Shown: positions 1 through 64,000 of the stretch, piece by piece
Layout: every line of letters starts with the position of its first letter
Numbering within the stretch: position 1 is the first letter of the stretch
Assembly (NCBI GenBank): GCA_004293725.1
Contig: REAW01000013.1
Location: 65,037-129,036 of the forward strand
DNA: 64,000 nucleotides
Direction of reading: 5' to 3'
Source: Curvibacter sp.
GTDB lineage: Bacteria; Pseudomonadota; Gammaproteobacteria; Burkholderiales; Burkholderiaceae_C
The notes under the pieces: model-generated
What the model was told of the DNA's origin: nothing
What the model saw: only the letters and a program-made list of their open reading frames with translations
The model's database searches: none
Program-made: the position numbers and the translations under genes

Positions 1-409
1 CTGCCAGCGAACCGGCCTTGGAGCCAATATAAGTAATGGCCGCTTGTTTTGACTTCATCAAAATTGGCACTGCGGCCTCGGTGGCGTTGACGGTGGCTTG
101 CACGTCGGTCTCCATGGCCTTGCGCCAGTCCACAGACAGCGCACTCACGTTGGGGATGAAGATATCAAACGGTGGCAACTGGTGTAGCCACGCTGCAAAA
201 GCATCGTGATCGTTGACATCTACGGCATCGGCAGAGACCCGCCCCGGCAAACCCTGCGTCGACTCCAGCATCGCGTCAATACGCGATTGGTCTCGTGCGC
301 AAAAGACTACATGGCAGCCTTCGGCCGCAAACGCTTTGGTAATGGCCGCGCCAATGCCTGAAGAGCCGCCGGTGACGACTGCAGTAAGTCCGGTAAGACC
401 GAGGTTCAT
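1..409 (-). CDS. Short-chain dehydrogenase/reductase, 3' end cut by window
   Basis: About 136 N-terminal residues of an SDR-family oxidoreductase. The start is the ATG whose complement sits at 407-409. The cofactor-binding glycine motif TGGSSGIG is at residues 13-20, right after the first beta strand, as in classical NAD(P)-dependent SDRs. The usual NNAG stretch is replaced by PNVSA. YIGSKAG near the window edge fits the strand carrying the catalytic Ser. The YxxxK pair would lie outside the window. The ORF track misses this gene because it runs off the edge. Substrate cannot be told. It is separated by about 50 bp from the methyltransferase upstream on the same strand, so the two may be co-transcribed. 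Confidence 0.85.
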   Translation of the reverse strand, partial: MNLGLTGLTAVVTGGSSGIGAAITKAFAAEGCHVVFCARDQSRIDAMLESTQGLPGRVSADAVDVNDHDAFAAWLHQLPPFDIFIPNVSALSVDWRKAMETDVQATVNATEAAVPILMKSKQAAITYIGSKAGSLA

Positions 410-460
410 GGTGTGAAAGAGGTGACAGGGGTGAACCCAGGCGCATGACCTGGATGTGCA

Positions 461-1264
461 TCAAATTGCCTTGGCTACAAGGGTGTAGCACAGCGGCAAC
501 TGGGCTGGTTGGTTTTCGTAGATCGCGTAATCTTCTTCGCGGTTCAAATGGGGATGCTCTTCCAGTCGTTGCAAATGAAAACCACTTTGCACACATGCGG
601 TCACGATGTCCCCCAGCGTGTGCAAAAACCAGTACCCCGTTTCGCCCTCCCCTGCGTCTGTGCCATCGTACGTAATGGCTTCGTCAATACGCACCGGGGT
701 TTTCTCAAAGTAGCTGGTTTCGGGCACCAAGGGGGTGGCGCTGTCGGGGTTGAACATCTCCAGTATGGGATGCGTCTCATTGATGACGAGGTGAGCACCC
801 GGATGCAGGAGCCCACGCACCACTTGAAAGAAACGCGGAAGATCGGGCATCCAATTGAGCACACCTATGGTGATCAATGCCAAGTCGTGCTGGCCCAGGC
901 CATCTGGCAGTTCATACACATCGGCCGCAAGCAGACGAGGACTGAGGCGCGCTGCGGCAGCTAGTTGGGCGCCCTGGGCCAAAAAAGCAGCGGATTGATC
1001 AATGCCCAATACCGGGCGGGCCCCCAACGCCGCCAAAGACAATAGCTCACGCGCATTGTTGCAGCCAATCTGCACCGCACTGCAGCCTTCAACCCCCAGA
1101 TCAGACAAGGTAGCGTTCAGGCAATCGTCCAGCACGTTAAAGCCGGGCTGGCCGGCCGCGAGCAAAAGCGCATCCCACGACGCGCCTTGACCATGCAGGT
1201 GCGCAGACGCATTCCAAGCCGCCTTGTTGGCTTGGGTATAGGTGAGGACGGAGTCTGGATCCAT
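461..1264 (-). CDS. Class I SAM-dependent methyltransferase
   Basis: Protein of 267 residues with a Rossmann-like methyltransferase fold. Motif I is VQIGCNNARE (about 64-73), followed by GIDQS, whose Asp at about 89 should bind the SAM ribose. NWMPDLPRFFQVVRGLLHPG matches the motif of bin3/UbiE-like small-molecule methyltransferases, and INETHP follows it. The central GCNNAR differs from the commoner GCGxGR, but the asparagine version occurs in this group. The substrate is unknown. It lies between parC and an SDR on the same strand, 58 bp past the parC stop in genome order, and is not obviously linked to topoisomerase function. Confidence 0.8.
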   Translation of the reverse strand: MDPDSVLTYTQANKAAWNASAHLHGQGASWDALLLAAGQPGFNVLDDCLNATLSDLGVEGCSAVQIGCNNARELLSLAALGARPVLGIDQSAAFLAQGAQLAAAARLSPRLLAADVYELPDGLGQHDLALITIGVLNWMPDLPRFFQVVRGLLHPGAHLVINETHPILEMFNPDSATPLVPETSYFEKTPVRIDEAITYDGTDAGEGETGYWFLHTLGDIVTACVQSGFHLQRLEEHPHLNREEDYAIYENQPAQLPLCYTLVAKAI

Positions 1265-1322
1265 GGGTGGCTAAATCAAATCTATGGGTGCAAGTGCTGA
1301 CCGACTTGACCGCTTTGCGCCG

Positions 1323-3710
1323 TCACTCCACCCGTGTAATCCGGTTCGGCTTGAAGCCCAGGTCCGCCGCCTTGCCCTTGCGGCCGCGCGCGGCGCGGGC
1401 GTTGTTGAGGCTGCGGATTTCCAGGGTTTCATCGCGTTCTTTGCCACCGCGGCCTATGCCGTCAATGCGGATGCTGCGGGTATAGGCGGCAGCACCGGCC
1501 AGGGTGTCTTTGGCTTCAAGGTCGATCAGCATCAGGCCACGCCCGCCCTTCTCCATGGTCTTGAGCTCAGTGATCTCAAACGTAAGGATGCGCCCGCCAG
1601 TGGACGCGCAGGCCACGTGGGTTGCAGCGGCCACCACGCTGGCAGGCGTGCCCGCCACCGCAACCTTGCCATGCGCACCGGCCACCACGGAAGGCGCACA
1701 AAGGGTTTCACCTTCGGCCACACCCACAAAGGCCTTGCCCGCTTTTTGGCGCGACACCATGTTCTCCACGCTGGCAATAAAGCCATACCCGCCCGAACCG
1801 GACAGAAGCAGCGTAGCGGTGGCGGGCCCGGCAAAGTAATAGAGCAGTTGGGTTCCGGTTTCCAGTTCGATCAGCGTGGTCACTGGCTGGCCATCGCCCC
1901 GGCCACCGGGCAACAGCGATACAGCCACAGAATAGATGCGCCCGTTGGAGCCGAACACTAACAGCGTGTCCACCGTGCGGCACTCAAACGTGCCATACAG
2001 GCCGTCACCCGCCTTGAAGGCGAAGGTGGACGCCTCGTGGCCATGGCCGGTGCGTGCGCGCACCCAGCCTTTTTCAGACACCACCACGGTCACGGGCTCG
2101 TCCACGACCTTGACTTCGGCAATGGCTTTCTTCTCGGTCTGGATGAGTGTGCGGCGCGGGTCGGCAAATACCTTGGCGTCAGCCTCGATCTCCTTGACCA
2201 TGAGGCGGCGCAGCGCGGCGGGGCTACCCAAAATTTCTTCGAGCTTGCCTTGCTCGGTGCGCAACTCGGCCAACTCTTGTTCGATCTTGATAGCTTCCAG
2301 ACGTGCCAGTTGGCGCAGGCGGATTTCGAGAATGTCTTCTGCTTGGCGGTCCGAGAGACGGAAGCGTTCAATCAGCGCGGCCTTGGGTTCGTCCGACTGG
2401 CGAATGATGGCAATTACTTCGTCGATGTTCAACAGAACGGTCTGCCGGCCCTCCAAGATATGGATGCGGTCCAGCACCTTGTTCAGGCGGTGACGGCTTC
2501 GCTTCTCGATCGTGGTCTGGCGAAACGCAATCCACTCGGTCAGCATCTGGCGCAGCGACTTCTGCGTCGGCCGGCCATCCAGCCCCACCATGGTGAGGTT
2601 GATGGGTGAAGACGTTTCCAGACTTGTGTGGGCCAGCAGCGCCGTGATCAGTTCCTGCTGCAGGGTGCGGCTGGTCTTGGGCTCGAACACGAGGCGCACC
2701 ATGGCGTCTTTGTTCGACTCATCGCGCACCACATCCAGCACGCTGAGGATGATGGCCTTGAGCTGCGTCTGTTCTTGCGACAAGGCCTTCTTGCCGGCCT
2801 TGACCTTGGGGTTGGTCAGTTCTTCAATTTCTTCCAGCACACGTTGGCTGCTTACGCCCGGCGGCAGCTCGGTAACGACCAGCTGCCACTGGCCGCGGGC
2901 CAGGTCTTCGATCTTCCAGCGGGCACGCACCTTTAGGCTGCCACGGCCGGTGCGGTAAGCATCGGCGATGTCACTGGCCGGGCTGATGATCTGGCCGCCG
3001 CCGGGGAAGTCGGGGCCGGGCACCAGAGCGTAGAGCTCGGCATCTGCCAACGCAGGCGTCTTGATGAGTGCCACGCAGGCATCGGCAATCTCGCGCAGGT
3101 TGTGGCTGGGAATTTCGGTGGCCAAGCCCACCGCAATGCCGCTGGCGCCATTGAGCAGGCTGAAAGGCAGGCGCGCGGGCAACTGGCAGGGTTCTTCGGT
3201 AGAGCCGTCGTAGTTGGGTTGAAACTCCACGGTGCCTTGGTCGATTTCTTCTAGCAACAGCGTGGTGATTTTGGCCAGGCGCGCTTCTGTGTAACGCATG
3301 GCTGCGGCGCCATCGCCGTCACGCGATCCGAAGTTGCCCTGGCCGTCTACCAGCGGGTAGCGTTGAGAAAAATCTTGCGCCATGCGCACCAGCGCGTCGT
3401 ATGCCGACTGGTCACCGTGCGGGTGAAAGCGGCCCAGCACATCTCCCACCACACGGGCGCTTTTTACCGGCTTGGCACCAGCGTTGCCATTAGCGCCGCC
3501 AAAGCCCAGCCCCATACGGGACATGCTGTACAAAATGCGACGCTGTACGGGCTTGAGGCCATCGCACACATCGGGCAAGGCGCGGCCCTTGACAACAGAG
3601 AGCGCGTATTCGAGGTAGGCGCGTTGGGCGTAGGTGGCCAGGTTCAGTTCGTTGTCATCGCCAGGGGTGGCGGGATCGGGGGTCAGATCGAGCGTAGTGG
3701 GGTCTGTCAT
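1323..3710 (-). CDS. parC: DNA topoisomerase IV subunit A
   Basis: Protein of 795 residues. ParC is the breakage-reunion subunit of topoisomerase IV, which decatenates daughter chromosomes. The N-terminal part contains [13 protein letters not shown], the winged-helix segment [19 protein letters not shown] and the catalytic tyrosine in [10 protein letters not shown] (Tyr140). The position matching E. coli ParC Ser80 is Gln101 here, and Glu84 is matched by Asp105. The C-terminal part has degenerate blades rather than the regular GyrA-box repeats, which favours ParC over GyrA. Its neighbour on the same strand, two genes upstream, is parE, with a lytic transglycosylase between them. Confidence 0.95.
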
Positions 3711-3716
3711 GTGGGT

Positions 3717-4571
3717 TTAGTCAGCTTTCGGGGCTTCTGGCGCAGGCAGGCCTTGCAAGGGCGCCACCATGTTGTTGCGGCCAGTGGGCATATTCAATAT
3801 GTAGGGGTCGCGGGCGCCAGCCAGCACATAGCCTTCGCCATAGTTGGCTCTTACGCGTCCGCCGGGGGATTGGTGCACTTGCGCCACGGGCACCGGCACA
3901 GGTTTGAGAGCGGCATACAGCTCACTCACGGTTGCCACGTAGTTTTGGGTTTCCTTGAAGTTGGGCACCTTGTTACCAGCGCGCTGCACGGCGCCTTCTC
4001 CGGCGTTGTACGACGCCAATGCCAAGTCCAGCCTGCCGGGGAACATGTCAATCAGCAGACGCAAGTAGCGCGTACCCAGGTGGATGTTGATCTTGGGGTC
4101 GACCAGCTTGGCCTCAATCGACAGCCAGCGATCGCTGTCCACACCAAAGCGGCGCGCAGTGTCCGGCATGATTTGCATCAGCCCGATTGCGCCCTTGGGT
4201 GACACGGCGGCGGGATCGAAACCTGACTCGGCGGCTACCAGGGCCTGCAGTAGCTCGTAGTCCACCCGAAAGCGGGCGGCGGCATCCTTGAGCAACGGCC
4301 GAATCTTGTGGTACCGGGGAGAGGACTCAAAGAACTGGCTCAACTTGGGGTTGACCTCTGGCGCTGCAGGGGCTGCAGGGGCTGCTGGCAACGCGGCGCC
4401 CGGGGCGGCGGCCCGCACCGGCGCCCTGTAGAACAGGCTGTAGCGGGAGTCCACCTGTTGGGCGGAGAAATGGCTATGGCCCTGTTCGTCCACCCACACC
4501 CAGACATCTGCCTTGGCATGAAAAGAGGCTATAGCCCCCATCAATATTGCGCAAGCAGCTATATTTTTCAT
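3717..4571 (-). CDS. Periplasmic lytic transglycosylase (SLT domain, DUF4124-like N-terminus)
   Basis: Exported murein lytic transglycosylase, about 284 residues. It cleaves the MurNAc-GlcNAc bond to give anhydro-muropeptides. I start at ATG 4571 (MKNIAACAIL) rather than the TTG of the ORF track, because this gives a clean signal peptide ending FHAKA. Residues about 23-50 (VWVWVDEQGHSHFS) look like a DUF4124 segment, followed by an Ala/Pro linker. The SLT domain covers about 92-220, with catalytic Glu115 in AAESGFDP, then GLMQIMPDTA and ASYNAGEGAV. It sits between parE and parC on the same strand, touching parE. Its signal peptide is encoded by a copy of the dispersed repeat (4518-4577). Confidence 0.88.
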   Translation of the reverse strand: MKNIAACAILMGAIASFHAKADVWVWVDEQGHSHFSAQQVDSRYSLFYRAPVRAAAPGAALPAAPAAPAAPEVNPKLSQFFESSPRYHKIRPLLKDAAARFRVDYELLQALVAAESGFDPAAVSPKGAIGLMQIMPDTARRFGVDSDRWLSIEAKLVDPKINIHLGTRYLRLLIDMFPGRLDLALASYNAGEGAVQRAGNKVPNFKETQNYVATVSELYAALKPVPVPVAQVHQSPGGRVRANYGEGYVLAGARDPYILNMPTGRNNMVAPLQGLPAPEAPKAD

Positions 4572-4576
4572 AGCAA

Positions 4577-4577
<1 letters not shown>
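4518..4577 (-). repeat. Dispersed palindromic repeat, copy A (encodes a signal peptide)
   Basis: Read on the minus strand it begins TGCTATGAAAAATATAGC, a hairpin head GCTAT/ATAGC, then TGCTTGCGCAATATTGATGG and a tail GGGGCTATAGCCTC. It matches copies in mutL, miaA and the intergenic copy at 44.6 kb. It covers almost the entire signal-peptide coding region of the lytic transglycosylase. It is read in the same frame as the copies in mutL, miaA and amiC (GCT at codon start). Confidence 0.75.
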
Positions 4578-6547
<1,970 letters not shown>

Positions 6548-6580
6548 GGGATGGAATTGTAGTGCGGCCTCAGGATATGA

Positions 6581-6596
6581 CTGTATATATATACAG
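6581..6596. promoter_or_regulatory. Perfect LexA (SOS) box between parE and an MFS gene
   Basis: CTGTATATATATACAG is a perfect 16-bp palindrome fitting the beta/gamma-proteobacterial LexA site CTGT-N8-ACAG, and identical to the core of the E. coli consensus. It is 34 bp upstream of the parE ATG and 76 bp upstream of the divergent MFS ATG, so it could repress either. On the parE strand a possible -10 (TACAAT) lies about 8 nt before the ATG, with its -35 region overlapping the box. That would give a near-leaderless mRNA. The site is seen directly; LexA control is inferred. Confidence 0.6.
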
Positions 6597-6671
6597 ACTC
6601 CAGAAGCAAGCGGCTCCGAGCTTGTCACCCCGGCAGCAGCGAGAAGCCGACAAACGGGCTACATTTCAGCG

Positions 6672-7886
6672 ATGTCTTTAGCCCACAAACCGATATCGAT
6701 TATCCAAATTCTGGTCTGCGGTGCCACGATTGTGACCCTGTCCATGGGCATTCGGCATGGTTTTGGTCTATGGCTCCAGCCTATTACCCAAGCACAAGGC
6801 TGGACACGCGAGACCTTTGCCTTTGCCTTGGCCATACAGAATCTGGTGTGGGGCCTATCGGGCATATTTGCCGGTATGGTGGCCGACCGTTACGGCGCCT
6901 TCCGCGTGGTGGTGGTGGGTGCGGTGCTCTACGCGCTGGGCCTGATAGGCATGGCCTACGCCAGCACCCCGTTGCTGTTTTCTCTGTCCAGTGGCGTACT
7001 GATTGGCATGGCGCAAGCGGGCACCACCTATGCGGTGATTTATGGCGTGATTGGGCGCAATGTTCCTCTGGAGAAGCGTTCTTGGGCCATGGGCGTAGCA
7101 GCTGCAGCAGGGTCGTTTGGGCAGTTTTTGATGGTACCTACCGAGGGTTACTTGATTAGCAGCCTGGGCTGGCAGGAGGCTCTGGTGGCACTGGGCGCCG
7201 CCGCCCTGCTGATGATTCCACTGGCATGGGGACTGCGCGAACCCGGCTTTGGCGGGGCCACGCCGCCCCCACGTGAGCAGACAATAGGACAGGCGCTGCG
7301 AGAGGCGTTCAAGTACCCCAGCTTTCAGTTGCTGATGGCGGGTTACTTTGTTTGTGGATTTCAGGTGGTGTTCATTGGAGTGCACATGCCCAGCTATCTG
7401 AAAGACAAAGGGATGTCGCCCCAAGTGGCCAGTTACGCACTGGCATTGATTGGTTTGTTCAACGTGTTTGGCACCTATGCCGCCGGTGTGCTGGGCCAAA
7501 AAATGGCAAAGAAAAACATTCTTGCTTTTATCTACTTGGCGCGTGCGGTGGCCATCGCCGTCTTTTTGACCGTGCCTTTGTCACCCGCGAGCGTCTACGT
7601 GTTTTCGTCTGTTATGGGGTTGCTGTGGCTGTCTACCATCCCCCCCACCAACGCCACTGTTGCCCAAATTTTTGGCGTGGCGCACCTCTCCATGCTGGGA
7701 GGGTTCGTTTTCTTCAGCCACCAGATTGGCTCTTTCATGGGGGTCTGGATGGGTGGTTACCTCTACGACAAGACGGGCAGTTACGACATCGTCTGGTACA
7801 TCGCGATTGGGTTGGGTGTGTTGGCCGCATTGGTAAATCTGCCAGTGCGTGAAGCCCCAATCCAGCGCACAGCATTGGCCCACTGA
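6672..7886 (+). CDS. MFS transporter, monocarboxylate/oxalate-formate antiporter-like
   Basis: Inner-membrane permease of 404 residues with about 12 hydrophobic segments. I start at ATG 6672 (MSLAHKPISI); the longer track ORF runs back through the LexA site and into antisense parE. ITQAQGWTRETFAFALAIQN and the loop DRYGAFRVVVVG after TM2 are typical of the oxalate/formate antiporter and monocarboxylate branch of MFS. HMPSYLKDKGMSP marks the start of the second half. The substrate is unknown. It is followed after 1 bp by a small ORF and then an SDR on the same strand. The gene may be under the LexA box at 6581. Confidence 0.8.
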   Translation: MSLAHKPISIIQILVCGATIVTLSMGIRHGFGLWLQPITQAQGWTRETFAFALAIQNLVWGLSGIFAGMVADRYGAFRVVVVGAVLYALGLIGMAYASTPLLFSLSSGVLIGMAQAGTTYAVIYGVIGRNVPLEKRSWAMGVAAAAGSFGQFLMVPTEGYLISSLGWQEALVALGAAALLMIPLAWGLREPGFGGATPPPREQTIGQALREAFKYPSFQLLMAGYFVCGFQVVFIGVHMPSYLKDKGMSPQVASYALALIGLFNVFGTYAAGVLGQKMAKKNILAFIYLARAVAIAVFLTVPLSPASVYVFSSVMGLLWLSTIPPTNATVAQIFGVAHLSMLGGFVFFSHQIGSFMGVWMGGYLYDKTGSYDIVWYIAIGLGVLAALVNLPVREAPIQRTALAH

Positions 7887-7887
7887 C

Positions 7888-8013
7888 ATGCGACTGCCTC
7901 TGCGCTTGTTGATCGGGTCCGTGAGTCTGGCAACGCTGTTCGGCGTCTTTTACCTCTACACCCAACCTGATTTTTTGGTGCTACTGGCCAACCAGGTGTG
8001 GGCCTGTTTTTGA
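7888..8013 (+). CDS. Small hypothetical membrane protein (41 residues)
   Basis: Tiny ORF starting MRLPLRLLIGSVSLATLFGV and ending VWACF. It is too short for the track. It starts 1 bp after the MFS stop codon and ends 8 bp before the SDR start, filling an otherwise empty gap exactly. It has a basic N-terminus and one hydrophobic segment (about residues 7-24), so it would be a single-pass inner-membrane peptide. Function unknown. The tight spacing and clean composition favour a real gene, but there is no strong Shine-Dalgarno visible and no homologue is known to me with certainty. Confidence 0.5.
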   Translation: MRLPLRLLIGSVSLATLFGVFYLYTQPDFLVLLANQVWACF

Positions 8014-8021
8014 TTCCTGAC

Positions 8022-8846
8022 ATGACCGACCACCTGAACACCACCATCATTACCGGCGCTTCGGATGGCATTGGTGCCGAGATGGCACGCCAACTCGCGC
8101 GTCAATATGGGGCCAAAGCGGCGCTGGTGTTGGCAGCCCGCAATGGAGATTTGCTCAACACCGTAGCCCGACAGTGCACCGAACTGGGCGCCCAAGTGCT
8201 GGTAGTGCCCACCGACGTATCGGTGCAAGCCCAATGCCGCGACCTGGTCGCGCAAACTGTTCAGCGCTTTGGCCGCATTGATGCACTCATCAATAACGCA
8301 GGCATTTCAGCTCAGGCCTTGTTCAGCGAGGTCAAGACTGAAGACCTTGGCTGGTACGAACAGCTCATGCGCATCAATCTGTGGGGCAGCGTTTGGTGCA
8401 CCCATGCGGCCCTGCCCCACCTCAAGGCCAGTCGGGGCCACATCGTGGCTGTTTCTTCGTTGGCTGGATTGGTGGGTGTACCCGGTCGCACGGCTTACAG
8501 CGCATCCAAATTCGCAATGGCTGGTTTCTTTGAAGCGCTACGCGCCGAACTGCGTGGCGCAGGCGTGAGCGTGACCACCGCCTACCCGGGCGTGGTGCTA
8601 ACCAACATCCGAAGCCGTGGACTGAATGCTGCGGGCCTAGCGGCAGGTTCAAGCGGCCTGAAAGAAGACGACGCAATGACGGTGGAAGAATGCGCGAAAC
8701 TGATCCTGCAAGGCATGGCCCGACGCGAACGTGAGGTGGTAATGACCACCAAGGGCAAGTTGGGGCGCTTTATCAAGTTATTGATGCCCGGCCTCGTGGA
8801 AAAAATGGCGCTGGCGGCCCTCAAAGACCACGTCAAACCTCGATGA
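8022..8846 (+). CDS. Short-chain dehydrogenase/reductase
   Basis: Classical SDR oxidoreductase of 274 residues from ATG 8022 (MTDHLNTTII); the track start 24 bp earlier lacks family support and overlaps the small ORF. Cofactor motif TGASDGIG at 11-18, NNAG in ALINNAGIS, catalytic Ser in VAVSSLAG and YSASK with Tyr159/Lys163. The C-terminal hydrophobic tail (KLLMPGLVEKMALAAL) resembles SDRs acting on lipophilic substrates. Substrate unknown. Its stop overlaps the start of a broken methyltransferase by 4 nt (ATGA). Confidence 0.85.
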   Translation: MTDHLNTTIITGASDGIGAEMARQLARQYGAKAALVLAARNGDLLNTVARQCTELGAQVLVVPTDVSVQAQCRDLVAQTVQRFGRIDALINNAGISAQALFSEVKTEDLGWYEQLMRINLWGSVWCTHAALPHLKASRGHIVAVSSLAGLVGVPGRTAYSASKFAMAGFFEALRAELRGAGVSVTTAYPGVVLTNIRSRGLNAAGLAAGSSGLKEDDAMTVEECAKLILQGMARREREVVMTTKGKLGRFIKLLMPGLVEKMALAALKDHVKPR

Positions 8847-9396
8847 ACGCAGGCACGAGCGCGCATGGCACAAGCGGCGCGTCTGCCTGGGTGCAACGGT
8901 GGAGCCACTTGCTGGCGCCCAAGGCTACCGTGCTGGATGTGGCCTGCGGCACCGGCCGACATCTGACATGGCGGGCATCGACCGTCACACGACTTTGGCA
9001 GCACAACACGCCCCCACGGCCACATTGGTCACCGCCGACATCGAAAATGCCACATGGCCCCTGATGCTGGACGGCGCGCCGCAACAGTTTGACGCGTTGG
9101 TCGTGACCCACTACCTCTGGCGCCCGATCTTCCCCACGTTGCTCGGCAGCGTGGCTCCGGGGGGGCTGCTGCTGTATGAAACCTTTGCCGCTGGCAACGA
9201 AACTGTTGGTCGCCCCAGTCGGCCTGACTTTCTGCTGCAACCTGGCGAACTGCTAAGGCTGTGTACAGATTGGCATGTGGTGGCATTTGAGCAAGGGTTT
9301 TTGGAGAGCCCCGCGCGTTTTGTGCAGCGAATTGCCGCTTTGCGTCCATTTACCCAGCCCGATACTGGCGCCGCGCCGACCCGACACCCACTCTAG
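8843..9396 (+). pseudogene. Frameshifted SAM-dependent methyltransferase
   Basis: Two ORFs in different frames together make one small methyltransferase. The first (from ATG 8843) gives an N-terminus ending in motif I, VLDVACGTGRHLTW. The second frame picks up at GIDRHTTLAAQHAP and continues with VTADIENATW and VVTHYLWRP to the stop at 9396. In intact relatives about nine residues separate the HLxW and GIDR parts, so a deletion near 8968-8976 removed roughly 26-29 bp and shifted frame. The start overlaps the SDR stop (ATGA), so it was an operon member. A sequencing or assembly error cannot be excluded. Confidence 0.7.
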
Positions 9397-9430
9397 TTAA
9401 AATGCCCTTTTACCGAACCAACCACACCAC

Positions 9431-10327
9431 ATGAACGCTTCCAAAGGTCCTATCAGGGGCAGCATCGTAGCCCTCATCACCCCGATGCTTGACGACGGCT
9501 CCGTGGACTATCCCGCGTTGCGTAAACTGATTGATTGGCACATTACCGAAGGTACGGATTGCATTGGCGTGGTAGGCACGACCGGTGAGTCCCCCACGGT
9601 CAACGTCGATGAGCATTGCGAAATCATTCGCGTCTCCGTTGAACAAGCCGCTGGCCGGGTTCCCATCATGGCCGGCTGCGGGGGCAATTCCACAAAAGAA
9701 GCCATCGCGCTTGCAAAGTTTGCCAAAGGGGTTGGCGCGGATTGCCAACTGCAAGTTGTTCCTTATTACAACAAACCCACGCAAGAGGGTCAGTACCAGC
9801 ATTTCAAGGCCATTGCCGAGGCCACGGGTGACCTGCCCATTGTTCTATACAACGTGCCTGGCCGTTCCGTCGCAGATATGGCACACGAAACGGTGCTGCG
9901 CTTGGCCGAAGTGCCGGGAATTGTCGGCATCAAGGAAGCTACCGGCAACATCGAACGGGCGCAATGGCTGATCAAAGAGGCACCTCAACACTTTTCCATT
10001 TACAGCGGTGATGACCCGACCGCAGTCGCGCTGATGTTGTGCGGTGGTCATGGCAACGTAAGCGTGACCGCAAACGTGGCTCCGCGACTGATGCATGAGT
10101 TGTGCGTGGCTGCGATGCATGGAAATGTTGCCCGCGCTATGGAGATCCAACTGCAACTGTTACCCCTGCACAAGGCTTTGTTTGTAGAGTCCAACCCCAT
10201 CCCCGTGAAATGGGCTGTGTCCCGCATGGGCCTTAGCAAGCCGGCCTTGCGCCTGCCCTTGACCCCGTTGACTGCAGCCAGCCAGCCCGTACTTGAACGT
10301 GCGCTGAAAACCTGCGGATTGATTTAA
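9431..10327 (+). CDS. dapA: 4-hydroxy-tetrahydrodipicolinate synthase
   Basis: Protein of 298 residues. DapA condenses pyruvate with aspartate semialdehyde, the first committed step of lysine and diaminopimelate synthesis, in the cytoplasm. The Schiff-base lysine is Lys168 in VGIKEATGN. Tyr140 in VLYNVPGR and the threonine pair in GTTGESPT (50-51) complete the active site. Length and motifs match the family. It is followed by bamC after 24 bp, the same order as dapA-bamC in E. coli. Confidence 0.96.
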
Positions 10328-10351
10328 GCTTTTACGCTATTGGAACTCCCT

Positions 10352-11434
10352 GTGAACCTCACTTCGAAAGCAGCCTTGATTGGCGTAGCCCTGGCCTTGG
10401 GAGCATGCAGCACCCTCGAAACTGACAAGGTGGACTACCGCTCTGCGGCCAAGGCTCCGTCACTGGATATCCCACCCGACCTCACGCAACTCTCCAAAGA
10501 CACCCGCTATTCCGTAGTGGATGGCGCCATTTCAGCATCTGGATATCAGGCTAACAGAGAGGCGAATAGCAAAGTGCAAGTGTCAACACTTAGTGTTGGC
10601 GATGTCCGCATTGAACGTGATGGCAATCAGCGCTGGTTGGTGGTCAACCGCCCCGCTGAAAAGCTTTGGGAACCTGTAAAAGACTTTTGGCAAGAAAACG
10701 GCTTCTTGCTCGCAATGGACCAAAGCAATTTGGGCATCATGGAAACCGATTGGGCCGAAAATCGAGCAAAGCTACCTTTAGACGCGATTCGCACTGCGCT
10801 GGGCAAGTTGCTAGACTCCCTCTACTCCACCGGTGAACGCGATAAATTTCGCACTCGTTTGGAGCGAAATGCTAGCGGCAGTACGGAGATCTTCATCAGC
10901 CACCGCGGCATGATTGAGGTCTACACTACAAGTGGCAAAGACCAAACCATGTGGCAACCACGCCCAGCCGACCCAGAGTTGGAAACAGAGTTTCTTCGGC
11001 GTTTGATGGTGAAGTTAGGTGTTTCCCAAGAGCAGTCCAAGGCCTTGGTGGCCAATAGTGCCCCCAAAGCCATTGCCATAGTGACCAATGTCAACGGTCA
11101 ACCTGCAGTCAAGTTGGAAGAGGGTTTTGACCGGGCTTGGCGTCGTGTGGGTCTTTCATTGGACCGGACCGGCTTTACCGTCGAAGACCGCGATCGCAAA
11201 CAAGGCATCTACTATGTGCGCTACGTCAGCACCACATCAGAAAACGCGGAGCCAGGTTTTTTTGGCAAGCTGTTCAGCAGCTCTGACAAAAACAAAGCCC
11301 CCACCAAATACCAGATCGCCGTGCGTAGCGCAGGGGACCTGTCGGAGGTTCTGGTGCTGAATACAGATGGACAACCCGAAACATCGGCGATTGCACAACG
11401 CATCGTCAAGGTGCTGGCCGACGATATCAAATAA
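10352..11434 (+). CDS. bamC: Outer-membrane assembly lipoprotein BamC
   Basis: About 360 residues. A lipoprotein of the BAM complex that inserts beta-barrel proteins in the outer membrane. I choose GTG 10352 (MNLTSKAALI), which places the lipobox LGAC about 20 residues in; the track's TTG adds four residues. After the modified Cys comes an extended segment with DYRSAAKAPSLDIPPDLT, the unstructured lasso region that contacts BamD. Two helix-grip domains follow, each holding a WLVV or WRRVGLSL type core. Linkage to dapA is conserved. A strong terminator lies 22 bp after the stop. Confidence 0.9.
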   Translation: MNLTSKAALIGVALALGACSTLETDKVDYRSAAKAPSLDIPPDLTQLSKDTRYSVVDGAISASGYQANREANSKVQVSTLSVGDVRIERDGNQRWLVVNRPAEKLWEPVKDFWQENGFLLAMDQSNLGIMETDWAENRAKLPLDAIRTALGKLLDSLYSTGERDKFRTRLERNASGSTEIFISHRGMIEVYTTSGKDQTMWQPRPADPELETEFLRRLMVKLGVSQEQSKALVANSAPKAIAIVTNVNGQPAVKLEEGFDRAWRRVGLSLDRTGFTVEDRDRKQGIYYVRYVSTTSENAEPGFFGKLFSSSDKNKAPTKYQIAVRSAGDLSEVLVLNTDGQPETSAIAQRIVKVLADDIK

Positions 11435-11455
11435 AACGCACCCTGCGTACAGACG

Positions 11456-11484
11456 AAAAAAAACCACCTTGCGGTGGTTTTTTT
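11456..11484. terminator. Bidirectional rho-independent terminator
   Basis: A-tract, then AACCACC-TTGC-GGTGGTT, then a T-tract. The A-run on one side and T-run on the other make it work for bamC (plus) and for the convergent Ala-rich lipoprotein (minus), whose stop is only 13 bp away. Confidence 0.9.
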
Positions 11485-11497
11485 ATCTGCAAGCAGA

Positions 11498-11686
11498 TTA
11501 CATCTTTGCTGGCTCGGAAGCGGCAGGAGCTGCTGGTGCAGCAGCTGGTGCAGCAGCAGGAGCTTCAGCAGCTGGCGCTGGAGCAGCAGCTGGTGCTGGT
11601 GCAGCAACAGGAGCTTCTTCTTTTTTACCGCAAGCAGCCAGGGCAGCAGCAGCGATCACAGCTGCCAAAACGAGAGATTTGTTCAT
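11498..11686 (-). CDS. Small Ala/Pro-rich lipoprotein
   Basis: Protein of 62 residues from ATG 11686 (MNKSLVLAAV). The track begins at a TTG four codons earlier. The lipobox LAAC ends at Cys19, followed by GKKEE, which favours outer-membrane sorting (no Asp at +2). The rest is an Ala/Pro string with scattered Glu, encoded by near-repeats of GCTGCTGGTGCAGC that could expand or contract. Such short lipoproteins are common in Burkholderiales, with unknown roles; a Braun-lipoprotein-like spacer is possible. It shares a terminator with bamC and has a 16-bp palindrome in its leader. Confidence 0.75.
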   Translation of the reverse strand: MNKSLVLAAVIAAAALAACGKKEEAPVAAPAPAAAPAPAAEAPAAAPAAAPAAPAASEPAKM

Positions 11687-11714
11687 TTTTAAGTTCAAAA
11701 GTGAGTTAACGAAA

Positions 11715-11730
11715 CAATTTCCGGAAATTG
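11715..11730. promoter_or_regulatory. Perfect 16-bp palindrome in a lipoprotein leader
   Basis: CAATTTCCGGAAATTG is a perfect inverted repeat centred about 37 bp upstream of the lipoprotein ATG. It could be an operator or, in RNA, a leader hairpin. No known regulator is assigned. Confidence 0.35.
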
Positions 11731-11840
11731 CCTAGGCAGCAAGCTACCCAGCCCTGGCAAAAGCATTCGATCTCTTTCCCCAGAGCCGGAAATTATACAA
11801 GACCCCAAACAGGACCTAGGGGTAAACCCTTTTGCTTTTC

Positions 11841-12338
11841 TCATAACCCCAAAATGGTGCTGGGAAAACCGGGCGAACTTTGCCTCAGGCACTCGTCCAA
11901 TTCTTCTTTCAACACCACACGGCGTCTCGGCTCACTCCCTGAAACACCTGTGCTGCGCTCCAAGTCCAAGCGTCGCATCACCCAGTGTGGGCTCCACAAT
12001 GCACTGGGAAAGCCTGACGCGTCCACCTGTCGGCACACACGACACTCCACCACATGGTCCCACGTGTTGCGCCATTGAACAAAGCGTGCGTGGTGTCGTT
12101 GGACTTCGTCAAACCGCTGGGCCAGCAACACCAAGCGGCGCCCTTTTCTCGACCAAGCGTGCAAGGACTCAACAACGACCTTCTCACGCAACGGCCAATC
12201 GAGAAAATTCGCATCACTCCACACCATGTGCGGCCACCCATCATGGGCAGCACATGCCAGCGCATCACGCACCAATTGTGCAAACACGGCGAGACCTTCA
12301 AACCTGCCATCTGGCAATTGCAACGGGGACTCAGTCAT
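11841..12338 (-). CDS. Hypothetical protein, roxA partner
   Basis: Protein of 165 residues that I do not recognise as a named family. It has no signal peptide or membrane segment. The middle resembles a small nucleotide-independent fold with HMVWSDANFLDWPLREKVVVESL and GRRLVLLAQRFDEVQRHH, and many Arg/Trp residues. The start overlaps the 3' end of roxA by 8 bp on the same strand, so the two are translationally coupled and probably act together or are at least co-expressed. The C-terminal 25 residues look low in structure. Function unknown. Confidence 0.6.
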   Translation of the reverse strand: MTESPLQLPDGRFEGLAVFAQLVRDALACAAHDGWPHMVWSDANFLDWPLREKVVVESLHAWSRKGRRLVLLAQRFDEVQRHHARFVQWRNTWDHVVECRVCRQVDASGFPSALWSPHWVMRRLDLERSTGVSGSEPRRRVVLKEELDECLRQSSPGFPSTILGL

Positions 12339-13461
12339 CAGGATGCAACCAGCCTACAGCGCACCAGTCTTCCATGAGTGCACGCGCGCCCGCACTCAGA
12401 CGCCGAACCTCGGCTGCGCTCAGCGCACGGGCATTCGCCAGGTTCCGCATGAGTTGCGCATCTTTGCCACCAGCATTGAAACTTTCGCCATTGATAAACA
12501 CATGGTCCGCGTCGAACAGCATCCGTGTTTTGCGGTCCAAGCGCACAGCACTATTCACGACGGGTTCTCCGCCGTCAAACCAGACATTGGCCTTGGGCTC
12601 ACTGAGGTATTCACCGAGCGCGCGCGCGACGGCTCTGGGGTCTTTCAAAGCATCTTGCAGTGCTGTTTGTGCGAAATCCAGCATTGCCGAAGGCATTGCA
12701 GCGCTCAAACTTACGGCTTCCTGTTTGGGATCGCGGTACAAACTGGGGGGCAAATCATCGACTGCCTGTTCCGCAAGCCGTTGCAGGATTTCTTGCGCCA
12801 GTTCGGCGCGGTCAGGTGATCGAAAGCCAATGGAATACGTCATACATTCGCCATCGGCAATCCCATCGTGCGCATATTTGGGTGGCAGGTACAACATGTC
12901 ACCCGGCTCTAACACAAACTCTTCTTCGGGTTCAAAACTTGCCAGAATTTTGAGTGGCATATCGGGCTGCAACCTCAGATCTTTTTGACGGCCGATGCGC
13001 CAGCGACGCCGGCCATGGGCCTGCAGCAAAAACACGTCATAACTGTCAAAGTGTGGCCCCACACCACCACCATCGGTCGCGTAGCTGATCATTACATCGT
13101 CCAATCGCGCATCGGGCACAAAGCGAAACTGACTCATCAGCGCATAGATGCGTTCGTCGTGCAAATCCACTCCTTGCACCAGCAAGGTCCATCCGGCCTG
13201 CTTAAATGGGGGGAGGGCTTTGCGCGCAAATGGTCCGTGCTTGAAGCGCCAGTCTGAGCCTTTTTTGGCAGAAGCCTGCACTACCAACCGTGACTCAACC
13301 TCTTCTTGGGCTGCTAAATCCAGCAATTCGGCCCGGTCCAGCAACGATACAAACCCTGGAATGGCCTGGCGGATCACCAGAGGCTTTTTTTGCCAGTGGC
13401 GTTGCATAAAGGTCTTTGGCGAGAGTCCGCCCAACAGCTGGAGAGGTTCTTGGATGTTCAT
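12331..13461 (-). CDS. roxA: Ribosomal protein 3-hydroxylase, JmjC/cupin (RoxA/YcfD-like)
   Basis: Protein of 376 residues matching the YcfD family of Fe(II)/2-oxoglutarate oxygenases, which hydroxylate an arginine of ribosomal protein L16 in E. coli. The iron ligands are visible: HFD at His137/Asp139 in GPHFDSYDVFLLQ, and His198 in LPPKYAHDGIA. GRRRWRIG follows the first ligands as in the family. The C-terminal dimerisation and winged-helix part is present by length. A good AGGAG lies 9 nt before the ATG. The divergent FKBP gene starts only 14 bp away. Confidence 0.88.
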   Translation of the reverse strand: MNIQEPLQLLGGLSPKTFMQRHWQKKPLVIRQAIPGFVSLLDRAELLDLAAQEEVESRLVVQASAKKGSDWRFKHGPFARKALPPFKQAGWTLLVQGVDLHDERIYALMSQFRFVPDARLDDVMISYATDGGGVGPHFDSYDVFLLQAHGRRRWRIGRQKDLRLQPDMPLKILASFEPEEEFVLEPGDMLYLPPKYAHDGIADGECMTYSIGFRSPDRAELAQEILQRLAEQAVDDLPPSLYRDPKQEAVSLSAAMPSAMLDFAQTALQDALKDPRAVARALGEYLSEPKANVWFDGGEPVVNSAVRLDRKTRMLFDADHVFINGESFNAGGKDAQLMRNLANARALSAAEVRRLSAGARALMEDWCAVGWLHPDD

Positions 13462-13475
13462 GGGACAATTCTCCT

Positions 13476-14009
13476 ATGGAAATCACACCACAATGCGTCG
13501 TTGCCCTGACCTGGACGCTGAAAGACACCTTGGGCGAAGAATTGGACGTTTTGGACGAGCCAGTGGAGTTTTTACTGGGCGGCAATGACCTGCTTCCCCC
13601 GATTGAAGAAGCGCTGCAAGGGCATTCGTCTGGCGCCAAACTGGACCTGCAAGTTGAGCCCGAACAAGCCTTTGGTGACTTCAACGACCAACTCATTTTT
13701 TTGGAGCCGCGCGCACTATTTCCCGCAGAACTGCAAGAAGGCCAGACCATGGAGGGTCACGCGCTTCCCGAAGGGTGCAATCCAGACGCGCCGAAAGACG
13801 CGCTCTACACCGTCACGGATATTTACCCCGAACACGTGGTACTGGACGGCAACCACCCTCTCGCAGGGATTGCCATTCGCATCAGCTTGAAAGTGGAATC
13901 AGTGCGTGAGGCAACCGAAGAAGAAATTGGCCGCGGCACCGCTGGCACTGGCTTCTTCCGCATCCAGCCAGTACATGCATCCGCCCCCGGCAACGATACG
14001 CTGCACTGA
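13476..14009 (+). CDS. FKBP-type peptidyl-prolyl isomerase (SlyD-like)
   Basis: Protein of 177 residues from ATG 13476; the longer track ORF reads antisense to roxA. It catalyses proline isomerisation during folding in the cytoplasm (no signal peptide). LTWTLKDTLGEELDVLDEP and VEFLLGGNDLLPPIEEALQG form the split FKBP core, with an inserted chaperone flap region near EPEQAFGDFNDQLIF, as in SlyD/FkpB. The His/Cys-rich nickel tail of SlyD is absent. There is little Shine-Dalgarno sequence. It is divergent from roxA with 14 bp between start codons. Confidence 0.8.
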   Translation: MEITPQCVVALTWTLKDTLGEELDVLDEPVEFLLGGNDLLPPIEEALQGHSSGAKLDLQVEPEQAFGDFNDQLIFLEPRALFPAELQEGQTMEGHALPEGCNPDAPKDALYTVTDIYPEHVVLDGNHPLAGIAIRISLKVESVREATEEEIGRGTAGTGFFRIQPVHASAPGNDTLH

Positions 14010-14030
14010 AGCGGATCGTTCAGCAGCGGC

Positions 14031-14477
14031 TCAGGCCTTTCCGGTCGAGCCGTATCCACCTTCACCACGTTGTGACGCAGGGAACTCGTTCACGATGTTG
14101 AACTGCGCCTGCACCACCGGCACGATCATGAGTTGCGCAATACGCTCCATCGGCTGGATGGTGAACTCCACAGAGCTGCGATTCCAAGCACTAACCATCA
14201 GCTGACCCTGGTAGTCGCTATCGATCAGGCCCACAAGATTGCCCAACACTATTCCGTGCTTATGTCCTAAGCCAGAGCGCGGCAAGATCAACGCCGCATA
14301 GGCGGGGTCTTCCAGGTAAATCGCCATGCCAGTGGGCACCAGTTGCCAGGCATTGGGCGCCAAGACAAGCGGAGCGTCCAGGCAGGCCCGCAAATCCAAC
14401 CCAGCACTGCCCGGCGTGGCATACGTGGGAAGGTTGTCTTGCAAACGGTTGTCGAGAATCTTGACGTCAATTTTCAT
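14031..14477 (-). CDS. dut: dUTP diphosphatase
   Basis: Trimeric dUTPase of 148 residues, which hydrolyses dUTP to dUMP and keeps uracil out of DNA. All five motifs are present in order: [40 protein letters not shown] and [10 protein letters not shown]. It starts 11 bp after coaBC on the same strand, the coaBC-dut order also seen in E. coli. Confidence 0.96.
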
Positions 14478-14488
14478 GGCTTTTTTTA

Positions 14489-17462
<2,974 letters not shown>

Positions 17463-17463
<1 letters not shown>

Positions 17464-18317
17464 TGAAACTTTGTGGATTTGACATTGGCCTGGAGCACCG
17501 CTTTTTCCTGATTGCGGGCACCTGCTCCATTGAAGGCCTGGAAATGTCCATCGACGTGGCAGGTCAGCTCAAGGAAGCCTGCACCGCTCTTGGCATCCCC
17601 CTGATCTACAAGGGCTCCTTTGACAAGGCCAACCGATCCTCCGGCACCAGCAAGCGCGGCGTCGGTCTGGATGCCGGTCTGAAAATCCTGGATGAGGTAC
17701 GTCGCCAGCTTCAATTGCCCATCCTGACCGATGTCCATGATGAATCCCACATAGCCGAAGTCGCTAGCGTGGTGGATGTACTGCAGACTCCTGCGTTCCT
17801 ATGCCGCCAGACCGACTTCATCCGCGCAGTGGCCCAGTCTGGCAAGCCGGTGAATATCAAGAAAGGGCAATTCCTTGCGCCCTGGGACATGAAGAACGTC
17901 ATCGACAAGGCCCGCGCCGCCGCCGAAGAAGCTGGACTCTCGCCGGATCGCTTTCTGGCCTGCGAACGTGGCGTGAGCTTTGGATACAACAACCTCGTGG
18001 CCGATATGACCAGCCTGGCAGAGATGCGCAAGTCAGGGGCCCCTGTAGTGTTCGATGTGACCCACTCGGTACAAAAACCCGGTGGCCTTGGCGGAAGCAG
18101 TGGCGGCGCGCGCGACATGGTGCCTTTGCTGGCCCGCGCCGGCGTGGCTGCGGGAGTGGCAGGGCTCTTCATGGAAACCCATCCTCGACCTGCCGAAGCT
18201 TGGTCCGATGGACCAAATGCCGTTCCGCTACGCCACATGAAGGCCTTGCTGGAGACCCTGGTGGCCCTGGATTCCGTAACCAAAAAAACTCCACTGCTGG
18301 AGAATAGTTTCCAATAG
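17463..18317 (+). CDS. kdsA: 3-deoxy-8-phosphooctulonate (KDO-8-P) synthase
   Basis: Protein of 284 residues that condenses PEP with arabinose-5-phosphate for LPS inner-core KDO. The start is ATG 17463, overlapping the pyrG stop by 1 nt; the track ORF begins 132 bp too early inside pyrG. Family signatures include [40 protein letters not shown] and [24 protein letters not shown] lacks the metal-site Cys of metal-dependent KDO8PS near the N-terminus in an obvious way, so the metal class is not decided here. The pyrG-kdsA-eno order is common in proteobacteria. Confidence 0.95.
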
Positions 18318-18369
18318 GCGCGCGCATCATGTAGCCTGCCCGTTTTTGTTTGTCTGCTTTTGAACTTGA

Positions 18370-19662
<1,293 letters not shown>

Positions 19663-19689
19663 GCACAGCTATCCCGCTGAACACCCGCC

Positions 19690-19965
19690 ATGGCCAACCG
19701 CTTTGTTCCTGCTGCCTTGATCGCCTTGCTGGTGATCTTGCACGGACAGCTGTGGTTTGGCCGTGGCAGTGTGCCCAATGTTTCCAAGTTGACTGGCCAA
19801 CTGGATGCACAGATACAGAACAATATCCTGGCCGTTCAAGCCAATGAGCGTTTGATGGCTGAAATTAGCGACCTGCGAGAAGGTCTGGAAATTGTGGAAG
19901 AAAAAGCCCGCACCGAACTAGGCATGGTCAAAGCCAACGAAATTTACGTGCAAATCGCGCGATAA
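19690..19965 (+). CDS. ftsB: Cell division protein FtsB (septum formation initiator)
   Basis: Bitopic inner-membrane protein of 91 residues, part of the FtsQLB complex that activates septal peptidoglycan synthesis. One hydrophobic segment (about 6-22, VPAALIALLVILHGQLWFG) is followed by a periplasmic coiled coil with NERLMAEISDLREG and a closing KARTELGMVKANE, the typical C-terminal signature of this family. The eno-ftsB order is conserved in proteobacteria. Confidence 0.9.
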   Translation: MANRFVPAALIALLVILHGQLWFGRGSVPNVSKLTGQLDAQIQNNILAVQANERLMAEISDLREGLEIVEEKARTELGMVKANEIYVQIAR

Positions 19966-19973
19966 CGGGGCCT

Positions 19974-20618
19974 ATGAAGATCGGTATCGTAGGCGCAGAG
20001 TGCAGTGGCAAATCAACGCTCGCGTCGGCGCTGCATGCCGCTTTGCAAAACAGCTACCCATCTGTTACGGTCATCGCCGAGTATTTGCGTGAATGGACTG
20101 CGCTGCACGGACGCCCCCCGATCGCCCACGAGCAAGAACACGTCGCCACCGCACAAGTGTTACGCGTTCAACAAGCCCAAACCGCCTGCGTAGTGATTGA
20201 CACGACCCCCTTGGTCACCGCCGTCTACAGCGACGTATTGTTCCACGACAGCAGCTTGTACAAGGCGGCGGTCGTGTTTCAACGCAGCCTTGACGTCACA
20301 TTGCTGTTGTGCCTGGATTTGCCCTGGGTAGCCGACGGTATTCAGCGCGATGGGGTCGCGATGCAACAGCGTATTGATACCCGACTGCGTGAAATTCTCC
20401 TCCTGCACCGCCTTCCATTTGCCTCCATCTACGGAGCAGGGCCCAAGAGACTCGAGGCTGCGCTCAGGGCGATAGACCAAGCTGATGCCACGCGCAGAAT
20501 ACGACGACCAACCCCGCAGGGGCCTGCCTGGACATGGACCTGCGAAACATGCTCTGATGCTGACTGTGAGCACCGGATGTTTAGCCGACTCACCCAAGCC
20601 CATTCAGTGCGCGTCTGA
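19974..20618 (+). CDS. NadR-like P-loop kinase with C-terminal Cys cluster
   Basis: Protein of 214 residues. Walker A is GAECSGKST (7-15), close to the NadR ribosylnicotinamide-kinase form GxESSGKST. EYLREW and VVIDTTPLVT continue the AAA_28/NadR kinase pattern. The likely reaction is phosphorylation of nicotinamide riboside or a related nucleoside, by family only. The C-terminus has CETCSDADCEH, a CxxC plus CxH set suited to zinc, which NadR of E. coli does not have there. It follows ftsB by 8 bp and overlaps hslO tail to tail by 15 bp. Confidence 0.7.
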   Translation: MKIGIVGAECSGKSTLASALHAALQNSYPSVTVIAEYLREWTALHGRPPIAHEQEHVATAQVLRVQQAQTACVVIDTTPLVTAVYSDVLFHDSSLYKAAVVFQRSLDVTLLLCLDLPWVADGIQRDGVAMQQRIDTRLREILLLHRLPFASIYGAGPKRLEAALRAIDQADATRRIRRPTPQGPAWTWTCETCSDADCEHRMFSRLTQAHSVRV

Positions 20619-21593
20619 GCCACCGTCCAGTCGTAGCAAGGGATCGGTGAATAACTGGGCCGCGTCCACCGGGTCGAAGCGGTGCTGGACGCCACAAAAC
20701 TCGCACGACACCTCGATGTCATGGCGTTCCGACAAAATGCTCTCTGCCTCCGCACGTCCCAGGCTAATGATCATGCGACCGACCCGTTCGCGGCTGCAGC
20801 TGCAAGCAAACCGGGGTGCCGCCTCACCCACCAAAGGCTCGAATCGAGTGATCTGCTCCTCCCAAAAAAGACGGCGCAGAATCGTATCCACGTCCAGCGT
20901 CAGCAACTCTTCGCGTTTGAGGCTGGCCGCCAGCGTGGCAATGCGGTTGTAATGTTCATTGAGTCCTATCGCGTCCTCGTTTTCCTTGGACACCATGCTG
21001 CCAGACAAATTACTTTCGCCCTGCATGGGCAAGCGTTGAATCAAAAGGCCAGCGGCCACTTCATCATTGGCCGCCAGCACCAAGGTCGTGTCGAGTTGTT
21101 CGCTTTGAAGCATGTAGTGCTCCAGTACGGCACTAAGTTTTTCGATCGGACGAGCATGGTCATCAAACAGCGGCACCACGCCTTGGTAGGGCTGCTGCCC
21201 CGGGAACTTGGTCTTGGGGTCTAGCGTGATCGCACAACGTCCCTCGTTGTTGATATTGACCATTTGACTGAGCGACAGGTCTTCCGCTACCTCCCCCGCT
21301 ACCGTAGCAGTCGCGCGCAGCGTTAAATCGGATTGCACCTCTACCACTGCCACCTGCACGGGGCCATCTCCGAATATTTGGAGAACCAATGCACCATCGA
21401 ACTTGATGTTGGATTGCATCAATACCGCTGCAGCAGCCATCTCCCCCAGCATGTTCTGTACTGGCGTCGGGTAGGCGCCAGTATTGCTGTTGGAGGCTCG
21501 CCGACGCAGGATTTCCACCCAAGCGTCAGTCAACCGCACAACGGCGCCACGCACCGGCAAACCATCAAACAAAAACTTGTGCAACTCTGACAT
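20604..21593 (-). CDS. hslO: Redox-regulated chaperone Hsp33
   Basis: Cytoplasmic holdase of 329 residues activated by oxidation. The substrate-binding core holds GEMAAAAVLMQSNIKFDG and the linker domain follows. The C-terminal zinc switch is CSC in FACSCSRERV plus CEFC in VSCEFCGVQ, all four cysteines present. The C-terminal 5 codons overlap the 3' end of the NadR-like gene on the other strand. Confidence 0.92.
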   Translation of the reverse strand: MSELHKFLFDGLPVRGAVVRLTDAWVEILRRRASNSNTGAYPTPVQNMLGEMAAAAVLMQSNIKFDGALVLQIFGDGPVQVAVVEVQSDLTLRATATVAGEVAEDLSLSQMVNINNEGRCAITLDPKTKFPGQQPYQGVVPLFDDHARPIEKLSAVLEHYMLQSEQLDTTLVLAANDEVAAGLLIQRLPMQGESNLSGSMVSKENEDAIGLNEHYNRIATLAASLKREELLTLDVDTILRRLFWEEQITRFEPLVGEAAPRFACSCSRERVGRMIISLGRAEAESILSERHDIEVSCEFCGVQHRFDPVDAAQLFTDPLLRLDGGSDAH

Positions 21594-21631
21594 GCACGCC
21601 TCCCTTGAAGCCAGCCGTAGGGGGCCAGCGG

Positions 21632-22156
21632 TTAAGCAATCTTCTTCAGTCCGTTTTTGAAGCGACGGGCATTTTCAATGTAGTGCAGCGCACTCATACG
21701 TAAACCCGCTTGCTGCACTTCTGACAACTGGCGTACCACTTTCGCGGGGCTGCCGATGATCATCGAACCATCAGGAAAATCTTTCCCCTCTGTTACGAGC
21801 GAGCCCGCGCCAACAATACACATCTTGCCGATCTTGGCACCATTGAGCACGATGGCACCAATACCGATCAACGATCCGTCGCCAATAGTGCAACCATGCA
21901 ACATGACCTGATGGCCAACAGTGACGTTTTCGCCAATCGTCAGTGGCTTGCCGATATCGGCGTGCAGCACGCTAGCGTCCTGGATGTTGGACCCCTTGCC
22001 TATGCAAATGGTCTCGGTATCACCTCGCACTACCGCGCCAAACCAGACGCTGGCATTTTCGGCCAATTCGACGTTGCCCATGACTTGGGCACTGTCTGCC
22101 ACCCAAGCCGACGCAGCGATGCGCGGTGCAATCTGGTCGAGTTCATAAATTGCCAT
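21632..22156 (-). CDS. Gamma carbonic anhydrase family protein
   Basis: Left-handed beta-helix protein of 174 residues built from hexapeptide repeats ([20 protein letters not shown]). Three histidines expected to bind metal are seen in SVLHADIG and [15 protein letters not shown] in VVRGDTETI and the family's Gln in SNIQDAS are present, as in YrdA/PaaY. Carbonic anhydrase activity in this branch is variable, so function is by family only. It precedes hslO on the same strand and diverges from a DUF455 gene with 38 bp between starts. Confidence 0.85.
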
Positions 22157-22194
22157 AGCCGATCTCCAGAATGCGCAAAACTAGAATTGTAGAG

Positions 22195-23004
22195 ATGGAA
22201 CTCCGACACCACGCGCTACAAGCCTTTGAAATCACTGATGCCGACGCCAAAGTCATGGCGGTTCAAGCGTTGGGCTCCCTGCGGGGCACACTGCCTGTCG
22301 ACTGCGAGCAAAGCTTTGCCGGTCCCAAAACCCCTGGGCGCCCCCTCCTGCCGGCATTGGTAGAACCCAAGGACGTTCCCCGGCGATCCCCGTTTACGGC
22401 AGAGGGGCATGCCGCGCTGGTGCATTCCATTGCGCACATCGAATTCAATGCGATCAACCTCGCGCTGGACGCCATCTGGCGATTTGCCAATATGCCCGAC
22501 ACCTACTACCGGGACTGGTTACAGGTTGCGCTAGAAGAATCTCAACACTTCCAGGCCCTCCAATCGCATTTGCAGAGCTGCGGTTACTCCTATGGCAGCT
22601 TCCCCGCCCACGACGGGCTATGGACTATGTGCGACAACACCCGACGCGATGTAGTGGCCCGCATGGCCTTGGTACCACGCACGTTGGAAGCCAGAGGCCT
22701 GGATGCCACGCCTCTGATCCAAGCGAAGCTGCGTAAAGTAGGAAGCCCCAACTCCCTGGAAGCCAGCCGCATCCTTGACACCATTCTGTCGGAAGAAATT
22801 GGCCATGTGGCCATCGGCAATCGCTGGTTCCATTGGCTCTGTCAACGGGACGGTATCGAACCGGCAGCTTTCTATGCACGGGCCGCTTTGCTCTATGCCG
22901 CGCCGCGACCGAAGCCCCCCTTCAACCTGGTCGCCCGAAAGCAGGCTGGCTTCACAGACGCAGAGCTACAGTTCATGCAATCCAGTGCAACCGCACAGGT
23001 CTAG
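22195..23004 (+). CDS. DUF455 ferritin-like protein
   Basis: Protein of 269 residues from ATG 22195 (MELRHHALQA), preferred over the track's ATG 24 bp upstream because family members start this way. It carries the helical pattern of ferritin-like diiron proteins: HIEFNAINLALDAIWRF, DWLQVALEESQHFQAL and SEEIGHVAIGNRW give E, ExxH and ExxH sets. Some relatives are linked to tRNA or rhamnan processing, but the role here is unknown. It is divergent from the gamma carbonic anhydrase. Confidence 0.82.
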   Translation: MELRHHALQAFEITDADAKVMAVQALGSLRGTLPVDCEQSFAGPKTPGRPLLPALVEPKDVPRRSPFTAEGHAALVHSIAHIEFNAINLALDAIWRFANMPDTYYRDWLQVALEESQHFQALQSHLQSCGYSYGSFPAHDGLWTMCDNTRRDVVARMALVPRTLEARGLDATPLIQAKLRKVGSPNSLEASRILDTILSEEIGHVAIGNRWFHWLCQRDGIEPAAFYARAALLYAAPRPKPPFNLVARKQAGFTDAELQFMQSSATAQV

Positions 23005-23028
23005 AATGGCCTGAAGTCCTTTACGCCC

Positions 23029-24279
23029 ATGTCCGACAAATATCCCCACGCAAGCACTTCTTTGACCGGTCCCTCGGTTGCAATTGCCCGCCAAGCAATT
23101 CTTGACAGCGACCGAAGCGTTTTCGGCTATGAACTGTTTGACCGTTCCGTCGCCCCGGAAATGCATACCGCCACAAGTGACGCACAACTGCTGTTCAACC
23201 TCTTGTCAATGGCCGACAACGAGGTATTGATGCAGAAGAAAACACTGTTTATCAACTGCACCCATGACAGCCTTGCCGGGGGACACCTCGAGCTGGTCGC
23301 CCCTGAACATATCGTGCTCGAAATTCCGGCACTTCCGGTTGCGCAGGTGGACCACATTCAGACTCGATTGCCAACGCTCCAAGCCATGAAGGATCGCGGC
23401 TTTCGACTCGCGTTTGATTTTTCGGTACTCACGCGTTCATACGAGACTTGGCTGCCGCTGGCATCATTTATCAAATTTGATGTTTCGGTACTCAAGTCCG
23501 CATCCATTCAGTCCTTTGTCAAGTTGGCCCAAGGCAAAACCAATGCGCAGTTGATTGCTGAAAAAGTGGAAACGGCCCAACAACACAGCATGTTGCAAGA
23601 GTTGGGTGTGCAGTTGTTTCAGGGCTACTGGTTTGCAAAACCCGTGTTGGTAGAAGGGCAAACCTTACGCCCCGCGCAAGCCACTATTCTTCAGCTCATC
23701 AACCTGGTACGCCAACAGGCCAGCACCCACGAGATTGAGGAAGTCCTCAAGCGCGACCCCACCCTGTCCTTCAACCTGCTGCGTTTCATTAATTCAGCCA
23801 GCTTTGGCCTGCGCACAGAAGTCACCTCGTTCAAACATGCAGTCATGTTGTTGGGCCTGAAAAAGCTCTTCAAATGGGCCGCTTTGCTGCTGACCACCTC
23901 GCAGGTTGGTGGCGTACCACCCGCAGTGGGAAGCACGGCGGTTGTCCGTGGTCGCCTCATGGAACTGCTGGCAGCCGAAACGTTGGAGCCGGATGAATGT
24001 GACAACGCTTTTGTAGTGGGAATTTTTTCGCTGTTAAACACCTTGCTCGGTATGCCGTTGCCGGCCGCCTTAGCTTCACTAAGCCTTCCAGAAACCGTGA
24101 CCAATGCGCTTTTGTATGGCACTGGTCCATTGGCACCTTACCTGGCCCTTGCCCAGGCTTGCGAGTCGGGCGACGACGATACATTTGCTAATACATCGCT
24201 CGCTCTGGGATTGAGCAGCAACCAAGTCAATTGGGCCCATTTGCAGGCGCTGGCCTGGGCCGAAACCCTACTAGATTAG
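23029..24279 (+). CDS. EAL-HDOD signalling protein (degenerate EAL)
   Basis: Protein of 416 residues in the YuxH family. The N-terminal half (about 15-200) is an EAL fold with the catalytic motif lost: YELFDRS stands where xEALxR would be, and the DDFG loop is FDFSV. It probably binds no c-di-GMP or does not hydrolyse it. FQGYWFAKP is the normal closing strand. The C-terminal half (about 205-400) is an HDOD domain with EVLKRDPTLSFNLLRFINSA and ALLLTTS. These proteins act in motility or surface signalling in other bacteria. It sits 24 bp after DUF455 and converges on xerD. Confidence 0.85.
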   Translation: MSDKYPHASTSLTGPSVAIARQAILDSDRSVFGYELFDRSVAPEMHTATSDAQLLFNLLSMADNEVLMQKKTLFINCTHDSLAGGHLELVAPEHIVLEIPALPVAQVDHIQTRLPTLQAMKDRGFRLAFDFSVLTRSYETWLPLASFIKFDVSVLKSASIQSFVKLAQGKTNAQLIAEKVETAQQHSMLQELGVQLFQGYWFAKPVLVEGQTLRPAQATILQLINLVRQQASTHEIEEVLKRDPTLSFNLLRFINSASFGLRTEVTSFKHAVMLLGLKKLFKWAALLLTTSQVGGVPPAVGSTAVVRGRLMELLAAETLEPDECDNAFVVGIFSLLNTLLGMPLPAALASLSLPETVTNALLYGTGPLAPYLALAQACESGDDDTFANTSLALGLSSNQVNWAHLQALAWAETLLD

Positions 24280-24284
24280 CCGCT

Positions 24285-25190
24285 TCAGCCCCGCGGGTGA
24301 TGCTGGGCATGCAACGCAGCAAGCCGTTCACGGGCTACGTGGGTGTAAATCGTGGTTGTGGAAATATCAGCATGACCCAGCAGCATTTGCACCGAACGCA
24401 AATCAGCGCCATGGTTGAGCAAATGGGTCGCAAAAGCATGCCGTAATGTGTGCGGCGAAATGGGTACCCGAATGCCCGCTTGCAAGGCATACCGCTTCAC
24501 CAATGTCCAAAACATCAAGCGTGTCATGGCGCTGCCAGCCTTACTGCCTCGCACCGTGACGAACAGATCCTGCGTTTGCTTGGGGCCCAAGAGTTCGGCA
24601 CGGTGCTGCCCCAAGTAGCGCTGCAACCATTCACGCGCCACTTCACCAAAAGGCACCAGGCGTTCCTTGGAGCCTTTTCCCATCACCCGAAGAACGCCTT
24701 CGTTCAACCCCACATTGAGAACCCGCAACTCCACCAGTTCACTCACACGCAAGCCACTGGCATACATCAGCTCCAGCATAGTGCGGTCCCGCACACCCAG
24801 TGCCTCACTGGTATCCGGCGCGGCCAATAAGGCCTCTACCTGCGCCTCGGTCAGCGTTTTGGGAACTCTGGGGGCTTGCTTGGCGGCTTCGAGTCGCAGC
24901 GTAGGGTCTTGGTGAACCAAACCCTCGCGCAAGGCCCACCGAAAAAACCGACGGAACACTGTCAAACGGCGATTGGCAGTGGTAGCTTTGGTATGGGCGT
25001 GTTGTGCGGCGAAGTAGCCTTGAATGTGCAGTTCTTGCACGGCTACCAAGGGAGTTGCTTGCAGCCACTGCGCAAACAACGATAGGTCACGCCGATAGGC
25101 TTGAAGGGTGTTTTTGGACAGCCCCTCTTCCAACCAGAGCGCGTCGACAAAGGTATCGATCGAAGAAGTGTCGGCCTCGCAGGCTGTCAT
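24285..25190 (-). CDS. xerD: Site-specific tyrosine recombinase XerD
   Basis: Protein of 301 residues. With XerC it resolves chromosome dimers at dif during division. The core-binding domain is followed by the catalytic domain with Arg148 (ASGLRVSEL), Lys172, His247 and Arg250 ([10 protein letters not shown]), His273 (LGHADIS) and nucleophile Tyr282 (IYTHV). All are intact. It is a housekeeping recombinase, not a phage integrase: no attachment site, tRNA or mobile genes lie nearby. Its start overlaps the stop of the Bug receptor by 4 nt. Confidence 0.92.
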
Positions 25191-26149
25191 TCCAGACGCA
25201 ACTTGGCCGACTCCACCACTTTTTTGTAGACCTCGAACTCAGCCTTGATCTGGGCAGAAAACTGTTCGGGGCTGTTACCTTCAATCAACGAACCGGTGTC
25301 CTCAATGCGCTTGCGCACGGCCGGATCTTCCAGCACTTTGCGCACGGCTGCGTTTACTTTGTCCACGACTTCCTTTGGCAGCCCCTTGGGCCCGTAGATG
25401 CCGTAAAAAGCCATTCGATTGACGGGCTCGAGCCCCACTTCCTTGAAGGTGGGCACATTGGGTAATTGGGCCAATCGTTGCGGCGCCGCCACCACGATAG
25501 GCACAAGGCGATTGCTCTGAATATGTGGAAGCGCAGAGGGCAAGTTATCAAAGATCAAGGGCACCTGCCCGCCCACGGTGTCGTTGAGCGCCGGGCCCGC
25601 ACCGCGGTAAGGAATATGGGTAATAAACACTCCCGCAAGACTCTTGAACAACTCGGTCTGCATATGGCCGATACCACCCGTGCCGGAAGATGCATACGAA
25701 TACTTGCCTGGGCTCTTTTTCAGCTCAGCCATGAAACCCTTGTAATCTTTCGCCGGGAAACTGGGGTGAACTGCAATCACGTTCGGCGTAGCGGCAATGT
25801 TGACGATGGGCGTGAAATCAGTGAGCGGGTTGTAAGGATTCTTGGGGTTGATAGCCGGATTGGCCGCAACAGTCGACACGGTAGCCATGCCCAATGAATA
25901 CCCATCCGGTGCCGCCTTGGCCGTCTCGTTGGCACCGACCACACCACCACCACCGGCCTTGTTTTCGACAATCACTGTTTGGCCCAGCACCTTGCCAAGC
26001 GGATCAGCAATCACCCGGGCAATGATGTCGGTGGTGCCACCGGGCGCGAAAGGGACCTGTAGCTTGATGATTTTGTTGGGGTAACCCTGGGCCAGGGCTG
26101 CGCCCGATGCGGCGAAAAAACTCCAAGCGACCAAAACTCTGCGGTGCAT
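25187..26149 (-). CDS. Tripartite tricarboxylate transporter receptor, Bug family
   Basis: Periplasmic binding protein of 320 residues. The start is ATG 26149, with AGGAGATTGCT in front; the track's upstream ATG has no support. A signal peptide ends GAALAQG. Bug signatures: [37 protein letters not shown] and the [17 protein letters not shown] loop. Ligands of Bug proteins are usually carboxylates; no TctAB membrane partners are nearby, so this is an orphan receptor, as often in Burkholderiales. Overlaps xerD by 4 nt; an AEC transporter starts divergently. Confidence 0.9.
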
Positions 26150-26261
26150 AGCAATCTCCTGTTGTGTTTTGAAGATGTTACCCCTTTGGCAACCCTTACT
26201 TGCCTCCATCACCACCCCGTATAAACCCCAACCCAGTGTGCCCGACTGCTATCCTCCAAGG

Positions 26262-27173
26262 GTGAACTATGCCCAACTCCTCTTCCCCGATTTCTCCCTG
26301 ATCTTGCTGGGTTACCTGATTTGCCGCTACACCGCACTGAACCGGCCAGTCTGGGAACCTGTGGAATCGTTGGTGTATTACTTTCTATTTCCGGTACTGC
26401 TGTTTCATTCGATCGTAAAAAGCCCGCTGGACCTGGGCGCAACCTCTAGCCTCATGGGCGCTGGATGGGCTACCGGGCTGGCCGGTATTGCCATGGCCTA
26501 CCTACTTCCTCACCTGCCTTGGTTGGGCCGAAAAATCAACGCGCGGGACCACGCGTCAAGCGCCCAAATTGCGTTCCGCTTCAACTCCTTCATCGGCCTT
26601 GCCATCGCAGACAAAGTGGCTGGCCCGCAAGGGCTGCAACTGATCGCTGTACTGATTGGTGTGTGCGTGCCGCTATTCAATGTAGCTGCTGTATGGCCCA
26701 TGGCCAAACATGCGCAGCTTGGATTTGCGCGCGAGTTGCTGCGCAACCCTCTGATCATTGCCACTGCCTCCGGGCTGGCAGTCAACCTGCTGGGTTTTAC
26801 GTTTCCGGTATGGCTAGAGCCCACGGCCACACGCTTGGGCGCGGCCTCTCTGGCACTGGGCTTGATGGCGGCAGGAGCCGGCATGCAGCTGGGTGCACTG
26901 GCGCGTGCCAAGGCGCTGGGCGTGTCTGTGTTGGTAATCCGCCATGCACTCACACCCATGGTGGCCCTCGGTGTAGCGCTACTCTTTGGCCTCAGCCCCA
27001 CCCAAACCACTATCCTATTGGCGTTTTCTGCCTTGCCTACCGCATCAAGTTGTTATGTGTTGGCTGCCCGCATGGGTTATGACGGCGCCTACGTGGCGGG
27101 CCTGGTCACGCTGTCCACGCTAATGGGCATGGTGAGCCTTCCGTTTGCCCTCGGCGTATTGCGCCCAATTTAG
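26262..27173 (+). CDS. AEC family transporter (auxin efflux carrier/malonate-type)
   Basis: Inner-membrane protein of 303 residues from GTG 26262 (MNYAQLLFPD), which matches how family members begin; the track ORF continues 93 bp back into the divergent promoter region. About ten hydrophobic segments in two halves. The first helices have LILLGYLICR and VYYFLFPVLLFHS; a conserved Asn is in VPLFNVAAVWP. It probably moves a carboxylate by secondary transport, fitting the neighbouring Bug receptor, but this pairing is only inferred. It converges on the M14-like gene, with 5 bp between stops. Confidence 0.82.
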   Translation: MNYAQLLFPDFSLILLGYLICRYTALNRPVWEPVESLVYYFLFPVLLFHSIVKSPLDLGATSSLMGAGWATGLAGIAMAYLLPHLPWLGRKINARDHASSAQIAFRFNSFIGLAIADKVAGPQGLQLIAVLIGVCVPLFNVAAVWPMAKHAQLGFARELLRNPLIIATASGLAVNLLGFTFPVWLEPTATRLGAASLALGLMAAGAGMQLGALARAKALGVSVLVIRHALTPMVALGVALLFGLSPTQTTILLAFSALPTASSCYVLAARMGYDGAYVAGLVTLSTLMGMVSLPFALGVLRPI

Positions 27174-27178
27174 GCGCG

Positions 27179-28189
27179 TCAATACCAGTGTTGCAGCGCC
27201 TCAGCGTGCAATGCGTGGCGCTGATTCTCCTGAGGAAGCCAGGACTCTGCACTGCAGGCGGCACGGGTCAAGAAATCCAGCATCCAAATGTGGCGGCGCA
27301 GCACACGTGCTTGTCGGTGGCCAATCAACGGGTTGAAGATGCCGTGGCGACTGAAAAGCTGACGAGGATTTTTCTTGATCCACAACCACGACCCCATTTC
27401 TAGCGTCAACGGCAAAAAAACCCTTTCTGACGCACCACGTGACTGCAGGTAGAGGTGGTCCCACAAATCGCCATGCGCAAGATACTGCAGGCTTTGCGGC
27501 TCAAACACATAGGGATGATGGTTGTAGGTCTGCCGGAAGATGGCTTGCAACGCAAACATTTCGGCAAGGTGGTGCAAGGCCTTTCGCGTGTGGGCAAATG
27601 GAAACCACAACCGGTCCTGCACGCCAAACCCCGAATGACAATCCACCGACATACTGAAAGCGCGCGGCAGTAGTTCTTGGGCCACCACTTCGCACACGGC
27701 CAAATTTTCTTGTTCCATGGGCGCACCGGCCAGGCCACGGAACCACGGCAGCCGTGCGCTCAGACGCTGGCCCCCGACCATGGCAGGCACAGGCTCTATG
27801 GCATCGACCGGCGCGTTACGCATCAGGTCCACGCCACGCGGGTTGGCGCGGGTACCAAGAGCCATGCCGCCCGGATTGACCAGCGGCATGAACACCATGC
27901 GCAACGTTTCCAGTTGGCGGTGAAGCGTATGGTCCCACGTCAAGCGCATCACGATGCTGTGCAAATACGCGGTTACTACCTCCGCGCCGATACGTTCGAG
28001 ACCATGCACACCACCAAAAAAACCTATGGCAGGTGCCTGGGGATCGGTACTGCCCAGGGCAATGGCGTAGACCGGCAGCACGGTACCGCGGCAGTCCACC
28101 TCGCGCACCACGCGGGTCTGCACGCGGTCGCCAGCCAACTGCAAAATTCGCTCCAGTTCCGTTAATGCATCGAGTACGCGTAGGGACAA
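27179..28189 (-). CDS. M14-like zinc carboxypeptidase/deacylase
   Basis: Protein of 336 residues without a signal peptide. Zinc ligands are His62 and Glu65 in GVHGLERIG and His185 in DCHSGFG; substrate-binding NPRGVDLMRN follows the M14 pattern; Glu264 in TLEMGSW is placed as the catalytic glutamate. The set fits the succinylglutamate desuccinylase/DUF2817 side of M14 more than secreted carboxypeptidases. Substrate unknown. Ends 5 bp from the AEC gene stop. Confidence 0.75.
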   Translation of the reverse strand: MSLRVLDALTELERILQLAGDRVQTRVVREVDCRGTVLPVYAIALGSTDPQAPAIGFFGGVHGLERIGAEVVTAYLHSIVMRLTWDHTLHRQLETLRMVFMPLVNPGGMALGTRANPRGVDLMRNAPVDAIEPVPAMVGGQRLSARLPWFRGLAGAPMEQENLAVCEVVAQELLPRAFSMSVDCHSGFGVQDRLWFPFAHTRKALHHLAEMFALQAIFRQTYNHHPYVFEPQSLQYLAHGDLWDHLYLQSRGASERVFLPLTLEMGSWLWIKKNPRQLFSRHGIFNPLIGHRQARVLRRHIWMLDFLTRAACSAESWLPQENQRHALHAEALQHWY

Positions 28190-28350
28190 GACAAAGCTCC
28201 AGACAGCCTGCCAGCATAGTGGAAAGATGTCATTGGCGCATTCATTGATGCATCGCTGATGCCGTCACACCACAGTGCCAAATCAGTGCCATCAAAACGT
28301 CATATTGGCCACCTAAAGTAAGTGCTTCTGCAACCTGCCAGGAGCCTTCC

Positions 28351-28440
28351 ATGATCCTCAAGTTACTTGGACTGCAACGTTTGCTCGACGAACTTTTCGA
28401 GGACAACTGGCTGGAGCCAGTGGCCTTGATCGAAGTCTGA
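28351..28440 (+). CDS. Tiny hypothetical ORF 1 (29 residues)
   Basis: Starts MILKLLGLQRLLDELFEDNW and ends ALIEV. A good AGGAG lies 6 nt before the ATG, the best ribosome site in this region. It is an amphipathic, acidic peptide that could be one helix. The stop overlaps the next ATG by one base (TGATG), so it is coupled to ORF 2. Too short for the ORF track. The 160 bp upstream hold no gene and could contain its promoter. Function unknown. Confidence 0.5.
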   Translation: MILKLLGLQRLLDELFEDNWLEPVALIEV

Positions 28441-28568
28441 TGGGTCGCCGCTCTGCCCAGCGGCGCAAGCCCCTGCTGCCTTGGTTGGCAATTACGCTGG
28501 CCTTTGTGCAAGGCATGGGAGAACTGCTCGCGCTGCAACGCAATCGGACTCCGCGACCTCGGCGCTGA
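28440..28568 (+). CDS. Tiny hypothetical ORF 2 (42 residues)
   Basis: Starts MGRRSAQRRKPLLPWLAITL and ends RTPRPRR. One hydrophobic stretch (about 11-31) is flanked by Arg-rich ends, so a small single-span membrane peptide is possible. It is coupled to ORF 1 by a TGATG overlap and ends 15 bp before the MBL gene. Function unknown. Real-gene status rests on coupling and placement. Confidence 0.45.
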   Translation: MGRRSAQRRKPLLPWLAITLAFVQGMGELLALQRNRTPRPRR

Positions 28569-28583
28569 GCCTACACTGCGCGC

Positions 28584-29597
28584 ATGAAATTCTTCAAGCG
28601 CGTGGGTGCGGTCGTTGTCTTGGTGTTGACAGCAGGTACTGCCACGCTCGCATGGCTGCTCAGCCATCCGCCAGGTTTGGATGGACTAAGCACCCTGCGA
28701 TGGCCCACCCCTCCTCCCGCGCAAGTGCCGCTGCAAGTCAGTTTTTTGGGCGTGGCCACCGTCTTGTTGGACGATGGTGAAACCGCGCTGCTGACCGATG
28801 GTTTCTTCTCACGCCCCAATAAACTCACCACTTTCCTGCGTCAGGTAGAGCCCGATGTGGCAGGCATTGCGGCCGGCCTGCAGCGCGCCGGCATTCCGGC
28901 GCGTACTGGCACGCTGGCCGCAGTCATTCCGCTTCACTCGCACTACGACCATGCCATGGATGCGCCCGAGGTGGCTCGACGCACCGGTGCACTGCTCTTG
29001 GGCTCCAGTTCGACTGCCATGGTGGGCCGCGGCTGGGGTCTGGCTGAAGCGCAGATCCGAACCGCCGAGCTGGGCAAACCCTACCGCTTTGGCCGTTTCA
29101 CCGTTACGCTGTACCCTGCGCTGCATACGCCCACCGGTTTTACCGGCGGTGAAATCACCGCGCCGCTAAAACCTCCCGTACGCGCTACCGAATACAAGGA
29201 AGGTCAAAGCTATGTGGCCCACATCACACACGATGGGCGCAGCCTCTTGATCACCGGCACCGCTGGCTATGTGCCCGGCGGGCTGCAGGGTGTAAAGGCC
29301 GACGTCGTCTTGTTGGGCATAGGCGCCATGGGCCCACGCAGCGCCGAGCACAAGGCCGCCTATTGGCAAGAAACCGTGGCCACGGTCGGTGCACGGCGCG
29401 TGATTCCCATCCACTGGGACGATTTCTGGATCCCGTCCACCCTCCCCATGCAGCCCATGCCCAAGCCGCTGGATGACTTTGAGGCCTCTATGCAGTTTTT
29501 GCAGCAACAGGCAAGCCAGACCAAGGTCGATCTGCGGCTTCCACTCGAATGGCAGCCCATGGACATATTTGCGAACTTGCCGCCCGTCCTCAAGTGA
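28584..29597 (+). CDS. Membrane-anchored MBL-fold metal-dependent hydrolase
   Basis: Protein of 337 residues with an N-terminal membrane anchor or uncleaved signal (about 7-27). The metallo-beta-lactamase signature is HSHYDHAMD, followed by PALHTPTGF, LLITGTAGY and PIHWDDFW, the ligand pattern seen in NAPE-PLD/UlaG-like hydrolases. The catalytic part would face the periplasm. Substrate unknown. Follows two tiny ORFs by 15 bp; its 3' end overlaps the nicotinamidase gene on the other strand by 8 bp. Confidence 0.8.
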   Translation: MKFFKRVGAVVVLVLTAGTATLAWLLSHPPGLDGLSTLRWPTPPPAQVPLQVSFLGVATVLLDDGETALLTDGFFSRPNKLTTFLRQVEPDVAGIAAGLQRAGIPARTGTLAAVIPLHSHYDHAMDAPEVARRTGALLLGSSSTAMVGRGWGLAEAQIRTAELGKPYRFGRFTVTLYPALHTPTGFTGGEITAPLKPPVRATEYKEGQSYVAHITHDGRSLLITGTAGYVPGGLQGVKADVVLLGIGAMGPRSAEHKAAYWQETVATVGARRVIPIHWDDFWIPSTLPMQPMPKPLDDFEASMQFLQQQASQTKVDLRLPLEWQPMDIFANLPPVLK

Positions 29598-30390
29598 AGT
29601 CGGCCAGGGAAGCAGTGCGCAGGCCAGCCACGCGCGCTTGCGCCAGAAAGGCTTGCCCGGCCTCTTCAAAACCGGTCACGGGACTCATGCAATCCGTCAA
29701 CAACACCGTGTTTTGCAATCGCTCCAACGGCAGCTCCGCCATCATGTCCCCCACCGATGCCGCGACACAATGACTCAGCGCCTCGCCCGCTATCAAAAGC
29801 GTAGCTACTTGCGAAGACAGGGCCTTCATCAGCGGCTTGTTGAGCAAAGTTTGAGGGTCGTCGGTGCAAGGCACCTCGGCTTTGAATGCACTGTATTGTT
29901 CGGTCATGGGGTTCTGGCCCTTGAGTACCTTGTGGCAGGTCCGACCCGTGTGTTGTTCCCAGTGCGCAATCGCCTCAGTTAACCCTGAGTGGATGTTGTG
30001 CCCCCAGGTGCCCAGCACACAATGCACCGGCCAGGCGATGAGTTGGCGCTGGCCCGTTGCCTCCAGAGCCTGTAAGTAAGCAAGGACTTTGGGGGTCTTC
30101 CCGGCATGGCGCGGACGGAAGACACCGGCCTGCACATCGGCAGCGCGAATCAGGGTAAATGGGGCCACTGCACTGCCATCTGCTTGCAGCCAGAAACTGG
30201 TGCGCTCCACACCCACGCTGGCGTGCGAGTCCAGCGTGACGGTGAGGCTTTGGACTTGGGCCGCATGGTGAATCAACCACGTAGCGAGTCGGTCCATATC
30301 GGCATTCGCACCTGGCACCGGCAAGGCTGCATCCGCGATGTCGAGAAAGTCATTTTGGGGGTCGATGACCAACAGGTCGTACTGTGTCAC
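29590..30390 (-). CDS. Nicotinamidase-like cysteine hydrolase
   Basis: Isochorismatase-fold hydrolase of 266 residues from GTG 30390 (MTQYDLLVID); the track's N-terminus overruns queG. The D-K-C triad is visible: Asp10 (VIDPQNDF), Lys157 (VLKGQNP) and Cys208 (EALSHCVA). The metal-site TLDSH (52-56) fits nicotinamidase, which makes nicotinate for NAD salvage. It is longer than E. coli PncA (about 213), so a different amide substrate is possible. The stretch SQVATLLIAG just before the active-site Cys lies on a repeat copy (29789-29826). It starts 8 bp after queG. Confidence 0.75.
   Translation of the reverse strand: MTQYDLLVIDPQNDFLDIADAALPVPGANADMDRLATWLIHHAAQVQSLTVTLDSHASVGVERTSFWLQADGSAVAPFTLIRAADVQAGVFRPRHAGKTPKVLAYLQALEATGQRQLIAWPVHCVLGTWGHNIHSGLTEAIAHWEQHTGRTCHKVLKGQNPMTEQYSAFKAEVPCTDDPQTLLNKPLMKALSSQVATLLIAGEALSHCVAASVGDMMAELPLERLQNTVLLTDCMSPVTGFEEAGQAFLAQARVAGLRTASLADFT
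29789..29826 (+). repeat. Dispersed palindromic repeat, copy C
   Basis: GCTATCAAAAGCGTAGC head, then TACTTGCGAAGACAGGGCC. Antisense to the nicotinamidase-like gene, where it encodes SQVATLLIAG in the same frame as copies B and J. The core is GCGAA rather than GCGCA. Confidence 0.55.
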
Positions 30391-30397
30391 GGTAGGT

Positions 30398-31528
30398 TTA
30401 CTCCAAGGAATCAAAAGATGCGGCTTCAAGGGCCCACAACACATGCTCTTGCACGATGGGGTCGGGGTGCTGGGTACGTCGCTGCAAGGACTGGACCAGG
30501 GTGGCGCGTTGCGCCGTGTTAAGACCCACGCCGTGCAGCGCATTGCCCATGGCCACGGCCACATTGCGCAGCCAGCGCGCGTGCCCAATGCGACGGATAG
30601 GGCTGCCCTCTGTATAGCGCAAGAATGCGTCTTCGCTCCAATCCATCAGCGCGGCGAGTTGCTCCCCCGCCAATCCCTCCCGTGCATCAAAGTCGGGCAA
30701 GCTGCTGCGCTTGGCAAATTTGTTCCAAGGACACACCAGTTGGCAATCGTCACAACCGTAGATGCGGTTGCCGATCAAGGGACGCATCTCCAGCGGTATG
30801 GCGCCTGCGTGCTCAATCGTCAGGTAGGAGATGCAACGCCGTGCATCCAACCGGTGCGGTGCAATGATGGCCTGGGTGGGACAAACTCTGATACAGGCGC
30901 TGCAGCTGCCGCAATGTGCCTCAACAGGCGCAGTTGCAGGTAGTGCCATGTCGACATAAATCTCCCCCAGGAAAAACATGGACCCGGCCTCGCGGTTCAG
31001 CAACAGCGTGTGTTTGCCACGCCAGCCCTGGCCGCTGCGCGCGGCCAACTCAGCCTCCAGTACCGGGGCAGAATCAGTGAACACGCGGTAGCCCAGCGGT
31101 CCCATATGGTTTGACAACCGGTCGGCCAGTTTTTGCAGGCGGTTGCGCAATACCTTGTGGTAGTCCCGGCCTCGGGCGTAGAGCGACACAATGCCCTCCA
31201 TGGGGCGCTCCAATCGCGCCAACTCAGCGTCTTGCCAGTCTGCCCCGGTAGCCTGCGGCAGGTAGTCCATGCGCGCTGTGATCACGCTCACGGTACCTGG
31301 CACCAGTTCGGCCGGACGCGCACGTTTGAGGCCATGCTGGGCCATGTAGCCCATGTCACCGTGGAAACCATGCGACAACCAGGCCAATAAACCGGCCTCC
31401 GCAGAAGACAAATCCACACCCGCCACGCCAATTTGGGAGAATCCAAGTTCTTGGGCCCAAGCCCGAACCTGAACCACCAACTGGTCGCCACTGAATTGAG
31501 CCTTGTCTTGCACGCTGTTGATCGTCAC
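30398..31528 (-). CDS. queG: Epoxyqueuosine reductase
   Basis: Protein of 376 residues from GTG 31528 (MTINSVQDKA); the track's 82 extra residues cover tsaE antisense. QueG is the cobalamin and Fe-S enzyme that reduces epoxyqueuosine to queuosine in tRNA wobble positions. Two 4Fe-4S clusters are bound by CGSCSACIRVCP and CDDCQLVCPWN. ARMDYLP holds the catalytic Asp region. A C-terminal HEAT-like region (RHIGHARWLRNVAVAMGN type) is present. Divergent from tsaE, with overlapping 5' ends. Confidence 0.92.
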   Translation of the reverse strand: MTINSVQDKAQFSGDQLVVQVRAWAQELGFSQIGVAGVDLSSAEAGLLAWLSHGFHGDMGYMAQHGLKRARPAELVPGTVSVITARMDYLPQATGADWQDAELARLERPMEGIVSLYARGRDYHKVLRNRLQKLADRLSNHMGPLGYRVFTDSAPVLEAELAARSGQGWRGKHTLLLNREAGSMFFLGEIYVDMALPATAPVEAHCGSCSACIRVCPTQAIIAPHRLDARRCISYLTIEHAGAIPLEMRPLIGNRIYGCDDCQLVCPWNKFAKRSSLPDFDAREGLAGEQLAALMDWSEDAFLRYTEGSPIRRIGHARWLRNVAVAMGNALHGVGLNTAQRATLVQSLQRRTQHPDPIVQEHVLWALEAASFDSLE

Positions 31529-32014
31529 CCGCCCATTGTAGAAAGCGCCACGCTGGTTTGGCCAGACGAAGCTGCCACGCAAGCTTTTGCCCAGCATTGG
31601 GCCTTGCAGCCTGCGCTGAGGAACGCTTTTATCGCCCTGCATGGGGACCTGGGTGCTGGCAAGACCACGCTGGTTCGTCACCTGTTGCAAGCGCTGGGCG
31701 TTACCGGACGCATCAAAAGCCCCACTTATGCCGTGGTGGAGCCCTACGAACTGGAAGCGCTCCCTATTTGGCACTTTGATTTCTACCGTTTCAACGATCC
31801 GCGAGAATGGGAAGAAGCGGGTTTCCGCGATATTTTTGCCGGCCCCGGCCTCAAGTTGGCCGAGTGGCCCGAGAAAGCGACGGGGTTTCTTCCATTGGCC
31901 GATCTAGACCTGCATATCCGCACACTGGACGACAACAGCCGCAACGTCACGCTGCAAGCACACACAGCAACAGGCCAAGCGCTTTTGCGTGCACTGCCAG
32001 GAGCCATCCCATGA
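31508..32014 (+). CDS. tsaE: tRNA threonylcarbamoyl-adenosine biosynthesis ATPase TsaE
   Basis: P-loop protein that works with TsaB/TsaD in t6A modification of ANN-decoding tRNAs. Walker A is GDLGAGKTT; SPTYAVVEPY and FDFYRFNDPREWEEAGF are family signatures. The start is uncertain. The homology begins near VESATLVWPDE, where the only codon in place is ATT (31544). The nearest conventional in-frame start is TTG 31508, used here, which overlaps the divergent queG start. The ATG of the track (31433) lies well inside queG. The stop overlaps the amiC ATG (ATGA). Confidence 0.88.
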   Translation: MHAVDRHPPIVESATLVWPDEAATQAFAQHWALQPALRNAFIALHGDLGAGKTTLVRHLLQALGVTGRIKSPTYAVVEPYELEALPIWHFDFYRFNDPREWEEAGFRDIFAGPGLKLAEWPEKATGFLPLADLDLHIRTLDDNSRNVTLQAHTATGQALLRALPGAIP

Positions 32015-33384
32015 AACGTCGCACCCTGTTGCAGGCCGGTAGTGTGGTACTCACGCTGGGCGCCGCACACTTTGCCCGCGGCGCCACCATCATGACGGTT
32101 CGCGTATGGCCAGCCGCTGAGTATTCGCGTGTCACCATCGAGTCCGACGCGGCCCTGAAGGCGAAGCAAACCTTTGTGCCCAGCCCGCCACGCCTGGCGG
32201 TCGATATTGAGGGCATTGTGCTGAACCCCGCACTCAAGGAACTGGTGGCCAAGGTAAAGGCGGATGACCCCAACATCGCGGGCATCCGGGTGGGACAGTT
32301 CACGCCCACCGTGGTGCGATTGGTGGTAGACCTTAAGCTGCCGATCCGGCCCCAGGTTTTTTCTCTGGCACCCGTGGCAGCCTACCAGCACCGGCTGGTG
32401 TTTGACCTCTACCCGGTCGAGGAAGTGGACCCGCTGGAGGGCCTGATCGCCGAACGTCTCAAAGACGCAACCGGCAAAACGGCTCCAGACCCTTTGGACA
32501 CACTGATTGCCCAACACACGCAGGGCGCGGCCTCTGGCGCCACCGCTGGAGCCAGTCAAAGCGCTCCTAAATCAGGAGCTGCTCGCGCAGACAGTTCAAG
32601 GGCTACAACCCAAAGTGGCACGAAAAACCCATCGCAACCTGCACCCGCTTCATCGACCGAACGCCTCATCATCGTTGCACTCGACCCTGGCCATGGAGGA
32701 GAGGATCCCGGTGCCATTGGCCCTGCAGGCACCAAAGAGAAAGACGTGGTGCTCAAACTGGCGCACTTGCTGCGAGAGCGCATCAACAACGCAACGGTAA
32801 ACGGCAGAACCATGCGCGCTTTCCTGACGCGTGATGCGGATTTCTTTGTGCCGCTGAGCACACGCGTACAGAAAGCGCGGCGTGTGCAGGCAGACCTTTT
32901 CGTGAGTCTGCATGCCGATGCATTTTTTACCCCTGACCCCCAGGGCGCCAGCGTGTTTGCACTGAGCCAGGGTGGCGCAACCAGCAGCGCCGCACGCTGG
33001 ATGGCGGCCAAAGAAAACAAGGCAGATTTAATCGGCGGCTTGAACGTCAAGGCCAAGGATGCAACCGTGCAACGGGCCCTGCTAGACATGAGCACCACCG
33101 CGCAAATCAACGACAGCCTGAAACTGGGCAGCAATCTGTTGGGTGAAATCAAGCGAGTTGGCAAGCTGCACAAGCCCAGAGTCGAACAAGCTTCTTTTGC
33201 CGTGCTCAAGGCACCCGACATCCCCAGCGTACTGGTGGAAGCTGCCTTCATCAGCAACCCCAAAGAAGAAACCAAACTCAACAGCGAGGACTACCAGAAC
33301 GATCTTGCGGATGCGCTGATGCGCGGCATCCTTGCGTACTTTGCAAAAAACCCTCCCCTGACCCGCAACCGCATGACCAGTTAG
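32011..33384 (+). CDS. amiC: N-acetylmuramoyl-L-alanine amidase (AmiC-type)
   Basis: Periplasmic cell-separation amidase of 457 residues. It starts at ATG 32011; the track ORF starts inside tsaE. A Tat-type signal (KRRTLLQAG) ends near FARGA. An AMIN domain (about 28-140) precedes an Ala/Ser/Pro linker (150-216) and an Amidase_3 domain (217-455) with zinc ligands His228 (DPGHGG), Glu243 and His301 (SLHAD), and catalytic Glu410 (VLVEAAF). No LysM is visible. The linker residues about 184-200 (SAPKSGAARADSSRATT) are encoded by a repeat copy. Coupled to tsaE by ATGA. Confidence 0.92.
   Translation: MKRRTLLQAGSVVLTLGAAHFARGATIMTVRVWPAAEYSRVTIESDAALKAKQTFVPSPPRLAVDIEGIVLNPALKELVAKVKADDPNIAGIRVGQFTPTVVRLVVDLKLPIRPQVFSLAPVAAYQHRLVFDLYPVEEVDPLEGLIAERLKDATGKTAPDPLDTLIAQHTQGAASGATAGASQSAPKSGAARADSSRATTQSGTKNPSQPAPASSTERLIIVALDPGHGGEDPGAIGPAGTKEKDVVLKLAHLLRERINNATVNGRTMRAFLTRDADFFVPLSTRVQKARRVQADLFVSLHADAFFTPDPQGASVFALSQGGATSSAARWMAAKENKADLIGGLNVKAKDATVQRALLDMSTTAQINDSLKLGSNLLGEIKRVGKLHKPRVEQASFAVLKAPDIPSVLVEAAFISNPKEETKLNSEDYQNDLADALMRGILAYFAKNPPLTRNRMTS
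32560..32615 (+). repeat. Dispersed palindromic repeat, copy D
   Basis: AGCGCTCCTAAATCAGGAGC has the alternative head GCTCCT/AGGAGC, a hairpin in place of GCTAT/ATAGC. TGCTCGCGCAGACAGTTCAAG and GGCTACAACC follow. It lies in sense orientation in the amiC linker, in the same frame as copies A, E, F and H. Confidence 0.65.
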
Positions 33385-33425
33385 CCCTGGCGCAACCTAC
33401 TGCGCGGGTTACCCCAGCGAAAGGT

Positions 33426-34073
33426 TTACGCCGAGGCGCTCCCCCTACGCGCTTTCCAGGCGCCCCAAAGAACGATCAAGCCAGGTATCAAAATCATCGC
33501 CCAGATGATTTTGTCCAGATTGGCCTTGACCCATGGAAGACTTCCCAAGAAGTACCCTGCGGTGCAAATACCCACGACCCACAGGACAGCCCCCACCACA
33601 TTGAATAGCGTGAATTTGGCCCGATCCATCTCTGCCACGCCGGCCACAAAAGGCACAAAAGTACGTAAAAAGGGCATGAACCGGGCAGCAATAATGGTGA
33701 AGCCGCCATAGGTTTCGTAGAAGGTGTGGGCCTTGTCAAACGCGGCTTTGTTGAAAAACCGTGACTGCTCCCACTGGAAAACTTTGGGACCGAAATAACG
33801 ACCAATGGTGTAGTTGCACTGGTCCCCCAACACCGCCGCAACCAGCAGCACGCCCACTGCTATGGGATAACTCATGAGACCCACACCACACATGGCCCCC
33901 ACCACAAACAGGAGGGAGTCACCAGGCAAAAACGGCATGACCACCACACCGGTTTCTACAAAGACGATCAGAAACAACAGGGCATACACCCACGCCCCAT
34001 AGTTTTGGACAAAGACCTCCAGGTGCTGGTCTACATTCAGGATGAAATCGATGAGCAGGGTAATTAGTTCCAT
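33426..34073 (-). CDS. DedA family membrane protein
   Basis: Inner-membrane protein of 215 residues from ATG 34073 (MELITLLIDF). DedA proteins include undecaprenyl-phosphate and phospholipid flippases. Signatures: FVETGVVVMPFLPGDSLLF, the re-entrant loop with GDQCNYTIGRYFGPKVF, and ARFMPFLRTFVPFVAGVAEM. About five hydrophobic segments. It converges on amiC with 41 bp between. The 160 bp upstream contain no gene and separate it from the FeeM-like gene. Confidence 0.9.
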   Translation of the reverse strand: MELITLLIDFILNVDQHLEVFVQNYGAWVYALLFLIVFVETGVVVMPFLPGDSLLFVVGAMCGVGLMSYPIAVGVLLVAAVLGDQCNYTIGRYFGPKVFQWEQSRFFNKAAFDKAHTFYETYGGFTIIAARFMPFLRTFVPFVAGVAEMDRAKFTLFNVVGAVLWVVGICTAGYFLGSLPWVKANLDKIIWAMILIPGLIVLWGAWKARRGSASA

Positions 34074-34233
34074 GGCAAAGATTATCTCCGCTGCCAACCA
34101 GCCCCCTCGTATATCAAGCCTGCAGCCCCTGCTCAACGAAAAAGCCGGCAAACACACCCCCTACTCAAGGCATCACAACCGAGGGTCAACCCTAGACTGG
34201 TAGCCTCATCAACGCACCAGAAGGGAGGTTGTC

Positions 34234-35016
34234 ATGGTAGAGGCGGTCTGCATTCCTACGTCGGCGGTTCAATCAGAGATTCTTCCTTTCCGGGTCGAAA
34301 TTGCAACAGCTGCCCACATGGATGGCATCATCCAACTGCGTGCAGCCTCCTATGGCAAACATCTTCCCGAACTGGGTGCCAGACTGCGGGAACCTGAAGC
34401 CGCCGACTTTGAAACCGGGTGCGAAGTTTTGGTGGCTACATCCAAGCTCGACGGTTCGGTTCTGGGAACCATGCGCACCCACGCCAACGTGGCGAAACCG
34501 TTGCCGCTGCAATACTCGCTCAACCTGCCAGCCCGCTTCCGTGGCAGCCGCATGGTGGAAGCCACCCGACTTTGCGTCAAAGGAAACCCTCTCTCTTCAC
34601 TCGTGCGCAGCGCTTTGTTCAAAGCACTGCACAGCTACTGCCTCTATCAAAGCGTGGACGCCATGATGGCAACCGGACGCCGTCCTGTGGACCGGATTTA
34701 TGACAGCCTGTACTTCTCGGATGTGGGTGAAGCTGGTGTGTTCTACCCCATGAGCTTTACGGGCGGAGTTCCGCACCGTGTTATGCACTTATCAACCACT
34801 GGCGCACAAGCGCTTTGGCATGCGGGAAAGCATCCCCTTTACCAGTTTGTCGTTGAAACCCATCACCCTGACATTGATTTGTCAGGCGCACGGCTGTTGG
34901 CTCGGCCATGGGAATGCCCAGACATAGATGCCCCGTTGATGGCAGAAGACTACGAACGCCCGCCGCTACGCGATATGCGATCTCCGTGGCAGCCCACTTT
35001 GTCGTTCGCACACTGA
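34234..35016 (+). CDS. FeeM-like N-acyl amino acid synthase/GNAT-fold protein
   Basis: Protein of 260 residues with a GGGAGG ribosome site just before ATG 34234. The core resembles the acyl-ACP-dependent FeeM/LuxI-like acyltransferases: FRVEIATAAHMDGIIQLRAASYG, VLGTMRTHANVAKPL, SRMVEATRLCV and IYDSLYFSDVG. Such enzymes make N-acyl amino acids, but activity is inferred only. No signal peptide. It is alone between dedA and a large GGDEF/EAL gene, which converges on it with 15 bp between stops. A PEP-CTERM-associated autoinducer-like role cannot be told apart from simple acyl transfer. Confidence 0.65.
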   Translation: MVEAVCIPTSAVQSEILPFRVEIATAAHMDGIIQLRAASYGKHLPELGARLREPEAADFETGCEVLVATSKLDGSVLGTMRTHANVAKPLPLQYSLNLPARFRGSRMVEATRLCVKGNPLSSLVRSALFKALHSYCLYQSVDAMMATGRRPVDRIYDSLYFSDVGEAGVFYPMSFTGGVPHRVMHLSTTGAQALWHAGKHPLYQFVVETHHPDIDLSGARLLARPWECPDIDAPLMAEDYERPPLRDMRSPWQPTLSFAH

Positions 35017-35031
35017 CAGGCCCCTCCGAAC

Positions 35032-37971
35032 TCAATGCAAAACTGCGGGCGGGGCGTCCTGAAACAAGGGAAGCGTCGAGTCAGCCTGGGTTTGTAGCTG
35101 CTTGATGAACGCGAAAATATCCGGGTCTTCAATAAAGTCTGCACCACTGGTAGCGGCCAAAATTCGCTCAGGGTCCACGGGTTTACTGATTCCATAGCCC
35201 TGCGCATAGTCAATGCCTGCGTCAACCAAGGCACGGATGGTGGCCAAATCTTCGGCAAACTCCCCGACGGATTTCATTCCCAAGCTGTTCACCAATCCAC
35301 CAATCGCCGCGATGATGGCCATGCCCGCTTGACTGCGTGTGGCATCCCGAACCAGCGAGCCATCCAGCTTGAGCGCATCGACTGACAAATCCTTGAGATA
35401 CCCAAACGAAGAATAGCCCGCGCCAAAATCATCCAGCCCTACCTTGGCCCCCATGCTGCGCACGCGGTCGATAAAGCGTTGCATGTTGCGCATGTCCGTG
35501 ATGGCCACGGTTTCTGTGATCTCCAGGCAAATCTTGGCCAAGGCCACGGGGTGTTGTTCAAACAACGTAAACAACTCGGCGGTAAACGATTCGTCATTGA
35601 GCGAGCCGCCTGACAGGTTGAGCCCAATAAAATGGGTTTGCTGCAATGACTGGGCATGGCGCTCAATCCATTCGATGGCGGTGGTCACGACCCATCGGTC
35701 AATGATCGCCGTTTTGCCGTGTGCCTCTGCTGCTTCGATGATGGTGCCAGCCGGAACCACCGTTCCATCCGGCTTGCGCAAGCGCACCAAAATCTCGAAA
35801 TTCAATGAGTCAAAAGGGCGGCTCAGCGATATCTCTGGCTGCATCACCAAGAACAAACCTTGCGGTGTTTCGCCCCGCTCCAAACAATTGATCAGGTCCA
35901 ACTCATCTTGGTGCTGCTGAAAAAACCGGTCGCCAGATTCCATCACCACCAACCGCTGGGTGCTACGCTTCTTGGCCATGCGGCACAGGGTATCGGCTGC
36001 AGACATGATGTCTTTGAGGGGCGACTGGGCAAACTGTGCGGTGCCCACCAAACCACCGGATACGTCGAGTGAAAAACTCTGGTTGTCGATCTGGAACGGC
36101 GCGGACCCAATCAACATGGCAATGCTGTTGCAGCTGAGTTCACTCTCTGCCATGCTGGGGCGGGAGAACACAATCACAAACTCATCCCCCCCCACCCGTG
36201 CCAACCGGTCGTCGGGCTGCAGGACACTGGCCATGCGCTCTGCAACCTGCATGAGCACGTTGTCACCTGCGGTGTGGCCATAGAGGTCGTTGATGAGCTT
36301 GAACCGGTCCAGGTCAAAGTAAGCCAGGGCACTGGGATGGTAGTTTGGCTTGGCAGTTTCCTGAGCCAGGCCACGCAGGTTCAAACACCCGGTCAGAGGG
36401 TCATGGCTGGCCAAATACTCCAGGCGCTCATTAATTTGCACGCGCTCGGTAATGTCTTGCAGCGAACATTCGATGATATTGCCATCGACCGAAGATGCCT
36501 TGATCGCCAACCAGCTTTGGGCCCCGTTGCCGGGCAGCAAGTTCTGGGTTTGTAAATCAATCGAAGTCTTGCCCGGCGCATGGTGCAAGGCCATGATCTG
36601 CCGCACAACAGGAGCTTCAAATAGCTGGCTCAACAGCAACGACCCATCGAGCGTCACCAGCCGCACCATGGTGTGAAACGCTGGATTGGCCTTGATGATT
36701 TGCTGCTCCAAACCAACGGTGAATAGGCCCACGGGAGAATCCAGGTACGCGGCCTCCAACAATTTCTGGGCACGCAGATTCTGCAGGCGGTGGGCGCGCA
36801 TGTGCTCAGCCACAGCCGCCGACGCCAGTAAGGCCGAGGCGAGGGCTGCAGTCACGCTGTTTAGCCCTGCCAAGAGCCCGCGATGCCCCGTCGCAGCCGC
36901 AAACACTTCACTCACAGAGGCGATCAGTGTTATGACAATAGAAGCTGCGTACCAAGCCGCAACACGCGAGTGGGTTTTGCGCAGAATTTTGACCGAGTAG
37001 ACGAGCACCATCGCTACTAATGAAAACGTCCCGCCCCAAAGAAAGGGCAGGATTTGCTCGTACTCCAAGAACGGGCAGACTGCAATGATTGCTACCGCGC
37101 TGAACTGGTGCAGCGTCAGAAGCCTACCAGCTTTGACCTCCTGCAACTCCGTTTTAAACAACGCGCTGAACAGCCCGATGCTCATGGCGTAGTACATACA
37201 CAAGACCCACTGGCGCGAAAAAATCACCCACTCCGGATCGACGGGATACCCAAACAACTGCAAGTCGGTGCCCGCGGACAAGCCCGCCATGCGCATATTG
37301 AGCAGCAGCCAGCCCACAAACATCCAATACAGGGCACTGCGGTTGACGATGGCGGTGAGCAGCATAAAGATGGCCAACACCCCAATGCCGGCCTCCAGCA
37401 TCACGCCTGTTTTCTGGTGCTGCACCTGGGCTGCGGCCAAGGCTTTGGGCTGCCACGCTTCGGCAGAAATTTTGGCCGGTCCGCGGTTCGCCGCACGGCA
37501 CACCACGTTCCAAGGCAACGGTTGGTCCACCACATGCAACGCAAACCCACCCCGGCTGACATGCATGGCGCCAGACACTGCAGTTCGATCCCCCGTTCCC
37601 AGCAACTCCCCAGTTTGCAGATTCCAGCAGCTCAGGGTTGCAGCGTGGCGAGAAGGAAATTCAATTTCAATGGGGCTATTGGCCGCAGTCTCGGGCACGC
37701 GCAATGAAAACCAAAAATTGCGGGTAGATCGCCGGGTTTCTGCCGAGAGGACTGCCGGCAATGGCTCCAGTCTCTGGGCCGCAGCTTGCAGCGTTAGGGC
37801 ATCTCTTTCATCCAACTCTTCCCAAACTTGAAGGGGGAGCGGGGTGCCTTGCGGGGTTTTGGTTTGCCCAAGTTGCCAGAACAATGCAAAAGTTGCGAGC
37901 GCCACCAACACGGCCGGGAACACCCACGTAGTGAATCGGTCCAGCAGAATACCAACGACTTTTCCAGTCAT
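35032..37971 (-). CDS. 7TM-type GGDEF/EAL c-di-GMP regulator with PAS
   Basis: Integral membrane sensor of 979 residues. A first TM (about 15-33), a periplasmic sensory part (about 40-185), and a run of about seven TM segments (190-395) form a 7TMR-DISM-like receptor. A PAS domain (about 420-530) follows. GGDEF is at 594-598 and looks active. The EAL domain has EIL at 726-728, EITETVA, LDDFGAGYSSF and KLDGSL, all usual phosphodiesterase residues. Both activities are therefore possible. The C-terminal 30 residues are a tail beyond EAL. No partner gene is adjacent; it faces a 225-bp intergenic region upstream that holds no gene. Confidence 0.9.
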   Translation of the reverse strand: MTGKVVGILLDRFTTWVFPAVLVALATFALFWQLGQTKTPQGTPLPLQVWEELDERDALTLQAAAQRLEPLPAVLSAETRRSTRNFWFSLRVPETAANSPIEIEFPSRHAATLSCWNLQTGELLGTGDRTAVSGAMHVSRGGFALHVVDQPLPWNVVCRAANRGPAKISAEAWQPKALAAAQVQHQKTGVMLEAGIGVLAIFMLLTAIVNRSALYWMFVGWLLLNMRMAGLSAGTDLQLFGYPVDPEWVIFSRQWVLCMYYAMSIGLFSALFKTELQEVKAGRLLTLHQFSAVAIIAVCPFLEYEQILPFLWGGTFSLVAMVLVYSVKILRKTHSRVAAWYAASIVITLIASVSEVFAAATGHRGLLAGLNSVTAALASALLASAAVAEHMRAHRLQNLRAQKLLEAAYLDSPVGLFTVGLEQQIIKANPAFHTMVRLVTLDGSLLLSQLFEAPVVRQIMALHHAPGKTSIDLQTQNLLPGNGAQSWLAIKASSVDGNIIECSLQDITERVQINERLEYLASHDPLTGCLNLRGLAQETAKPNYHPSALAYFDLDRFKLINDLYGHTAGDNVLMQVAERMASVLQPDDRLARVGGDEFVIVFSRPSMAESELSCNSIAMLIGSAPFQIDNQSFSLDVSGGLVGTAQFAQSPLKDIMSAADTLCRMAKKRSTQRLVVMESGDRFFQQHQDELDLINCLERGETPQGLFLVMQPEISLSRPFDSLNFEILVRLRKPDGTVVPAGTIIEAAEAHGKTAIIDRWVVTTAIEWIERHAQSLQQTHFIGLNLSGGSLNDESFTAELFTLFEQHPVALAKICLEITETVAITDMRNMQRFIDRVRSMGAKVGLDDFGAGYSSFGYLKDLSVDALKLDGSLVRDATRSQAGMAIIAAIGGLVNSLGMKSVGEFAEDLATIRALVDAGIDYAQGYGISKPVDPERILAATSGADFIEDPDIFAFIKQLQTQADSTLPLFQDAPPAVLH

Positions 37972-38196
37972 GCCTTTTCTTGTGCCAGTAGTAGTCAGAC
38001 TCGGGTTTCACCCGATGTAGTTTCATGGAAGGTACGCGCCAACGAGCGCGACAACGACTATGCCATGAGTGGACACCCCCTTAAGGGCTCCGAGGCCTGA
38101 CTCGTGTGTTCCACCCCTTGGAGTGCGGCAAAAAACACACACTTTGCCCCCACGTGGGGCCTGCATGAATGGGAGTGACGAGGAAGAGACGACTGA

Positions 38197-38667
38197 TTAG
38201 GCGAATACGTTGAGTTTGGCGACCGCTTGTTTGAAGCTGCCAAAGCGACTGCCTTGCAGGGCATCGGGCTTGTTGTAGGAGGCTGTGTTTCCGTGTGAAG
38301 TGGCTTTGCCGATATCAAAGTCACGCAAGATGCTGACCGCTGATGCCACGAACTGTTCTGCCGGGGTCTGGTCCATCGCTGCGCTGGCCCGACCGGCAAC
38401 AACGCCCTCGCGGGTGTAGACGCCGCTTGCACGCGTTTTTTCGCTCTCGCCCAAAGCCAGCGTTACCCCAACGCTAGGTATTGCGGTTGTCGGAGCGGGT
38501 TCGATAGGCTGGGTTGCTGTGGCTTTGCGACCAGGGGTCGGACTCTCGTTGGCCGATGTTGCGCCCGCATGGCCAGGCTCGGAGGGCAATGCGTCGGGCT
38601 TGACCGCAGCACCCGATGTGCCGGGCGTATTGGGCGGAAAAATGAGGTTCAGGCGGTTGATTTGCAT
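38197..38667 (-). CDS. Hypothetical protein, low-complexity N-terminal half
   Basis: Protein of 156 residues from ATG 38667 (MQINRLNLIF). I do not recognise the family. Residues 1-75 are rich in Pro, Ala, Thr and Ser and probably disordered; the C-terminal half (about 95-156) has MDQTPAEQFVASAVSILRDF and RFGSFKQAVAKLNVFA, which could fold as helices. No signal peptide. It diverges from mutL with 120 bp between starts. The track's longer ORF reads antisense into mutL and is not credible. Confidence 0.55.
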   Translation of the reverse strand: MQINRLNLIFPPNTPGTSGAAVKPDALPSEPGHAGATSANESPTPGRKATATQPIEPAPTTAIPSVGVTLALGESEKTRASGVYTREGVVAGRASAAMDQTPAEQFVASAVSILRDFDIGKATSHGNTASYNKPDALQGSRFGSFKQAVAKLNVFA

Positions 38668-38787
38668 GGCGGGCCCCAAAGGGTGGTGCGTCCCCCAAGT
38701 GTGGCCAGGCCCGGAACAACCCAAGCAAAAAATAAAGGCCGAAAAGCGCTGTTTTCCCCTCCCTTGGCCAAACTCTAAAATGGGACG

Positions 38788-40797
38788 GTGAACGCACCGC
38801 ACTCCTCCCTCCCCCGCCGCCCCATCCGCGAACTCCCCGACGAACTCATCAGCCAGATAGCGGCGGGTGAGGTCGTGGAACGCCCGGCCAGCGTAGTTCG
38901 CGAACTGGTGGACAACGCACTGGACGCGGGTGCCACCCAAGTCACATTGCGGCTGCTGGCGGGCGGAGTACGGTTGATCAGTGTGGAAGACGACGGCCAG
39001 GGGATCTTGCGCGACGAGCTACCCATAGCCTTCAAGCGTCACGCCACCAGCAAGATTGGCAATCTGCGCGACCTGGAAAGCGTCGCCACCATGGGCTTTC
39101 GGGGTGAGGCGCTTGCCGCTATTAATTCCATAGCTGATTGCGCAATACTATCAAGGGCTAGCGGCCTGAATGATGCATTTTTACTGGATGGCCGTACCGG
39201 CGAACTGCGCCCGGTCGCCCGCGGCCAAGGCACAACAGTGGAGGTGAAAGAACTGTTCTACAGCACGCCTGCGCGCCGAAAGTTTCTCAAAACCGATGCC
39301 ACCGAGTTGGCCCATTGCATCGAATCGGTGCGCCGCCATGCCCTGGCCCGCCCGGATGTGGGCTTTGCCATCTGGCATGAGGGCAAGCTGGTGGAGCAGT
39401 GGCGCCGCTGCCTGGACACACCCATGGCGGATGCAGCCCCCGACGCCGTGATCGCTGCGCTGGACCAACGCTTGAGCGATGTGCTCGGCCCTGAATTTTT
39501 GGCCCAGAGCGTGCGGGTGGACTGGCATAGCAAACAGACCAACGAGTTCAACCAACCCGCCCTGCGCGTGTGGGGCCGCGCTGGCGTACCGGACGCCGCC
39601 CGCTCGCGCGCCGACCAACAGTTTTGTTACGTCAACGGCCGCTTTGTACGCGACAAGGTGCTCACCCATGCCGCCCGAAGCGCCTACGAAGATGTGCTGC
39701 ATCGCAACCGCCAGCCGGTCTACACCCTCTACGTAGCCATGGACCCGACGCGGGTGGACGTGAACGTGCACCCCACCAAAATTGAAGTGCGCTTTCGCGA
39801 CAGCCGCGAAGTGCACCAAGCTGTGCGCCACGCCGTAGAAGACACGCTCGCTGCGCCACGCGCCGCTGCTGCGGCAGGCGCCGCAGATGGTCAGGCAAAC
39901 GCCCCCTCGTTACTGGCGCAGCCCGGAAATTACGTGTCAGGACTTGGGGTTTTGCCAAAGGCACCTGCAGCCCCCATGTACAGTGCGCAACCAGCTATCA
40001 AATTTGAAGCAAATGCGGGCCTGATCGGACACCGCGTAAGCGATATAAGCGCCCTTTGGCAAAGCCCCCCCAACAACCAGGACGGTTGGGCTGCAGAGGG
40101 ATTTGCGCAGGTAAAGGAGGAGACCGCAAAGCGGGCGGGGGACACGGAGCAAAACCCTCTGCAGCCCAGCCGCCCCGCGAACAAAGAGGAAGTCTGGCCC
40201 CTGGGCCGCGCCATCGCCCAGCTGCAAGGCGTCTACATCCTGGCAGAAAACAACCAGGGCCTGGTCATCGTGGACATGCACGCGGCCCACGAACGCATCG
40301 TCTACGAGCGGCTCAAAACGCAGATCAGCCTCACCGCACCCGACGGCAGCGTGCATCCACTGGCTAGCCAACCCCTGCTGATCCCTGCCACCTTTGCTGC
40401 CACCCCAGACGAAGTGGCCACGGCCGAAGCACATGTGGCCACACTCCACACACTGGGCCTGGAAATCAGCCCCTTCTCCCCCAAAACCCTGGCTGTGCGT
40501 GCCGTACCCACCACCCTGGCGCAGGGCGACGCAGTAGAACTGGCGCGTAGCGTCTTAGCCGAGTTGGCCCAGCACGACGCCAGCACCGTCATCCAGCGCG
40601 CGCAAAACGAAATCCTGGGCACCATGGCCTGCCACGGCGCCGTGCGCGCCAACCGCAAACTCACGGTTGAAGAAATGAACGCCCTGCTGCGCGACATGGA
40701 AGCCACTGAGCGCAGCGACCAGTGCAACCACGGCCGCCCCACTTGGCGCCAACTTACGCTGAAGGAGTTGGACGGACTGTTTCTGAGGGGACGCTGA
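38788..40797 (+). CDS. mutL: DNA mismatch repair protein MutL (endonuclease type)
   Basis: Protein of 669 residues from GTG 38788. The GHKL ATPase is at the N-terminus: ISQIAAGEVVERP, VDNALDAGA, DDGQGI and GFRGEALA. The C-terminal domain has DMHAAHERIVYE (496-507), matching the nuclease motif DQHAxxExxxxE with Met for Gln, plus ACHGAVRA and CNHGRPTW, so this is a nicking MutL, as expected without MutH. Two repeat copies lie inside: E right after GFRGEALA in the ATPase domain and F in the linker. It is coupled to the AlkD-like gene (TGATG). Confidence 0.95.
   Translation: MNAPHSSLPRRPIRELPDELISQIAAGEVVERPASVVRELVDNALDAGATQVTLRLLAGGVRLISVEDDGQGILRDELPIAFKRHATSKIGNLRDLESVATMGFRGEALAAINSIADCAILSRASGLNDAFLLDGRTGELRPVARGQGTTVEVKELFYSTPARRKFLKTDATELAHCIESVRRHALARPDVGFAIWHEGKLVEQWRRCLDTPMADAAPDAVIAALDQRLSDVLGPEFLAQSVRVDWHSKQTNEFNQPALRVWGRAGVPDAARSRADQQFCYVNGRFVRDKVLTHAARSAYEDVLHRNRQPVYTLYVAMDPTRVDVNVHPTKIEVRFRDSREVHQAVRHAVEDTLAAPRAAAAAGAADGQANAPSLLAQPGNYVSGLGVLPKAPAAPMYSAQPAIKFEANAGLIGHRVSDISALWQSPPNNQDGWAAEGFAQVKEETAKRAGDTEQNPLQPSRPANKEEVWPLGRAIAQLQGVYILAENNQGLVIVDMHAAHERIVYERLKTQISLTAPDGSVHPLASQPLLIPATFAATPDEVATAEAHVATLHTLGLEISPFSPKTLAVRAVPTTLAQGDAVELARSVLAELAQHDASTVIQRAQNEILGTMACHGAVRANRKLTVEEMNALLRDMEATERSDQCNHGRPTWRQLTLKELDGLFLRGR
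39118..39178 (+). repeat. Dispersed palindromic repeat, copy E (in mutL ATPase domain)
   Basis: GCTATTAATTCCATAGC gives a perfect GCTAT/ATAGC hairpin, then TGATTGCGCAATACTATCAA and GGGCTAGCGGCCTGAATGAT. This is one of the most complete copies. It encodes AINSIADCAILSRASGLND, in frame with copy A, which shares the IAxCAIL stretch. It sits where other MutL proteins have a conserved segment of similar length. Confidence 0.75.
39994..40030 (+). repeat. Dispersed palindromic repeat, copy F (degenerate, mutL linker)
   Basis: GCTATCAAATTTGAAGC matches the head seen in copy H (GCTATCAAAACAGAAGC); then AAATGCGGGCCTGATCGG is only loosely like the core. In the mutL linker, in the common frame (AIKFEANAGLI). 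Confidence 0.4.
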
Positions 40798-41534
40798 TGC
40801 ACCCCGCGCCAGGCCTGAGCCAAGACGCGCGTGCCGCTGAATCGGCACTCTTCGCGCTGGCCGATGCTGGCAAAGCCGTGACAGCAGCGCGCTACTTCCA
40901 GTGCGGCCCTAGCCAGTATGGCGAAGGCGATGCGTTTCTGGGTATCCGCGTGCCCGTCATCCGCGAAACGGCGCGCCAGTTCAACACCCTCACGCTGGAA
41001 GACTGCGCCGCCTTGCTGCAGTCGCCCTACAACGAGGTGCGCTTGCTTGCGTTGGATGTGATGGTGCGGCGTTTCACCAAAGGCAAGACTGATGTGCGGA
41101 CCGCCGTGTATGACTGTTTCATGCAACACCGGGACCGCATCAACAACTGGAATCTTGTCGACGGATCCGCGCCCTATATCAGTGGCCCTTATTTGTTGAA
41201 GCGCGATCGAAGCGTGCTCTGGGAGTTAGCCTGTTCCCGGGTTCTGTGGGACCGACGCATCGCGGTGCTCAGCACCTTCGCTTTCATCCGCGCTGGCGAC
41301 TTGGACGATGCGCTCAAGCTCTACGCCCAACTGCTTACCGACCCGCACGACCTCATGCACAAGGCCTGCGGCTGGATGCTGCGCGAACTGGGCAAACGCG
41401 ACCCAGCGCGCCTGCTGGCGTTTCTGCAAAGGCACTACGCCGCCCTGCCCCGTACCACCCTGCGCTATGCCATAGAGAAGTTCACTCCAAGCCAGCGACG
41501 CGTCTTGTTACTGGGCGACTTCACCCGCGTTTGA
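40797..41534 (+). CDS. DNA alkylation repair protein, AlkD-like
   Basis: HEAT-repeat protein of 245 residues from ATG 40797, overlapping the mutL stop by 1 nt. AlkD-type glycosylases excise N3- and N7-alkylpurines. NNWNLVDGSAPYISGPY includes the catalytic Asp region, and KACGWMLRELGKRD and TPSQRR are family-like. The coupling to mutL places two DNA-repair functions in one transcript. Converges on cydB, with 9 bp between stops. Substrate range unknown. Confidence 0.82.
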   Translation: MHPAPGLSQDARAAESALFALADAGKAVTAARYFQCGPSQYGEGDAFLGIRVPVIRETARQFNTLTLEDCAALLQSPYNEVRLLALDVMVRRFTKGKTDVRTAVYDCFMQHRDRINNWNLVDGSAPYISGPYLLKRDRSVLWELACSRVLWDRRIAVLSTFAFIRAGDLDDALKLYAQLLTDPHDLMHKACGWMLRELGKRDPARLLAFLQRHYAALPRTTLRYAIEKFTPSQRRVLLLGDFTRV

Positions 41535-41543
41535 ACGCCCCAC

Positions 41544-42593
41544 TCAGTATTTGAGTGCTGTGCTTTTGCCCCAAAACACCCGGTACGCAAACACCGTGTA
41601 GCCAATGATGACCGGCAACACAATCACGGTCCCATAGAAAATCACCATCAATGCCTCGGGGGAGCTGGCGGCATTCCACACGGTAAGTTTGTCCACCACC
41701 AGCCACGGGAACAGGCTGTAGGCCAAGCCATAGAAGGCCAACAAGAACACCCCCACGGTGCTGGCAAACGGCACGGCGGCGCCGTACTGGTTGTTTTGCG
41801 CCAGACGGGTGGGCAGGCGCTTCAAGCTGCGCGCCATCACTACAAACAGCGCTACCGTCATGGCCGGAATCGGCAGCAACATCACCACATTGGGAAAGCT
41901 GAACCACTTGTCAAAAATACGCGGGCTGACCCATGGGGTCGCCAGAGAAATGGCGGCAACGCCTGCAGCCGTCAGCCACAGGCTGGCTTGCGCCCAGCGC
42001 ACCGCCTTCAACTGCAATGCGCCCTCGGTCTTCATGATGAGCCAGCCCGCTCCCAGCAAGCAATAGGCGGCCACCAAGCACAGGCCAATCAGCGCATTGA
42101 AGAGCTGGCTGCCCCAGTCGGTTGCAAAACCATTGACCAAGCCCCCCAACATGAACCCCTGCGACCACCCCGCCAAGAGTGAGCCGGCATAAAACGCCCG
42201 GTCCCACAGCGGCTTGTGTTCCGCGCGCGCTTTCACGCGAAAGTCGAACGCCACACCGCGCAACGTGAGTCCCACCAGCATCAATGCCACGGGCAAATAC
42301 AAGGCCCCCAAAATAACGCCGTGCGCCATGGGAAACGCCACCAGCAACACACCCACCCCTAGCACCAGCCAGGTTTCGTTGGCATCCCAAAAAGGGCCAA
42401 TGCTGGCAATCATGGTGTCCTTTTGTTCCTCGTCATCGGCCCGGCGCAGGAGCACGCCCACACCCAAGTCGTAACCATCCAGGATCACATAGGCCAGCAT
42501 GGACAGCGCCATCACCAGCGCAAACACCAAGGGCAGCCAGCCGGCGGGCTGACTCAGGTCGGGCACGGTCAGCAGGTTGTTGGGCTCAAGCAT
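41544..42593 (-). CDS. cydB: Cytochrome bd-type ubiquinol oxidase subunit II
   Basis: Inner-membrane protein of 349 residues from ATG 42593 (MLEPNNLLTV). It pairs with CydA to reduce oxygen with quinol. Signatures: YVILDGYDLGVGVLL, WDANETWLV and FDFRVKAR. Its start overlaps the cydA stop by 8 nt. No small CydX-like ORF can follow, because the AlkD-like gene ends 9 bp after the cydB stop on the other strand. Confidence 0.93.
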   Translation of the reverse strand: MLEPNNLLTVPDLSQPAGWLPLVFALVMALSMLAYVILDGYDLGVGVLLRRADDEEQKDTMIASIGPFWDANETWLVLGVGVLLVAFPMAHGVILGALYLPVALMLVGLTLRGVAFDFRVKARAEHKPLWDRAFYAGSLLAGWSQGFMLGGLVNGFATDWGSQLFNALIGLCLVAAYCLLGAGWLIMKTEGALQLKAVRWAQASLWLTAAGVAAISLATPWVSPRIFDKWFSFPNVVMLLPIPAMTVALFVVMARSLKRLPTRLAQNNQYGAAVPFASTVGVFLLAFYGLAYSLFPWLVVDKLTVWNAASSPEALMVIFYGTVIVLPVIIGYTVFAYRVFWGKSTALKY

Positions 42594-43911
42594 GGGCCAC
42601 CTCCATATCAGTTTTGGCCGCCTTGCGTGCCAGATAAAACACCACCCGCACATAGGCAAGCAGCAAGACTGCGTACAGCGTGAGGTACATGGCCAGCGTG
42701 AGCGCGATATTGCTGGCGGGCACCGTGGACGCTGCCTGCGCCGTAGTCAAAACGCCGTATACCAGCCAGGGTTGGCGACCGATTTCTGTCACGTACCAGC
42801 CCGCCAGCACCGCAACCCAGCCCGAGAAGGTCATGCCCACCATCACGCGCGCCAGCCACGGCTGCAGGCCGCGCTTGCGCACCTGCCATACCGCCAGCCA
42901 ACTCACGCCGAGCATGAGCAGGCCCACCCCCACCATGACCCGAAACGCCCAAAACACCGGGGCCACAGGCGGGTGTTTGTCACCAAACTCCTTGATACCC
43001 TTGACCTCGCCATTCCAGTCATGCGTGAGGTAAAACGATGCGAGTTTGGGGATGGAGACTTCGAACTTGTTGGTCTGGCTGGCTTGGTCAGGCAGCGCAA
43101 ACAACACGGCGGGCGCGCCCTTTTGGGTTTCCCAAATGCCTTCCATGGCGGCCAGTTTGGCAGGTTGGTGCTGCAGAGTGTTGAGGCCATGCAGGTCGCC
43201 CACCACAATTTGCACCGGTATCAGCAGCGCCGCCACATACAACCCGGTGCGCAACGACGCCTGTACCGGGGCGCCCTTGTCACCTAGCAACCAGCGGTAG
43301 GCACTCAAACCCGCGAGCAAGAAGGCCACCGTCAGGCCCGACGCAATCAGCATGTGCGCCATGCGGTAGGGGAATGACGGGTTGAAAATCACTGCCATCC
43401 AGCTCGTCACATGCGCCTGGCCATTGACCATCTCAAAGCCCGCAGGGGTGTGCATCCACGAGTTGAGCGCCAGAATCCAAAAGGCCGAGGCCGTGGTTCC
43501 AGCGGCCACCAAAAAGGTGGCGATGGTGTGCACCCGCTCACTCACCCGCCCCCGGCCAAACAGCATGATGCCCAGCATGGTGGCCTCCAGAAAAAAGGCG
43601 GTCAGCACTTCGTAGGCCAAGAGGGGCCCCGCCACGTTACCCACCGTGTTCATGAAGCCCGGCCAGTTGGTGCCGAACTGGAAACTCATGGTGATACCGC
43701 TGACCACCCCCAACGCAAAGGTCAGCGCAAACACCTTGACCCAAAACTGGTAGGCGTCCATCCAGTGTTGCTGGCCGGTCGCGTTAAAGCGGGTTTTGAA
43801 AAACAGCAGCACCCAGCCCATGCCAATGCTGATGGTGGGGAACAAGATGTGGAAACTGATGTTGGCCGCAAACTGGATACGCGCCAACACGACCGGGTCA
43901 AAACTGTCCAT
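42586..43911 (-). CDS. cydA: Cytochrome bd-type ubiquinol oxidase subunit I (CioA-like)
   Basis: Inner-membrane protein of 441 residues from ATG 43911 (MDSFDPVVLA). It carries the haems b558, b595 and d. His21 in NISFHILFP and a later His in PYRMAHML fit haem ligands; GRQPW in TEIGRQPWLVYG is the family signature. The quinol loop is short, as in the cyanide-insensitive oxidase branch (E. coli CydA has about 522 residues). It overlaps the gbsR-like gene by 14 nt, so the three genes form an operon regulator-cydA-cydB. Confidence 0.92.
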   Translation of the reverse strand: MDSFDPVVLARIQFAANISFHILFPTISIGMGWVLLFFKTRFNATGQQHWMDAYQFWVKVFALTFALGVVSGITMSFQFGTNWPGFMNTVGNVAGPLLAYEVLTAFFLEATMLGIMLFGRGRVSERVHTIATFLVAAGTTASAFWILALNSWMHTPAGFEMVNGQAHVTSWMAVIFNPSFPYRMAHMLIASGLTVAFLLAGLSAYRWLLGDKGAPVQASLRTGLYVAALLIPVQIVVGDLHGLNTLQHQPAKLAAMEGIWETQKGAPAVLFALPDQASQTNKFEVSIPKLASFYLTHDWNGEVKGIKEFGDKHPPVAPVFWAFRVMVGVGLLMLGVSWLAVWQVRKRGLQPWLARVMVGMTFSGWVAVLAGWYVTEIGRQPWLVYGVLTTAQAASTVPASNIALTLAMYLTLYAVLLLAYVRVVFYLARKAAKTDMEVAHA

Positions 43912-44527
43912 CGTCGTCTCCCTTTGTAGGTGTTGCAGGTGCAACGGCAGGTTGCTTGATGGGCTCTGCTGAGGGTTTGCCTGTGAACACCTGTTTCACG
44001 CGGTCTTTCATTTCCAGCAGCTTTTGCACTTGCGAGCCCATCTTCATCAGGCTGGCCAGCGTTTCGGAGTCCATTTTTTGCACATCGTCGAGCCAGTCGG
44101 TCATCAGCTCGATGAAGTTGTGCATTTGTTTCATGCGTTCCTGGGCGTGAATATCGTCGGCCACGCTCGGCTGCTCCATCAGCGCATCCCGCAGCATGCT
44201 CAGGGTTGGGTCAATCTCGCGTTTGCGCCGCTCGGCGGCCAAGGTGCGGAAGATGGCCCACACATCCTCGGGTGCTTGAAAGTACTCGCGCCGGTCATTG
44301 GGTTGGTGAATCAGCCGCACCAGATTCCAGGACTGCAGCTCCTTGAGCCCCATGCTGACGTTGGATCGCGAAAAACCCAGCGCATCCCCTACCTCATCCG
44401 CATTCAGGGGTTTGGCCGATACATACAACAAGGCATAAATTTGGCCCACCGTGCGGTTGATGCCCCAGCGGCTGCCCATTTCGCCAAAATGCAGCACAAA
44501 ACGCTGCGTGAGGGGGGGGAGGTTCAT
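43898..44527 (-). CDS. GbsR/MarR-family transcriptional regulator
   Basis: Protein of 209 residues with an N-terminal winged helix: NRTVGQIYALLYVSAKPLNA and VGDALGFSRSNVSMGLKEL, the GbsR subgroup, then helices for dimerisation (ERMKQMHNFIELM). The C-terminal 30 residues are a Pro/Ala tail. It is the first gene of the cydAB operon and probably controls it. An inverted repeat lies 14 bp before its ATG and is the likely self-operator. The ligand is unknown. Confidence 0.82.
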   Translation of the reverse strand: MNLPPLTQRFVLHFGEMGSRWGINRTVGQIYALLYVSAKPLNADEVGDALGFSRSNVSMGLKELQSWNLVRLIHQPNDRREYFQAPEDVWAIFRTLAAERRKREIDPTLSMLRDALMEQPSVADDIHAQERMKQMHNFIELMTDWLDDVQKMDSETLASLMKMGSQVQKLLEMKDRVKQVFTGKPSAEPIKQPAVAPATPTKGDDDGQF

Positions 44528-44540
44528 GGTTCTGGTCTTT

Positions 44541-44572
44541 CCTGAATTTTCAGTATTTTCTGAAAACTCAGG
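44541..44572. promoter_or_regulatory. Inverted repeat upstream of the gbsR-cydAB operon
   Basis: CCTGAATTTTCAG and CTGAAAACTCAGG, 13-bp arms with one mismatch, separated by TATTTT. Ends 14 bp upstream of the regulator start, so it would overlap the promoter or ribosome site. Fits a dimeric winged-helix repressor. A half site CCTGATTA lies about 18 bp beyond. Confidence 0.55.
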
Positions 44573-44636
44573 AATTAACGAACAAAGACCTGATTAACCT
44601 TGACTTGACGCAAGGGTTATTCGCCTTGATTTTTGA

Positions 44637-44695
44637 CGTCAAATGGGCCTTTCAGGCCGTGGATACTGCGATAGTAGCTACTCTTTCAATAGCAT
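44637..44695 (-). repeat. Dispersed palindromic repeat, copy G (intergenic, complete)
   Basis: On the minus strand: TGCTATTGAAAGAGTAGC, then TACTATCGCAGTATCCACGG, then CCTGAAAGGCCCATTTGAC. The only clearly intergenic copy. It fills the space between the fructokinase stop and the gbsR promoter and ends at a perfect palindrome TTTGACGTCAAA (44632-44643). Confidence 0.7.
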
Positions 44696-44762
44696 TTCTC
44701 CTGCAACCGCGGTGCATGAGCGGCTGGGCGCCCTGCTCCGCGCCCGCCCTATCTGATTCCAT

Positions 44763-45686
44763 TCAGTCTTTGCGGCCGTTTGTTTCAGCCCAAGTGGGTG
44801 GCTGGCATCCAGCGCGGGTGCAGTTGATGGCGGCAGCAGACATTGCATTGCGCAAAGTGGTGGCCGTACGCAGGGCTGCGTCTGCCGGTTGCAACGTCCA
44901 GTCGGCTACGCAATTGCCCCAAAATGTGTCGCCCGCACCCACGGTGTCCACCACTTCTACGCGGGGTACGTCTTGCTGCGCTGTTTGACCGTCTACCTGC
45001 AACCAAGCGCCTTGGGCTCCAAAGGTGAGCGCAATGCGGCTCGTGCCTTGGGCGGCAAAGTACTGGGCGATTTGGGGCGCATTGTCACGTGACGGGCTGG
45101 CAAAACCCAGCAACTCCAAGTCTTCGTCACTGGCTTTGAGCCAATCGGCCAGGGCTGCCACTGCCTGCACCGCAGCTACGTACTCTGGCAAATTGGCAGC
45201 CAGTTTGGGGCGCAGATTCACGTCCACGCTAACCGTCCAGCCCAATGCTTTGGCACCTTGCAACACGGCAAGCACCTTGGTGTGCTCGGGCGGCACCAAC
45301 ATCAAAGAGCCGGTGTGCAACACACCGGGCGCAAGGTTTTGAAGCGCTGCAAGTACCTGGTCGGGCGTGTAGTCGCGGTCGGCAATGCCTTCGCGGTAGA
45401 AGCCGTAGCTGGGTTGGCCATTGGTTACTTGCACCACGGCCAACGAGGTGGGCAGTCGGCTGGAAGGCAGGATTTGGGCCACGCCGTCGTGGTTCAGTTG
45501 GTCCGCCATTAGCATGCCAAAACGGTCGGTGGAGAAGGGATTCAAAAAGGCCACGGCTGCGCCACGCAGCGCTGCGGCGCGGGCCATGTTGAACGGACTG
45601 CCTCCAATAAAGGGACGCAGCGTGCCATCAGGCTGCGCTACGCAGTCCATCAGGGCTTCACCCAAAACAAAGAGAGGGGTTGTCAT
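44763..45686 (-). CDS. PfkB-family carbohydrate kinase (fructokinase-like)
   Basis: Protein of 307 residues from ATG 45686 (MTTPLFVLGE). It phosphorylates a sugar with ATP in the cytoplasm. GGSPFNMARA is the sugar-binding signature; DTVGAGDTFWG holds the catalytic Asp and anion hole. Its start overlaps the permease stop by 4 nt. The transporter and the aldolase across the divergent promoter suggest fructose or a related ketose, but ribose or others cannot be excluded. Confidence 0.88.
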   Translation of the reverse strand: MTTPLFVLGEALMDCVAQPDGTLRPFIGGSPFNMARAAALRGAAVAFLNPFSTDRFGMLMADQLNHDGVAQILPSSRLPTSLAVVQVTNGQPSYGFYREGIADRDYTPDQVLAALQNLAPGVLHTGSLMLVPPEHTKVLAVLQGAKALGWTVSVDVNLRPKLAANLPEYVAAVQAVAALADWLKASDEDLELLGFASPSRDNAPQIAQYFAAQGTSRIALTFGAQGAWLQVDGQTAQQDVPRVEVVDTVGAGDTFWGNCVADWTLQPADAALRTATTLRNAMSAAAINCTRAGCQPPTWAETNGRKD

Positions 45687-46639
45687 TTTTTCAGCAAATG
45701 TTGGCGGCGAATCACGTCGATCCATACCGCAATAATGACCACAGCACCTATGGCCATCATCTGTTTGAACTGGGATATTTCCATCAGGTTCATGCCGTTG
45801 CGGATCATGGTAATGAGTACCGCGCCCAACAAGCTGCCCCAGATGCTGCCACGCCCACCAAACAGCGAGGTACCACCCAGAATAACGGCCGCAATAGCGT
45901 CCAGCTCAAACATTTGCGCCATTTTTCCGCTGCTGGAATCCATGCGGGCCATCAGCACAATCGCGCCCAGTGCGCAGCACAGTCCCGACACGATGTACAC
46001 ACCCATCTTGTACCAACGGATATTGATGCCGACCTGGCGTGCGCCCATTTCATTGGAGCCCATGGCGTACACGTAGCGGCCCAGCTTGGTGCTGGACAGC
46101 ACAAACGCCATCACTACAAAAAACACGCCCGTAATCCAGATGGGCATGGGCACACCCAGAAAATGGCCGTAGCCTATGAAAGGCAATGGGTCAGGCATGC
46201 CCGAGTTGTCAAAGCCGCCTGTGGACTCAAACGCCATACCGCGCCACAAGGTTAGTCCACCCAAAGTCACGATGAACGATGGTATGCCGACAAACGCCAC
46301 CAAGTAGCCATTAAATATGCCTACGGCAGCACCGATACCAAACGCGGCGGCCATGGCCATATAGGGGTCAACGCCCATTTTGACCATCATGTGTCCGGCC
46401 ACCGCACCGGCAAGTGCCGTGAGTGCGCCAACGGCCAAGTCCACGCCGCCTGTCAGGATGACAAAGGTTTGACCGCCTGCCAACAGTGCGATCACCGAGG
46501 CCTGGACCAAGATGTTGGACAAGTTGCCTGCGGTCAAGAAATAAGGAGATGCGATGGTTAGCAGCGCGCCCAGTACCAATACGGCGACCAGGGCGCCATA
46601 CCATTCTTGGCGGGTGAGTTGGTGGGTCAGGGACTTCAT
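45683..46639 (-). CDS. Sugar ABC transporter permease (FrcC/RbsC-like)
   Basis: Inner-membrane protein of 318 residues from ATG 46639 (MKSLTHQLTR). About 9-10 hydrophobic segments. SNILVQASVIALLAGGQTFV and GGVDLAVGAL, GIPSFIVTLGGLTLWRG and VYAMGSNEMGAR are typical of the RbsC/FrcC/XylH family. It serves as the homodimeric channel. A strong hairpin lies in the 96-bp spacer after the binding-protein gene. Confidence 0.93.
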   Translation of the reverse strand: MKSLTHQLTRQEWYGALVAVLVLGALLTIASPYFLTAGNLSNILVQASVIALLAGGQTFVILTGGVDLAVGALTALAGAVAGHMMVKMGVDPYMAMAAAFGIGAAVGIFNGYLVAFVGIPSFIVTLGGLTLWRGMAFESTGGFDNSGMPDPLPFIGYGHFLGVPMPIWITGVFFVVMAFVLSSTKLGRYVYAMGSNEMGARQVGINIRWYKMGVYIVSGLCCALGAIVLMARMDSSSGKMAQMFELDAIAAVILGGTSLFGGRGSIWGSLLGAVLITMIRNGMNLMEISQFKQMMAIGAVVIIAVWIDVIRRQHLLKK

Positions 46640-46658
46640 GGATTCTTTCTCTGGCAAG

Positions 46659-46686
46659 AAGACGACCGCCGCTTGGCGGTCGTCTT
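46659..46686 (-). promoter_or_regulatory. Intercistronic hairpin between binding protein and permease
   Basis: AAGACGACCGCC and GGCGGTCGTCTT, perfect 12-bp arms with a 4-nt loop. On the operon strand it is followed by CTTGCC, not a T-run, so it is more likely a 3'-end stabiliser or partial terminator that keeps binding-protein mRNA in excess over permease. Confidence 0.65.
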
Positions 46687-46735
46687 TTCTACCCACGTTG
46701 CGCGGGTTGTTTCAACTGTTCAAGCAAGGAACTGC

Positions 46736-47692
46736 TTATTTCACTTTCATGAACTGGGCCACGCCAGAGTCTTTGGCGAATGCGTCCACGTTGGTGGGCA
46801 GCACCAGGAAAGAGCCGGTGTCGATACGCGCGCTCACGGTCTTGCCTTGTGCGGCGGCAATCGCAGTTTCCACGCCGACTTGACCGATCTTGGCCAACAT
46901 CTGCGCGGCGTTGGCGCTCTGCCAGCCTTGCTTCATCATGTCCAGGCCGCCTGGGGAACCGTCAAAGCCAGCGATCATGACTTCGCCAGCTTTTTTGCCT
47001 GCGGCCATCAATGCGGCCTTGGCACCCAAAGCACCGCCATCCCATGCACAGGCAATCACTTTTACGCCGGGATTGGCGCGCAATGCGGTTTCCACGCCGT
47101 TTTGGGCCATGGTTTGGTCCCACGTTGTGGACACTTCAACCACTTTCACATTCTTGCGTTTGGCGTTCAGACCGTCCAGGAAGCCTTTTTTGCGCTCTTG
47201 GCCGGTGGACTGACCCAGATCACCGGTGATGTAGATCACGGTGTCGCCATCTTTGATTTGGCTGGCAGCCCAGTCACCTTGAACCATCGCGGCCTTGATG
47301 TTGTCCGTAGCCACGTAGGAAGTGATCTTGGCACCCGTGATGCCAGTGTCTACCGCCACTACTTTGATACCAGCAGCCAAAGCCTTGTTGATTGCGGGTG
47401 CGATACCGGCGCTGTCCACAGGCGCGATGGCAATGGCGTTCACCTTGCGGGTGATCATGTCTTCCACGATAGCCAATTGTTTGGAAAGTTCGCCTTTTTC
47501 AGCCGCCAATTCGATGAATTTCACGCCTTTGGCCTGGCCGGCTTTCTTGGCGCCGCCGTTGATCAGCGTCCAGCCTTCGTTGGTGTTGCCGTTGGTGATG
47601 TAGGCCACGGTGGTTTCAGCCATGGCGGCTGTCATCAGACCGGCCGTTGCCATTGCGATGGCCAGACGGCCCAGAGTGCGCTTGATGCTCAT
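46736..47692 (-). CDS. Sugar ABC transporter periplasmic binding protein (FrcB/RbsB-like)
   Basis: Periplasmic protein of 318 residues from ATG 47692. A signal peptide ends TAAMAETT. Peripla_BP_4 signatures: VAYITNGNTNEGWTLINGG, IAIAPVDSAGIAPAINKAL, VVAVDTGI and ITGDLGQSTGQERKKGF; ACAWDGGALGAKAAL and GFDGSPGGLDMM complete the hinge and sugar site. First gene of its operon, so its product is made in most copies. The sugar is likely a ketose or pentose. The divergent partner supplies the ATPase. Confidence 0.92.
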   Translation of the reverse strand: MSIKRTLGRLAIAMATAGLMTAAMAETTVAYITNGNTNEGWTLINGGAKKAGQAKGVKFIELAAEKGELSKQLAIVEDMITRKVNAIAIAPVDSAGIAPAINKALAAGIKVVAVDTGITGAKITSYVATDNIKAAMVQGDWAASQIKDGDTVIYITGDLGQSTGQERKKGFLDGLNAKRKNVKVVEVSTTWDQTMAQNGVETALRANPGVKVIACAWDGGALGAKAALMAAGKKAGEVMIAGFDGSPGGLDMMKQGWQSANAAQMLAKIGQVGVETAIAAAQGKTVSARIDTGSFLVLPTNVDAFAKDSGVAQFMKVK

Positions 47693-47767
47693 GTGTATCT
47701 CCAAATGTTGAGGTGAGGGTTAGCAGCGCTGAATGTTGAAGGCGACCCATTGCTTGCTGGGATTGGA

Positions 47768-47809
47768 TTTAATCAGAATCCCGATTAAATAAACCTAGTA
47801 GTTTTACTA
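47768..47809. promoter_or_regulatory. Two inverted repeats in the divergent sugar promoter
   Basis: TTTAATC-N8-GATTAAA (47768-47789) and TAGTA-GTTT-TACTA (47796-47809). They lie 75-117 bp upstream of the binding-protein start and about 61-102 bp upstream of the ATPase start. They are the obvious candidates for the ROK repressor encoded at 49114. Confidence 0.5.
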
Positions 47810-47869
47810 ATACGATTCTTGACCGAACGTGGCATCCTTACAGCCACTTCTGCTACTTCGACTGCAACC

Positions 47870-48658
47870 ATGACCAATGCCCAACCCGTGCTGCAAATCC
47901 GCGGCCTGACCAAACATTACGGTGGCGTGAAAGCGCTCACCGGTGCCAATTTCCGGCTGTTGCCCGGGGAACACGCCGCCATCGTGGGTGACAACGGTGC
48001 TGGCAAAAGCACGTTTGTGCGACTGATTACCGGTGCCGAGCGCCCCAACGAAGGCGAAATCAGCCTGGACGGCCAATCGGTGCACTTTGATTCCCCGCTG
48101 GACGCCCGCGAGCAAGGCATTGAAACCGTGTACCAAACACTGGCACTGGCCGAAGACCTGGATGTGCCTGCCAACATCTTTTTGGGCCGCGAAATCACGC
48201 ACGTGAACCTGGGGCCCCTGTCCATCCTGAACCACAAGGCCATGCGCGAGAAATCCACCGCCATGCTGTCCACCACCGGCGTCAAAATTCAAGACATGTC
48301 GGAAAGCCTGCGCGGCATGTCAGGCGGTCAGCGCCAATGTGTGGCTATTGCCCGTGCTGCGGGTTTTGCCAAAAAACTCATCATCCTGGACGAGCCTACG
48401 GCGGCTTTGGGTGTGGCTGAAACGGCCCGCGTAGAGCAAATCATCAAGGGCCTCAAGCAGCAAGGCATTCCGCTCATCATCATCAGTCACAACCTGCGCC
48501 AGGTGTTTGACTTGGTAGACCGCATCTGGGTGTTCCGCCAAGGTCGCATCATTTGCAGTCGCCTGACACGTGAAACCAATCCCGAAGAAATTGTCGGGCT
48601 GATTACCGGTGCCATTGACCCCGCCAAGCTGCAATCTGAGGAGGCCGTGGTGTGCTGA
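47870..48658 (+). CDS. Sugar ABC transporter ATP-binding protein, single domain (FrcA-like)
   Basis: ATPase of 262 residues from ATG 47870; the track's TTG lies in the leader. Walker A GDNGAGKST, signature MSGGQRQ, Walker B LIILDEPTAALG, switch His in IISHN. It has one nucleotide-binding domain, unlike RbsA/AraG (two, about 500 residues); that matches FrcA of rhizobial fructose systems. The lead TVYQTLALAEDLDVPANIFLGRE is family-typical. The next gene overlaps by 7 nt. Confidence 0.92.
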   Translation: MTNAQPVLQIRGLTKHYGGVKALTGANFRLLPGEHAAIVGDNGAGKSTFVRLITGAERPNEGEISLDGQSVHFDSPLDAREQGIETVYQTLALAEDLDVPANIFLGREITHVNLGPLSILNHKAMREKSTAMLSTTGVKIQDMSESLRGMSGGQRQCVAIARAAGFAKKLIILDEPTAALGVAETARVEQIIKGLKQQGIPLIIISHNLRQVFDLVDRIWVFRQGRIICSRLTRETNPEEIVGLITGAIDPAKLQSEEAVVC

Positions 48659-49092
48659 AAGGTATCGATCCCCTGTTGACACCCGAACTGCTGATGCATC
48701 TGTGCGCCATGGGCCACGGTGAGTGGGTGGCCGTGGTGGACGCCAATTTCACTGCAGATTTTTTAAGCAACGGCAAGCCCGTGGTGCGCCTGCCCGGCCA
48801 TAGCCTGGAGCGGGTGTCGCAAGCCGTGTTGTCGGTGTTGCCGCTGGCAACCGATGTGGCGCAACCTGCGGCCTACATGCATGCTTGCAACACCCCACCA
48901 GACCACCGCACTCCGGCGCAGCAGGCCTTGGCCCATTTACTGAACCAAGAGGGCTTTGCCGACGACCAAGTGGAGGCGGTGGAGCGCTACGCTTTTTATG
49001 ACAAGATCAAGGGTGCAAGCCTGATTGTGCAGAGCGGCGAATCCACAGCCTATGGAAACGCCCTGTTCTGCAAAGGCGTGATCCTCAACTAA
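48652..49092 (+). CDS. RbsD/FucU-family sugar mutarotase
   Basis: Protein of 146 residues from GTG 48652, with GAGGAGG seven bases before. RbsD and FucU speed up interconversion of pyranose/furanose or anomers. MLKGIDPLLTPELL, GHGEWVAVVDANF with the family's catalytic His/Asp, and ERYAFYDKIKGASLIVQSGE are characteristic of FucU more than RbsD. Overlap with the ATPase suggests it acts on the imported sugar. Confidence 0.9.
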   Translation: MLKGIDPLLTPELLMHLCAMGHGEWVAVVDANFTADFLSNGKPVVRLPGHSLERVSQAVLSVLPLATDVAQPAAYMHACNTPPDHRTPAQQALAHLLNQEGFADDQVEAVERYAFYDKIKGASLIVQSGESTAYGNALFCKGVILN

Positions 49093-49113
49093 TTTGGACC
49101 GTAGCGAATCACC

Positions 49114-50337
49114 TTGACCGCTGAACCCTCCTTTTCCCGTGACCCGCGCCAAATGCGCGGCTCCAACCACACAGGAATGCGCCAATTCAACGAGCGCATC
49201 GTGTTGCAGGCTATTCGCCACCACGGGGCCATTGCCAAGGCGGACATTGCGCGGCTCACGCAGTTGTCCACACAAACGGTGGCCATCATCGTCAGCCGCC
49301 TGATGGACGATGGGCTGCTGCTCAAGCAAGACCGTGTGCGCGGCAAAATTGGCCAACCTTCGGTACCTCTGAGCCTGAACCCGGACGGAGCGTACAGCCT
49401 GGGTCTGCAGGTGGGTCGTCGCAGTTTGGAGGTGCTGGTGTCCGACTTTTTGGGCCAGCCGCGGCACCGCCTGCAATACACCTACCCCTATCCTGACCCC
49501 GATGTGGTGTTGCCCAACATCGAAAAAGGCCTGGCCCACATGCAGGCCACCATGGGCAAAGACTGGGACCGTGTGGTGGGCATTGGGCTGACTGCCCCAC
49601 TCTCGTTGCACCACTGGTCGGACCAGATGGGGGGTGCTGCTGGCAAAGCCCTGCAACGCTGGGAAGCACTGGATTTGCGCGCCACCGTGCAGGCACTGAC
49701 CACCCTGCCCGTGGAGTTTGCCAAAGACACCACCGCTGCCTGTGTGGCCGAAATGTTGCAAGGCCACGGCCGCATGGTGGAAAACTATTTGTACGTGTTC
49801 GTGGGTACCTTCGTGGGCGGCGGCCTGGTGTTGGCGGGCCACATTGTGGCCGGCCAGCGCGACAACGCCGGCGCCATAGGCTCCATGCCCATGGGCATAG
49901 CCAGCGCAACTCAAAAGCCCGCGCAGTTGCTGCAAATGGCCTCTGGCTGGCACCTGGAGCAAACCTTGGAACAAGCCGGTTTTGCGCCGCAACTGGTGCA
50001 CCAAGACGCCATCATGGACCCGGCTTATACCGCCTATGTAGAGCCGTGGCTGTTGCAGGCGGGCCAGGCGCTGTCCATGACCGCCGTGAGTGCCACTGCA
50101 CTCATGGACCTGGACGCGGTCATCATCGACGGCTCTTTGGGCCGCTCGCTGGTGGAAGCGCTGATTCGTGCCACCCGCGAGCGCATAACGCAGTACAACC
50201 TGGACGGCTTGCAGGCCCCCACCATCATGTCGGGTCAGGTCGGCGCGCATGCCCGCGCCCTGGGCGGTTCGCTGCTACCGCTGCACACGCAGTTTTTCCC
50301 GATCAAAGACATTTTTCTCAAAGAAGATCTCGCGTGA
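49114..50337 (+). CDS. ROK-family transcriptional repressor
   Basis: Protein of about 407 residues. The start is TTG 49114 or, equally likely, ATG 49153 (MRGSNHTGMR); the latter still includes the helix-turn-helix. HTH: NERIVLQAIRHHGAIAKADIARLTQLSTQTVAIIVSRL. The ROK domain follows with VGIGLTAPLSL and TTAACVAEML, but the usual Cys-rich zinc motif is not seen, and GTFVGGGLV replaces the commoner G(T)GIGAG. It likely represses the two divergent sugar operons; effector unknown. Overlaps the aldolase by 4 nt. Confidence 0.85.
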   Translation: MTAEPSFSRDPRQMRGSNHTGMRQFNERIVLQAIRHHGAIAKADIARLTQLSTQTVAIIVSRLMDDGLLLKQDRVRGKIGQPSVPLSLNPDGAYSLGLQVGRRSLEVLVSDFLGQPRHRLQYTYPYPDPDVVLPNIEKGLAHMQATMGKDWDRVVGIGLTAPLSLHHWSDQMGGAAGKALQRWEALDLRATVQALTTLPVEFAKDTTAACVAEMLQGHGRMVENYLYVFVGTFVGGGLVLAGHIVAGQRDNAGAIGSMPMGIASATQKPAQLLQMASGWHLEQTLEQAGFAPQLVHQDAIMDPAYTAYVEPWLLQAGQALSMTAVSATALMDLDAVIIDGSLGRSLVEALIRATRERITQYNLDGLQAPTIMSGQVGAHARALGGSLLPLHTQFFPIKDIFLKEDLA

Positions 50338-51008
50338 AAATTTATCTCGACTCGGCCAATGTGGCCGCATGGGCACTGCCCGCTGGCTGTCCGCCCGTGT
50401 GTGGCGTCACCACCAACCCCACGCTGGTGTTTCAAGCGGGACTGCCGGTTGCATTGCCCACCTATTTACATCTGTTGCAAGCCGCTGCCGACCATGGCAT
50501 GGCCGAACTGATGCTCCAGTTGCCCAGCCCCAATGTGCAGCTGGCCACCGAGTGGCAGGCGGCGCTGCACGCCAAGGCCGCTGTGTTAAATGTGGCCCTG
50601 ACCATCAAGCTGCCTTGCCACCCTGACTGGTTGCAGTGCATCCACGCCATGCACACCGCAAAGCAGCCCATCTTGCTGACCGGCCTGTCCAACCCCGTGC
50701 AGCTGCTATGGGCCCAATCGCTCAAAGCCACCTATGTGGCCCCGTATATTGGCCGCCTGGCCAACGACAGTCGCGATGTATGGGCGCTCATGCAAGCCTG
50801 TGTCGCCGTACAAGCCAACGGCCCCGCACTGCTGGCCGCCAGCATAAAAAGCCCCGATGTGTTGGCCAAACTGATCGCTTGCGGAGCCGCCGCAGCCACC
50901 CTGCCCCCAGCCAGTTTGCTGGCCTGGGCCGGTGACGCGCTCACCAATACCGCCATGGCGCAGTTTGAGCAGGATATTGCCTCCAGCCACAAACTTGGTG
51001 TTTGCTAG
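50334..51008 (+). CDS. Fructose-6-phosphate aldolase-like transaldolase
   Basis: Protein of 224 residues from GTG 50334, overlapping the ROK stop. It aligns along its length with short transaldolases of the FSA/TalC group: KIYLDSANV, GVTTNPTL, IKLP with the Schiff-base Lys92, YVAPYIGR, LAASIKSP and FEQD near the C-terminus. FSA splits fructose-6-phosphate to dihydroxyacetone and glyceraldehyde-3-phosphate. Placement next to a fructokinase and transporter fits that, but ordinary transaldolase action is possible. Confidence 0.82.
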   Translation: MKIYLDSANVAAWALPAGCPPVCGVTTNPTLVFQAGLPVALPTYLHLLQAAADHGMAELMLQLPSPNVQLATEWQAALHAKAAVLNVALTIKLPCHPDWLQCIHAMHTAKQPILLTGLSNPVQLLWAQSLKATYVAPYIGRLANDSRDVWALMQACVAVQANGPALLAASIKSPDVLAKLIACGAAAATLPPASLLAWAGDALTNTAMAQFEQDIASSHKLGVC

Positions 51009-51025
51009 CCCTGCTGGAAAAAAAC

Positions 51026-51048
51026 GGGAGCGAAGACGCTTCCATTTT
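51026..51048 (+). terminator. Possible weak terminator after the aldolase gene
   Basis: GGGAGCG-AAGA-CGCTTCC with one G-T pair, then ATTTTC. It lies 17 bp after the stop and separates the sugar operon from the EamA gene. Confidence 0.5.
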
Positions 51049-51124
51049 CAGAGTTAGTAGAGGTCTGAGCGCTGCTTCGCGTGCAAGTTCGTGGCATGCC
51101 AACCAGCGCACAATACCTGCACCC

Positions 51125-52018
51125 ATGAAAACCAAATACTTTGTGCAGCTGGTTGCGTTGTCTGCCCTGTGGGGCGCTTCTTTCCTGTTTATTCGCATCG
51201 CCAGCCCGGTGTTTGGCCCCAATGTGCTAGCCGTGCTACGCGTGGGCTTGGCCACTGCCACGCTGGCCATCCTGATGCGCGCCTTGCGCCAGCCTTGGGC
51301 CTGGCAGCACTGGCGCACGTTGGCGGTGATTGGCGCGCTGTCGGTGGCCGTGCCGTTTTTGCTGTTTGCATGGGCGGGTCTGCATCTACCAGCGGGTTAC
51401 AGCGCCCTGCTCAACTCCACTGCCGTGATTTTTGGCATGTTTGCCTCCGCTCGCATGGGTGAAGACACCATCACCATCCGCAAGGTCGTGGGCTGCATCA
51501 GTGGCTTTGCGGGCGTGGCCTTTATCGTGAGCCTGGGGCCGGTGCAAATGTCGGCGCAGGTGGTGTTGGCTGTGTTGGCCTGTGTGCTGGCCTCAGCCTG
51601 CTATGGCTTTTCGTCACCCATCACCAAACAGGCCGTAGGCCACATGCAACCGTTGCAAATTGCGGCAGGCATTCACGCGGTGTCGCTGCTCATGCTGCTG
51701 CCAGGAGCGGCTTACAGCCTGCCCCAAGCGCAGTTCACGCCGAGCGCTTTGATGGCCGTCGTCGCAATGGGCGTGGTGACCTCCGGACTGGCGTACTGGG
51801 CGCATCTGCGCATCCTGCGCCACGTCACACCGGTGGCCGCCATGAGTCCGATTTTCATGATCCCCGTGTTCGGGGTGTTGTGGGGCCATTTGTTTCTTGG
51901 TGAAGAACTGGGAGGCGGCCTGCTCATTGGCGGCGCACTGGTACTGCTGGCCAGTGCGCTCATTACCGGTTTCAACCCCCTTCAGCGTTGGCTGGACTTG
52001 ATCGACGCCAAGCCCTGA
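51125..52018 (+). CDS. DMT/EamA-family transporter
   Basis: Inner-membrane protein of 297 residues from ATG 51125; the track ORF runs back through the terminator. About ten hydrophobic segments in two EamA halves: LSALWGASFLFIRIAS at the start of the first half and VLACVLASACYGFSSPITK at the second. Exports metabolites in known members; substrate unknown. It precedes MATE by 34 bp. Confidence 0.85.
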   Translation: MKTKYFVQLVALSALWGASFLFIRIASPVFGPNVLAVLRVGLATATLAILMRALRQPWAWQHWRTLAVIGALSVAVPFLLFAWAGLHLPAGYSALLNSTAVIFGMFASARMGEDTITIRKVVGCISGFAGVAFIVSLGPVQMSAQVVLAVLACVLASACYGFSSPITKQAVGHMQPLQIAAGIHAVSLLMLLPGAAYSLPQAQFTPSALMAVVAMGVVTSGLAYWAHLRILRHVTPVAAMSPIFMIPVFGVLWGHLFLGEELGGGLLIGGALVLLASALITGFNPLQRWLDLIDAKP

Positions 52019-52052
52019 GTGCATGGCCCTGCACTCGTAGAATGGCAGGCCG

Positions 52053-53468
52053 ATGACCGCTGCCTCCCCCACCACAACCCCCAGCCGCGCCGCACGCGCA
52101 AGCACCGAACTGGTGGCCCTGTGGCACTTGGCGTGGCCCATCCTGATCGGGCAGTTGGCCACCGTGGGTATGTCGGTGGTGGACGTGGCCATGGCCGGCC
52201 ATGCGTCGGCCGAAGACCTGGCAGGTATCTCGCTGGGGGTCTCCATTTGGAATATCACCATCATCACCCTGATGGGGCTGATGATGTCAGTGGCGCCCTT
52301 GGTGGCCCACCATGTGGGGGCTCAAGAGTTTGGCAAAGTGCCGCATTTGGTGCGCCAGGGACTGTGGAAGGCACTGGGCGTAGGCCTGTGCGCCATGGTG
52401 CTGATCAACGTGGCAGCCCTGGTGTTTGACCACATGGACATCGAGCCCTATGTGCGCGAGGTGGCTACCGGGTTCGTTTTTATCATCAGCTTTGGACTGC
52501 CAGCCTTCACCTGCTACCGCGTGCTCTACGGCTACAGCGCCAGCCTGAACCAAACCAAGCCCCTCATGGTCATGTCGCTCGTGGCGCTGGCCCTGAACGT
52601 GCTGGTGAACTGGCTCTTGGTGTTTGGCAATTGGGGCTTTCCGCGCATGGGCGGGTTGGGCTGCGCATGGGCTACGTTGCTGTGTGTGTATCTCAATTTT
52701 GGCGGGCTTTTGCTGTGGATGCGTTATGCACCGGCCTACCGCAGCACTTGGCCGTTTGGTGCTTGGGAGTGGCCAGACCCTGAAAAGCTCGGCGCGCTGT
52801 GGAAGCTGGGCTTTCCGATCGGGGTGACCTACTTTGCCGAAACCAGCGCGTTTGGCCTTATTGCATTGCTGATTGCCGGGTTTGGCAGCCGCGAAGTCGC
52901 CGCGCACCAAATTGCACTGAACTTCACCTCGCTGGTCTTCATGGTTCCGCTGAGCTTGGGCATTGCATTGCTCACGCGTGTGGGCCAGTCGCTGGGCGCG
53001 GGCGACCCGGTGGCGGCGCGCTTTCGGGCCTGGGTTGGTGTGAATGCGGGCCTGGGTTTTGGTATGGTGTCGGCTATCGCCATGGCCCTTTGTGCACACC
53101 AGATTGCTTGGGCCTACACCAATGACGCGGCCGTGGCCGCCCTGGCCGCCAACCTGCTGCTGTTGGCAGCGGCGTTTCAGCTGTCCGACTCGGCCCAAGT
53201 GGTGATCAGTTGCGCTATTCGTGGCTACAAGGTCACACGCAGCCCCATGGTGATCCACCTCACAGCGTTTTGGGGCTTCTCACTGCCTTTGGGTTACGTG
53301 CTGGGACTGGCTCCGCAGTGGCTGCCCTGGCACCCTGCCCAGCCCATGGGCGCACAGGGCTTTTGGATCGCACTGGTGGTGGGCCTGACCGTGGCCGCCG
53401 TTGGGCTGATGCTACTGCTACGCACGGTCGCCATGGACCATTTGCCTGCCCCCAGGCCCGCCCCATGA
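52053..53468 (+). CDS. MATE-family efflux transporter
   Basis: Inner-membrane antiporter of 471 residues, about 12 TM segments in two homologous halves, coupled to Na+ or H+ in relatives. [25 protein letters not shown] and [19 protein letters not shown] are the start of each half. NorM-like. Its stop overlaps miaA by 4 nt (ATGA), so it shares its transcript with a tRNA-modification gene. Confidence 0.92.
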
Positions 53469-54436
53469 GCAGCCTGCCCTTTCACCTTTGCCTGGCCGGG
53501 CCCACGGCAGCAGGCAAAACGGCGGCCGCACTGGCCATTGCCCAAGCCCACCCCTGCGAAATCATCAGCGTCGACTCTGCTTTGGTGTTCCGGGGGATGG
53601 ACATCGGTACCGCCAAGCCCAGTGCCGAAGAACTGGCCGCCGTGCAACACCACCTGATCAACATCCGCGACCCGCTCAACGCCTACAGCGCAGCTGAGTT
53701 TGTGCGCGATGCCCAAACGCGCATCACCGACATTGCAGCGCGCGGAAAGCTGCCACTGCTGGTGGGCGGCACCATGCTGTACTTCAAGGCCTTGTTCGAT
53801 GGGCTGGACGACATGCCCGCCGCCAACCCCGAGATACGTGCTGCGCTGGAAGCCGAAGCCACCGCCACTGGTTGGCCCGCCATGCACGCACAGTTGGCGA
53901 AGGTCGACCCCATCACTGCGGCCCGCTTGGCCCCGGCCGACAGCCAGCGCATACAGCGCGCGCTGGAGGTGTACCGCGTATCTGGCCTGCCGCTGTCTCA
54001 TTTCCATGCGGCCAAGACTGCTATCAAAACAGAAGCTACTCGCGCAGACGGTATAAGGTCTAGAGCCTTAATTTCCTTGGAACCCACAGACCGCGCCTGG
54101 TTGCATGGCCGCATTGCCCAGCGCTTTGACGCCATGTTGGCACAAGGCTTTTTGCATGAAGTACAGGCCCTGCGCGCGCGCGGCGATTTGCATGCAGACC
54201 TGCCCAGCATGCGCTGCGTAGGCTACCGCCAAGCGTGGGAAGCCCTGGATGGCCTGTGGCCCATGGCAGAGTTGCGCGACAAAGGCATTTTTGCCACGCG
54301 CCAGTTGGCCAAACGACAAATTACCTGGCTGCGCTCCATGCCGCAGCGCCAAGTGGTGGCGTGTGACGCCCCCGATGCGCTGGACCAGGTGATGGCGCAG
54401 GTGGCAGTGGCGCTTCAATTCACCACCCCGCCATGA
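53465..54436 (+). CDS. miaA: tRNA dimethylallyltransferase
   Basis: Protein of 323 residues from ATG 53465; the track start lies in MATE. It isopentenylates A37 of UNN-reading tRNAs. P-loop [44 protein letters not shown] and [12 protein letters not shown]. Residues about 186-203 ([18 protein letters not shown]) are encoded by repeat copy H in a variable segment before [17 protein letters not shown]. Overlaps MATE and the ABC ATPase gene by 4 nt each. Confidence 0.95.
54019..54078 (+). repeat. Dispersed palindromic repeat, copy H (in miaA)
   Basis: TGCTATCAAAACAGAAGC, TACTCGCGCAGACGGTATAA and GGTCTAGAGCCTTAATTTCC: head, core and tail all present, though the head stem is broken. Sense orientation, frame GCT-ATC-AAA as in copies A, D, E and F. 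Confidence 0.75.
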
Positions 54437-55092
54437 CCCTGCGCGTCCATAACCTCAGCAAGCACTATGGCAACACACCTGTATTCACCCAGGTGTCGCT
54501 TGACGTAGCGCCCGGCGAGTTTGTTGCCATCGTGGGCGAGTCGGGGGTGGGCAAGTCCACCCTGCTCAACTGCATGGCCGGGCTGGACCATTGGGACAGT
54601 GGCACCGTGCAACTGGCCGGACACGACCTAGCGACGTTGAATGACGACGCGCGGGCACTGCTGCGCCGCGCGTCGGTAGGGTTTGTGTTTCAGGCTTTTC
54701 ATGTGTTGCCGCACCTGGATGTTGCCCAAAACGTGGCTCTGCCCTTGCTATTGCTCAACCGGCCTGACCCTGCCCGCGTGGAAACGCTGCTGGACGCGGT
54801 GGGCCTGGGTGGCCTGGGCGCGCGCTTGCCGCAGCAACTCAGCGGCGGGCAACTACAGCGCGTGGCCATAGCCCGGGCACTGGTGCACCAACCTGCCCTC
54901 TTGCTGGCCGATGAACCCACGGGCAACCTGGACCCCACCACCGCCGCCAAGGTCATGGACGCACTGGTAGCCCAAACACGCCAGCACGGCACCGCACTGG
55001 TGTTGGTCACCCATTCGCTGGCCGCGACTGCGCAGGCCGACCGCGTCATGCATTTGCGCGTGGATGGCATTGCCGCTGAACCACGCGGCTAA
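54433..55092 (+). CDS. LolD/YbbA-type ABC transporter ATPase
   Basis: ATPase of 219 residues from ATG 54433. Walker [10 protein letters not shown], signature LSGGQLQR, Walker [13 protein letters not shown], switch His in VTHS. This MacB/LolD subgroup works with FtsX-type permeases on lipoproteins or other envelope substrates. None is adjacent; a large FtsX-type permease starts 7 kb away on the same strand (62010), past an opposite-strand block. Coupled to miaA. Confidence 0.9.
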
Positions 55093-55139
55093 GCAATCCG
55101 CTCCAACTCTAAATTAGAAAACTAGCGCCGCGCAGACCC

Positions 55140-55823
55140 TTACCACTGGGGTTCCAACGCCCCCTCCACCAACCGGTAGCCACGGGTGCCCATGGCACGG
55201 GCCTCGGTCTCGTCGTGCGTCACCAAGATGGTGGCGATCTGGAATTCGGCGATCCGCTGCACAAACTCCTGGCGCAACTGCAGGCGCAGTTCTGCGTCCA
55301 GTGCCGAGAATGGCTCGTCCAATAACAGCACGCGGGGCTGCGTGATCAACGCGCGCGCCAAGGCCACCCGTTGCTGCTCCCCACCCGACAACTGCCACAC
55401 CTTCGATGTGGCATAGGCCTGCAGGCCAAACCGGAGCAGCATGGCGGTGGCCTGTTCACGTGCCGCAGCCCTGCGCTGGCCTTGCTCCACCAGTCCAAAG
55501 CCCACGTTGTCTTGTACGGTCAGGTGAGGAAACAGCGCGAAGTCCTGGAACATCAGTGCAAACCCACGCCGCTCGGGTGGCAACTGGGTGATGTCTTGGC
55601 CGGCAAATAGCACCCGTCCGGTCTCCGGTGGCTCCAGCCCGGCCACTATCTTGAGCAAGGTGCTTTTGCCGCTACCCGATGGACCGAGCAGTGCCGCCGT
55701 TTCGCCTGGGCGTACCTGAAGCGCCAAGTCTTGGAGCAGTGGGCGCGGAGCCGCATGGCGAGGGGTGTGCCCAGGTACATAGGGTGGCTGCCAGTGTTTG
55801 CAGATGGCCTGCAGCTCAAGCAT
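55140..55823 (-). CDS. thiQ: Thiamine ABC transporter ATP-binding protein
   Basis: ATPase of 227 residues from ATG 55823. Walker A GPSGSGKST, signature LSGGEQQR, Walker B VLLLDEPFSALD, switch His in VTHDETEA. Short, without the TOBE domain of longer uptake ATPases, as in ThiQ. Start overlaps the permease stop by 8 nt. The riboswitch upstream of thiB supports thiamine or TPP as substrate. Confidence 0.88.
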   Translation of the reverse strand: MLELQAICKHWQPPYVPGHTPRHAAPRPLLQDLALQVRPGETAALLGPSGSGKSTLLKIVAGLEPPETGRVLFAGQDITQLPPERRGFALMFQDFALFPHLTVQDNVGFGLVEQGQRRAAAREQATAMLLRFGLQAYATSKVWQLSGGEQQRVALARALITQPRVLLLDEPFSALDAELRLQLRQEFVQRIAEFQIATILVTHDETEARAMGTRGYRLVEGALEPQW

Positions 55824-57396
55824 GGTCGCGGTCCTCGGAAGGCTTGGTTTCAATCAGTACAAAGGCCAGCAGCGCCAGCCCCATGAGCACACAGGCCAGT
55901 ATCAGCGCGGCATTGCGGTTGGCTTCACCGGGGCGGCCCAAGTGTTGGTAAATCAAGGTGGTGAGTGTGGCCCATTCGGGGCGCGACAAAAACAGCGTGA
56001 CCGCAAATTCCCCCACCGCCGTGGCTGCGGCAAACGCCATGCCCCGGCGCAGCGCGGGCGCCAGCAGCGGCAATGTGACCCGCACAAACGCGCGCCAGGG
56101 GCTCGCACCCAGGCTGCGTGCAGCATCCAGGTAATGCTCGGGCATGCTGTCCAGCGTCGAGGCTATCGACTTGGCCACAAACGGGTAGGCCAGCAAGGCA
56201 TAGGCCGCAACCAACAGACTAAAGCTGCCGGCCCACGCCGGATACAACAGCAAGAGCCCAAAGGCCACCATCACCGGCGACACCATGAACGGCAAAAACA
56301 CCAGCGCCCGCAGCCACAACACGCGCCGCGCCGCTAGCGCATGGGCCAGACCCAGTGCCGTGGCCAATAGCAAAGACAGCACAGTAAAACGTGCGGTGTT
56401 GTACAGCGCAGCCAATGTTTCCTCTTCAAGCAGAACAGCCCATGCCTCAACTCCTGAATTGATAGCGCCTTGCGCAATAGCGATAAGGGGTAGCGCACAA
56501 ATCAGCACATACACCAGCACCACCACTACCACTGCGGTCCATTGCAGGGCGCCGTGGGGTTGCACCCGCGGCACACGGTCTGCCCGGGCGGGCGCGGCCA
56601 AGCGGCGTTCGATGGCAGCGTAGGCCAAGGCTACCAGCGCGGTGAGTAGCAACATCCACACGGCCAGCACCCCGGCCTGCTGCAACTGCAGCTCGTGCGC
56701 CACCAACGTGTAAATCTCCACCTCGGCCGTGGCGTAGTCCTGCCCGCCCAATACCAGCGCCAGGCCAAAGCCTGCAAAGCAATACAAAAAAACCAGACAC
56801 AACGCCGACGCAATCCATGGCGCAATGGCCGGCCACTCCACCCGCCAGAAAGCGCGCCAAGGTGTGGCGCCCAGCGTGCGCGCCGCAGCAACGCGCGATG
56901 CACTGACCTGCCCCAGTGCGTCAGCACCTGCACGCACCACGACACACAGGTTAAAGAACAAATTGCCATAGAGCAGCAGCCAAGGCGTGCCCTGCAAGTC
57001 CGGCCCACCCAGGCGCACCAGCACACCGTGCGGCCCCAAGAGTGCTAGCACCCCCATAGCTGCCACCAAGGTGGGAACCACAAACGGCAACATGAGCCCG
57101 CGCAGCATCAGCGTGCGGCCCGCAAATTCAAAGCGTGTCAGCACCCACGCCATCGGCAGGCCCAGTAGCAATGCGGCCACACAAGTCAGGGTGGCTTGCA
57201 AAAAAGACCAAGCCATGCGCCAGCGCAGATATGGGTCCAGCCAGGGCGCAAACAAGGTGGCCCAACCGGCTTCCCTATTCCAGCCCTCCACCAACAGGCG
57301 CAACGCCGGCGCCACCAGCACCACCAGCAAAAAAACCAGTGGCAGCACAGGCAGTACCCAGCCCGCCCAGGGGTGCGCCGGATTGCGTTGCCGCAT
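55816..57396 (-). CDS. thiP: Thiamine ABC transporter permease
   Basis: Inner-membrane permease of about 526 residues (ATG 57396; TTG 57408 is an alternative) with about 12 TM segments, a fused two-half protein like ThiP/FbpB. Each half has an EAA-like loop: AAARTLGATPWRAFWRVEWP and AARSLGASPWRAFVRVTLP. The stretch LIAIAQGAINSG in the periplasmic loop between the halves lies on a possible repeat copy. Middle gene of thiBPQ. Confidence 0.88.
   Translation of the reverse strand: MRQRNPAHPWAGWVLPVLPLVFLLVVLVAPALRLLVEGWNREAGWATLFAPWLDPYLRWRMAWSFLQATLTCVAALLLGLPMAWVLTRFEFAGRTLMLRGLMLPFVVPTLVAAMGVLALLGPHGVLVRLGGPDLQGTPWLLLYGNLFFNLCVVVRAGADALGQVSASRVAAARTLGATPWRAFWRVEWPAIAPWIASALCLVFLYCFAGFGLALVLGGQDYATAEVEIYTLVAHELQLQQAGVLAVWMLLLTALVALAYAAIERRLAAPARADRVPRVQPHGALQWTAVVVVVLVYVLICALPLIAIAQGAINSGVEAWAVLLEEETLAALYNTARFTVLSLLLATALGLAHALAARRVLWLRALVFLPFMVSPVMVAFGLLLLYPAWAGSFSLLVAAYALLAYPFVAKSIASTLDSMPEHYLDAARSLGASPWRAFVRVTLPLLAPALRRGMAFAAATAVGEFAVTLFLSRPEWATLTTLIYQHLGRPGEANRNAALILACVLMGLALLAFVLIETKPSEDRDHA
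56450..56500 (+). repeat. Dispersed palindromic repeat, copy I (possible)
   Basis: CTCCTGAATTGATAGCGCC, TTGCGCAATAGCGATAAG and GGGTAGCG. Core GCGCA present, head only partly formed. Antisense to thiP and in the same frame as copies B, C and J. Confidence 0.4.
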
Positions 57397-57412
57397 TCCC
57401 CAACTCAACGGT

Positions 57413-58444
57413 TTACTTCAATACCACTTTGGTCCAACGCGCAACCCAATCCGCACCCTTGGCGGCAATGTCTGCATCGCTGGGGGTATTGAATGCGGTG
57501 GGCTCAGGTGCGAACTTGAAAGCGTCTGCCTTGGCCACCCCCACTTCAGCGGGGTACATCCACATTTCGGTTTGCATGCCCTGCTGCACGGGGACCGAGC
57601 GTATGAACTCCACAAACTTCTCTGCCGCAGCACGCTGTTGGCCACCCTTCACCAGGGCCACGCCCTCCACTTGACGGAACACCGCACCGGGCAAGCTCAG
57701 GGAAGCCGTCGGTGGCTCGGTCAGTTTGGTTTTGCTGTAGAACAGCTCGGCCGCCGGGCTGGTGGCGTAGCTCACCACAATGGGATGTTTGCCGCCGTTC
57801 TGGCTGAACTCGGTGTAGTAGGCCTCGCTCCAGCCCTTGGCTACCTTCAGGCCGTTGGCGCGCAATTTGGCCCAGAAGTCAAACGCCTTGTCTTCCCCCA
57901 TGGCGCCGATGGTGGCCAACAGGAAGGCGTAACCCGGACTGCTCGTAGCCGGGTTTTGCACCACCAGCAATTTGGCATAGGCGGGTTGGGTCAGGTCTTC
58001 CAGCGCTTTGGGTACCGCCACGCCGTTCTTGGCAAACCAGGCCTTGTCGTAGTTGAGCGTCACGTATCCATAGTCCACCGGCACCAGTGGTGCGGGCAGC
58101 TCGGCAGCGGGCTTGCGGCTGGCAGCGGCACCGGTGTAGCTGTCCAGCACCCCGGCGGCCAGCGCCTTGGGCGCCAACGCGTTGTCAATGCCATAGACCA
58201 CATCGGCAATCGGGTTGGCCTTGGTCAGGATGAGCTTGTTGAGCATTTCACCCGCATCACCGCCCTTGGTAATGCGCAGCTTCACGCCATTGTCTTTTTC
58301 AAACTGCGCCAACAGCGGCTTGGGTACGGAGAAGGAGCTGTGCGTCATCACGCGCAGATCGGCAGCGTGTGCAGCGGTCAAGCCGGCAGTCAGCAGGGCG
58401 GCGCCCAACGAAGTCTTCAACAACGAAAAAATCCCGTATTGCAT
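57413..58444 (-). CDS. thiB: Thiamine ABC transporter periplasmic binding protein
   Basis: Protein of 343 residues from ATG 58444 (MQYGIFSLLK); the track's extra 19 residues lie in the riboswitch expression region. The signal peptide ends TAAHAADL. Fe/thiamine-type binding fold with LRVMTHSSFSVPKPLLAQFE, DVVYGIDNALAP, VPVDYGYVTLNYDK and GWSEAYYTEF. DNA sequence and TPP riboswitch together identify a ThiB system rather than an iron receptor. Confidence 0.92.
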   Translation of the reverse strand: MQYGIFSLLKTSLGAALLTAGLTAAHAADLRVMTHSSFSVPKPLLAQFEKDNGVKLRITKGGDAGEMLNKLILTKANPIADVVYGIDNALAPKALAAGVLDSYTGAAASRKPAAELPAPLVPVDYGYVTLNYDKAWFAKNGVAVPKALEDLTQPAYAKLLVVQNPATSSPGYAFLLATIGAMGEDKAFDFWAKLRANGLKVAKGWSEAYYTEFSQNGGKHPIVVSYATSPAAELFYSKTKLTEPPTASLSLPGAVFRQVEGVALVKGGQQRAAAEKFVEFIRSVPVQQGMQTEMWMYPAEVGVAKADAFKFAPEPTAFNTPSDADIAAKGADWVARWTKVVLK

Positions 58445-58514
58445 GGTGTGCTTTCTTTCAATGCGCCGGCGCAGGGACGCATCAAAAACCAGCACCCGCA
58501 ATACGGGACAGGCT

Positions 58515-58598
58515 TCTCACACTTCCTACGCTGGCATAACCCAGATCAGGTACATGGGGTATTTCTCAGTCCTGTGACGGACACCCCCGGTGGAAGCG
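58515..58598 (-). ncRNA. TPP riboswitch (THI element)
   Basis: On the minus strand: ACCGGGGGTGTCCGTC, then GGACTGAGAAATACCC, then ACCTGATCTGGGTTATGCC and AGCGTAGGAAGTG, the conserved CUGAGA and ACCUGAUCUGG...UGCCAGCGUAGGGAA parts of the thiamine-pyrophosphate aptamer. It ends about 70 nt before the thiB ATG. The expression platform between has two hairpins, CCCG-TATTG-CGGG and a GC-rich one before GAAAGAAAG, the ribosome site. Confidence 0.93.
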
Positions 58599-58601
58599 TG
58601 G

Positions 58602-58607
58602 ATTGTA
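58602..58607 (-). promoter_or_regulatory. Possible -10 of the thiBPQ promoter
   Basis: TACAAT on the minus strand, just upstream of the aptamer and 4 bp past the DUF1501 stop. No clear -35; it would lie in the 3' end of DUF1501. Confidence 0.35.
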
Positions 58608-58611
58608 GGGG

Positions 58612-60084
58612 CTAAATTAAAAAGCCCAGATCCAAAGGGTAGTCGGGCCGCCCTGCACCGGGCCCAAACTGCCGCAAATTCGGCAAGATACTGCTCATCT
58701 CTTGCGGCCCCACGCCAAACCAGCGCGCGAGTGTGGCGGCGTATTGGTCGACCGAAGTGCTGGGCAACAGGCGGCCCTGGCCCACGTGCCACTGGTCTTG
58801 CGGTGCGCCGGTGTTGCCCACACTCACGGGTGGAGGTGCGCCATAAAACGTGCGGCCCTTGACGGCGCCGCCCACCACCAAGTGGTGGCCGCCCCATCCA
58901 TGGTCGGAGCCATCACCGTTGGAAGTGAGCGTGCGGCCAAAGTCAGACGCGGTGAAGGATGTCACGTTGTGTGCCACACCCAACTCTACGGTGGCGCGAT
59001 AAAACGCTGCCATGGCCTCACTCACCCGGCCCATGAGCACGGGCTGTTGGGCAATCAGGTTGTCATGTAAATCAAAGCCACCCAGCGACACCAAAAACAC
59101 CTGGCGTTTGGCACCCAGCACATCGCGGCCACGGATCAGTCGCGCCACCATCTTTAATTGGTCTGCCAAGGGATTGTTGGTGGGGAACTCCGTGGCAAGC
59201 GGCGTGGCACCAGCCTGGCTCATGGCCAACGCAGCCGCCACATGGCCCTCGGCCTCGCGCGAGCGCTGCATCACGCGCACGTATTCATTTTCCAGCGGGT
59301 GGGCGCTGGGCTCCGAGATAAGTGCCGAGAGCAGATTCTTCACGGCCGGGGAACCGTACACGGCGCCGTCGGTTGCGGCCCGCACACGCACCGCACCACC
59401 GGTACTCACCTGGTACTGCAATGCCGTATCGCCCGACAAAAACACCGCATTACCAGTGACCGACATGCACGTGAACAAAGACTTGGTGTTGCTGCGCAGG
59501 GCAATGTCGCCCAGGTGCCCGCCCCAACCAACGGTAGACCCTTCGGGCGACGACGACTGCCAGATGGACTGCTGGTCGTTGTGCGAAAACAGCTTGGGCG
59601 GCAGTGGGTAGGCCTTGCGGTCGGGGCTATTGAATTGCGCGCGTGTGAGCGGCACCACCAGCGGCCCCACATTGAGTTGCACCGCCGCTTGGCCTGCGTT
59701 GAACAAATCCGCCAGCCCTGTCATGGCGGGGTGTAGAGCGAATTGTCGGCCTTCGGCCAGCGCGACATGGGGCTTGAGCAGGGTGCGCTCCAGGTCTGCA
59801 CGCGCCAACGCAATGCCTCCGCCAGCCTCTGCGACACCACCACGCACTGCCGCGTACTGTGCATAACTGGCGGGGTCGTACGTGACCACCGTGTTGGCGT
59901 AGTCGTTGCCGCCGTAGAGGAAAACACAAACCAGCGCCTTGTAGTCGGTGGCTGTGGCCGCGGCAGCTTCGCCCAGTGCGGCCAGGTTGAGTGCTGTGGG
60001 CAAGGCGGTACCCGCCAGTGTGAGCTGGCCTGCACGTTGCAGGAAAGCACGGCGAGAGTGGAGGTGGGGCTGCAAGAGATGCAT
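58612..60084 (-). CDS. DUF1501 protein, Tat-exported
   Basis: Protein of 490 residues. An N-terminal Tat motif SRRAFLQRAG, then TLAGTALPTALNLAALG. The rest is the DUF1501 sulfatase-like fold: LVCVFLYGGNDYANTVV, then SLGGFDLHDNL and DFGRTLTSNGDGSDHGWGG with acidic/His residues that could bind metal. Function unknown, paired as usual with DUF1800 upstream (9 bp spacing). Its 3' end abuts the thiBPQ riboswitch with no terminator visible. Confidence 0.88.
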   Translation of the reverse strand: MHLLQPHLHSRRAFLQRAGQLTLAGTALPTALNLAALGEAAAATATDYKALVCVFLYGGNDYANTVVTYDPASYAQYAAVRGGVAEAGGGIALARADLERTLLKPHVALAEGRQFALHPAMTGLADLFNAGQAAVQLNVGPLVVPLTRAQFNSPDRKAYPLPPKLFSHNDQQSIWQSSSPEGSTVGWGGHLGDIALRSNTKSLFTCMSVTGNAVFLSGDTALQYQVSTGGAVRVRAATDGAVYGSPAVKNLLSALISEPSAHPLENEYVRVMQRSREAEGHVAAALAMSQAGATPLATEFPTNNPLADQLKMVARLIRGRDVLGAKRQVFLVSLGGFDLHDNLIAQQPVLMGRVSEAMAAFYRATVELGVAHNVTSFTASDFGRTLTSNGDGSDHGWGGHHLVVGGAVKGRTFYGAPPPVSVGNTGAPQDQWHVGQGRLLPSTSVDQYAATLARWFGVGPQEMSSILPNLRQFGPGAGRPDYPLDLGFLI

Positions 60085-60093
60085 CGTGTACTC

Positions 60094-61914
60094 CTATTTC
60101 TGAACCAGGTACTGGGGTGCGGCCATGGCCAGTAGCACTGCTGCGGATACCCGGTCCAGCCGTTTGTCGGGGGTACTGTTCGCAGTCAACGGCGTGGCAT
60201 TGAGGGCTGTGACCATGCGGGCCTGCAAGGCAGCTGTCAATTGACCGGCACAGAGCAAGAGGTTTAACCGCGCCACCAGCGCCTTGGCGTCAGAGGCCAG
60301 CGCCAACTCGGCGGTGTAGCTGGCTTTGATGTCGAAGCCATTTTTCGGATTTTTGGAATTGGACACATTGTTGGGCAGGTCCGGGTCATTGACGTAAATG
60401 CCGTTGCGCACCACCCCTTGCAGGTAATTGATGTAACCCGCCACGCTGCTTTCCGTGACGATCTGAAACTCGGGTGCGACTGCACCGCTGGCGGCCATTT
60501 GGGTGGCCGGCGGCACGTAACCGGGACGAAAAAAGTTGAACACCGAGGGCGAGCGCAGCGGGCTCTGCCCCAACTGGGTAGCGGGGTTGCTGAGGTCACC
60601 TATTTTCCAACTGCCTTGGGCCGAATTCGCCCCAAAGGTGCGCCCCCATTGCACCAGGCGCACCATGGGTTCCCGCAGGCGGCCAAAGCGCGGGTCGCGC
60701 AGGCCCGCAGGGTTGCGCGCTTCATCATCCAAAAGCACTGCAGCAAACACTGCCCGCAGGTCGCCCCGCACCCCCGCTCCATTGTCTGCAAAGGCCGCAG
60801 CCACGCGCGCCACATACGCCGGGCTGGGATTGCTGGTGACCAGGCGCTGGATCATCTGCTTGCCGAAGAAAGGGCCCACATTGGGGTGCTGAAACAAGGT
60901 GTCCAACGCCATCTTCAGCGCCACCGGACCCGACGTGTTGGCGGCAATGGTGGTGCCCAAGAAACGCACGCCCTGATCCGAATGGCGGTTGGCCGTGAAG
61001 GCCATGCGTTGCTTGGCAAAGTTGGTATTCCCGACTTTGCGCTTGCTCTCGGCATCGAACATCACGGTGACGTTTTGCCGCTGGTCAAAGTCGTAGCCGG
61101 TGAACACCCGGGCCAGTTGGGTCACATCGCTCTGGGCATAGGTCTCCAGGGTCTGTCCATTGGGGCCCATTTTTTCAGTGCCGTCTTGGTTGAGTTGCAC
61201 CAGACCGATGGTGAAGAGCTGCATGACCTCACGCGCATAGTTCTCATCAGGGACCCGACCAGTGGCAGGGTTTTCTTTTTGGTTGCCCTTGGTGTTGAGG
61301 TAATGGCCCATGGCAGGGTTGAGGGAAACCTCTTCCAGCAGGTCGCGAAAGTTGCCCAGTGCATGCTTCACGAGCGTGTCCCAATAGTGGGCCATGGCGT
61401 GGCTGCGCCATGCAAAGTCCAGCCCGGTGAGGGAGACCACAAAAAACTCGGACAAGGCCAAGGCAAGGCGCTTGCGAACGGCATCTGGCGCGGTCATGAG
61501 CTGATTCCAGATCATGTAGTCGCCAGGATAGAAGTGATCAAAGAAACGCGTGGTGTTGTCGATGGTGCCGTAGCCACGTTCATTGAGCCAATCCCAACCG
61601 GTTTGGCCCTGCGGCGCATCGAACTGCTTCGCCAGCCAGTCGGCGTAGTTCTGCTGCTGCACATCGGCAATCCCCGCGTCGGAGGCTGAAAACTGCGCCT
61701 GCAGCAAAAAACGGGCCGCGTCTTCGGGCGATTGCGCCCGAGTAAATTGCTGGTCTGGACGCTGCAGCAAGCGGCCAGACGGCGTGGCACAAGCGGCCAC
61801 CAAGCCTGCTACGCCTACAAGTGCAGCGCGTTGAATCCACCCATGCAACTCAGGCTGCGGATCGGCGTTCACATCCACTTCAGTGGCTACGAGAGCGGTT
61901 GCGTCGTGGGTCAT
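60094..61914 (-). CDS. DUF1800 protein
   Basis: Protein of 606 residues from ATG 61914, with GGAGGAG seven bases upstream. Helical DUF1800 signatures: DENYAREVMQLFTIGL, YAQSDVTQLARVFTGYDF and QMIQRLVTSNPSPAYVARV. The N-terminus has a hydrophobic stretch ending LVAACA, a lipobox-like sequence, but preceded by 30 residues. Probably exported and in one operon with the DUF1501 gene. Function unknown. Confidence 0.88.
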   Translation of the reverse strand: MTHDATALVATEVDVNADPQPELHGWIQRAALVGVAGLVAACATPSGRLLQRPDQQFTRAQSPEDAARFLLQAQFSASDAGIADVQQQNYADWLAKQFDAPQGQTGWDWLNERGYGTIDNTTRFFDHFYPGDYMIWNQLMTAPDAVRKRLALALSEFFVVSLTGLDFAWRSHAMAHYWDTLVKHALGNFRDLLEEVSLNPAMGHYLNTKGNQKENPATGRVPDENYAREVMQLFTIGLVQLNQDGTEKMGPNGQTLETYAQSDVTQLARVFTGYDFDQRQNVTVMFDAESKRKVGNTNFAKQRMAFTANRHSDQGVRFLGTTIAANTSGPVALKMALDTLFQHPNVGPFFGKQMIQRLVTSNPSPAYVARVAAAFADNGAGVRGDLRAVFAAVLLDDEARNPAGLRDPRFGRLREPMVRLVQWGRTFGANSAQGSWKIGDLSNPATQLGQSPLRSPSVFNFFRPGYVPPATQMAASGAVAPEFQIVTESSVAGYINYLQGVVRNGIYVNDPDLPNNVSNSKNPKNGFDIKASYTAELALASDAKALVARLNLLLCAGQLTAALQARMVTALNATPLTANSTPDKRLDRVSAAVLLAMAAPQYLVQK

Positions 61915-62009
61915 GGTCGTCGTCTCCTCCAGCAGCCAATGGGGCCGCTCCAGCGCCTATGGTAGCTAACAACCATGACCAACGACCGACTTTGCGCTAG
62001 GCTAGCCCC

Positions 62010-64000
62010 ATGCTGTTTCCTTTGCTCACCACTTTTTCTTGGCAAGAGTTGCGCCAGCACCCCTGGCGCAATGCGGCCGCCGTAGTGTCAGTCATGTTGG
62101 GCGTCGCCTTGGCGTTTGCGGTGCATCTGATCAATGCGTCAGCGCTGGACGAGTTCTCGCAGGCGGTGCGCTCGGTGGGGGGCCGTCCGGACCTGGAGCT
62201 GCGCACGGCCAACGGAAGCAGCAGCAGTGTCGATCTGGCCCTGTGGGGCCGCCTGCTGCACCACCCCGATGTGGCGGTGGCCGCGCCAGTACTGGAGCTG
62301 AGCACTTACGCCTTGCATGCAGAGCAAAAGGTTCTGCTGCGCGTGGTGGGCGTGGACGCACTGCAGGTGGCCACCGTAGCCCCTGATTTACTGCCGCTGC
62401 CCGCTGCCAATGCAGACCGCCTTGCCTTCTTCGCCCCCGACAGTGTGTTTCTGAACCCACTGGCTCGCCAAAGCCTGCCGGGCACTGCGGTGCAACTGCA
62501 ACATGGCCTGCGCCTTCATACCTTGCAAGTAGCCGGCAGCGTGGGCGCCAGTGGGCCACCGCTGGCAGTGATGGATATAGCGGCCGTGCAAACCTTGTTT
62601 GGCCGCAATGACCTGAGCCGCGTGGATGTGCGGCTGCGCCCGGGTGTGGACCGCGCACGGTTTGTGCGAGACCTCACCAGCGCCACGGACTGGCCGGCCG
62701 GCGCCACACTGCGCATACCAGGTGATGCGGTGGAGCGCATCAGCAATCTGTCGCGCGCGTACCGCGTGAACCTGACCGTTCTGGCATTGGTGGCCTTGTT
62801 CACGGGCGGTTTTTTGGTGTTTTCCGTACTGGCCTTGAGCGTGGCGCGGCGGGCACAGCAGTTTGCATTGCTGGGTGTGTTGGGCCTTACCGGACGGCAG
62901 CGGTTGCACTTGGTATTGCTGGAAGCAGGAGTCTTGGGCACTGTGGGCAGTGTGCTGGGCTTGGCGCTGGGCAGCGCACTGGCCGCGCTCGCGCTGCGCC
63001 TGCTGGGGGGCGACTTGGGTGGGGGCTTTTTTGCGGGGAGTGCACCGACCTTGCAATGGAGTGGCATGGCGGCACTGGTGTTTGGCCTGCTGGGGGTGGC
63101 CGCCGCGCTGATAGGCGCTTGGGCACCGGCGCGGCTGGCGCAGCAGTTGCCCCCGGCCCAAACCCTCAAAGGGCTGGGCACACTGGATGCAGGCCGCAGC
63201 CGGGCTTGGCTGGGTGCTGCGCTGCTGCTGGCGGGCGGCTTGCTGGCACTGCTGCCGCCGGTGTGGGATATCCCGCTGGCAGCGTACCTGAGTGTGGCGT
63301 GTCTGCTGCTGGGCGGCATCACCGCGCTACCTGCGGCTGTGGGATGGGTGTTGGACGGGGTGGCACCTTTCGTAGCGCGCCATGCCCTGCCCTTGCTGGC
63401 GGTGGAACGCGCACGCCGGGTGCGCGAAAGTGCAGCAGTGGCGGTGAGTGGTGTGGTGGCATCGCTGAGCCTGGCGGTGGCGCTCACCGTAATGGTGGCG
63501 AGCTTTCGTACCTCGGTCACCACCTGGCTCGACGCGGTACTGCCTGCCGCCCTGTACGTACGCACCGCCACCAGTGGCAGCACAGCCGACACGACGTACT
63601 TTGACCCGGCCTTTGTGCAGGGAGCAGCACAACTGCCGGGCGTGGAACGCCTGAGCACGCAGCGCACGCTGTCACTCACGCTAGACCCAGCCAGGCCTGC
63701 CGTCGCCCTGCTGGTGCGCCCCCTGCACGACCCCACCACCGGCGCACTGAATCTGCCGCTGATGGGCAACCCGGTGCCGGTACCGCCAGGGCAAGTGGGC
63801 GTGTACGTAAGCGAGGCCATGCTGGACCTGTATGGCGCGCGGGTCGGGCATGACCTGCCTGCACTTTCAGCATCATTTAGGCCTCCAGACCCCGTGAATA
63901 ATGCGCAAACAGCTACTTTTTTTGTAGCAGGAGTGTGGCGTGACTATGCGCGCCAGTTTGGTACAGTGGCTCTAGACACGGCCGACTTTGCGCGCTTCAG
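62010..64000 (+). CDS. FtsX-type ABC permease, 3' end cut by window
   Basis: At least 663 residues, open to the window edge. One TM (about 20-45), a periplasmic domain (about 45-245), three TM segments (about 250-375), then further TMs and a second periplasmic domain: the double FtsX layout (about 830 residues in full). QHPWRNAAAVVSVMLGVALAF and AGVWRDYARQFG are typical. It likely partners the ATPase at 54433, as in YbbAP/Att-type systems. Residues about 619-640 lie on repeat copy J. Missing from the ORF track because it runs off the end. Confidence 0.85.
   Translation, partial: MLFPLLTTFSWQELRQHPWRNAAAVVSVMLGVALAFAVHLINASALDEFSQAVRSVGGRPDLELRTANGSSSSVDLALWGRLLHHPDVAVAAPVLELSTYALHAEQKVLLRVVGVDALQVATVAPDLLPLPAANADRLAFFAPDSVFLNPLARQSLPGTAVQLQHGLRLHTLQVAGSVGASGPPLAVMDIAAVQTLFGRNDLSRVDVRLRPGVDRARFVRDLTSATDWPAGATLRIPGDAVERISNLSRAYRVNLTVLALVALFTGGFLVFSVLALSVARRAQQFALLGVLGLTGRQRLHLVLLEAGVLGTVGSVLGLALGSALAALALRLLGGDLGGGFFAGSAPTLQWSGMAALVFGLLGVAAALIGAWAPARLAQQLPPAQTLKGLGTLDAGRSRAWLGAALLLAGGLLALLPPVWDIPLAAYLSVACLLLGGITALPAAVGWVLDGVAPFVARHALPLLAVERARRVRESAAVAVSGVVASLSLAVALTVMVASFRTSVTTWLDAVLPAALYVRTATSGSTADTTYFDPAFVQGAAQLPGVERLSTQRTLSLTLDPARPAVALLVRPLHDPTTGALNLPLMGNPVPVPPGQVGVYVSEAMLDLYGARVGHDLPALSASFRPPDPVNNAQTATFFVAGVWRDYARQFGTVALDTADFARF
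63864..63930 (-). repeat. Dispersed palindromic repeat, copy J (in FtsX permease)
   Basis: On the minus strand TGCTACAAAAAAAGTAGC has a perfect GCTAC/GTAGC hairpin, then TGTTTGCGCATTATTCACGG and GGTCTGGAGGCCTAAATGAT. Complete copy, antisense to the permease, encoding NAQTATFFVAG in the frame of copies B and C. It sits in a periplasmic loop. Confidence 0.75.

Follow-up and report, generated by a model that had tools for sequence, protein, structure and literature searches.

The window, by which we mean the whole 64,000-nucleotide stretch of the Curvibacter sp. contig that was analysed, carries the genes for both subunits of topoisomerase IV in one co-directional cluster, and a transporter gene diverges from the upstream end of this cluster. 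The features on which the analysis rests are the following.

1323..3710, minus strand: parC, topoisomerase IV subunit A, over the cut-off of TIGR01062 (parC_Gneg), 6 nt downstream of the transglycosylase gene
3717..4571, minus strand: SLT-domain lytic transglycosylase (Pfam PF01464, 2.9e-30), 5 nt downstream of parE
4577..6547, minus strand: parE, topoisomerase IV subunit B, 656 aa, best hit TIGR01055 (parE_Gneg), 2e-211
6556..6561, minus strand: TACAAT, the predicted -10 hexamer for parE transcription, separated from the box by 19 nt and from the ATG by 8 nt
6581..6596, minus strand: LexA operator of the parE promoter, the perfect palindrome CTGTATATATATACAG, with binding predicted from a lexA-promoter PSSM and conservation
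6672..7886, plus strand: divergent MFS transporter (PF07690), judged not to be the target of the box

The ParE protein scores 703.8 bits against TIGR01055, for which the cut-off is 723.35, and is 98% identical to ParE of Rhodoferax sp. TS-BS-61-7. Together with the transglycosylase gene and parC, parE looks like the head of a single transcription unit, and in most relatives parC is likewise co-directional with parE and downstream of it. SLT genes or other insertions occupy the interval between parE and parC in many relatives. The divergent gene had been taken for an MFS pump in the initial annotation, a description that does not hold up well, since the nearest NCBIfam models of its product are L-lactate and oxalate/formate carriers and the protein stays below every curated cut-off; it is probably a carboxylate-type (monocarboxylate/oxalate) carrier more than a drug pump.

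Read directly from the sequence, the 16-mer CTGTATATATATACAG is exact at 6581-6596, leaving 33 bp to the parE ATG (6547). It has the palindromic CTG-N10-CAG core and the AT-rich centre of the operator form. No other match with three or fewer mismatches was found in the window (0.01 expected from shuffles), and the 2.95-Mb genome, a draft that is 82.65% complete, holds a single exact copy; at two or fewer mismatches there are four sites genome-wide against none for a reversed-pattern control. We drew the LexA regulon of this genome from matches to the pattern CTGTN8ACAG and scored them with a PSSM built from 45 sites, all of them in lexA promoters. The parE box came out at the top of all these genomic sites with 26.6 bits, the runner-up reaching 23.1, which bears out the earlier description of an ideal LexA site.

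Layout of the parE promoter

When 112 distinct upstream regions that carry the box were aligned on it, a second conserved element emerged. A -10-like hexamer is present between the box and the ATG in all 112 of them, compared to 3.9% in shuffles. The hexamer is TACAAT in 107 of the 112 promoters, lies 19-20 nt past the box in 97, and is separated from the ATG by 8 nt in 79; several genomes have a gap of 3 nt instead of 19-20 nt between the box and the -10. This element was detected by alignment alone; the scan with the sigma-70 consensus called no parE promoter, the -35 region being weak and holding no good recognisable hexamer. Because of the position of the -10, transcription would start at the ATG or within a few bases of it, and the promoter, both here (6548-6561) and in the 112 relatives, appears nearly leaderless.

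LexA sitting on the box would cover the -35 region of this promoter. The suggestion that the site is placed to block parE transcription is supported by the conserved TACAAT 19 bp downstream of the box. We considered and rejected a more distant start codon, a GTG at 6628 that would put the box inside the coding region, since homology with relatives sets in at the ATG at 6547 and the -10 falls downstream of the box and ahead of this codon.

Conservation of the box and the cognate LexA

In each of the 30 same-genus genomes, parE has a box that scores 12 bits or more and whose near end is 24-35 bp from the start codon. Among 32 named Comamonadaceae, a parE-proximal box of at least 10 bits is found in 26, and in 27 if it may lie anywhere within 250 bp; in the family-wide sample the box is present in 82 of 148 genomes. 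Only 1 of 48 other named Burkholderiales has a box at the parE-proximal place, and of upstreams shuffled with a first-order Markov model 1.45% score 10 bits. For the remaining genes of these loci, a box occurs in 15 of 163 upstreams, most of which are the parE/MFS box seen from the opposite side; once this shared box is excluded, the rate falls to a few percent. The initial annotation had proposed looking at close relatives, and those with the same gene order keep the site, so the objection from absence falls away. Comparative genomics strongly supports LexA control of parE.

In the aligned parE upstreams the inner bases of the box vary and CTG-N10-CAG is kept. The half-site GCATCCAG is frequent in parE boxes and recurs in the recA boxes of the family. 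The parE box is weaker in many relatives, where half-sites read CTGG or CCAG, a pattern suggestive of tuning. LexA control of parE would not be universal in the family, because 56 lexA-bearing genomes, mostly on the Rubrivivax/Roseateles-like side, have no parE box. Outside the family, two Janthinobacterium loci (L082 and L084) have almost perfect LexA boxes, scoring 25.8 and 22.9 bits, about 80 bp before parE; this distance is unlike that in Comamonadaceae, and the boxes are possibly an independent gain.

The source genome encodes a LexA (G000 C4:71253-71900; TIGR00498, 3.2e-68; PF01726) with a recognition helix near-identical to that of E. coli LexA (FKSANAAEEHLQAL here and FRSPNAAEEHLKAL in E. 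coli), and its lexA promoter has LexA boxes of its own. Further strong boxes precede umuD-like, imuA-like, comM, radA and alkB-like genes, all scoring below the parE box; the imuA-like ORF has no Pfam hit and we take it to be imuA from its sequence. The boxes before the alkB-like gene, comM and radA (G000 C23:215729, C21:57064 and C21:74495, respectively) suggest that the SOS regulon is not the same as in E. coli. A separate strong LexA box of 20.6 bits (G000 C21:41465-41480; L249 2466-2481) is flanked by a DUF4007 gene and, in divergent orientation, by a methyltransferase-like gene, where an SOS-controlled defence or mobile locus is possible.

Ten sampled family genomes lack lexA, defined as having no canonical lexA over the curated cut-off, and none of them carries the parE box, compared to 82 of the 138 lexA-bearing genomes (Fisher p 2e-4, relatedness ignored). 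Most of the ten keep a TACAAT-type -10 shortly before the ATG. On the ParE tree, the joint loss of lexA and box amounts to approximately two independent events inside the box-bearing clade, and a phylogenetic sign test is non-significant and with so few events cannot reach significance. We therefore rejected the co-loss as formal proof, as the Fisher value fails once independent events are counted, and read it as supporting evidence for LexA at this box. Canonical lexA is missing altogether in at least two Comamonadaceae lineages, and the family genomes G099, G112, G147, G150, G167, G198, G228 and G249 are without it at 98-100% completeness. The recA promoter of G099 (L303) has a low box score too.

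Proposed regulation and alternative explanations

From the position, conservation and promoter context of the site, we consider it very probable that the LexA operator belongs to parE and that LexA represses parE through it until DNA damage occurs, upon which topoisomerase IV would rise. In an undamaged cell, repressor covering the -35 region would keep parE transcription low, not off, and the transglycosylase gene and parC would probably be repressed along with it. RecA assembled on single-stranded DNA would then trigger LexA self-cleavage and free the parE promoter. Since parE heads the tight parE-transglycosylase-parC cluster, induction may extend to both subunits of topoisomerase IV, and the additional enzyme could provide extra decatenation when recombination or stalled forks leave sister chromosomes interlinked. 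Damaged cells of the Rhodoferax-like source organism and of most of the family probably make more of this enzyme. To our knowledge, parE and topoisomerase IV are essential in the bacteria studied so far, and an essential gene bearing a perfect operator requires either leaky repression or another promoter.

This essentiality also favours a different reading, in which LexA binds with little consequence, parE being near maximal expression already or served by a second promoter, so that SOS induction is negligible. E. coli ssb offers a comparison, its SOS box being on record together with decades of work asking how much the box contributes (PMC9505508). We regard a negligible effect at parE as unlikely, given that the box and its spacing have been conserved over the long term despite sequence turnover, that the box is absent from every lexA-lacking genome, and that promoter calling between parE and the MFS gene gave no strong second promoter.

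The palindrome might instead be bound by a regulator other than LexA, such as a class II activator, for which the centre of the box, at approximately -40 to -41 relative to the predicted transcription start, would be well placed. However, the motif matches the lexA and recA operators of the same genomes, including the GCATCCAG variant, the 3-nt gap between box and -10 seen in several genomes fits a repressor and not a class II activator, and none of the sampled genomes without lexA carries the box. No regulator other than LexA is known to us to use a CTG-N10-CAG site, and we consider this explanation very improbable.

There is similarly little to recommend the option, raised in the initial annotation, that the box serves the divergent MFS gene and that a transporter, not topoisomerase IV, is the SOS target. 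In most Comamonadaceae the gene that diverges from parE is an MFS gene, and a palindrome could act in both directions, but the distance from the box is fixed on the parE side (median 33 bp, IQR 33-34, sd 5.4) and ranges from 44 to 774 bp on the MFS side. The box at parE is kept at five loci without a detected MFS neighbour (L009, L028, L031, L034 and L146), a divergent MFS gene occurs without the box at three others (L014, L044 and L156), and the conserved -10 is directed at parE in every one of the distinct promoters. On spacing, gene content and promoter direction, the target of the box is parE and not the MFS gene.

That the palindrome is a chance AT-rich sequence or a core promoter element can be dismissed almost entirely: its TATATATA centre does look like a -10, but so close a match is hardly expected by chance in the window, the conservation pattern, with the site kept across relatives although its centre varies, rules out a chance palindrome, and a separate conserved -10 is present and is retained in box-less genomes. 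Judged by this conservation, the parE palindrome is a genuine LexA operator.

Comparison with known SOS systems

With the SOS regulon of E. coli and most Gamma- and Betaproteobacteria, the system described here shares the CTGT-N8-ACAG operator, the LexA recognition helix, self-regulated lexA and recA boxes and typical partners, namely the umuD-like, imuA-like, comM, radA and alkB-like genes. The difference lies in parE, which is no SOS target in E. coli and a conserved one in Comamonadaceae.

The LexA of Alphaproteobacteria recognises a motif that differs from the CTGT-N8-ACAG type. An origin of the Comamonadaceae box independent of that in the alphaproteobacterium Sinorhizobium meliloti is likely, because nearly all other sampled Burkholderiales are without a parE box. 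In S. meliloti, parE has likewise been reported as SOS-regulated, under LexA, according to a paper that cites this result (PMC3323433). The same paper surveys the predicted SOS regulons of multi-chromosome Betaproteobacteria, Variovorax paradoxus among them, and deals with the same class and motif and includes one species of Comamonadaceae; in its text, parE goes unmentioned for the class.

In Streptomyces venezuelae, parE also belongs to the LexA regulon and decatenation after damage has been proposed, with a motif that differs (TCGAACTTACGTCC) and a box at -157 (PMC9380542). Bacteroidetes have an SOS-regulated parCE operon with mitomycin C induction confirmed by RT-qPCR, and so resemble the present case in that a single SOS-controlled unit encodes the two subunits of topoisomerase IV; their repressor is a non-canonical LexA-like protein, and a CTAA-N5-TTAG motif served to predict the operon (PMC8565304). 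The literature searched contained no account of LexA-controlled parE in Comamonadaceae, though a regulon database may already list such a prediction. The initial annotation had presented parE as an addition to the regulon outside the classic SOS genes, and this stands as far as the lineage is concerned and does not as regards the gene, given the earlier reports of parE or parCE in the three groups above.

Topoisomerase IV is a target of quinolones and is not under LexA in E. coli. If its synthesis is tied to damage throughout the family, exposure to quinolones and other damaging agents could lead these cells to make more of the agents' own target, and leftover chromosome links would be treated by the cell as a standard consequence of damage. 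We lean towards a family-wide view in which both topoisomerase IV subunits were part of the ancestral SOS regulon of Comamonadaceae, through the LexA operator of a nearly leaderless parE promoter that arose separately from those of Alphaproteobacteria, Streptomyces and Bacteroidetes. If this is true, induced decatenation would be a recurring, convergent arm of the bacterial response to DNA damage, and similar control in three unrelated groups would indicate that decatenation has been recruited repeatedly into the SOS response. Set beside these systems, parE of Comamonadaceae is well supported by comparison as the extension of a recurring SOS target to a further lineage, and not as a new kind of system.
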